Source: Bacillota bacterium
GTDB lineage: Bacteria > Bacillota > Limnochordia > JAAZLZ01
Length of the DNA: 32,001 bases
Assembly: GCA_012522085.1 (NCBI GenBank)
Contig: JAAYLE010000129.1
Coordinates: 1 to 32,001, forward strand
Reading direction: 5' to 3'
Positions 1 through 32,001 of this stretch are shown piece after piece. Each line of letters begins with the position of its first letter. Within the stretch, counting starts at the first letter, position 1. The notes below the pieces were generated by a model that worked only from the letters and a program-made list of their open reading frames with translations, searched no databases and was not told where the DNA came from. The position numbers and the translations under genes are program-made.

Positions 1-136
1 ACGAGAAGCCACCTCCATGGGTTTTTTTGCCATTAACTCTATTTCGAGGATCGGCTTCTCGTTCCTCTTTCTCAGAGGTCTTCCTCAGTCTCCATCCCAT
101 CTTTTCCCACAAACATTTTACACAGACGTGAGTCTT

Positions 137-829
137 GTGAGGATCGGCAGGATCGGTTGGTTGTTGCTGTTGTTGTGCGTGTTCACGAGTCCCGCCCTAG
201 CGGCTCAGTTGCCGAATAGACTAGACGACATCCCGGTTTTCCCCGGCGCTGTCCGTGATCCAGAGCTTGAGCAGCTGCACAGAGAGTCTACCTATTACGA
301 CGAGACAGTGGTATTCTCAGATGTGCGGGCCTACACGGTTAATGCCATTGTCGACGACGTGCTGCGTTTCTACTTGGATTTCACTAAAGCGACTGAAGGC
401 TGGCCGGGAATAGATGCAGCAGATGTCGAACCAGGCGAAACGGTGGGACCATGGTATTCAGCGTCATTCTACCCACACCGGATTTTTGAGCACATTGTGG
501 AGTACGGCCGTGTGATGAACGATGGCAACTGGATTCGCCAGGCGTTCTCCCAAAGGCCGCAATGGAAGCCCGATGAGTGGCTCGCGGGCGCCGCCGTCTA
601 CTGGGAGATGAAGGAAGAAGACGAAACCATCGTAGAGGTAACAATCTGGATTAGCGACCTAGGCTACGACTGGCAGCAGCGTATCGATTACAGATCTACC
701 AGCATTGTCATGGATGTGGTGGTTACAGATCCCCTCATGTTCGCGGACGATTGGGAAGAACTGGACGAGGAATTGGGAGATTTGCTGAAAGCGTGGTTCA
801 AGGATTGGCCGGGCGGTAGCGACGAGTGA
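137..829 (+). CDS. Secreted protein of unknown function
   Basis: I do not recognise the family. The reading frame is open from position 17, but the first 40 codons there look non-coding. A GTG at 137 gives a good signal peptide: basic start (VRIGRIG), hydrophobic core (WLLLLLCVF) and an ALA-A cleavage site. Another in-frame GTG lies at 128. Neither start has a convincing Shine-Dalgarno, so the start is uncertain. The mature part is acidic and rich in Trp and Tyr, opens with a DDIPVFPGA segment and has no membrane segment after the signal, so it is probably exported. It is followed at once by a strong terminator and then by a fossil intron, so it is probably the last gene of its transcript. 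No function can be assigned. Confidence 0.6.
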   Translation: MRIGRIGWLLLLLCVFTSPALAAQLPNRLDDIPVFPGAVRDPELEQLHRESTYYDETVVFSDVRAYTVNAIVDDVLRFYLDFTKATEGWPGIDAADVEPGETVGPWYSASFYPHRIFEHIVEYGRVMNDGNWIRQAFSQRPQWKPDEWLAGAAVYWEMKEEDETIVEVTIWISDLGYDWQQRIDYRSTSIVMDVVVTDPLMFADDWEELDEELGDLLKAWFKDWPGGSDE

Positions 830-889
830 GTCGAGCCGAATACCGGCAGTTTGTGGAAGCCGATCCATTCGAGCCACGCCTGATCTGCT

Positions 890-926
890 GCGGGCCGGTC
901 CTTTAGCCAGGAACCGGCCCGCTTTT
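890..926 (+). terminator. Rho-independent terminator of the secreted protein gene
   Basis: A perfect 10-bp stem, 890-899 paired with 913-922, has a 13-nt loop and is followed by TTTT at 923-926. It lies 61 bases after the upstream stop codon. The group II intron remnant begins directly after the T-run. Confidence 0.85.
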
Positions 927-1340
927 GTGTGCCGCCGATGGGTTGAAAGAAACCCCGCCTAACTAGCGGGAAGACAATCCGTAGGCAAGGGCGTCACTGG
1001 CAACGGTGGGGTCTGAAGGAAGCCGAAGGAAGAACATGGAACGCAGCGCAAGCGAACCGATGCTGGCCCTTTAGGCGGTTAACCCTGCGACAAGTGGGAA
1101 AGCCCAAAAGCTAGACAGCCTAGGGGGTTTGGACGGACGGATTCATGTTCAGGCAGGCAGACTTGCCTGGGGAAGCCCTGTGTCATCCAAGTCTACTTGG
1201 TAAGCTCGAACAAGCCGGAAGGCAAGGGAGAGAGTAAGTGGTGCAGGGTGGCAGATGAGTCCGTAGTAGTGATGAACGTACGCACGGTTCTGTGAGAGGG
1301 GCAGCGCTAGCACTGATCAGCTAGCGCCGCCCTATTCGAT
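927..1340 (+). mobile_element. Degenerate ORF-less group II intron (class IIC-like)
   Basis: The 5' end reads GTGTGCC followed by ATGGGT, the start expected of IIC introns such as the one from Oceanobacillus iheyensis (recalled from memory, not searched). Domain I-like text follows: a CCCGC/GCGGG hairpin (954-970), a GGCAAGGGCGTC block and TCTGAAGGAAGCCGAAGG. Near 1262-1276 the sequence resembles the lead-in to the reverse transcriptase region, but it jumps straight to the 3' strand of domain V (1277-1290). The reverse transcriptase and the domain V 5' strand with its catalytic AGC triad are missing. A domain VI hairpin follows (1304-1311 with 1320-1327), with a candidate branch-point A at 1334 and an end near 1340. 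About 414 bases remain of a usual 2 kb. It should be unable to splice or move alone. The 3' boundary is approximate. Confidence 0.8.
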
Positions 1341-1362
1341 ATTTCGGGGGGGCTTGTTGAGG

Positions 1363-3237
1363 TTACTTGCCTTTCGCGGCGTTGGCGCCTGCAATCCTCC
1401 CGAAGACGAAGATGTCGGCAATGGCGTTGCCTCCGACCCGGTTGCCGGCGTGGATTCCACCGGTGACTTCGCCAGCTGCATACAGGCCGGGGATGATCTT
1501 GCCGTCCTTATTCAACACGTGGCAGTCAGTATCGATCTTCACGCCGCCCATGGTGTGGTGAATGGAAGGCTTCATCGCCCGAGCCATATACGGGGGTTCG
1601 ATGGGGTCGGTGAAGGAGGTCTTGCCGAAGTCAGGATCATAGCCCTGAGCGACAAAGGAATTGTACCTTTCCACTTCGCTCTTCAAGACGGCCGGGTCGC
1701 AGCCGAGCTTGGCCGCCATCTCATCCAGGGTGTCCGCGATGAAGACTACGTGGGACTCGGGAGTGGTGGCAGTACCAAGGCTCTTCAGCTCGTAAAACAG
1801 GGTCCCGTTGGCGAAGGCGGCTTTAGAGATCACATCCCGCTCGGCGTATTCATTGACAAACCTGCGCCCCTCTTGATTGATGTACATCACGTTGGAGCCG
1901 CCGCCCCCGGCGAGGAGACCGGTGTCTGCCCACCCGATGGGCATCAACTGGGTGTAGCCCATCCCGGTCAGATCCGCGCCGACGGCCAGGGCCATGACGA
2001 TCCCCTCCCCGACGATCTCTTTCCGGTTGGTGGTGAGGATGTTTGGATCGAGGTCCGACCAGTAGTTGTTGTACTCGAGCACCATCGCGGTGTTGCCGCC
2101 AAAACCCCCGGTGGCCAGCACAACGCCTTTTGTCCCGAACAGCTCCATGGGCGTGCCATCGGCCATGACGGCTTCAACTCCGACGACTCGCCCATCTTCC
2201 ACGATGAGCTCCTTGCCGGTGACCTCGCACAGTATTTCGCCGCCGTTGTCGGTAATGTACTTGGCCGGCTTGACGAAGAAATCTTCCCACTTGTTGACAG
2301 GCCCGTTGGACCGCTTCCACAGGGATCCGATGGGCTCACCGAGGCGGTCCCTGAAGACGGTGCCGGCAGTCTTCTTGAGCCATTCCTGGGTCTCGAGGCT
2401 CTTGCGGCAAAGTATCTCAATGAAGTCAAAGCTGCCTTCGATGGTGGTTCCGTCCAGACCTTGCCGCTTGCCGGCCAAATAGGTTTGGATCATGTGCAGT
2501 TCCACCGAGTCGAACATCATCGATGTATCACCGGCTAGATAGGTCTCAATCTGCTCCTTAAGTATCCGCAACGTTGGACGAAACTCCGGCGGCAGTTCTG
2601 TCTCCTCCATCTCCAGGAAGGACTGAAGCTTTTGATTCAATCCCGCTGCCGCCGGCGTCTGTGAGCTTAGGGCGGGATTAGCTGCGTTCCATGCACATCC
2701 CGATATCAAAGTATTGCCGCCGATGGACGCGTTTTTCTCAATCACGATGACGGAAGCGCCGTTTTCAACCGCGCTCATCGCAGCGGCGATCCCCGCTCCG
2801 CCCGCGCCAACGATGACAACATCGGCAGTCTTTGTGATTCTTGGGCCAGGCGTCTCCTTGATGACCTTGGCGCGCAAAGCATCGACGTCGCCCCCCGCCT
2901 GCTTCACGCAGGAAGAGACTCCAGCGAGGATTGCGTAGCTGGTGATGGTGGCTCCCGATACGGTGTCCAGGCCTAACGCTTGGTGTTCCACAATTTGCCT
3001 GGGCAGACGCTCGATAGCCGGATCAGCTACTCCCGCGGTTTCTTTGTGTTCGAGGACCTCGACCGAGGTGATGGCATCGCTGCCAAAAGTTGTCGACACC
3101 TTGATCGGTCCGTTGTGTCCCCTCACCTCGGCTACGTACGTGCCGGGGTTGTAGGCGGCGAAGGCCCCGACTGTAAGGGTGAGGAGCAAGAGGAAGACTA
3201 GACAAACAGTGACAGTCCGTTCAGCACCTGTTACCAT
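1363..3237 (-). CDS. Secreted FMN-binding/FAD-dependent flavoprotein reductase, copy 1
   Basis: This 624-residue protein has a signal peptide or N-terminal anchor (about 1-28), then an FMN_bind domain (about 29-115) with a DTVSGAT flavinylation motif in which Thr97 would carry covalent FMN added by ApbE. A FAD_binding_2 domain follows, starting with a GAGGAG dinucleotide fold near 144-149. It belongs to the fumarate/urocanate reductase-like flavoproteins. HHTMGG and an AGNRVGG arginine motif near the C-terminus, plus an AERD arginine, resemble catalytic elements of that family. The usual Gln-x-His-Pro motif reads QLMP (Met432), so the substrate is probably not fumarate. There is no CxxCH haem site. 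The start is ATG 3237, preceded by AAGGAGGT; a longer frame to 3336 has no ribosome binding site. It is a tandem paralogue of the gene at 3563-5452. It probably reduces an organic acceptor outside the membrane; the substrate is unknown. Confidence 0.88.
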   Translation of the reverse strand: MVTGAERTVTVCLVFLLLLTLTVGAFAAYNPGTYVAEVRGHNGPIKVSTTFGSDAITSVEVLEHKETAGVADPAIERLPRQIVEHQALGLDTVSGATITSYAILAGVSSCVKQAGGDVDALRAKVIKETPGPRITKTADVVIVGAGGAGIAAAMSAVENGASVIVIEKNASIGGNTLISGCAWNAANPALSSQTPAAAGLNQKLQSFLEMEETELPPEFRPTLRILKEQIETYLAGDTSMMFDSVELHMIQTYLAGKRQGLDGTTIEGSFDFIEILCRKSLETQEWLKKTAGTVFRDRLGEPIGSLWKRSNGPVNKWEDFFVKPAKYITDNGGEILCEVTGKELIVEDGRVVGVEAVMADGTPMELFGTKGVVLATGGFGGNTAMVLEYNNYWSDLDPNILTTNRKEIVGEGIVMALAVGADLTGMGYTQLMPIGWADTGLLAGGGGSNVMYINQEGRRFVNEYAERDVISKAAFANGTLFYELKSLGTATTPESHVVFIADTLDEMAAKLGCDPAVLKSEVERYNSFVAQGYDPDFGKTSFTDPIEPPYMARAMKPSIHHTMGGVKIDTDCHVLNKDGKIIPGLYAAGEVTGGIHAGNRVGGNAIADIFVFGRIAGANAAKGK

Positions 3238-3281
3238 CGGTAGACCTCCTTTTGAAGAAAAAGTCTGAGCAAGTGCGCACA

Positions 3282-3311
3282 ATAACAATAGTTCCCTACA
3301 ACAAGGGTCAA
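3282..3311 (-). promoter_or_regulatory. Sigma-A-type promoter of flavoprotein copy 1
   Basis: On the minus strand, TTGACC (3306-3311) lies 18 bases before TGTTAT (3282-3287), about 45 bases upstream of the start codon. The same layout recurs upstream of copy 2 in closely similar flanking sequence, which supports it as a real promoter that was duplicated with the gene. Confidence 0.55.
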
Positions 3312-3459
3312 TTCCTGCCAAGAGGCGCCAACTCATTTCTACAGGTGACTGCCCATAGTCCCAAGATTGCCTTTAGTGTCAGCCGAAGGCAAGCTCGGCC
3401 AGGTTCTCACTGGGACCCGTAGATTTCCAACGCCTCGGTCGATTTTCCGAGTGGTAAGT

Positions 3460-3478
3460 GGGGGAGCCCAACTCCCCC
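3460..3478. other. Small GC-rich hairpin between the flavoprotein copies
   Basis: A perfect 7-bp G/C-rich stem (3460-3466 with 3472-3478) has a 5-nt loop. Neither strand has a T-run after it. It may be part of the 3' region of copy 2 or simple leftover structure. The rest of 3312-3459 shows nothing I can name. Confidence 0.35.
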
Positions 3479-3501
3479 CAGGGCAGGAGGATGCCTAGGC
3501 A

Positions 3502-3539
3502 AGCAAGCAGGCACCGGACGGAGACGGTGCCTGCTTGCT
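3502..3539. terminator. Strong hairpin downstream of flavoprotein copy 2
   Basis: A perfect 15-bp stem (3502-3516 with 3525-3539) with an 8-nt loop lies 23 bases past the stop codon of the minus-strand gene that starts at 5452. The minus strand lacks a clean T-run after the stem; on the plus strand CATTTT follows. It is placed as a terminator for copy 2, but the weak tail leaves doubt. Confidence 0.5.
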
Positions 3540-3562
3540 CATTTTGGGAGGGCTTGGTGAGG

Positions 3563-5452
3563 TTACTTCCCTTTCGCGGCATTGGCGCCGGCTATTCTGC
3601 CGAAGACGAAGATGTCGGCAATGGCATTGCCTCCGACCCGGTTGCCGGCGTGGATGCCACCGGCGACTTCGCCAGCTGCATACAGGCCGGGGATGATCTT
3701 GCCTTCCTTATTCAACACATGGCAGTCAGTGTCGATCTTCACGCCGCCCATGGTGTGGTGAATGGAAGGCTTCATCGCCCGAGCCACATAGGGGGATTCG
3801 ATGCGATGGGTGAAGGAGGTCTTGCCAAAGTCGGGATCATAGCCTTGATCGACAAAGGAGTTGTACCTTTCCACCTCGCTCTTCAAGACGGCCGGATCGC
3901 AGCCGATCTTGGCCGCCAGCTCCTCCAGGGTGTCGGCGATGAAGACCACATGGGACTCGGGGGTGCCGACAGGAGTGACAAAATCAGAGCCCAGGGTCTT
4001 AAGCTCATAGAACAGGGTCCCAACGGCGAAGGCGGCCTTAGAAATCACATCCCGCTCGGCATATTCATTGACAAACCGCCGGCCCTCCTGACTGATGTAC
4101 ATGACGTTAGAACCGCCCCCTAATGCGAGGAGGCCAGTGTCTGCCCAGCCGATGGGCATCAACTGGGTGTAGCCCATCCCGGTCAGATCTGCACCGATGG
4201 CCAAGGCCATGATGATCCCTTCACCGATGATCTCTTTCCGGTTGGTGGTGAGAATGTTCGGATCGAGCTCCGGCCAGTAGTTGTTGTACTCGATAACCAT
4301 CGCGGTGTTGCCGCCGTAGCCGCCGGTGGCCAGCACAACGCCTTTCGCGGCATAAAGCTCCATGGGCGTGCCATCGGCCATGACGGCCTTAACCCCGACG
4401 ACTCGCCCGTTTTCTACGATGAGCTCCTTGCCGGTGACCTCGCATAGTATCTCGCCGCCATTGTCGGTGATGTACTTGGCCGGCTTGACGAAGAAATCTT
4501 CCCACTTGTCGACAGGCCCGTTGGCTCGCTTCCAAAGGGACCCGATAGGCTCTGCGAGTTCGTCCCTGAAGACTGTGCCGGCGGTCTTCTTGAGCCACTC
4601 CTGGGTCTCGAGGCTCTTACGGCAGAGTATCTCAATGAAATCGAAGCTGCCTTCGATGGTGGTTCCATCTAGACCTTGCCGCTTGCCGGCGAAGTAGGTT
4701 TGGATCATATGCAGCTCGACCGAGTCGAACATCATCGACGTATCGCCGGCCAGGTAGGCTGCAATCTGCTCCTTGAGGGTCTTTAAGGTTGGGCGAAACT
4801 CCGGCGGCAGTTCGCCCTCATCCATCTCCAGGTACGACTTCAGCTTTTCATTCAATCCCATCGCCGCCGGCGTCTTGGAGCTGAGGGCGGGATTGGCCGC
4901 GTTCCAAACGCATCCCGACACCAAAGTATTGCCGCCGATGGCCGCGTTTTTCTCAATTACAATGACCGAAGCGCCGTTTTCCACTGCACTCATCGCCGCG
5001 GACATCCCTGCCCCGCCGGCGCCGATGACGACGACATCAGCAGTCTTCGTGATTCTTGGACCAGGCGTCTTTTTGATGACCTTGGCCCGCAAAGCATCAA
5101 TGTCGCCCCCTGCCTGCTTGACGCAGGAAGAGACTCCAGCGAGAACCGCGTAGCTGGTGATGGTGGCCCCCGATACAGTGTCGAGGCCTAACGACTGATG
5201 CTCCACAATTGCCTTAGGTAGACGCTCGATCGCGGGAGTGCCTACGCCTACAGTCTCATTGTGGTCGAGGACCTCGACTGAGGTGATGGCATCCCGACTA
5301 AAAGTGGCCGATACCTTGATTGGTCCGTTGTGTCCCCGCACCTCTGCTACATATGTGCCGGGGTTGTAGGCGGCGAAGGCGCCGACGGTGAGGGTGAGCA
5401 GCAGGGTGAGGGCGATGCATAAGGTGGCAGCCCGTTTAGCACCCGTTAACAT
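3563..5452 (-). CDS. Secreted FMN-binding/FAD-dependent flavoprotein reductase, copy 2
   Basis: At 629 residues it has the same architecture as copy 1: signal segment (about 1-28), FMN_bind domain with D91 to T97 (DTVSGAT, Thr97 the predicted flavinylation site), then a FAD_binding_2 domain with GAGGAG at 144-149. Most aligned residues match copy 1. The length difference of five residues comes from an insertion around SDFVTPVG, before a shared TPESH. The altered QLMP motif (Met432), HHTMGG and AGNRVGG are all kept, so both copies probably act on the same or similar substrates. ATG 5452 is preceded by GGAGGAGG. No haem motif, membrane partner or ApbE is visible nearby, so the electron donor is unknown. 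The family is clear; the substrate is not. Confidence 0.88.
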   Translation of the reverse strand: MLTGAKRAATLCIALTLLLTLTVGAFAAYNPGTYVAEVRGHNGPIKVSATFSRDAITSVEVLDHNETVGVGTPAIERLPKAIVEHQSLGLDTVSGATITSYAVLAGVSSCVKQAGGDIDALRAKVIKKTPGPRITKTADVVVIGAGGAGMSAAMSAVENGASVIVIEKNAAIGGNTLVSGCVWNAANPALSSKTPAAMGLNEKLKSYLEMDEGELPPEFRPTLKTLKEQIAAYLAGDTSMMFDSVELHMIQTYFAGKRQGLDGTTIEGSFDFIEILCRKSLETQEWLKKTAGTVFRDELAEPIGSLWKRANGPVDKWEDFFVKPAKYITDNGGEILCEVTGKELIVENGRVVGVKAVMADGTPMELYAAKGVVLATGGYGGNTAMVIEYNNYWPELDPNILTTNRKEIIGEGIIMALAIGADLTGMGYTQLMPIGWADTGLLALGGGSNVMYISQEGRRFVNEYAERDVISKAAFAVGTLFYELKTLGSDFVTPVGTPESHVVFIADTLEELAAKIGCDPAVLKSEVERYNSFVDQGYDPDFGKTSFTHRIESPYVARAMKPSIHHTMGGVKIDTDCHVLNKEGKIIPGLYAAGEVAGGIHAGNRVGGNAIADIFVFGRIAGANAAKGK

Positions 5453-5498
5453 GAGTCAACCTCCTCCTTGATGAAAAGTCTGTGCAAGTGAGCACGAT

Positions 5499-5528
5499 AA
5501 TTTAATAGTTCTCCACGAGAAATATCAA
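5499..5528 (-). promoter_or_regulatory. Sigma-A-type promoter of flavoprotein copy 2
   Basis: On the minus strand, TTGATA (5523-5528) lies 18 bases before TAAATT (5499-5504). The surrounding sequence (AGGAATTGA before, GAGAACTATT between, CACTTGC after) closely matches the region upstream of copy 1, so the duplicated unit included the promoter. Confidence 0.55.
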
Positions 5529-5647
5529 TTCCTCTGAATTAGTCGAACTATTGATTCGATAGGTCTCCAAAAGATGTGCAGAGAAAGAAGCCGGCGGTGG
5601 ACCATCGGCCAAGACATCATCGGCTAAAGTGAGGAGAGGGGCACCCT

Positions 5648-6673
5648 TCATGGCCCCATCAACTCTTGGCTGTAGCTGAAAATGGCCGGGGTGCCGCCTG
5701 TGTGCCAGAATAGGACCCGTTCATCTTTCTTCAGACGACCATCCTTGGCCCACGCAAGCAAGCCGGCCATCGCCTTGCTGGTGTAAACCGGATCTAAGAA
5801 AAGACCTTCCGTCTTCGCCGCCAGCTTGAAGGCGTGGCGGGCGGCATCATCGACTAAGCCGTAGCCGGGGCCGACGAAGTGTGGATCGTTGATGACCTCC
5901 CAGGGCTCGAAGGTCAGCTCAAGGTCGAGGACCGCGGCGGTCTGGCTGGCGATTCTGGCGATGTCCACGGACCGATCCTCAGCAAACAAGATGGGCGCGA
6001 TTCCGATGACCCGCCACGGCAATCCCAAGGCCTTAACGCCCACCAGGATCCCCGCTTGGGTCATGTTGGCCGCGGCCACGAAAATGGTGTCGATGTCTGT
6101 CCTTGCGGCATCGAGCTGGCTTTTTAGTTCAAGCACTCCATTGACGAAGCCTATTGAGCCTAAGGCCGCCGAGTCAACCAACGGATCGATGATGTAGGGA
6201 CGCCTTCCCAGGGCCCGAAGTTGATCGGCTCGTTCGCGGAACAATGGCCGCAGCTCGTGCATCGAATCCACGTTGACAATGGTGATGTCGGCGCCCATCA
6301 GCTCATCTAAGAGGAGATTGCCCTGCCTTTCCGGACCCTTTACGCCATGCTGGAGGATTAACTGAATCTCCAGCCCAGCTTTGCAGGCTGCCGCGGTGGC
6401 TTGCCGGCAAAAATTCGATTGGGACCCGGCGCCGATGATCAACACATCGGCTCCCCGGGCCAAAGCGTCCCCCAGGATGAACTCAAGCTGCCTAGTCTTG
6501 TTCCCGCCAAAGGCGAGCCCGGTCAGATCGTCTCTCTTGACCAGGATCTGTGGACCCCCAACTGCTCTGGTCAAGTTAGCGAGTTTTTCCACGGGTGTGG
6601 GCAAGTGGGCGAGGGGAAACCTCGGCAGCTCTTTGATTCTCGCGGCCAACTCCGAGGAAGTATACGGGGCCAT
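5648..6673 (-). CDS. PLP-dependent D-cysteine desulfhydrase / ACC deaminase family enzyme
   Basis: This 341-residue protein has the normal length for the family of fold-type II PLP enzymes that includes DcyD and ACC deaminase. The PLP lysine is Lys59 in GGNKTRQLEF. The N-terminal LPTPVEKL segment, the GAGSQSNFCRQ loop and a C-terminal HTGGTPAIF phosphate-binding region are family hallmarks. The loop that usually reads SNHVRQ is SNFCRQ here, which may alter substrate choice. The likely reaction is alpha,beta-elimination of D-cysteine to pyruvate, sulfide and ammonia, in the cytoplasm. ATG 6673 follows AGGAGGGATTCCC. It lies upstream of the flavoprotein pair on the same strand, separated by 195 bases, and diverges from the efflux operon. 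The family is certain, the substrate is not. Confidence 0.85.
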   Translation of the reverse strand: MAPYTSSELAARIKELPRFPLAHLPTPVEKLANLTRAVGGPQILVKRDDLTGLAFGGNKTRQLEFILGDALARGADVLIIGAGSQSNFCRQATAAACKAGLEIQLILQHGVKGPERQGNLLLDELMGADITIVNVDSMHELRPLFRERADQLRALGRRPYIIDPLVDSAALGSIGFVNGVLELKSQLDAARTDIDTIFVAAANMTQAGILVGVKALGLPWRVIGIAPILFAEDRSVDIARIASQTAAVLDLELTFEPWEVINDPHFVGPGYGLVDDAARHAFKLAAKTEGLFLDPVYTSKAMAGLLAWAKDGRLKKDERVLFWHTGGTPAIFSYSQELMGP

Positions 6674-6739
6674 GGGAATCCCTCCTGAATATACGAAGTT
6701 TTATCGAATTTTCGACCCACTGCCATCTAGCACCTTCGC

Positions 6740-6751
6740 TTTTCCGGAAAA
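6740..6751. promoter_or_regulatory. Perfect 12-bp palindrome in the divergent region (possible operator)
   Basis: TTTTCCGGAAAA is perfectly self-complementary. It sits midway in the 167-base gap between the divergent PLP enzyme gene and the efflux operon, where a repressor could control either side. No regulator gene is adjacent and the site could be chance. Confidence 0.3.
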
Positions 6752-6840
6752 AAGTGAATATCTGCCAAGGAAAGGATTGCGCGCCAGCCTGCCGAATAGT
6801 GGATCCTGAAGGGTTACGTGAGGCATTGGGAGGATTGGGC

Positions 6841-8025
6841 ATGAAAAAGCCGAGACTTGGCCTTGCAGTCTTCGCGGTAGTCGGCATCATCGTTTTAGTA
6901 CTGGTCGGAGTTAGGATCAACCAAGGGATCAAGAGCCGGGGGCAGGCGGTGAGCCAAATGGACTTACGACCCCGGATAGATCCAATCAGCGTCCAGGTGG
7001 AACTAGTGAGTCGAGGCACGGTGGAAGAGGTCGCCGTCCTTTCCGGCAGTCTGGAACCTTGCTACCAGGTGGATGTATCACCCCGCAGAGCGGGGCGCCT
7101 GGCTAGTGTGGCGGCGGAAGTTGGGCAGCGGGTCAAGCCGGGGGATGTCCTGGCGGTGATGGAACATGATGATCTGCTGCTGCAAGAGCAGCAGTCCCTC
7201 GCAGCCCTGGCGGCCAGCCGCGGGAGCCTTAAGCGGGCCCAGGCCCAGCGGGACAGGGTGCAGGCGGATTATGAGCGCATCAAACGGCTCTATGAGGAGC
7301 GAGCGGCCACCCAGCAGGAGCTGAAGAACGTCCAAAACCAGCTGGAAGAGGCCAATATCCAGCTGGAGATCGCCAAGGCTCAGCTCGATCAGGCCGAGGC
7401 CAACTACGCGCTGCTCCAGCTCCAGTTGAGTCAGGCCGTCATCGAAGCCCCTGTTGAGGGGGTCGTCATGGAGCTGCACGCGGTGCCAGGAAGTCAAGTG
7501 GGCGCCAACTCGCCCCTAGCGGCCATTGCCGGCATTGATCCCATTGAAGTTGTCTTTTTCATCTCCGAGCGGGATATCGGCCGCGTCCATAGCGACCAAG
7601 AGCTGACTGTCTACGTTGATGCCTTTCCCGACCGGGCCTTTCCCGGCGCAGTTGCTCGCTTGGGAGCGGCGATCGAACCCCGCACCCGCACTCTCCAGGT
7701 TAGGGGCCGGCTCCCCAACGAGGGACTCCTCCTTCGTCCCGGCATGTTCGCCCGGGTGGAGCTGGTGATGGCGCGGGCGGAGGAAGTCTTGACCATACCT
7801 CGGGAAGCTTTAATGACCAGCACAACCGGCTACTACGTTTACGTGGCCAAAGACGGCACGGCCCGAATGCAGACGATTCAGATAGGGCTCCAAGGCGCCG
7901 AGCAGGTCCAAGTCATCGCCGGGCTGCAAGAGGGGGATGCGGTCATCACCGTAGGCCAACAAAGGCTCCAAGATGGACGGCCAATCCGGGTCATCGACGT
8001 TAGCGATGGAGGGAGAGGCCGATGA
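6841..8025 (+). CDS. RND efflux periplasmic adaptor (membrane fusion protein)
   Basis: This 394-residue protein links an inner-membrane RND pump to an outer-membrane channel. It has an N-terminal membrane anchor (about 6-26, no lipobox), a first half of a lipoyl-like domain (VDVSPRRAGRLASV, then GQRVKPGDVLAVME), a long coiled-coil hairpin rich in Gln, Glu and Ala, the second lipoyl half (IEAPVEGVVMELHAVPGSQV), a beta-barrel domain ending in LLLRPGMFARVEL, and a membrane-proximal C-terminal domain. I chose ATG 6841 because GGGAGGATTGGGC precedes it and the anchor follows at once; the frame is open from 6754 but without a good site. Its stop overlaps the next start as ATGA, so translation of the pump is probably coupled. 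The exported compound cannot be predicted. Confidence 0.93.
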   Translation: MKKPRLGLAVFAVVGIIVLVLVGVRINQGIKSRGQAVSQMDLRPRIDPISVQVELVSRGTVEEVAVLSGSLEPCYQVDVSPRRAGRLASVAAEVGQRVKPGDVLAVMEHDDLLLQEQQSLAALAASRGSLKRAQAQRDRVQADYERIKRLYEERAATQQELKNVQNQLEEANIQLEIAKAQLDQAEANYALLQLQLSQAVIEAPVEGVVMELHAVPGSQVGANSPLAAIAGIDPIEVVFFISERDIGRVHSDQELTVYVDAFPDRAFPGAVARLGAAIEPRTRTLQVRGRLPNEGLLLRPGMFARVELVMARAEEVLTIPREALMTSTTGYYVYVAKDGTARMQTIQIGLQGAEQVQVIAGLQEGDAVITVGQQRLQDGRPIRVIDVSDGGRGR

Positions 8026-11000
8026 ACATCTCCCGCTTTGCCGTCCATCGTCCCGTGACCACCGCGATGATCTACATCGCGGTCACCCTCCTGGGGCTGT
8101 TTGCCCTCGGTCGGCTGGCCATCGATCTGATTCCCGAGCTGGCCTTTCCTTCCCTCAGCATAACCACTTCTTACTCCGGCGTTGCTCCGGAAGAGATCGA
8201 AAGCTTGATTACCATCCCCATCGAACAGGCCGTCAGCACCGTTAGCGGTGTGATCGGCATGGACTCTTTGTCCCGGGAAGGCAGCTCCCGCGTTACGCTG
8301 CGGTTCCCGTGGGGGACGGACTTGGAGGCGGTCACCAACGAGGTCCGGGCCAGTGTGGAGCGGGCCCGGTCTCGTCTGCCCTCAGAGGCGAGCGCCCCCT
8401 GGGTTGGGCGGTTTGACCCATCCCAGATGCCCATCATGACCCTTGGCCTGAGCGGCGAACTGGACTTGGCGGAGCTTCGCCGCCTAGCTGCAGAGGAAAT
8501 CACCTACTATCTTGAGCGGATCGATGGCGTGGCCGCAGTGACGGTCCAAGGGGGCCGCAGCCGGGAGGTCCGGGTGGAGCTGGACCAGGCTCGTCTGCAA
8601 GCCTACGGCCTTACCATCGAGCAGATCGTCCAGGCCATCAGGGCCGAGAATTTCAACGTCCCTGCGGGCAGGATCGTCGTCGGGCAGTCCCAGTTTTCCC
8701 TGCGTACTTTAGGGGAGTTGAGGGCCGTCGAAGAACTGGAAGCCATCCTCGTGGCCAATCGGGAGGGGGTGTCCATCCGGCTGGGGGACGTTGCCCAGGT
8801 CCGGCCGGTAACCGAAGATGCTGGCGCCATCGTTCGGGTCGACGGCATGCCGGGCGTGACTATTTCCATCCAGAAGCAGTCGGGCGCTAATACGGTGCGG
8901 GTGGCTGATGCCGTTCGCCAGACGGTGGATGAGCTGTCCCTCCGCTACCCGAACCTGCGCATCAGGCCCCTCAACGACAGCTCCCGCTTCATCCGCCAAG
9001 CGGTCAACAACGTAATGCGCGCGGGGATCATCGGCGGGCTGTTGGCGGCCTTGATCCTGCTCTTTTTCCTGGGGAGCCTTCGCTCAACCCTAATCATCTC
9101 CATTGCCATCCCCGTATCCATCATTACCTCGTTCATCCTGATCGATTGGGCGGGCATGACCTTGAACATCATGTCCTTGGGGGGCCTTGCCCTGGGGATT
9201 GGCATGCTGGTCGACAACTCCATTATCGTCTTGGAGAATATCTACAGACATCTTAGAGAGGGAAGGGCGCCAAAGGAGGCAGCTGTGGACGGCAGCGGCG
9301 AGATGGCCATGGCGGTCATCGCGTCCACCTTGACCACCCTGGCGGTCTTTCTTCCCTTGATGTATCTCACGGGGATGACGGGCATCCTGTTTCGGCAGTT
9401 GTCGCTGATGGTGGCCTTTTCGTTAACATGTTCATTGACAGTCGCCTTGACGCTGGTTCCTTTCCTTTGCTCCCGGCTGCTTAAGGCAGGGAGAAATGCT
9501 AGACATCTAGATCTGGTTCTCGCCGGCCTTGAGGAAGCCTATGGACACGTGTTGGCTAGTGCCGTCAGGCGCCCCGGAGTAGTGATTTTCACTGCCTGCC
9601 TGCTGATTTTGTTTAGCTTGGGACTCATCCCCTACCTGGGCAGCGAGTTTTCGCCTACCACCGATGAAGGGGAGTTTTCCATCAGTTTCTCCCTTCCGCC
9701 GGGAACCCTCCTGGGGACTACCGATGAAATGGTCCGTCGGGTTGAGCAGTTGGTGCGGGAGATGGTTCCGGAGCTGCAGTACATCAATGCCCGCGCCGGG
9801 TCAGGGGGAGGCCAGGGGGGAGGTATGGGCTTTGTGAACGTCACCCTGGTTCCCCGCAACCAACGGGCCAGGTCGACGCAGGAGATCATCGCGGAGGTAA
9901 GGGAAAAGCTGGCGGACATCCCCGGACCTACCTTTCGGGTGAGGGCCCAAAGCAGCTTCGCTGAACGGTTGGCCGCGGGCAGCCTTGGTGGTTCCTCAGA
10001 ACGCATCACCATCAATGTTCAGGGGCAGGATCTAGACTTGGTGCGGGCGGCGGCCGAGGACCTGCGGGAAATAGTCAGCCAAGTGCCCGGGGTGGTCAAC
10101 GCAGGCCTGAGTCGGGAAGAGACCCAGCCGGAATTCGTCCTCCGGGTCGATCGGCACCGGGCGTCGGAATTTGGGCTGACGACGTCGCAGGTGGCCAATG
10201 CGGTCCAAGCGGCTGTTCAAGGGCGCGTTGCCACCCAACTCCATGTCAACGGTCAGGAATACGGCGTTCGAGTGCAGCTTGCCGGTGCCGACAGCCTGTC
10301 GCCAAAGGAGATTGAGGTCTTGCCAGTCTCCATCGGAGGCGGAGCTTACGTCCCCCTTCACACCGTGGCCAGGTTGAGCCTGCAAGACAGCCCGGCGGCG
10401 ATTGAACGGCTTAACCAGAAGCGGACGGTGCGGGTGACCGCATCTCCCGAGGGGCGGGATCTAGGCAGCGTCATGGGGGACATCCAGGCTGCTTTGGCGG
10501 GCGTTGAACTGCCGGAAGGGGTGACCATCCATTATGGAGGGGAATGGGAAGAGCAGCAGCGGGCCTTTCGGGAGATGCTGACAGTGTTGTGTCTTGCCGT
10601 CTCCCTAGTCTACATCGTCATGGCTTGCCAGTTTGAATCCCTGTTGGATCCCCTTATTATCATGTTTTCCGTTCCCTTCGCGTTGGTAGGAGTCGTCATT
10701 ACGCTCCTCATCACCGGCACGCCCTTGACTACCCAGGCGCTGATGGGCCTTATCATGCTGGGGGGGATTGTGGTGAACAATGCCATCGTCCTTGTCGATT
10801 ACATAAATTTGCTCCGTTCGCGGGGAGCGTCCCTGGATGAAGCGGTCGTTGCCGGCGCTAAAACGAGGCTGCGCCCCATCTTGATGACGACGGGAACGAC
10901 TTGCCTGGCCCTGGTTCCCCTGGCCCTGGAACTGGGCGAAGGGGCGGAGATTCAGGCGCCCCTGGCCAGGACGGTCATTGGCGGTCTGTTGGCGGCAACC

Positions 11001-12374
11001 TTGGTCACCTTGGTTTTGATCCCCACCATTTATCGTGCAGTCCATCGCCGAGGAGTTCACCGGGCCGCTTCAGCTATGCTGGTGCTGATCTTGCTGCTGG
11101 CATCGCCTGGGGCTCTCGCCCACGGGGCCATCACCCTGGAAGAGGCCTTTGCCCAGGCCCTAGAGACTAACCATCGGCTGCTGCAGGCCCGCTGGAAATT
11201 GGCGGCGGCTGAGTCCAAGCTCAGGGAGCTGGAAGGGAGCCGAGGACCCCATCTGACCCTCGATGGCGAGTGGCAGGCGACCGAGCCCGTCCAACGGGCC
11301 GGGGTGGCGTTCACCGTGCAAGGGTCCCTGCCCACCACGGAGCCCATAAGCTGGCAGCTGGCCCGACTGGCTGTGGAAGGGGCCAAGGGGGAGCTGGCGG
11401 ATGAGGAAGAAGTCGTCAAGCTTGCTGTCCTGACGGCCTATGTCGATGTGTTAAAGAGCCAGGGGGCAGTCCAGGTGGCGAGGCTGGTTCAAGAACAGCT
11501 AGCGGCTTTAGTTGAGCAGGCCAGGAGGCGCAAGGAGCTGGGGATGGCGGGGGAGTTGGAGCTTCGGCAGGCCCAGGCCCAGTACCGGGCGGGGGAGCTC
11601 GCCTTGGCCAGGGCGGAAAACAGGCTGGCGCTGGCCCGGGCCCGTTTGGCCCAAGAAATGGGCGCCCCCCTGCCGGAGGAGGGTGAGCTGCTGCCGATAC
11701 CCCTCGATGCACTCGCAGTCGAAGTGGACGGCGCTTTAGATCGGCGCTGGGATGTTGCTCAGGCTCGGCTGCGGCTGAGGCAAGCGGAGCTGCAGGCCAA
11801 GGCAAGGATCCCGGGCGATCGACCGGCCCTATCTGTAAGCGGCAGTCTTCGGGGCGATGAGGGGAGCGCCAGGCTTGCCTGGGACACCAAGGGTCGGGCC
11901 CTATCCCTCACCGTGCAGCGGGACCTCCTCCAGTATGGCGATCGGCCCTCAGGGAGCTTCCAGGAGGAGGGCTGGTCGGTGAATGTGGGCATCAGCTGGC
12001 CCATCTTCGATGGAGGAGAGGAAAAGGAGCGCTCCCTCCAGGAAGAACTGGACCTGGAGCAGCTGCGATCCGCCTTGGCCCAGCAGGAGGTGTCGGCTTC
12101 CCTGGCGATTCAAGATGCCCTCCTGGCTGCCGAAGAAGCCGAGGCCCAGGTGGAGCTTGCTCATCTTGACTGGCAGATGGCTGAGGAACGGCTCAAGCTC
12201 GTGGAGGAAGGACTGGCCATCGGAGCGGAGACGACCCATAGGCTCCTTGAGGCCGAAATTGCGGTGGAGAGAGCTAAACAAGCTTGGCAGGAAGCTCAGT
12301 GGAATGCGCTGCTGGCCCGGGCGCGGCTTCGTCGGGCGGCAGGACAGCCGGTGTGGATGGAAGGGGAGGATTGA
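8022..12374 (+). CDS. RND efflux pump fused in frame to a TolC-family outer membrane factor
   Basis: This is a single 1450-codon frame. Residues 1-1018 form a complete HAE1/AcrB-type RND transporter: N-terminal cytoplasmic start MNISRFAVHRPVTT, two large periplasmic loops, twelve expected membrane helices, and the helix-4 motif GMLVDNSIIVLEN near residue 397. Residues 1019-1033 look like a signal peptide (MLVLILLLASPGALA) preceded by Arg/His. Residues 1034-1450 form a TolC-type outer membrane efflux protein with both helical repeats and both beta-strand regions (near HLTLDGEW and ISWPIFDGG). No stop or good ribosome binding site separates the two parts; the nearest GAGGAG is about 20 bases before the internal ATG at 11076. 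The product could be cleaved after Ala1033. ATG 8022 overlaps the adaptor stop by 4 bases. The next gene begins 2 bases after the stop. Confidence 0.92.
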   Translation: MNISRFAVHRPVTTAMIYIAVTLLGLFALGRLAIDLIPELAFPSLSITTSYSGVAPEEIESLITIPIEQAVSTVSGVIGMDSLSREGSSRVTLRFPWGTDLEAVTNEVRASVERARSRLPSEASAPWVGRFDPSQMPIMTLGLSGELDLAELRRLAAEEITYYLERIDGVAAVTVQGGRSREVRVELDQARLQAYGLTIEQIVQAIRAENFNVPAGRIVVGQSQFSLRTLGELRAVEELEAILVANREGVSIRLGDVAQVRPVTEDAGAIVRVDGMPGVTISIQKQSGANTVRVADAVRQTVDELSLRYPNLRIRPLNDSSRFIRQAVNNVMRAGIIGGLLAALILLFFLGSLRSTLIISIAIPVSIITSFILIDWAGMTLNIMSLGGLALGIGMLVDNSIIVLENIYRHLREGRAPKEAAVDGSGEMAMAVIASTLTTLAVFLPLMYLTGMTGILFRQLSLMVAFSLTCSLTVALTLVPFLCSRLLKAGRNARHLDLVLAGLEEAYGHVLASAVRRPGVVIFTACLLILFSLGLIPYLGSEFSPTTDEGEFSISFSLPPGTLLGTTDEMVRRVEQLVREMVPELQYINARAGSGGGQGGGMGFVNVTLVPRNQRARSTQEIIAEVREKLADIPGPTFRVRAQSSFAERLAAGSLGGSSERITINVQGQDLDLVRAAAEDLREIVSQVPGVVNAGLSREETQPEFVLRVDRHRASEFGLTTSQVANAVQAAVQGRVATQLHVNGQEYGVRVQLAGADSLSPKEIEVLPVSIGGGAYVPLHTVARLSLQDSPAAIERLNQKRTVRVTASPEGRDLGSVMGDIQAALAGVELPEGVTIHYGGEWEEQQRAFREMLTVLCLAVSLVYIVMACQFESLLDPLIIMFSVPFALVGVVITLLITGTPLTTQALMGLIMLGGIVVNNAIVLVDYINLLRSRGASLDEAVVAGAKTRLRPILMTTGTTCLALVPLALELGEGAEIQAPLARTVIGGLLAATLVTLVLIPTIYRAVHRRGVHRAASAMLVLILLLASPGALAHGAITLEEAFAQALETNHRLLQARWKLAAAESKLRELEGSRGPHLTLDGEWQATEPVQRAGVAFTVQGSLPTTEPISWQLARLAVEGAKGELADEEEVVKLAVLTAYVDVLKSQGAVQVARLVQEQLAALVEQARRRKELGMAGELELRQAQAQYRAGELALARAENRLALARARLAQEMGAPLPEEGELLPIPLDALAVEVDGALDRRWDVAQARLRLRQAELQAKARIPGDRPALSVSGSLRGDEGSARLAWDTKGRALSLTVQRDLLQYGDRPSGSFQEEGWSVNVGISWPIFDGGEEKERSLQEELDLEQLRSALAQQEVSASLAIQDALLAAEEAEAQVELAHLDWQMAEERLKLVEEGLAIGAETTHRLLEAEIAVERAKQAWQEAQWNALLARARLRRAAGQPVWMEGED
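11076..11120 (+). other. Internal signal-peptide-like segment at the RND/TolC junction
   Basis: These codons encode a hydrophobic stretch ending in the signal peptidase I-type site ALA before HG. The preceding residues (HRRGVHRAAS) are positively charged, which fits a cytoplasmic side. After twelve RND helices the chain would be in the cytoplasm, so this segment would cross outwards and place the TolC part in the periplasm. Cleavage is inferred. Confidence 0.65.
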
Positions 12375-12376
12375 GC

Positions 12377-13414
12377 ATGCGACGATTCATCTTGGTGATA
12401 CTAGCGGTTATCATGGCCGCTGGCACGGCCAGCGGGGAAGAAGCTCCTTTGCTCACCATGGAAGAAGCTGTGGCCATTGCCCAGCGGGAGGGCATTGCCG
12501 CGGCGTTGGCTGATCTATCCCTGGAAGAGGCGCGCCTTGCCTACATGGAAGTACAGGCCAACCAGATCCTGCGGCCCTCAGTGATTGCCCAGCAGCAGGG
12601 GGAAGATGCCTGGGAGGCGGCCCAGGCTGCCCGGCAGCTGGCGGAGCTCGATTTGGCCCTGCAGGTGGAGCAAGCTTATTACGACGTACTAAGGACCGAC
12701 CTGGCCATCGATTTGGCCAAGCGGGCACTGGAGCAGGCGGAGGCCCAGCTGGAATCAACCCAGGTGCGCCACGGCCTGGGAATGGTATCCGATGTGGAAC
12801 TATTAGCTGCCCAGTCCCAGGCGGCAACTGCCCAGCTAGAAGTCAATCGGGCCGAGGCCAACGGCGCCACCGCCCGGATGCGCTTCAATCGGCTCCTCGG
12901 CAGGGAGCTGGATGCACCCTTTCGTCTGGTTGATGAATTTGCCTACGAGCCGGTGGAGATAGACCTAGAAGATGCCCTGTCCTCGGCCCTGAGCACGAGG
13001 ATCGAATTGAAACGGGCCCGGGATGCCCTTGCCTTGCGGGAGAAGGAGCTGATGGTCAACGACAATGAGTATACCCCCAGCTTGACCATCGCCAAGAGCC
13101 GCCTCGCCTTGGAGCGGGCCAAGGCCGAGCTCAAAGAGCGGGAAATCGACATTATCCTGGAAGTGAGACAAAACTACCAGGCGGTCATTGAAGGCCAGGA
13201 GCGGATCCCGATCCTCGAGACCAACCTGGCCAGGGCTCAAGAAACGTTGCGGATCACCGGCATCCGTTATGAAGCGGGCGTGATAACCGCCATTGACCTC
13301 ATCGATGCCCAGCGGGCGGCCTTCCAGGCGGAGCTGCAGCTCATCCAAGGCATTTTTGATTATAATATCGCGCTGGCCCGCTTCTATCGGAGCGCCGGCC
13401 TGCCGGCCCGCTAG
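12377..13414 (+). CDS. TolC-like protein lacking the beta-barrel segments
   Basis: At 345 residues this is shorter than usual TolC-family proteins (about 400-490). A signal peptide (about 1-20, ending near ASG) is followed by TMEEAVAIAQREG, the normal opening of the fold, and two repeats of long helices with the YYDVLRTDLAI and RYEAGVITAIDLIDAQRA motifs. Each repeat should carry a beta-hairpin of roughly 40-60 residues that builds the outer-membrane barrel. Here those places hold only short links (LRPSVIAQQQGE and VNDNEYTPSLT). The protein would therefore keep the periplasmic helical tunnel without an obvious membrane barrel. GGGGAGGATTGAGC precedes the ATG, and it is the last gene of the efflux operon. 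It might complete or extend the channel of the fused TolC, or act on its own. The family is secure, the role open. Confidence 0.85.
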   Translation: MRRFILVILAVIMAAGTASGEEAPLLTMEEAVAIAQREGIAAALADLSLEEARLAYMEVQANQILRPSVIAQQQGEDAWEAAQAARQLAELDLALQVEQAYYDVLRTDLAIDLAKRALEQAEAQLESTQVRHGLGMVSDVELLAAQSQAATAQLEVNRAEANGATARMRFNRLLGRELDAPFRLVDEFAYEPVEIDLEDALSSALSTRIELKRARDALALREKELMVNDNEYTPSLTIAKSRLALERAKAELKEREIDIILEVRQNYQAVIEGQERIPILETNLARAQETLRITGIRYEAGVITAIDLIDAQRAAFQAELQLIQGIFDYNIALARFYRSAGLPAR

Positions 13415-14055
13415 GGCTGTACAAGCTTAGTGTAGGCGACGGTGTTGACTGCCATCGACAGGGGCACGGTGATCAAGAGCCCCCAGCCCATGGGGATGGC
13501 GCCCAGCACGCTAAGGCCCCCTAGTACCAGCTGGAGCCAGAACAGATTGAACCACCGGCGATGGACCAGTTTGCGGCTGGCTTCCATCGCCGACCAAAAA
13601 TCAAGCCCCTTATCGATCACAAAGGGGATGGCAAAGACATAGCCAACGAATAAATAAAGTCCCGGTATCACCAGCAGGATTAAGCCAATGGTGATTAAGA
13701 CCGAGGTGACAAGGCCCGTCAGCAGTAAAGGCAGGAAGTGTTGCTGCCAGCCGATGAAGACATCCCCGAAGGTGACGGGCAGACCCCGCAGCCGACGCAG
13801 AGCGACGTTGTAATGGCCGGCGATGAGGATGGCGTGGAGGATGGGGGTAAGCGCGTTGATCACCGGGATGGTCAAGGAGGCGGCCAGCATCAAGGTGTAG
13901 CCGACATAGATCCCGGCATCCTTGGTGAACAGCTGCCATCCTTCCCTTATACACTGGCCTACCCTTACTTTCCTACGGGGAAGCTCTGCCCCGCAGTGGC
14001 GGCAGACAGCTTCCCACGGCTCTATATCATGGCTGCAGTGCGGACATATTTCCAT
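13411..14055 (-). CDS. Zinc-ribbon multi-pass membrane protein of unknown function
   Basis: This 214-residue protein begins with a zinc ribbon (Cys4, Cys7, Cys18, Cys21 as CPHC and CRHC). A basic linker and about four to five hydrophobic membrane segments follow, with a LLVIPGLYLFVGYVFAIPFV stretch like that of DUF975/GDPD-type membrane-anchor proteins. ATG 14055 has AGGAGGCGCTTCG in front. A frame extended to 14148 lacks a ribosome binding site and adds a low-complexity Lys-rich leader. The zinc ribbon would lie in the cytoplasm. The gene converges on the efflux operon, and the two stop codons share a CTAG, so the ends overlap by 4 bases. No function is assigned. Confidence 0.78.
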   Translation of the reverse strand: MEICPHCSHDIEPWEAVCRHCGAELPRRKVRVGQCIREGWQLFTKDAGIYVGYTLMLAASLTIPVINALTPILHAILIAGHYNVALRRLRGLPVTFGDVFIGWQQHFLPLLLTGLVTSVLITIGLILLVIPGLYLFVGYVFAIPFVIDKGLDFWSAMEASRKLVHRRWFNLFWLQLVLGGLSVLGAIPMGWGLLITVPLSMAVNTVAYTKLVQP

Positions 14056-14224
14056 CGAAGCGCCTCCTGTCCCTTGATCGATCTCCTTACTCTTCTTCGG
14101 CCCCGTTGGCTTTTCCTTTTTCAGAGAACTCAAGGTCATTTCCCCCATGGCAGGACTTGACTCCTCTGCCGGCGAATAACAGGGGGTAACGGTGCGACTT
14201 CACTTTGGGAGGTATTCGATAAAG

Positions 14225-15022
14225 ATGCAGCGACTCATGTGGTTTGGGGCCATTTTGCTTGTTTGTTTGCTGAGCTCCCCACTAATCATGGCTTACGATG
14301 ATGCCCAAGATGCCACTTTGGCTGAGATGCAAGCCCTCCTTGATGAATTGAACGAAGCAATCTACAGGGCCGAGGTTGGAAGATCTGCCCATCCGGCTTT
14401 CCTGGAGCATCTGCGGGACTTGGAGATGGGCCTGCAGGATCTCCTTGCCCGTCTGCTGGCGGAAAGGGATGAGCCGGCGGAATGGGGCGACTACATGCGT
14501 CCCGAAGATGCCAAGCCGGTCCTGGAGCTGCAGCGGGTGCTGGGGGGCATCAAGTCTCTGGAAGATGGAGTATGGGAGACAGATCGGGGCACTCCGACGG
14601 TGGCTATCGCCCCTGATCAGGAATACAGCAGTGTGGCCATCGAGGCGACGGTGACCTTCCTGAAGGGGTATCGGGAACTGAGTTTCGGCCTTTACCACCC
14701 CGATGGATATCTGATGGCCGTTGGGGGGACGGGGGTTCACCGGGCTCGCGGCTTTGTGGGCGTGGGTGATGCCCGGACTCCAAGCGCCAGGTGGAGCAAT
14801 CGCCTAGGCAAAGAAGCCGAACTGGAAAGCAACCGTCCTTACCGCATACGGGTCGAAGTGCGGGTGCGGAAGGACTCGACCAAGATCGATCTCCTGATTG
14901 ACGGCGAAAGGGTATTGTCACAGGTGGGCGAGACTGCCTTTGCCAGCGGCTATCCTGCCATCAGGACCTGGAACACGGAGGCCAGGATCGAAAATCTCGC
15001 CATCGAGGAGCTGGCCTGGTGA
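14225..15022 (+). CDS. Secreted coiled-coil and lectin-fold-like protein, unknown function
   Basis: A signal peptide (MQRLMWFGAILLVCLLSSPL, cleaved near IMA) is followed by an acidic helical region likely to form a coiled coil (roughly residues 25-80). The C-terminal half is beta-rich and resembles the concanavalin/LamG or DUF1080-type fold: FGLYHPDGYLMAVGG, then YRIRVEVRVRKDSTKIDLLIDGE, then a final strand RIENLAIEEL. That likeness is judged by eye. ATG 14225 follows GGGAGGT at a longish 11-base spacing; GTG 14192 with AGGGGGT is the alternative and would add 11 residues. It diverges from the zinc-ribbon gene. The product is exported; the ligand or substrate is unknown. Confidence 0.72.
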   Translation: MQRLMWFGAILLVCLLSSPLIMAYDDAQDATLAEMQALLDELNEAIYRAEVGRSAHPAFLEHLRDLEMGLQDLLARLLAERDEPAEWGDYMRPEDAKPVLELQRVLGGIKSLEDGVWETDRGTPTVAIAPDQEYSSVAIEATVTFLKGYRELSFGLYHPDGYLMAVGGTGVHRARGFVGVGDARTPSARWSNRLGKEAELESNRPYRIRVEVRVRKDSTKIDLLIDGERVLSQVGETAFASGYPAIRTWNTEARIENLAIEELAW

Positions 15023-15030
15023 GAGGGCCA

Positions 15031-15059
15031 TTGAGCTTGTGCTGTATAGTTGCTACAAT
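15031..15059 (+). promoter_or_regulatory. Promoter upstream of leuS
   Basis: TTGAGC (15031-15036) and TACAAT (15054-15059) are separated by 17 bases, a near-consensus sigma-A promoter. Transcription would start near 15066 and leave a leader of about 145 bases before leuS. Confidence 0.7.
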
Positions 15060-15114
15060 TAAGACGTTGAGGGCCAGTGACTGATTAGAAGATCTTAAAT
15101 CGCCATGAGATAAG

Positions 15115-15154
15115 CTCCCCTCTTGCCCTCACGGGAGAGGGGAGTGTATTTTAT
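15115..15154 (+). terminator. Terminator or attenuator hairpin in the leuS leader
   Basis: A perfect 9-bp stem (15115-15123 with 15136-15144) with a 12-nt loop is followed by TGTATTTTAT. It can end transcripts from the upstream gene, but it also lies between the leuS promoter and the leuS start. The loop sequence GCCCTCA (15125-15131) is complementary to TGAGGGC at the start of the leader (15068-15074), which could form a competing pairing. There is no T-box-like specifier region. Confidence 0.65.
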
Positions 15155-15209
15155 AATTAACGGTGCGAGACTAGTAGGGAAACCGTGCTGAGGGGAAAGG
15201 GCGGATTAA

Positions 15210-17681
15210 ATGAATCATTATGACTTTCGGGTTGTCGAGGAAAAGTGGCAGCGCTACTGGGAAGAGCATGGTTTTTATCAAATCGAAGAGGATGCCAGCA
15301 AACCCAAGTATTACTGCCTAGAGATGTTCCCTTATCCATCGGGCCGCTTGCACATGGGCCATGTGCGCAATTATGCCATCGGCGATGTGGTTGCCCGCTA
15401 TCACACCATGCGGGGCTACAACGTGCTCCATCCGATGGGGTGGGATGCCTTCGGCTTGCCGGCGGAGAATGCGGCCATTCAACGGAATATCCATCCCAGC
15501 GAGTGGACCCGTCACAACATAGAGTACATGCGCACCCAGTTGAAGCGGATGGGCCTAAGTTATGACTGGCGCAGGGAAGTAACCTCATGCCTGCCTGATT
15601 ATTACCGCTGGACCCAGTGGCTGTTTCTGCAGATGTACCATAATGGCCTGGCCTACAAGAAGGCGGCCGCGGTGAATTGGTGTCCATCCTGCAACACGGT
15701 GCTGGCAAACGAGCAGGTGGTCAATGATGCCTGTGAGCGGTGCGGCACCGTCGTCGAGAGGCGGGAGCTGGAACAATGGTTCTTCAGGATCACCAAATAC
15801 GCGGACCGGTTGTTGGACAACCTCGACAAGCTAGATGGCTGGCCCGAGAAGGTCAAAATAATGCAGGCCAACTGGATCGGCCGCAGCGAGGGTGCGGAGA
15901 TTTTGTTCCCGGTCAAAGGCTTTGATGAGCACCTCGCGGTATTTACAACCCGGCCGGACACCATTTTCGGAGCGACCTACATGGTCTTGGCTCCCGAGCA
16001 CCCGTTGGTCGATAAGTTGATTTCCGGGACCCCGAACGAAGGGGCCATCCGATCCTTTATCGCTCAAGTTGCCGCCCAGGACGAGATGGATCGGACCGCC
16101 GAGCACACCGAGAAGCTGGGGATGTTCACCGGGGGATACTGCATCAACCCGGCGACTAAGGAAGAGATACCCGTCTGGATCGGCAACTACGTTCTGATGG
16201 GATATGGGACAGGGGCCATCATGGCCGTTCCTGCCCACGATCAGCGAGACCTTGACTTTGCCCGCAAGTATGGTCTAAAGGTCAGGGTCGTCATTCAGCC
16301 CGATGGGGACTTGGATGGAGAGACCATGGTTGAGGCCTACACAGGCCCTGGCCGACTGGTCAATTCGGGCCAGTTCGATGGCCTCCCCAGTGAAGAGGCA
16401 ATCGAAGCCATCACCAAGTTCTTGGAAGGACAAGGCCTGGGCCGCTTCCAAGTGAACTATCGTTTACGGGACTGGTTGATTTCCCGGCAGCGCTACTGGG
16501 GGGCGCCGATCCCCATCGTTTATTGCGAGCAGTGCGGTACGGTGCCGGTCCCGGAAGAGATGCTGCCTGTTTACCTGCCTATGGATGTCGCCTTCAAGCC
16601 CACGGGCCAGTCGCCCTTGGTTGAGGCGGATGAGTTTGTCCATACCGAGTGTCCCCGTTGTGGAGGCAAAGCCAAGCGGGAGACGGACACCATGGATACC
16701 TTCGTGTGCTCCTCCTGGTATTTCCTCCGCTACGCGGATCCCCACAACGAATCCTTGCCCTTCGCCAAAGAGAAGGTCGACTACTGGATGCCGGTGGACC
16801 AGTACATCGGCGGAGTTGAGCATGCGATCCTCCACTTGATGTATGCACGGTTCTTCCAGATGGTCATGTCCGATTTGGGCTTGGTGACTGTGGATGAGCC
16901 TTTCCAGAACTTGCTCACCCAGGGCATGGTGTTGAAGGGCGGCATCAAGATGTCCAAGTCCAAAGGCAATATCGTGGACCCGGACCACATCATCAACGAG
17001 TATGGTGCGGACACGGCCCGCGTGTTCGTCTTGTTCGCCTCGCCGCCGGAGAAAGAACTGGAGTGGAGCGATGAGGGCGTCGAAGGAGCTTACCGCTTCC
17101 TCAACCGCGTCTGGCGGCTTGTTAATGCCTATGCGGACCAGCTGGGGGAGACAGAGGAGCTTGATGTTAACCGGTTGACCAAGCAAGAGCGGGATCTTTG
17201 GCGCACCGTCAACTTGGCCATCAAGAAGGTGACCGAGGATGTTGAGGAGCGCTTCAATTTCAATACCGCCATCAGCAGCATTATGGAATTGACCAACGCC
17301 CTGTACCTCTACAAAGAAGGCTCCGGAGAGGTCAACCGCGCCTTGCTGGCCGCCGCCTTGGAAAAGCTCCTGCTGCTTTTGGCTCCGTTCGCACCCCATA
17401 TCACTGACGAACTCTGGTCCCGGCTTGGTCGAACGGAAAGCATCCATTTGCAGAAATGGCCCGACTACGATGAAGCTGCTTTACAGGTCGAAGAGATCAC
17501 GGTCGTCATCCAGGTCAATGGCCGGGTGCGGGACCGGCTGGTGGTTCCCGTCGACGTGGCTGAAGACGAGCTGAAGGAGCGGGCGTTGGCCCTGCCCCGG
17601 GTGCAAGAATTTGTGGATGGCAAACAGGTCGTCAAAGTGATCTTGGTTCCGGGCAAGCTGGTGAACATCGTGGTCAAGTAG
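15210..17681 (+). CDS. leuS: Leucyl-tRNA synthetase
   Basis: This cytoplasmic class I synthetase of 823 residues charges tRNA-Leu with leucine. The HIGH motif is HMGH (48-51, in [11 protein letters not shown]) and KMSKS lies at 580-584. Between them is the CP1 editing domain, with [12 protein letters not shown] and [15 protein letters not shown], which removes wrongly attached amino acids. Zinc-type cysteine pairs occur at CPSC/CERC and CEQC/CPRC. An anticodon-binding domain and a short C-terminal domain ([14 protein letters not shown]) finish the protein. The length is normal and nothing is missing. The start is ATG 15210, with a purine-rich GGGGAAAGGGCGG upstream. It is preceded by a leader with an attenuator-like hairpin and followed by its own terminator. 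Confidence 0.98.
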
Positions 17682-17706
17682 GGCTTTCCTTCAGCAGGAG
17701 TTGCAG

Positions 17707-17742
17707 TGGCCGATGGAGAAGGATCTTCCATCGGCCATTCTT
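17707..17742 (+). terminator. Terminator after leuS
   Basis: A perfect 11-bp stem (17707-17717 with 17727-17737) is followed by TTCTT. It begins 26 bases past the leuS stop. comEA starts 40 bases beyond it, so comEA is probably served by read-through or a promoter of its own that I cannot see. Confidence 0.75.
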
Positions 17743-17781
17743 GTCCCAAGCACCGGCCAGCCCCCAGGAGGGAAGGACCAG

Positions 17782-18162
17782 GTGTTTGATCTTAATCGGC
17801 GGGAACAGATGGTCATCGTTCTGTTGGTGTTGTCCTTGAGTCTCGGTTCAGGTTTGTGGCTGCGGGCTGCCGTTTGGTCGGCCGAGGGTCCGGTAGAGAT
17901 CCAGATTGAAGAGATGGCCTCCCCAGAGGAACTCCCGGCACCTGCCCAGGGAGATTGGTCATTGGACCCCCGGGTGAATGTAAACACAGCCTCGGAGGAG
18001 CTCCTAGTCACCTTGCCGGGCATCGGTCCGGTGCTCGCCCGGCGGATTATTGCCTACCGGGAGGAGCATGGCCATTTCGCCACATTGGAGGACCTCCTGC
18101 AAGTCAGCGGCATTGGGGAGAAAAAGCTGGCTGCTTTGGAGGACTTAATCCGCGTTGAGTAG
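17782..18162 (+). CDS. comEA: ComEA-type helix-hairpin-helix DNA-binding protein
   Basis: This 126-residue protein has one N-terminal membrane anchor (about 9-28), a short acidic and proline-rich linker, and a C-terminal double helix-hairpin-helix domain. The domain shows VNVNTASEELLVTLPGIGPVLARRIIAYR split by short gaps from DLLQVSGIGEKKLAAL. ComEA binds incoming double-stranded DNA outside the membrane during competence. The form here is short and I see no SLBB domain in the linker. GTG 17782 was chosen because AGGAGG lies 10 bases upstream and the anchor begins at once; the frame upstream runs through the leuS terminator. No comEC follows, so the DNA channel must be encoded elsewhere if the pathway is complete. 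Confidence 0.88.
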   Translation: MFDLNRREQMVIVLLVLSLSLGSGLWLRAAVWSAEGPVEIQIEEMASPEELPAPAQGDWSLDPRVNVNTASEELLVTLPGIGPVLARRIIAYREEHGHFATLEDLLQVSGIGEKKLAALEDLIRVE

Positions 18163-18171
18163 TAATAAGTA

Positions 18172-18201
18172 CCCGGTCCTCTTTGGACCGGGCCGTTTGT
18201 T
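18172..18201 (+). terminator. Terminator after comEA
   Basis: A perfect 8-bp stem (18172-18179 with 18185-18192) with a 5-nt loop is followed by CCGTTTGTT. The T-run is interrupted, so it is probably of moderate strength. Confidence 0.6.
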
Positions 18202-18278
18202 AGTGGGGCATGGTTTAATTCCCAGGCAAACAAGGAAGACTAGAATGAGCTGTCAGTCAAGGGGAAGGAGAGCTTGAC

Positions 18279-19553
18279 GTGCAAATGGAGTTTCAAGAAG
18301 GCTTGCTGCCTAATGGCATTCATCTCCATACCTGCGCCACCGATCGGTTCAACACGGTGCTGTGCAAACTGTACATCCACCAGCCCTTAGGGCCCAAGGC
18401 GGGCGCGACAGCCCTCTTGCCCTTTCTCCTGAGGAGGGGCTGCAGGACTTATCCCACCTTGCGGGACGTGGCTCGCCGGTTGGAGGAGCTTTATGGAGCC
18501 GTCTTCAGCGCGGATGTGGTCAAGATCGGCGAGCGCCAGCTGATTGAGTTGGGCCTTTCCGTGCCGGACGAGAAGGTTCTGGGGGTTTCGGGCCTGTTGG
18601 ATGAAGCCTTGCAGACCTTGGCGGAAGTGGTCTGCCGCCCCTTGCTGGAAGGTGAGGGCTTCAACCGAGAGTACTTTCGCCAGGAGCGGGAGCTGCTCTT
18701 GCGCAAGATTGACGGCTTGATTAACGACAAGCCTCGTTACGCGATGCTGCGGCTCTTTCAGGAGATGTGCCCGGACGAGCCCTTCGGGATCCACAAGTAT
18801 GGGAGCAAGGAGGAAATCGAAGGACTTACGGCGGTTTCCTTGTTCGAACACTACCAAGAGGTTCGCCAAGGGCAATGTGATCTGTTCATAGTGGGCAACG
18901 TGAACCACGCCCAGGTGGCTGAAGCTGTCCAAGGGGCCTTTGAGGATGGATGGCGGTCCCAAGAGTTCCCTCCGGTGAGCGAAGGGACGCCCCGCGGCGG
19001 CGTGGAAGTCAGGGAGGAGCAGGACGTCAATCAAGGGATCCTGGCCATGGGGCTGCGCTCCCGGGCCACGTACCGGGATGAGGATTACCCGGCCCTTCTT
19101 TTCTACAATGGCATTCTCGGGGGATTCCCCCATTCCAAGCTGTTCATCAATGTCAGGGAGCGGGCCAGCCTCGCCTATTTTGCCTTCTCGCGCCTGGAGC
19201 CTACCAAAGGGGTGCTGGCTGCCAGCGCTGGCATCGATGTGAAGGAATACGAGCGGGCCCGGGACATCATCAAAGCACAAGTAGACGCCTTGGCGGCGGG
19301 TGACATTTCCGATGAGGAGATGGAGGGCACCCGGCGGGGGCTCATTCACCGCCAGCGCACCGTCAGCGACGACCCTGGCGGGCTGGTCGACAGCCACCTG
19401 CTGGGATTGATCAACAATCGCATCCGCCCCCAAACTGAATTAATCGACCAATTGGGCCAGGTGACCCGGGAGGATGTGGTCAGGGTGGCCCGGGAGGTCC
19501 AGCCCGATGTGACCTTCTTCCTGTGTGGTCCTCGGGAAAGGGAGGGAAACTAG
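18279..19553 (+). CDS. yfmF: YfmF-like M16-family protein (EF-P modification-associated)
   Basis: This 424-residue protein of the M16 peptidase fold lacks the zinc-binding HxxEH motif: the equivalent region reads ALLPFLLRRG. This is normal for the non-catalytic partner in YfmF/YfmH pairs. Other M16 features remain, such as YPTLRDVARRLEELYGA and the C-terminal RASLAYFAFSR segment. In Bacillus subtilis the homologous pair is needed for maturation of the 5-aminopentanol modification on elongation factor P. GTG 18279 has AAGGAG 8 bases upstream; an ATG two codons later is possible. The stop is directly followed by the yfmH start, so the two are surely co-expressed. Confidence 0.87.
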   Translation: MQMEFQEGLLPNGIHLHTCATDRFNTVLCKLYIHQPLGPKAGATALLPFLLRRGCRTYPTLRDVARRLEELYGAVFSADVVKIGERQLIELGLSVPDEKVLGVSGLLDEALQTLAEVVCRPLLEGEGFNREYFRQERELLLRKIDGLINDKPRYAMLRLFQEMCPDEPFGIHKYGSKEEIEGLTAVSLFEHYQEVRQGQCDLFIVGNVNHAQVAEAVQGAFEDGWRSQEFPPVSEGTPRGGVEVREEQDVNQGILAMGLRSRATYRDEDYPALLFYNGILGGFPHSKLFINVRERASLAYFAFSRLEPTKGVLAASAGIDVKEYERARDIIKAQVDALAAGDISDEEMEGTRRGLIHRQRTVSDDPGGLVDSHLLGLINNRIRPQTELIDQLGQVTREDVVRVAREVQPDVTFFLCGPREREGN

Positions 19554-20822
19554 ATGCCCGTTGCCATCTTCAAGGATATTTACCACCAGACCGTTGAACC
19601 GGGCATGGACGTTTTTGTGCTGCCGCGCAAGTACAATAAGAAATATGCGGTGGTGGGCGTCAAGTACGGTTCCGTCGACAACGAGTTCATCGTCCCCGGC
19701 GAGGATGAAGGCGTGGTTGTGCCCGCGGGGATCGCCCACTTCCTCGAACATAAGATGTTCGATGAGGAATGGGGAAACGCTTTTGAACGCTTCTCTCAGC
19801 TGGGGGCCTCGGCCAATGCCTACACCAGCTACACTGTCACCGCCTACTTGTTCTCGGCAACGGAAGGCTTCTGGGAGAGCTTCGAGCTGCTTCTGGATTT
19901 TGTCCAGCAGCCCTACTTCACCCCGGAGAGCGTAGCCAAAGAGAAGGGGATCATTCAACAGGAATTGATGATGATCGAAGACGATCCGGACCGGAAGCTG
20001 TTCAGCAGCCTTCTGCAAGGTCTTTTCCAGCGTCACCCGGTCCGCATCGAAATCGGCGGCACCGTTGACTCCATCGCTAAGATCACCCCGGAATTGCTCT
20101 ATGATTGTCACCGCACCTTCTATCACCCGGCCAATATGGCCGTCTGCGTCGTGGGGGATGTGGATCCCGATGAAGTGACGAGGCGAGTCCGTGAAGACCT
20201 TCAGGGCCGAGACTACGAACCCCAGGGGGAAATCCGTCGGATCATGCCCACGGAACCAGCAGAGGTCCATCGCGCCCGGATGGAGACGAAGATGCTCGTC
20301 TCCCGGCCCCGCCTGGGCATCGGCTTCAAGGAGGCAGGCCCCCCATTGAAGGGCAAGGACCTCCTTCGCCGGGAGGCGGCGACTAATCTTCTGCTTCAGG
20401 CAGTGTTGGGGCGCAGCTCGCCTTTGTACAGCGAGCTTTATGAAGCTGGTTTAATCGACGATCAGTTTGGCCTGCGCTACTATGCCAGTGAACACTTCGG
20501 CTTTACCATGATCGAAGGAGAAACGGAGGACCCCGACATCCTCTATCAAAGGATCATCGAGGGGCTGGCCAAGGCCCGAGACGAAGGGGTGGCTTTGGCT
20601 GATCTGGAACGTCTGCGCAAGAAATCCATCGGCCGCTTGATCAATGCCTTTGATTCTTCCGACTATGTGGCCAACAGCCTGTTGAGCTACCACTTTGAAG
20701 GCACCTCCCTCAGGGATTATTTAGATGTCCTGCAGGATCTAACCCTGGCCGACCTGGAAGAGCGCTGGCGGCACTTGGATCCAAAAGCGGCGGCTTCAAC
20801 CATCATCCGACCGATGGACTAG
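19554..20822 (+). CDS. yfmH: YfmH-like M16 zinc metallopeptidase
   Basis: This 422-residue active M16 peptidase carries His62-x-x-Glu65-His66 (HFLEH), with the third zinc ligand expected at a Glu in the KEKGIIQQELMM region. The N-terminal catalytic half is followed by a C-terminal half that includes RLINAFDSSDYVANSLLSYHF. It begins on the base after the yfmF stop, with AGGGAGGG just upstream. Pairing with the inactive partner suggests a heterodimer in the cytoplasm. By homology it works in the processing linked to EF-P 5-aminopentanolylation. The reductase gene ymfI, often nearby in Bacillus, is not seen here. Confidence 0.92.
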   Translation: MPVAIFKDIYHQTVEPGMDVFVLPRKYNKKYAVVGVKYGSVDNEFIVPGEDEGVVVPAGIAHFLEHKMFDEEWGNAFERFSQLGASANAYTSYTVTAYLFSATEGFWESFELLLDFVQQPYFTPESVAKEKGIIQQELMMIEDDPDRKLFSSLLQGLFQRHPVRIEIGGTVDSIAKITPELLYDCHRTFYHPANMAVCVVGDVDPDEVTRRVREDLQGRDYEPQGEIRRIMPTEPAEVHRARMETKMLVSRPRLGIGFKEAGPPLKGKDLLRREAATNLLLQAVLGRSSPLYSELYEAGLIDDQFGLRYYASEHFGFTMIEGETEDPDILYQRIIEGLAKARDEGVALADLERLRKKSIGRLINAFDSSDYVANSLLSYHFEGTSLRDYLDVLQDLTLADLEERWRHLDPKAAASTIIRPMD

Positions 20823-20824
20823 CT

Positions 20825-20848
20825 GGGCTCCTGTCGGGGCCCCTTTTT
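20825..20848 (+). terminator. Terminator after yfmH
   Basis: A 7-bp stem with one G-T pair (20825-20831 with 20836-20842) and a TGTC loop is followed by CTTTTT. Confidence 0.7.
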
Positions 20849-20921
20849 CTTATTGCCCGCGCCAACATCCCTTAGGATGGCGGTCATTTAACTGATCTGT
20901 CGCCCTTTCCCACCTCCTAGC

Positions 20922-20966
20922 CCAGCTTTCTTCCGTCCCGCGGGGCCCTTGGCCAGGGAAAGCTGG
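20922..20966 (+). other. Structured hairpin upstream of the folate cyclo-ligase gene
   Basis: CCAGCTTTC (20922-20930) pairs perfectly with GAAAGCTGG (20958-20966). Beyond an internal loop a further CTCC/GGAG pairing is possible. A smaller CATCC-CTTA-GGATG hairpin lies just upstream. No T-run follows, so it is not a simple terminator. It could be a structured leader or a small RNA; I cannot assign a family. Confidence 0.4.
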
Positions 20967-21008
20967 ATTGGGGGAGAATATGTCACCATTAACTAGGGAG
21001 GGAAGCCC

Positions 21009-21587
21009 TTGGACAAGAGGGAGCTTAGGCAAGCCAAGCTCGCGCAGCGGGATGGGCTGCCAGAAGAGGTTAGGAAAGAGAAAAGCAGGCTGATCGCCCG
21101 GCAGCTTTTTGAACTGCCGGCTTTCGCCGCAGCCAAGAAGGTAATGCTCTTTGCCAGCATGGGCTCAGAGGTCCACACCAAGGAGATGGCTCTCCAGGCC
21201 CTGAAAGAAGGCAAGCGGGTGGCTTTGCCGGTAACTGACCGGGTGACTAGAGAGCTAATTCCCGGTTGGATAACCAGCTGGGATGAGCTGGTGCCCGGCG
21301 TCTGGGGAATTCCAGAGCCCGACCGGAGCCGCTTGTGGCTGGCCCCGATCGATGAAATAGACCTGGTGGTGGTGCCGGGGGTGGTCTTCGATCAGAGGGG
21401 ATATCGGATCGGCTATGGAGGCGGATATTACGATCGCCTGCTTCCTCGGCTCAGGCCCGGCGCCCTCAAAGTCGGCATCGCCTTTGCCGAACAAATAGTT
21501 GATGCTGTGCCGGCCCGCGAGTATGATATACCAGTGGACTTGGTGATTACTGACGAAGGGACGTCGACCTTCCTAAGGCTTGGCTAG
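21009..21587 (+). CDS. 5-formyltetrahydrofolate cyclo-ligase
   Basis: This 192-residue cytoplasmic enzyme converts 5-formyl-THF to 5,10-methenyl-THF using ATP, a folate salvage step. The N-terminal KRELRQAKLAQRDGL segment, the central WGIPEP motif and the nucleotide-binding GYGGGYYDRLL motif are family signatures. The length is typical. The start is TTG 21009, preceded by GGGAGG; no better ATG exists upstream in frame. It follows a structured intergenic element and precedes the bactofilin-like gene by 73 bases. Known symbols include fau, ygfA and yqgN; none is preferred here. Confidence 0.95.
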   Translation: MDKRELRQAKLAQRDGLPEEVRKEKSRLIARQLFELPAFAAAKKVMLFASMGSEVHTKEMALQALKEGKRVALPVTDRVTRELIPGWITSWDELVPGVWGIPEPDRSRLWLAPIDEIDLVVVPGVVFDQRGYRIGYGGGYYDRLLPRLRPGALKVGIAFAEQIVDAVPAREYDIPVDLVITDEGTSTFLRLG

Positions 21588-21660
21588 GGCGCTTTGTTCC
21601 TTTCGAGTAATACCGGGCAGAAGTGGATTATAGAATGAACGCGGAGGGGGAGGTGAGGCC

Positions 21661-22536
21661 ATGCGGCAACTGATTTGGGCCTTGGTTTTATGTTTGCTGA
21701 CCCCATTGTCTGCGGGGGCGGCCGTCGAGCATCACCGGGGAGATCTGGTCCGCTTTGGGGCATCGGTCCACATCCCGGAGCAGATGCTCCTGGACGGATC
21801 GGTTGTCGTTATCGGCGGCGATGCCCAGGTCGATGGCCGGGTGATGGATGATGTGGTGGTCATCGGCGGCGGCAGCCGGATCAACGGGCCGGTAGGGGGC
21901 AATGTCTTCACCATTGGCGGGCGGGTTGTCCTGGAAGCGAAAGCGCGAATTGACGGCGATGTGACCGGCATTGGCCGCGGCGTAGAGGTCCATCCCGGCG
22001 CCCTGGTCCGGGGGAAAACGGTCGATATGGGCTTCCCCCGTTTTCACCGGGGGAGGGGCTGGGTGGCCTTCTATCCCTATCCGGGAGCCTTTTGGCGCGG
22101 GATGAACGCCGTGGCCGTCGCCGCCCTGGCGGTGCTCCTGGGGGCTCTTTTCCCCGGGGCCCTGGATAATGTGGCTGGGGCCCTCAGCCGGCAGCCGGGC
22201 CGCTCTTTGCTCATGGGCCTTCTCTTGGCTATAGCCTTTGTCCCCGGGGTCCTCTTCTTGGTCTTGACTATCGTTGGCATTCCCCTGATTGCCGTCCTGG
22301 TCTCCGGACTAGTTGCCGCCTGGATGATGGGTTACGCGGCTGTGGCCCTGCTCATCGGGCGGCGCATCACCGGCGAGGGACGGTTGGGGATGATCGTTGA
22401 AATCTTGGTCGGCGTAGTGCTCCTGGGACTAGTCCGTTTCCTGCCGGTTTTCGGCGGGCTCTTAGGAATTGCTGCTGTCCTGTTTGGCCTTGGTGCTGTA
22501 CTTGATACCAGGTTCGGCACCCGGCCGACTAATTAA
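21661..22536 (+). CDS. Bactofilin-like (polymer-forming) membrane protein
   Basis: This 291-residue protein has a signal peptide (about 1-20, ending AGA), a short right-handed beta-repeat region like that of bactofilins or acyltransferase hexapeptides (GSVVVIGGDAQVDGRVMDDV, then VIGGGSRINGPVGGNVFTIGG), and a C-terminal half with about four hydrophobic membrane segments from residue 145 onwards. The beta region would face outside if the signal is cleaved or acts as an anchor. Proteins with this order are annotated as polymer-forming cytoskeletal proteins, but the function of this membrane type is unclear. GGGGGAGGTGAGGCC precedes the ATG. It is closely followed by the acetyltransferase gene, 22 bases on. 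Confidence 0.8.
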   Translation: MRQLIWALVLCLLTPLSAGAAVEHHRGDLVRFGASVHIPEQMLLDGSVVVIGGDAQVDGRVMDDVVVIGGGSRINGPVGGNVFTIGGRVVLEAKARIDGDVTGIGRGVEVHPGALVRGKTVDMGFPRFHRGRGWVAFYPYPGAFWRGMNAVAVAALAVLLGALFPGALDNVAGALSRQPGRSLLMGLLLAIAFVPGVLFLVLTIVGIPLIAVLVSGLVAAWMMGYAAVALLIGRRITGEGRLGMIVEILVGVVLLGLVRFLPVFGGLLGIAAVLFGLGAVLDTRFGTRPTN

Positions 22537-22558
22537 GGTTGCGGGAAGGAAGGGAATC

Positions 22559-23020
22559 ATGGTCGTATTTCGCAAAGCGAGGATGCCGGATGTGGAGCAG
22601 ATCCATGCTCTCGTGAACGATTATGCCTCCAAGGGACTGATGCTTCCCCGGTCGCGCAATATGCTTTATGAGTGCCTGCGGGAGTTTACCGTCATTGAAG
22701 AAGACGGGCGCTTCCTGGGCGTCGGCGGCCTTCATATCATCTGGGAAGACCTGGCGGAAATCCGGGCGTTGGCTCTAGTTCCTGAGGCCCAGGGGAGGAA
22801 GCTGGGCAAGCAGCTGGTGGAGACCCTGATTGAGGAGGCCCGCTCCCTGCACATCCCCCGGGTGTTTGCCTTGACATACAATGTTCGCTTCTTCGTCAGT
22901 TGTGGCTTTCGCGAGATTTCCAAGGATGATCTGCCCCACAAAGTGTGGAAAGAGTGCATCAACTGCCCTCAGTTTCCCAATTGCGATGAAGTCGCCGTAA
23001 TCCGCGATTTGGACGTTTAG
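22559..23020 (+). CDS. GNAT N-acetyltransferase, short ArgA type
   Basis: This 153-residue single-domain GNAT protein has the acetyl-CoA loop in the PEAQGRKLGKQLV segment and strand EIRALALVPE before it. It closely resembles the short bacterial amino-acid (glutamate) N-acetyltransferases that start arginine biosynthesis, including the C-terminal ECINCPQFPNCDEVAV cysteine motif common in that group. The reaction would be glutamate plus acetyl-CoA to N-acetylglutamate in the cytoplasm. ATG 22559 follows GGAAGGAAGGGAATC; the frame opens earlier inside the upstream gene, but without a site. No other arg gene is in the window, so the role is inferred from sequence alone. Confidence 0.83.
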   Translation: MVVFRKARMPDVEQIHALVNDYASKGLMLPRSRNMLYECLREFTVIEEDGRFLGVGGLHIIWEDLAEIRALALVPEAQGRKLGKQLVETLIEEARSLHIPRVFALTYNVRFFVSCGFREISKDDLPHKVWKECINCPQFPNCDEVAVIRDLDV

Positions 23021-23109
23021 TAGCCTGCGGCCCCTCCCTTCCCAGGTTATATCTGCGGCCTCGCCGGAATAGATTTTGTACTAGACTGGCGAAAGGGCGG
23101 TGAGGGGAC

Positions 23110-24306
23110 ATGTTTCGGCGACTGCGCTACGGGCTGCGCCTCTTTGGCCTGCGGCTGCGAAGGCGTTCCTATGCATTGACCCGTCGTCTGCCCCGGTCCG
23201 CCGTGCGGAACATGGGACTTTTCTACGGCGGGCTGATTCTGGGGGCTCTCTTGCTGACCGTGGGCCGGTTGTATCCCGGCTTTTACAGCTCCGTGGCCGT
23301 CGGCGCCTACCGGGGAGCGGCCGCCCTTGTCTCCGGCTGCCAGCAGCTGATTATTCCCGCCATGATCGAAATGAGGGGGTCCGACTTGCCCAAGGAGATC
23401 CTCAAGAAGGGTCTGCCGATCCTGGAGTTGGGTCCGGAGCCCTTCGATGGTCAAGATGCGGTGCGAAGTCTAGTGCGGGTAGTGACCAGCTTTGACTTGG
23501 CCGATCCCGCAAGCTTCATTGCGGCAGGTCTGCCTCAGTTGCAAGGGGCGGGGTTTGAAGAGCTCCCTCGCGTTGAGATCACCGTGCCCGAAAAGCCCGA
23601 GCCAGTCCAGGAAATCCCTGCTGCTGCTCTTCCGGCTAGAGATCCGGCGCCCCGCCTGCGGGAGTGGGGGAGCAGGCCCCTCATCGCCATCTACCACACC
23701 CATAATTCCGAAACCTATCATCGTCCAGGCATGAATCCTGACCGGTTCAACGATTATCACATCCGCAACACGACGGATACGGGGATTATGCGCGTGGGTC
23801 GGGAGTTTGCCCGGGTGATGCAGGAGCAGTACGGCATCCCCGTGCTCCATTCCCAGCGACTCCATGACAGCGACGGCTTCCTCCGCAGCTATATCAACTC
23901 CCTCGACACCATCACCAGGATCCTGGCCGACAACGATCAGGTGGAGGTGGTCCTCGACTTGCACCGGGATGGGGTGGCTAACGCGGATCTGACTACCACC
24001 ATCAACGGACAGCAGGTAGCCCAGATTCTAATCGTGGTCACCACCGATGATTATGGGCTGCCCCATCCTAACTGGCGGCGCAATCTAGCCTTTGCCCGCT
24101 TCCTCCATGAACGGATGGAGGAGATGTACCCCGGTCTGTCCCGGGGGGTAAGAGTGGTGACCACCGCCCGCTACAACCTCCACGTCCATCCTCGGGCCCT
24201 CCTGTTGGAGATCGGAAACTACAACCACGCCGAGGAGCTGGCTCTCCGGTCCGTGCGCCTCCTGGCCGATGTGTTCGCTACGGTGATGGCCGACTTGCCC
24301 CGTTAG
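23110..24306 (+). CDS. spoIIP: Stage II sporulation protein P (SpoIIP)
   Basis: This 398-residue protein has a basic N-terminus, one membrane anchor (about 36-54), a variable middle part and a C-terminal SpoIIP amidase/endopeptidase domain. The domain has His196-Thr-His198-Asn-Ser-Glu201 and a later DLHRDG motif, both typical of the zinc site. SpoIIP works with SpoIID and SpoIIM to thin septal peptidoglycan so that the mother cell can engulf the forespore. This is the clearest evidence that the organism forms spores. ATG 23110 follows a GTGAGGGGAC site. Expression is expected from a mother-cell sigma-E promoter, but I could not find a convincing one in the 89 bases upstream. Confidence 0.95.
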   Translation: MFRRLRYGLRLFGLRLRRRSYALTRRLPRSAVRNMGLFYGGLILGALLLTVGRLYPGFYSSVAVGAYRGAAALVSGCQQLIIPAMIEMRGSDLPKEILKKGLPILELGPEPFDGQDAVRSLVRVVTSFDLADPASFIAAGLPQLQGAGFEELPRVEITVPEKPEPVQEIPAAALPARDPAPRLREWGSRPLIAIYHTHNSETYHRPGMNPDRFNDYHIRNTTDTGIMRVGREFARVMQEQYGIPVLHSQRLHDSDGFLRSYINSLDTITRILADNDQVEVVLDLHRDGVANADLTTTINGQQVAQILIVVTTDDYGLPHPNWRRNLAFARFLHERMEEMYPGLSRGVRVVTTARYNLHVHPRALLLEIGNYNHAEELALRSVRLLADVFATVMADLPR

Positions 24307-24356
24307 TATTTTCTTCCTCCGCGGGGAACACTAAGGCTAAAGGCCTGGGAGGGATT

Positions 24357-24405
24357 GGGCCCCCGAGGGCGAATAAGTCCTCCGGGGCGGAGGCCCGTCT
24401 TTTTT
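24357..24405 (+). terminator. Terminator or attenuator between spoIIP and murJ
   Basis: A long, slightly bulged stem (CCCCGAGG 24361-24368 with CCTCCGGGG 24379-24387, extended by GGGC 24357-24360 with GCCC 24393-24396) is followed by a T-run at 24400-24405. It ends only 21 bases before the murJ start and leaves no room for a promoter between them. Confidence 0.7.
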
Positions 24406-24426
24406 GTCCGATGGGAGGGTGCGGAT

Positions 24427-25986
24427 GTGGGGCGGGGAGTGGTCAAATCAGCCGGTCTGATGATGACCGGCATCTTCATCAGCCGTGTGTTGGGCTTCAT
24501 CCGGGAGCGGGCGGTGGCCCAAGTCTTCGGCCGGACGGCCGCGACCGACGCTTTCTTTGCGGCCTTCGCCATTCCCGACCTGATGTACTACATCCTCGTC
24601 GGCGGAGCCCTCAGTGCGGCTTTCATCCCTGTCTTCACCGGCTACCTGGCCCGGGGTCAAGAGGAGGAAGGCTGGCATGTAGCTTCGACCTTCATTAACA
24701 TCACCATTTTGCTCTTGTTGTTGTGTACAGGCCTGGGGATCATTTTCGCTCCTTCCCTGGCTCCTTTAGTCGCCTATCAGTTCAGCGGCGATCAGCTGGC
24801 GTTGTTAATAAGACTGATGCGGATCATGTTTCCGGCGGTTTTTTTCACCGCGCTCGCCGGCCTCACGATGGGGGTGCTGAACTCCTACCAGTATTTCGTC
24901 ACCTCCGCCTTGGGACCAATCATTTACAACACGGCCATCATCCTGTCCGCCTACCTCCTAGGTCCCCGCCTGGGGCTGATGGGGATGGCTCTAGGGGTTG
25001 TTCTAGGGGCCGTTGGCAACTTCTCGGTTCAGCTGCCGCCCTTGATCCAACGGGCCCGTGGCTATGTACCGACCATCGACATCCACCATGAAGGCATCAG
25101 ACATATGGTGGGGCTCATGCTGCCCGCCCTCTTGGGCCTGTCAATCGGCCAAATCAACCTGATCATCGGCCAAAACCTGGCCTCCGGGCTCGATGGCGGC
25201 ATCACCGCTTTGCGCCTTGCCAACCGGTTGATCCAGTTTCCCCTGGGGGTGTTCGCCATGGGGATCTCCACCGCCTTGTTTCCGGAGCTGACCAGGCTGG
25301 CCGCCAGAGGGGAAATGGAAGAGTTCAAGCGGAGCTTGTCTTTAGGCCTGCGGGTCGTCTTTCTGATCACTATTCCCGCGGGGATGGGCCTTCTTGCCCT
25401 TCGGGTGCCCATCGTTAGACTCCTTTTTGAATCCGGCCAGTTCACTTCCCGGGACACCCAGGCAACGGCAACGGCCCTGCTGTTTTACTCTTTCGGACTG
25501 TTCTCCCAGTCGGGGATCCAGCTGCTCACCAAGACCTTTTACTCCATCCGGGACACCCGCACGCCGGTCAAGATCGGCCTGCTTAATATAGTGGTCAATA
25601 CACTGCTCAGCATCTTCTTCCTGCGGCAAACCTCCCTCGGTCACGGGGGGCTGGCCCTCGCCTTTTCCTTGACCAGCCTGGTGAACATGATGGTCTTCTT
25701 ACACCTGCTTCGCCGGCGGCTGGGGACGATCGACGGGCGGCGCATCGTGACCACCACGCTGAAATCGATCTTTGCGTCCATCGTTATGGGTCTTTGCGTT
25801 GTGTTTGTGGCGAGCCGTCTGGAAGGGCTGTTGAACATGGCCCGCGTCAGCGGCCGCCTCCTTCAGGTTGGCCTATCCATCATGGTTGGCGTACTCACCT
25901 ATGCGTTGCTGGTTTTTCTTTTCCGGATGGAGGAGGTTGACTACATCATCCGACTCCTCAAGAAGCGACTTCCCTCGAGAACTTAG
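24427..25986 (+). CDS. murJ: Lipid II flippase MurJ
   Basis: This 519-residue protein of the MviN/MurJ family in the MOP superfamily has about 14 membrane segments. It flips the peptidoglycan precursor lipid II across the inner membrane. Family motifs include SRVLGFIRERAVAQVFG at the N-terminus, the FFAAFAIPDLMYYILVGGALSAAFIPVF stretch split over helices 1-2, and LLTKTFYSIRDTRTPVKIG in the second half. GTG 24427 was chosen because GGGAGG lies 8 bases upstream and gives the usual length; a longer frame from 24355 would run through the terminator hairpin. It may be expressed by read-through from spoIIP or from a promoter ahead of the hairpin. Confidence 0.95.
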   Translation: MGRGVVKSAGLMMTGIFISRVLGFIRERAVAQVFGRTAATDAFFAAFAIPDLMYYILVGGALSAAFIPVFTGYLARGQEEEGWHVASTFINITILLLLLCTGLGIIFAPSLAPLVAYQFSGDQLALLIRLMRIMFPAVFFTALAGLTMGVLNSYQYFVTSALGPIIYNTAIILSAYLLGPRLGLMGMALGVVLGAVGNFSVQLPPLIQRARGYVPTIDIHHEGIRHMVGLMLPALLGLSIGQINLIIGQNLASGLDGGITALRLANRLIQFPLGVFAMGISTALFPELTRLAARGEMEEFKRSLSLGLRVVFLITIPAGMGLLALRVPIVRLLFESGQFTSRDTQATATALLFYSFGLFSQSGIQLLTKTFYSIRDTRTPVKIGLLNIVVNTLLSIFFLRQTSLGHGGLALAFSLTSLVNMMVFLHLLRRRLGTIDGRRIVTTTLKSIFASIVMGLCVVFVASRLEGLLNMARVSGRLLQVGLSIMVGVLTYALLVFLFRMEEVDYIIRLLKKRLPSRT

Positions 25987-26132
25987 ATGAAGCCCTCCAA
26001 TGGGGCGGCAGCCCAAATGCCTCCCTCAGTGACCTTGTACTGCCAAGGGATAAAGTCATCGACACGCTCCTGTCCCGGGTCATGATGCGAAGGACCTTTA
26101 CCTTTTGCCATCCTAAGGGGATACTGAGCCAT
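25983..26132 (-). CDS. Possible 49-residue small protein, unsure
   Basis: A short minus-strand frame starts at ATG 26132 and ends in TAA overlapping the murJ stop. It would encode a polar peptide with a WQYKVTEGGIWAAAPLEGF tail. No Shine-Dalgarno precedes the ATG. I list it because it is the only plausible coding frame in the 25987-26267 gap; it may well be chance. Confidence 0.2.
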   Translation of the reverse strand: MAQYPLRMAKGKGPSHHDPGQERVDDFIPWQYKVTEGGIWAAAPLEGFI

Positions 26133-26282
26133 GGGATGAATACAGGCGGTAGCAAGCTGGGTCCCATGTCATGGGGCGGTCCCGTAACAATCGACCTTCA
26201 GCCCTCATAGTATGTAGCTGAATACAAGACTGTTGCCCGGCCGACAAGGTGTTGCGCCGGTCACACTTTGAGGGGGATCGAG

Positions 26283-26510
26283 GTGCTTTTGAGTCAGCTG
26301 CCCGTCGGCAAGACAGGGGAAGTAGTCGCCATCACTTGCTCCGGGTTGATGCGGCGAAGGCTGCTTGACTTGGGCCTAGTCCCGGGCACTAAGATTCAGA
26401 CCTTGCGTCAAAGTCCTGGAGGGGATCCGCTTGCTTTCAACATCCGGGGAGCGGTGATCGCCTTGCGTTTGGACACCGCTTCCCAGGTGAAGATACGACT
26501 GGTAAAGTGA
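26283..26510 (+). CDS. feoA: Ferrous iron transport protein A (FeoA)
   Basis: This 75-residue cytoplasmic SH3-like protein accompanies FeoB. The typical core is present: LPVGKTGEVVAI, then RRLLDLGLVPGTKIQTLRQSPGGDPLAFNIRG (over 20, seen as two adjoining halves), ending in ALRLDTASQVKI. GTG 26283 is the likely start, with AGGGGG six bases upstream; a TTG at 26268 would add five residues and lie across that site. feoB follows after 15 bases. The 272 bases upstream hold no Fur, DtxR or MntR box that I can recognise. Confidence 0.92.
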   Translation: MLLSQLPVGKTGEVVAITCSGLMRRRLLDLGLVPGTKIQTLRQSPGGDPLAFNIRGAVIALRLDTASQVKIRLVK

Positions 26511-26525
26511 ACGGAGGGAACAACC

Positions 26526-27284
26526 ATGAAGGGGCAGCCGGTGCAGCCTTTGCTACGATTCGGCATTGAGAAGGCGGACTCCCCGGTGGTCGCGTTGGCA
26601 GGAAATCCCAACACCGGGAAGACGACGATCTTTAATGCCCTGACTGGACTTAATCAACATACGGGCAATTGGCCGGGCAAGACTGTTGTCCAAGCGAGGG
26701 GGAAATACTGCTATGGAGGCCAGGAAGTGGTCTTGGTTGACCTGCCGGGCACATACTCCCTCCTGGCCAATTCAGTGGAGGAGCAAATTGCCCGGGATTT
26801 CATCTACTTCGGTCGACCTGCGGCCACCATCGTCGTTGCCGACGCCACCTGTCTGGAGCGCAATTTGAATCTGCTGCTGCAGGTGGTGGAAATAACTCCC
26901 TTCGTCATCCTTTGCATCAACCTAATCGATGAAGCCAGACGCAAGCTGATCAAGATCGATTTTGCCAGGCTCCAGGAGCGACTGGGCATCCCCGTGGTCC
27001 CCGTATCGGGCCGGACCGGCGAAGGGTTGGAGCTGCTAAAAAAGACGGTGCTGGAGATGGTCACCGGGCAGCTCAGACCCTCGCCCAAGCAGATCATCTA
27101 CGACGGCGAAGTGGAAGGGGCCCTCCACCAAATTCTGCCGGAAATCAAGGGCATCGTCGGGGATGACGCAACTAGCCGCTGGCTGGCCTTGCGCCTGTTG
27201 GAAGGAGACGAGACGGTGGTCCAGGGCATACAGCACTATCTGACGACCGATCCTCCCCCGAGGCTCGAGGAGGTGTTGGCATGA
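26526..27284 (+). CDS. feoB: FeoB GTPase domain protein (split FeoB, N-terminal half)
   Basis: This 252-residue protein carries only the cytosolic part of FeoB. The G1 loop is GNPNTGKT (26-33), a G2-type threonine lies in GNWPGKTV, G3 is DLPGTYSL (from Asp72), G4 is NLID where many GTPases have NKxD (normal variation for FeoB), and G5 is near SGRTGEG. A helical domain of the GDI type follows. It should power or gate iron(II) import by the membrane half encoded next. ATG 26526 has GGAGGG upstream. The stop overlaps the next start as ATGA. In most bacteria both halves are one polypeptide. Confidence 0.93.
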   Translation: MKGQPVQPLLRFGIEKADSPVVALAGNPNTGKTTIFNALTGLNQHTGNWPGKTVVQARGKYCYGGQEVVLVDLPGTYSLLANSVEEQIARDFIYFGRPAATIVVADATCLERNLNLLLQVVEITPFVILCINLIDEARRKLIKIDFARLQERLGIPVVPVSGRTGEGLELLKKTVLEMVTGQLRPSPKQIIYDGEVEGALHQILPEIKGIVGDDATSRWLALRLLEGDETVVQGIQHYLTTDPPPRLEEVLA

Positions 27285-28660
27285 GCGTGGATCTTGGCCG
27301 GATCCTGCAGCGAGCCCAGGACCTTTCCTGTGGTGAAGACGCCGTGCGGGATAAAGTCGTTGCGCGGATTTACCAGGAGGCCGAGTCCCTGGCAAGCGAA
27401 GTCGTCATGGCCGAAAAACCGGCCAGGGACTGGGACACTTTGATCGACGATGTCCTCACCTCGAAGAGGTTTGGCTACCCCTCGATGCTGGCCTTGCTGG
27501 CCTTCGTCCTTTGGCTGACCATCAGCGGCGCCAATCTTCCATCTCAGCTGCTCGCCCGCCTCCTCTTCGCGGGCGAAGAGGGGCTGAGCCGTCTCTTTCT
27601 CTCGTTTGGGGCTCCGGACTGGCTCCATGGCCTGTTGGTCCTTGGCGTCTATCGCTGCCTGGCCTGGGTGGTGTCCGTCATGCTGCCGCCAATGGCCATT
27701 TTCTTTCCCCTCTTCACCCTCCTCGAAGATCTTGGCTACCTGCCTCGGGTAGCCTTTAACTTGGACGGCTTTTTCCAGAAAGCGGGGGCCCACGGCAAAC
27801 AGGCCCTGACCATGAGCATGGGCTTTGGCTGCAACGCGGCAGGAGTAATCGCCTGCCGCATTATCGAGTCGCCCCGGGAGCGGTTAATCGCCATTTTGAC
27901 CAACAACTTCGTTCCCTGCAACGGCCGCTTTCCCACGCTAATCGCCATGAGCAACATCTTCTTGGGAGCTATGGCCCTTAACGGCAGCTCCTTTCTCGCC
28001 GTCTTGCTGGTGGCCGGGTTGGTGGTGGGCGGCATCGCCATCACCTTAGTGGTCTCGAGGCTCCTGTCCGCTACTCTACTGAAGGGAATCCCGTCCCATT
28101 TTGCCCTAGAGCTGCCCCCTTACCGGCCGCCCCAAGTGCTCCAGGTCATCCTCCGCTCCGTTTTCGATCGGACCCTCTTCGTCCTTTGGCGAGCGGTGAA
28201 GGTGGCCGCTCCCGCGGGCGCCGTCGCGTGGGGGCTGGCCAACATCCATGTTGACGGACTTAGCCTCCTCGGTCACACGGCCCAGGTCCTAGAGCCTTTA
28301 GGTGCGGCCATGGGGCTTGACGGGGTTATCCTGCTTGCCTTCATCCTGGGGCTTCCGGCCAATGAGATCGTCATTCCCATCATCCTGATGGGCTACCTGT
28401 CCGCCGGCGCCATGCTGGAATTAGAGGGCCTGCCGGCTCTGCGCGAGCTGTTGTTGGCTAACGGCTGGACCTGGGTGACGGCCTTGAATATGATGCTTTT
28501 CTCCCTGCTCCATTTTCCCTGCGGCACCACCTTGCTCACCATCCGCAAGGAGACCCAGAGCTGGAAATGGACTCTGCTGGCCGCCCTCATACCGACACTG
28601 ATCGGTACAGCTGTCTGCATTCTCGTGGCCCAGGGGGCAAGACTTGTGGGGCTGGCCTAG
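27281..28660 (+). CDS. feoB: FeoB membrane permease protein (split FeoB, C-terminal half)
   Basis: This 459-residue membrane half of FeoB contains two Gate (nucleoside-recognition) domains. Family motifs include SMGFGCNAAGV with the first conserved Cys, NNFVPCNGRFPTLI with the second, ILGLPANEIVIPII, and HFPCGTTLLTIRKET. It carries iron(II) across the inner membrane together with the GTPase half. ATG 27281 overlaps the upstream stop by 4 bases and has its own AGGAGGTG at 27268-27275, so the split is real and not a frameshift. The regulator gene follows after 21 bases. Confidence 0.93.
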   Translation: MSVDLGRILQRAQDLSCGEDAVRDKVVARIYQEAESLASEVVMAEKPARDWDTLIDDVLTSKRFGYPSMLALLAFVLWLTISGANLPSQLLARLLFAGEEGLSRLFLSFGAPDWLHGLLVLGVYRCLAWVVSVMLPPMAIFFPLFTLLEDLGYLPRVAFNLDGFFQKAGAHGKQALTMSMGFGCNAAGVIACRIIESPRERLIAILTNNFVPCNGRFPTLIAMSNIFLGAMALNGSSFLAVLLVAGLVVGGIAITLVVSRLLSATLLKGIPSHFALELPPYRPPQVLQVILRSVFDRTLFVLWRAVKVAAPAGAVAWGLANIHVDGLSLLGHTAQVLEPLGAAMGLDGVILLAFILGLPANEIVIPIILMGYLSAGAMLELEGLPALRELLLANGWTWVTALNMMLFSLLHFPCGTTLLTIRKETQSWKWTLLAALIPTLIGTAVCILVAQGARLVGLA

Positions 28661-28681
28661 TCTGGAAGGAGGGGACCCGGC

Positions 28682-29158
28682 ATGCTGACGGAAAGCATGG
28701 AGGATTACCTGGAAATGATGTATCGCTTGGAGAGCGAGAAGGGTTATATCAAGGTGGTGGACCTGGCCAACTGTCTCAAAGTCAAGCCGTCGTCGGTCAC
28801 CAGGATGATCCAGAAGCTCGATGAAGCTGGATTCTTGACCTATGAAAAGTACCGCAACATCGCGTTGAACGAATCAGGCCGGAAGGTGGGTCGTTTTCTG
28901 GTCTGGCGGGATCAAGTCTTGAAGGATTTCCTGCGGATCTTGAACTCTCCCGTTGGGGTCGATGAGCAGGTGGAAGGGATCGAGCATTACATCACTCCGC
29001 CCACCATGAGCCTCATCAGAAGCCTCCTGACCTACTTTCGGGACGGCCCCCATCGTCTGCAGGAGCTTAGGGAAATCCAGCGCGTGCCGAGCTATCCTGA
29101 TGGCGAATGTTTAGACAGCCTTCGCTGCTGGCTCTTCCGCCACGAGCGGGATGACTAG
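28682..29158 (+). CDS. MntR/DtxR-family metal-dependent transcriptional regulator
   Basis: This 158-residue protein has an N-terminal winged helix (about 1-70) and a dimerisation/metal domain (about 71-140). It aligns without gaps to Bacillus subtilis MntR over the first 80 residues (from memory). Asp8 and Glu11 are kept, but the metal ligand His77 is Asp77 (RFLVWRDQ). Glu98, Glu101 and His102 in VEGIEHY match MntR Glu99, Glu102 and His103. MntR proteins repress metal uptake genes when metal is bound. Its place at the end of the feo operon suggests it senses iron(II) or manganese and controls these genes. GGAAGGAGGGG lies before ATG 28682. Two cysteines near the C-terminus (ECLDSLRCW) are an extra feature. 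Confidence 0.9.
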   Translation: MLTESMEDYLEMMYRLESEKGYIKVVDLANCLKVKPSSVTRMIQKLDEAGFLTYEKYRNIALNESGRKVGRFLVWRDQVLKDFLRILNSPVGVDEQVEGIEHYITPPTMSLIRSLLTYFRDGPHRLQELREIQRVPSYPDGECLDSLRCWLFRHERDD

Positions 29159-29165
29159 GTACTCT

Positions 29166-29194
29166 TTGGCCTCCAGGGAAGGGTGTAGTATAAT
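29166..29194 (+). promoter_or_regulatory. Promoter of lepA-hemW
   Basis: TTGGCC (29166-29171) and a perfect TATAAT (29189-29194) are 17 bases apart. The start codon follows 36 bases later. It separates lepA from the iron operon. Confidence 0.75.
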
Positions 29195-29229
29195 AGCGAA
29201 GGAGAATGAGATGAGAGAGGGAGCATTCC

Positions 29230-31029
29230 TTGGATCAAGAGCGCATTCGCAACTTTTGCATCATCGCCCATATTGACCACGGCAAGTCCACCTTGGCCGA
29301 CCGTCTCTTGCAGCAGACCAATACGGTGAGCGAGCGGGAGATGGTGGACCAGATCCTGGACCAAATGGATCTGGAGCGGGAGCGGGGGATAACGATCAAG
29401 CTGCAGGCCGTTCGCTTGGAATATGCAGCTAAGAATGGCCAGACCTACATCCTGAACCTGATCGACACCCCTGGCCATGTGGACTTCTCCTACGAGGTGT
29501 CTCGGAGCCTGGCGGCTTGTGAAGGCGCACTGCTGGTCATTGACGCCTCCCAGGGCATCGAAGCCCAAACCTTGGCCAATTTGTACATGGCCTTAGACAA
29601 TGACCTGGAGATCATCCCCGTCATCAACAAGATCGATTTGCCCAATGCCGAAGTTGAGCGGGTTCTAGGCGAACTGGAGGAAACCATCGGCTTTGACAGG
29701 GACCAGGTTATCCTGGCCAGCGCCAAGACGGGCGAAGGAGTGGGGGAGATCCTGGAGGCGGTGGTCCAACGGATTCCCCCTCCCCGGGGCAATCCACAAG
29801 CACCCCTGAAAGCCTTGATCTTTGACTCCCATTACGACGTTTATCGGGGAGCTGTCGCCTACATCCGGGTGGTGGACGGCGTTGTCAAGGTGGGGGAGGG
29901 GATCAAAATGATGTCATCGGGACGGGAGTTTGAGGTGACGCAGCTTGGCGTCTTCCGTCCCCAGATGGTCAGCGTCGAAGAGCTCGCGGCGGGCGAAGTG
30001 GGCTGTCTACTGGCGAGCCTGAAGGATGTCAAAGACACCAGGGTGGGTGATACCATCACCCACACCAACCGACCGGCAGCCGATCCCCTGCCTGGATACC
30101 GGGCTGCTCGCCCCATGGTTTACGCGGGGCTTTACCCGGTCAACAATGAGGACTTCGAAGACCTGCGGACGGCTTTAGAAAAACTGCAGCTCAACGATGC
30201 GAGCCTGTCTTTCGAACCGGAAACCTCGGCCGCCCTCGGCTTTGGTTTTCGCTGCGGCTTCTTGGGCCTGCTGCACATGGAAATCGTTCAGGAAAGGCTG
30301 GAGCGACAGTTCGATCTGAATCTGATCACCACCGCTCCAAACGTAGTCTATCGGGTGACGACGACGGACGGGGAGACTCTAGTAGTGGACAACCCCGCCT
30401 CCTTCCCTCCCCAAGGCGCCATCCTCTCCATCGAGGAGCCCTATGTGGACGCGACTGTCATCGTCCCCAGCGACTTTGCCGGTCCGGTGATGGAGCTTTG
30501 CCAGGATCGACGGGGGACCTTCCAAACGATGGAGTATATTACTCCGGAAAGGATGGTCATTAGGTACTCCCTGCCCCTATCGGAGATTCTCCTTGATTTC
30601 TTTGACCGCCTCAAGTCCCGCACCCGGGGCTACGCCTCTTTAGATTATGAGTTTCGGGGCTACCAAGAGTCGGACTTGGTCAAATTGGATGTGTTGCTTA
30701 ACGGCAAACCGGTCGATGCCCTCTCCTGCATCGTGCATCGCAGCCGAGCCCAGAAGCGGGGGCGGCAGCTGGCAGAGAAGCTGAAAGAGGTCATCCCCCG
30801 GCAGCTCTTTGAGGTCCCCATCCAGGCAGCCATCGGCGGGAAGATCATCGCCCGGGAGACAGTGCGGGCCCTGCGCAAGGACGTACTGGCCAAATGCTAC
30901 GGGGGGGACGTCACCCGGAAGCGAAAGCTCCTGGAGAAGCAGCGGGAAGGCAAACGCCGGATGAAGCAATTTGGCGATGTGGAGGTGCCCCAGGAGGCCT
31001 TCATGGCCATTCTGAAAGTGGATGACTGA
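29230..31029 (+). CDS. lepA: Elongation factor 4 (LepA), ribosomal back-translocase GTPase
   Basis: This 599-residue full-length translational GTPase acts on the ribosome, where it can reverse translocation and aids initiation or assembly. G1 is AHIDHGKST near the N-terminus, the switch I region contains RERGITIK, G3 is DTPGHVD, G4 is NKID and G5 is near SAKTGEG. Domains II, III and V follow, and the LepA-specific C-terminal domain ends with [17 protein letters not shown]. The start is TTG 29230 with GAGAGGGAG upstream. It has its own promoter. The stop overlaps the hemW start region by 8 bases, so the two are co-transcribed. Confidence 0.98.
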
Positions 31030-32001
31030 AAACCCTTGGGGGCTGTACGTACACATTCCTTATTGCCTGCGCAAATGTCCCTATTGCGACTTCAATTCCT
31101 ATCCCCTAAGCCGATGGTCCCGGGAAGAACGGGGCCGCTACCTACAGGCCATCGCCCGGGAAATGGGGGGAATTGCCGTTTCCCGTGCCCCCATCAGCCT
31201 GTACTTTGGCGGCGGCACCCCAACGACCCTTCCTCCAGGGGATCTGGCCCGGCTCCTCGACCTTGCCCGCAACAAGTGGGACTTGGGGGAGCGGGTTGAG
31301 ATCACCATCGAAGCCAACCCAGACACCGTTAGCTTAGAGATCCTGAGGGAACTTAGGGCGGCCGGATTCAATCGATTGAGCCTGGGCGTCCAGTCCCTGC
31401 GGGATCAGGATCTTGCCATCCTCGGCCGTACGTATACTTCCCAGACTGTGCATCAGGCCCTGCAGGCTGCCCGCCTGGCGGGCTTCAGTAATATAGGGAT
31501 CGATCTCATCTACGGCCTTCCCGGGCAAAGCATCGAGAATTGGCGGGAGACTTTGCAGGGAGCCTTAGAACTAGAAGTCCAGCACATTTCCTGTTATTCG
31601 CTGCAAGTTGAAGAGGGTACCCCCATGGCCTATGCCGTCAAGAGGGGAGAGCTCGCCCTGCCCCCGGAGGATGACTGCCTAGAGATGTTCCTGATGACAT
31701 GGATGGTCCTGGGCAGAGGCGGCTATGAGCATTACGAGATAGCCAATTTTGCCCAGCCGGGCCTTGAGTGCCGCCACAACCTCCTTTACTGGCAAAACAG
31801 CTGGTATCTGGGGATCGGGGCGGGAGCCCACTCCCATTGGGAGCGGAGGCGATGGGCCAACGTCGAAGATCCGGGCAAGTATGCCGAGCTCATCCTGGCG
31901 GGGGAGGCCCCCGTGGAGGATGAGAGAGCTTTGACGGAAGGGGAGGAGATGGATGAGACGGCTTTCCTGGGCCTGCGTCTCCGTCGGGGAGTGGACCTGG
32001 A
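31022..32001 (+). CDS. hemW: Radical SAM protein HemW (partial, runs off the window)
   Basis: The visible 326 codons begin [15 protein letters not shown] and carry the 4Fe-4S cysteines Cys15, Cys19 and Cys22 (CxxxCxxC) of radical SAM proteins. Further HemW/HemN-family motifs are [27 protein letters not shown] and a C-terminal [20 protein letters not shown]. HemW is a haem chaperone related to coproporphyrinogen dehydrogenase HemN; the motif spacing and the pairing with lepA favour HemW. ATG 31022 lies inside the end of lepA in another frame, with only a weak AAGTGG site, so translation is probably coupled. The 3' end is beyond the window. Confidence 0.94.

What the first reader, a model, noticed from the sequence alone, without database searches (positions are those of the whole stretch)
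927..1340. Fossil group II intron lacking its reverse transcriptase and half of domain V
The 5' end, domain I text, domain V 3' strand and domain VI with a branch A are recognisable, but a deletion joins the lead-in of the ORF region directly to domain V. The catalytic AGC strand is lost, so it cannot splice. Such a clean internal deletion is informative about how these elements decay.
Basis: partly seen in the sequence, partly recalled or inferred. Interest (0 to 1): 0.55.

Follow-up and report, generated by a model that had tools for sequence, protein, structure and literature searches.

The report
Broken remnant of group IIC intron

Summary
The finding holds. Window 927-1340 (414 nt) is a group IIC intron remnant directly behind a terminator-like hairpin. 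Rfam RF02001 matches 994-1161 (54.9 bits, gathering score 32). Blastn against relatives splits the element at one point: 934-1277 matches the 5' part, and 1277-1340 the 3' end, of intact introns about 2.1 kb long that encode a GsI-IIC-like reverse transcriptase. About 1657 bp is missing relative to one intact relative. The junction (1-nt overlap) falls in the domain V (D5) loop, so the AGC strand is gone; RF00029 (D5-D6) scores 15.3 bits here, 32.8-45.1 in nine relatives. Only 4 of 219 columns invariant in nine relatives are substituted, so the copy looks recently broken, not long eroded. No RVT_1 domain was found in this 93%-complete genome. Internal deletions are common in this family: 25 of 62 scorable copies (one ambiguous); in 4 besides the window the break lies in D5. 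A D5 breakpoint hotspot is at most a weak, post-hoc lead. Mimicry of D5 by the lead-in was tested and not supported. Ordinary new member of a known kind.

The parts
890..926 (+). Terminator-like hairpin and T-tract, the 5' exon of the insertion
   Evidence: Fold -26.9 kcal/mol, 0 of 200 shuffles as good; hairpins in the same place in most relatives printed
927..1340 (+). Group IIC intron remnant, 414 nt
   Evidence: RF02001; blastn to relatives; ends compared with relatives and with published consensus
933..934 (+). 15-nt deletion point: the first hairpin of the intron is missing
   Evidence: Comparison with relatives and with own contig C196
955..956 (+). 3-nt deletion point (TGT in relatives)
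   Evidence: Alignment with nine relatives
994..1161 (+). D1-D4 core matched by RF02001
   Evidence: 54.9 bits, gathering score 32
1249..1276 (+). Domain IV / ORF-region lead-in, up to the junction
   Evidence: Near-invariant in relatives, where it continues into the RT region
1276..1278 (+). Deletion junction (1-nt overlap, C1277); about 1657 bp missing relative to L064, including the RT and the D5 5' strand
1277..1290 (+). Surviving 3' strand of domain V
   Evidence: Identical to the same strand in several intact relatives
1291..1340 (+). D5-D6 linker, domain VI and intron 3' end
   Evidence: Fold -28.5 kcal/mol, z -4.7; aligned with relatives

Best explanation
A group IIC intron retroelement inserted behind the terminator of the upstream + strand gene. 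It then lost, by a deletion with almost no homology at its ends (1-nt overlap), the domain IV ORF region with its reverse transcriptase and the 5' strand of domain V; two small deletions hit domain I. Shown: the intron identity, both ends, the deletions and the main junction. Inferred: without the D5 5' strand the RNA cannot splice or move, so the copy is an inert scrap between two convergent genes. Which step made the deletion is not shown; I think a DNA deletion after insertion more likely (about 60%) than a jump of the intron's own reverse transcriptase during insertion (about 30%).
For: RF02001 54.9 bits; two-piece blastn pattern in intact relatives, break at the same query base 354 in most of them; junction sequences; 424-aa RT ORF in L064, best PDB match GsI-IIC RT; RF00029 15.3 bits here against 32.8-45.1 in nine relatives; no RVT_1 in the own genome; other internal deletions in the family.
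Against: Only one genome shows this junction (searches found no other; the own genome may be left out there). Loss of splicing was not tested. Few substitutions mean there is no sequence sign of long neutral decay. The genome is 92.73% complete, so an RT elsewhere cannot be excluded.
Confidence: 0.92

Rival explanations
1. It is a working ORF-less intron, spliced or mobilised in trans by an RT encoded elsewhere, with the lead-in (GAGTCCGTAGTAG) standing in for the lost D5 strand.
For: ORF-less introns that proliferate in trans are known (PMC2882425, passages). The junction region can fold into a D5-like hairpin.
Against: That fold is no better than shuffles (z 0.21, 115 of 200 as good). RF00029 is far below its gathering score (15.3 against 40). 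No RVT_1 in the genome. No second copy with this junction.
Confidence: 0.03
2. The deletion was made at birth: the intron's reverse transcriptase copied D6 and the 3' strand of D5 and then jumped to the D4 lead-in while the copy was being inserted.
For: Both intron ends are kept while the inside is missing, and the break lies in the D5 loop. Five of 21 internal-deletion breakpoints within 260 nt lie in the 25-nt D5, binomial p 0.045.
Against: The excess is weak and was looked for after seeing the data; three of the five come from one genome (G092). The lead-in is not among the 12 best duplex partners of the D5 3' strand in L064. The two small domain I deletions point to ordinary DNA deletion as well.
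Confidence: 0.3
3. Assembly artefact: a contig that wrongly joins the two ends of an intron.
For: Fragmented assembly (223 contigs); introns of this family often lie at contig ends.
Against: The junction has only a 1-nt overlap, so there is no repeat to join on, and similar internal deletions occur in other genomes, some held in very few contigs (for example G205, one contig).
Confidence: 0.04

Closest known systems
Group IIC (class C) introns inserted after intrinsic terminators (PMC4424553, PMC8919778, PMC4028801; passages)
   Same: Terminator-hairpin insertion site, D1-D4 core, D6, 3' end CCTAYTCGAT, relatives with a class C-like RT
   Different: No RT, no D5 5' strand, first hairpin deleted
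ORF-less introns of Thermosynechococcus elongatus (PMC2882425, passages)
   Same: About 1.5-1.7 kb of domain IV with the ORF deleted, both intron ends kept
   Different: There the deletion leaves an active ribozyme, one ancestral deletion spread to 17 copies; here D5 is cut and no other copy with this junction was found
FRE652, a fragment of RmInt1-like introns (PMC5894124, passages)
   Same: Inert group II fragment that lost its protein gene
   Different: FRE652 covers DI-DIII and part of DIV and lacks the 3' end; here both ends are kept

Membership tests
Group II intron, subgroup IIC (as a remnant) | D1-D4 core matched by a group II covariance model | tested here: met
   RF02001 54.9 bits, gathering 32
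Group II intron, subgroup IIC (as a remnant) | Intact domain V with catalytic AGC strand | tested here: not met
   5' strand replaced by D4 lead-in; RF00029 15.3 bits against gathering 40
Group II intron, subgroup IIC (as a remnant) | Domain VI and 3' end | tested here: met
   Alignment and fold; one base off the published 3' consensus
Group II intron, subgroup IIC (as a remnant) | 5' consensus GUNYGCCNRGCAUGG | tested here: not met
   GTGTGCC is kept, the following RGCATG is lost in the 15-nt deletion
Group II intron, subgroup IIC (as a remnant) | Insertion directly after an intrinsic terminator | tested here: met
   Hairpin 890-922 plus T-tract
Group II intron, subgroup IIC (as a remnant) | Class C reverse transcriptase | tested here: inconclusive
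   Absent here and no RVT_1 in the own genome; present in intact relatives
Group II intron, subgroup IIC (as a remnant) | Splicing activity; EBS-IBS pairing; branch-point A | not tested
   No experiment; pairings were not mapped
ORF-less functional group II intron | Complete ribozyme core with a related RT available in trans | tested here: not met
   D5 cut; no RVT_1 in a genome 92.73% complete

The most novel reading that the evidence does not exclude
Domain V is a preferred breakpoint in IIC introns: their reverse transcriptase tends to leave or switch template inside the D5 hairpin, giving copies that are dead on arrival, with both ends intact but no D5 5' strand. The window copy would be one such product.
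Probability: 0.1. Interest if true: 0.45.

Novelty: new member of a known kind. Interest (0 to 1): 0.15.

Why it matters
Modest. It is a precisely mapped case of intron death by internal deletion, and the accompanying survey suggests that internal deletion is a common fate in this IIC family (25 of 62 scorable copies, one ambiguous). If D5 proved to be a true breakpoint hotspot, intron decay could be tied to the behaviour of the reverse transcriptase on structured RNA.

Tried and rejected
D5 mimicry: the lead-in resembles a D5 5' strand (GAGtCCGTAG), but the junction fold is no better than shuffles, and in L064 the lead-in is not among the 12 best duplex partners of the D5 3' strand. Dropped.

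D5 breakpoint hotspot: first suggested. Follow-up with shorter patterns: of 64 places with at least 250 nt upstream, 2 (L246, L252) look like chance matches; of the other 62, homology is uninterrupted in what is held for 27, 25 have an internal deletion (L171 ambiguous) and 10 another break. Of 21 internal-deletion breakpoints within 260 nt (L171 left out, the near-identical L210 and L261 counted separately), 5 lie in D5, p 0.045; of 23 within 350 nt, p 0.021. Some D5 breaks are insertions: an IS in L257, mobile-element genes next to L230. Breaks further downstream than the patterns reach could not be seen. Kept only as a weak lead. My automatic flag for the D5 5' strand (123 of 136 places) is an upper bound: it wrongly passed L258 and let L158 through with one mismatch.

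Empty-site test: no orthologous site was found. In the same-genus genomes, the G002 contig C44 match belongs to the paralogous intergenic stretch at 3485-3616, not to this site.

Plasmid search gave 8 records with partial matches (17-40% of the query), phage search none.

Full report
The element. Window 927-1340 reads as a group IIC intron on the + strand. Rfam RF02001 (D1-D4 core) is the only gathering-level hit in the 32-kb window, at 994-1161, 54.9 bits. It lies behind a terminator-like hairpin at 890-922 and ends at 1340; similarity to the paralogous intergenic stretch at 3541 starts at 1341. The published IIC boundary consensus is GUNYGCCNRGCAUGG and CCUACYCGAU (PMC4028801, passages). The window shows GTGTGCC at the 5' end and CCTATTCGAT at the 3' end.

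The deletion. Blastn of 924-1340 found matches in 28 of 60 genomes of the set 'relatives' (the own genome included) and in 71 of 398 genomes of the phylum (likewise). In intact copies the window sequence falls into two pieces: query 11-354 and 354-417. In L064 (G324) the two pieces lie about 1657 bp further apart than in the window. The left side in relatives reads GATGAAC|CTTCAG and the right side GTGGCC|CGTACGCACGG; the window reads GATGAAC|GTACGCACGG, so the two share one C. The lost stretch includes the RT (424 aa in L064; YADD motif; best PDB match GsI-IIC RT) and the 5' strand of D5. RF00029 gives 15.3 bits here against 32.8-45.1 in the nine of ten relatives that hold this D5-D6 (the tenth, L097, lacks the 3' end; a second, different intron in L079 scores 54.3). 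RF02001, by contrast, scores 54.9 here and 41.3-65.8 in the seven relatives listed for it: the core is about as well kept as in relatives.

Further damage. At 219 columns invariant in nine relatives the window has 4 substitutions and 10 deleted columns. The copy is therefore broken but little eroded.

Is anything left working? The own genome (92.73% complete) has no RVT_1 match at E <= 0.01. A second place, at about C196:5893-5938, holds only the first part of an intron before unrelated sequence that runs to the contig end. The exact junction was not found in genome contigs or viral contigs, though the own genome may be left out of those. I infer that the copy neither splices nor moves.

How usual is this? 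Searches for the D5 3' half and the fetched stretches gave 136 places, keyed by downstream sequence. Of 64 with at least 250 nt upstream, 2 look like chance matches; of the other 62, 27 run uninterrupted in what is held, 25 carry an internal deletion (one, L171, ambiguous) and 10 have another break. Internal deletions ending inside D5: the window, L045 (G280), and L211, L258 and L259 (all three from G092). L258 joins about 34 nt of the intron 5' end straight to the D5 3' half. Other D5 breaks: L257 is an IS insertion and L230 lies next to mobile-element genes; L269 and L271 have no intron sequence upstream in what is held. A hotspot in D5 is not established (p 0.02-0.05, post hoc).

How it came about. 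Both ends are kept and the junction has almost no homology, which fits an illegitimate DNA deletion after insertion; a jump of the reverse transcriptase during insertion would leave the same product. The evidence here does not separate the two.

Known context. A majority of bacterial group II intron copies are said to be truncated (PMC4028801, abstract text as shown). ORF loss by a deletion of about 1.5 kb in DIV, with later spread, is described for T. elongatus (PMC2882425, passages); loss of the protein gene and persistence of fragments for RmInt1 (PMC5894124, passages). Searches, of which I saw listings, showed no title about D5 as a breakpoint; that is no proof that none exists.

Taxonomy. 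The window's own organism was not identified.

Verdict. Observation confirmed, interpretation supported with two refinements, ordinary in kind.

Noticed in passing
window 3-128: Interspersed repeat: also at 3 further places in the own genome (one weak) and 8 in G002, mostly at contig edges; it looks like the end of a mobile element. The listed ORF 17-829 overlaps it.
   Followed up: partly
window 1363-3336 and 3563-5452 (- strand): Tandem copies of a FAD/FMN-binding flavoprotein gene, 86% identical in DNA.
   Followed up: no
window 8022-12374: One ORF of 1450 aa joins an AcrB-type RND pump (residues 3-1008) and an outer-membrane efflux domain (1238-1441).
   Followed up: no
L258 (G092:C1:180880-183000): Extreme mini-remnant: about 34 nt of intron 5' end joined to the D5 3' half and D6.
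   Followed up: no
L257 (G177:C1): An insertion sequence with a transposase-like ORF sits inside D5 of an intron, at the GTAC of the 3' strand.
   Followed up: partly
L069 (G275:C8:260600-263500): Two introns in tandem: the second starts one base after the 3' end (CGAT) of the first, as if D6 had served as terminator-like target.
   Followed up: no
L009 5893-5938 (G000:C196): Second intron 5' end in the own genome, behind a terminator, cut after about 45 nt; the rest of the contig is unrelated.
   Followed up: no

Follow-up and report, generated by a model that had tools for sequence, protein, structure and literature searches.

A TolC-fold protein without membrane strands is encoded beside full TolC in pump operons of diderm Bacillota

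The operon described here encodes a periplasmic adaptor, an RND permease fused to TolC, and a second, shorter TolC-like protein. It lies in a window of 32,001 nucleotides, the whole stretch of DNA analysed, from a genome of the Limnochordia. The shorter protein and its relatives are called SHORT, and complete TolC proteins are called FULL. The features are the following.

6754..8025, + strand: periplasmic adaptor (HlyD/RND_mfp), overlapping the start of the RND gene
8022..12374, + strand: fusion of an RND permease (about residues 1-1012) with a complete TolC (FULL)
11055..11120, + strand: hydrophobic stretch joining RND to TolC; it ends in ALA, with HG following (from sequence and hydropathy)
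about 11121..12374, + strand: TolC part of this fusion, whose two beta sites both carry long segments
12377..13414, + strand: SHORT, a barrel-less TolC-fold protein of 345 amino acids with an N-terminal signal-like segment
12560..12574, + strand: link 1 of SHORT, residues 62-66, just before P67-S68, in place of the first beta-hairpin (from AlphaFold2 and the fixed anchor distance)
12776..12790, + strand: periplasmic tip turn 1 of SHORT, residues 134-138, around G135, at the canonical adaptor-docking position
13067..13078, + strand: link 2 of SHORT, residues 231-234 (EYTP), in place of the second beta-hairpin (from AlphaFold2 and alignment; Y-T-P is conserved in the class)
13274..13288, + strand: periplasmic tip turn 2 of SHORT, residues 300-304, around G301

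The RND permease and its TolC form a single gene in this genome and in two close relatives. The same RND::TolC fusion is found in L012 and L013, whose SHORT proteins are 93% and 90% identical. To judge from its sequence, the hydrophobic junction between the two domains resembles an internal signal peptide. OEP-like matches also lie within open frames of 1494 and 1505 amino acids in two other genomes (G134:C56:19275-20306 and G283:C52:83771-84793), and these may be additional RND::TolC fusions from other diderm Bacillota. Another OEP-like match lies within an open frame of 2004 amino acids (G336:C3:77503-77817). Elsewhere in the window, FeoB is encoded in two adjacent ORFs (26526-28660), with the G domain in 26526-27284 and the membrane part in 27281-28660.

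SHORT is encoded by an intact gene and contains both helical repeats of TolC. Its ATG at 12377 is 2 bases past the TGA of the fusion and is preceded by GGGGAGG, a strong ribosome-binding site; the frame is intact to the stop at 13414. The N-terminus, MRRFILVILAVIMAAGTASG, looks like a signal peptide by eye. OEP (PF02321) is the sole Pfam family on the protein, matching in two stretches that correspond to both repeats (E 1.5e-30), and a profile of 33 SHORT relatives matches E. coli TolC (E 6e-25). No HlyD or Biotin_lipoyl domain was matched by Pfam, and SHORT thus lacks the barrel-sandwich/lipoyl domain of a periplasmic adaptor. An AlphaFold2 monomer model (7-row alignment, mean pLDDT 78.8, with pLDDT below 50 for residues 43-74) has helices at 28-61, 67-133, 139-174, 197-230 (with a break at 208), 235-299 and 305-340, of which the long tunnel helices are 67 and 65 residues. 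Foldseek comparison of this model with the PDB gave 44 matches at E<=0.001, all of them TolC/OprM/CusC-type channels, and the next match has an E value of 0.11. The original prediction that both TolC repeats are present is therefore borne out, and neither the Pfam search nor the significant PDB matches point to a family other than TolC.

SHORT is a TolC-fold protein minus both beta-hairpins, with no part that could insert into a membrane. Where the hairpins should be, the model has turns of about 4-5 residues and no strands, while the corresponding stretches of the fused TolC number about 36 and 69 residues, compared with 5 and 4 in SHORT; the neighbor keeps its beta segments, as had been proposed. 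Four membrane-spanning beta strands per subunit are not found in SHORT, which has links only about 5 and 4 residues long in their place. AlphaFold2 gave poor beta regions for the fused TolC, without clear hairpins, and for this reason the conclusion that SHORT has no strands is based on how short its links are and on their conservation in relatives.

Link lengths are nearly constant among SHORT relatives, showing that SHORT is neither a degenerate one-off nor a single TolC that happens to be strand-less. Distances were measured between anchors corresponding to R53-V97 and E224-V263 of SHORT. They are 44/39 (40-43/39 in some) in every one of the 86 short copies that were aligned from class loci, while full TolCs in class loci have 72-148/66-144 between the same anchors, truncated frames being left out. 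This agrees with the earlier claim that short links have replaced both hairpins. Link 2 carries a conserved N-D-Y-T-P-like motif across the class, and the tip positions are conserved and TolC-like in the alignment. A four-row SHORT profile matches 70 of the 73 class genomes at E<=1e-6, a count in which the matches include full TolCs too. Several families, among them f44, are Negativicutes-like by inference; they have full TolCs with distances of about 79-96/76-81, and no SHORT was found in the f44 loci sampled. Since the short form occurs widely in both class and phylum and is found in MacB-type ABC operons as well, it is an old, conserved protein. The original description of a TolC that has lost its strands was right about the missing hairpins but too narrow, as this distribution shows. 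The missing membrane part could also suggest a functionless, decayed TolC duplicate, but the intact frames, strong ribosome-binding site, near-invariant links and motifs conserved over the class make decay very improbable.

The host genome has the marker of a two-membrane cell and a second copy of the operon. BamA-type Omp85 was used as this marker, and the 2.0-Mb draft genome encodes one (G000:C203:6155-6994, E 3.8e-54); Limnochordia have been described as diderm (PMC11456536). A second operon, on contig C133, has the order adaptor-RND-SHORT-FULL, and its FULL gene is interrupted by the contig end. A C-terminal fragment of TolC lies at an end of contig C178 and is probably the rest of this gene.

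Nearly every SHORT gene in the sampled loci of diderm Bacillota is paired with FULL. The counts are of distinct copies in fetched loci, which were picked from profile matches and are not random samples. FULL was scored as adjacent at up to 500 bp and as near at up to 7 kb, in both cases only if on the same strand, and weak adaptor matches were not counted. Among sampled BamA-positive Bacillota, 110 of 114 SHORT copies have FULL adjacent (101) or near (9). Within class loci 75 of 84 SHORT copies have an adjacent FULL, five more have one within 7 kb, and four have none; in other BamA-positive Bacillota all 30 are paired (26 adjacent, 4 within 7 kb). FULL is downstream of SHORT in 95 of the 101 adjacent cases, and the order in the window, with SHORT after FULL, is the reverse of the usual one. 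The contexts are RND operons, mostly adaptor-RND-SHORT-FULL, and ABC operons that gene sizes and the adaptor match mark as MacB-like; short homologues beside RND genes, a further expectation of the original prediction, are thus common. Three class genomes that consist of a single contig have SHORT:FULL ratios of 1:1, 2:2 and 1:1. Two other diderm one-contig genomes have 2 SHORT to 3 FULL each, every SHORT being accompanied by a FULL and one FULL being extra. No FULL was detected near four of the 114 copies, one in L094, one in L119 and two in L098, where the sequence ends near one of the copies. The two copies in L098 (1547-2611 and 5204-6256) are on one short contig with MacB-like genes. A 952-aa ORF in L109 was considered as a SHORT-FULL fusion and rejected, as SHORT is in another frame there. 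No report of a SHORT-like protein paired with full TolC in diderms was found in the open-access literature, nor any paper there with both TolC and Limnochorda.

The pairing suggests that these efflux pumps have four kinds of part rather than three. We put the chances at about even that TolC comes here in two parts and that SHORT is its helical tunnel, forming a periplasmic segment between the adaptor and FULL. SHORT would be secreted and would trimerise into an alpha-barrel of about 10 nm, a length based on the 67 and 65 residues predicted for its tunnel helices. Its conserved tips would dock on the adaptor, as in ordinary TolC, and its short top links would face a FULL trimer anchored in the outer membrane. 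The result would be a longer duct of pump, adaptor, SHORT and FULL. Extension of the periplasmic conduit had been suggested originally, and it is the best reading because SHORT is paired with full TolC in 110 of the 114 diderm cases. Tip positions were compared with canonical TolC by mean BLOSUM62 score, which is 1.15/1.29 for SHORT and 0.72/0.89 for FULL, so that the SHORT tips are the more canonical; this difference is modest and not tip-specific, FULL being more divergent everywhere. SHORT-FULL covariation was analyzed with 112 pairs (Neff 72), a data set in which an intra-SHORT control had none of its 40 top pairs fitting the helical hairpins.

Near-obligatory pairing would also be expected if SHORT and FULL were mixed in one ring, for example 3+3, in which SHORT would supply helices only and FULL all of the barrel strands, altering the tunnel width. 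Many FULL beta segments (72-148/66-144) exceed the canonical lengths (about 79-96/76-81), so that extra strands are conceivable. However, a mixed trimer looks less likely because the canonical 12-strand barrel requires four strands from each of three protomers, and the helical domain of SHORT is as long as that of a normal TolC. Overall, mixing appears unlikely. The pairing would likewise fit an assembly helper or plug for FULL that stays outside the finished duct, but the tunnel helices of SHORT are full-length and its tips TolC-like, and monoderms retain the barrel-less form though they have no FULL to assemble. A helper role is the less probable of these two.

Barrel-less relatives of SHORT are found without FULL in Bacillota that lack BamA. 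Omp85 is present in 77 of 300 Bacillota genomes, and the SHORT profile finds a match at E<=1e-10 in 199 of the 300; comparison of the two lists places about 124 of the 199 matches in Omp85-negative genomes. Among the 22 barrel-less copies from 20 sampled BamA-negative loci, none has FULL nearby and 18 are directly beside an adaptor or RND gene. In these monoderm copies link 2 is 39-42 and link 1 is 50-72, or 141-145 in two. The two with the longest link 1 (L157:3266-4771 and L160:2426-3829) represent a second monoderm kind of barrel-less protein, helical by eye, with an adaptor adjoining. These solitary relatives, together with the few SHORT copies without a nearby FULL, would fit a separate exit duct into the periplasm or cell wall, used as an alternative to FULL on the same pump in a monoderm-like manner. 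Against this, 110 of 114 SHORT copies in diderms have FULL with them, most often as the gene that follows, and a separate duct is about as doubtful as the mixed ring, if slightly more so. In the two-part TolC, the barrel-less form alone would suffice in monoderm relatives, which have no outer membrane.

The phylogeny of SHORT and its monoderm relatives is compatible with more than one arrangement. In a FastTree phylogeny one group (support 0.77) comprises 48 SHORT and 19 monoderm copies, and within it the monoderm copies form a nested group. In a quick IQ-TREE run 11 FULL copies, most of them long-branched, fall among SHORT, and all 22 monoderm copies form one group (SH-aLRT 98). Neither a clade of SHORT plus monoderm copies (p 0.226) nor one of SHORT by itself (p 0.205) was rejected by AU tests. 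A tentative scenario, with a chance well short of even, is that diderm Bacillota such as the Limnochordia run four-part pumps with a two-piece TolC, and that loss of the outer membrane dropped the membrane piece while the barrel-less piece stayed and gave rise to the monoderm TolC-like proteins.

A nearly obligatory barrel-less partner would mean that pumps are built differently across a large group of bacteria with two membranes. The pairing gives a handle on how an efflux pump could survive the loss of the outer membrane. It also bears on a published puzzle, the presence of TolC-like proteins in single-membraned Firmicutes without barrel-assembly machinery.

Textbooks present TolC as the exit duct for drug efflux. 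SHORT shares with the TolC/outer membrane factor family (E. coli TolC, OprM, CusC) the two OEP repeats, the long tunnel helices, the tip turns, and an operon with adaptor and RND genes. It differs in having no beta-hairpins and hence no membrane barrel, and in diderms it nearly always occurs with a full TolC. TolC-like proteins are widespread in pump operons of monoderm Firmicutes, and a homology model of the C. difficile protein has an omission in the beta-barrel domain; an S-layer location has been proposed for these proteins, and their assembly without BAM has been raised as a question (PMC8809574, PLoS Biol 2022). They resemble SHORT in their pump operons and reduced beta-barrel domain (PMC8809574). 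In the monoderm loci sampled here link 2 is similar to that of SHORT, but link 1 is longer. The hosts of the monoderm proteins have no outer membrane and no full TolC partner, while the host of SHORT has a BamA-type Omp85. Omission of the barrel in a monoderm TolC-like protein was thus already known from C. difficile (PMC8809574), and the pairing with full TolC in diderms appears, within the open-access literature, to be new. E. coli AcrAB-TolC with YbjP likewise has an extra component on a TolC pump (PMC13095208, PMC13082787); as described there YbjP is a TolC-binding lipoprotein, while SHORT is a second TolC-fold tunnel.
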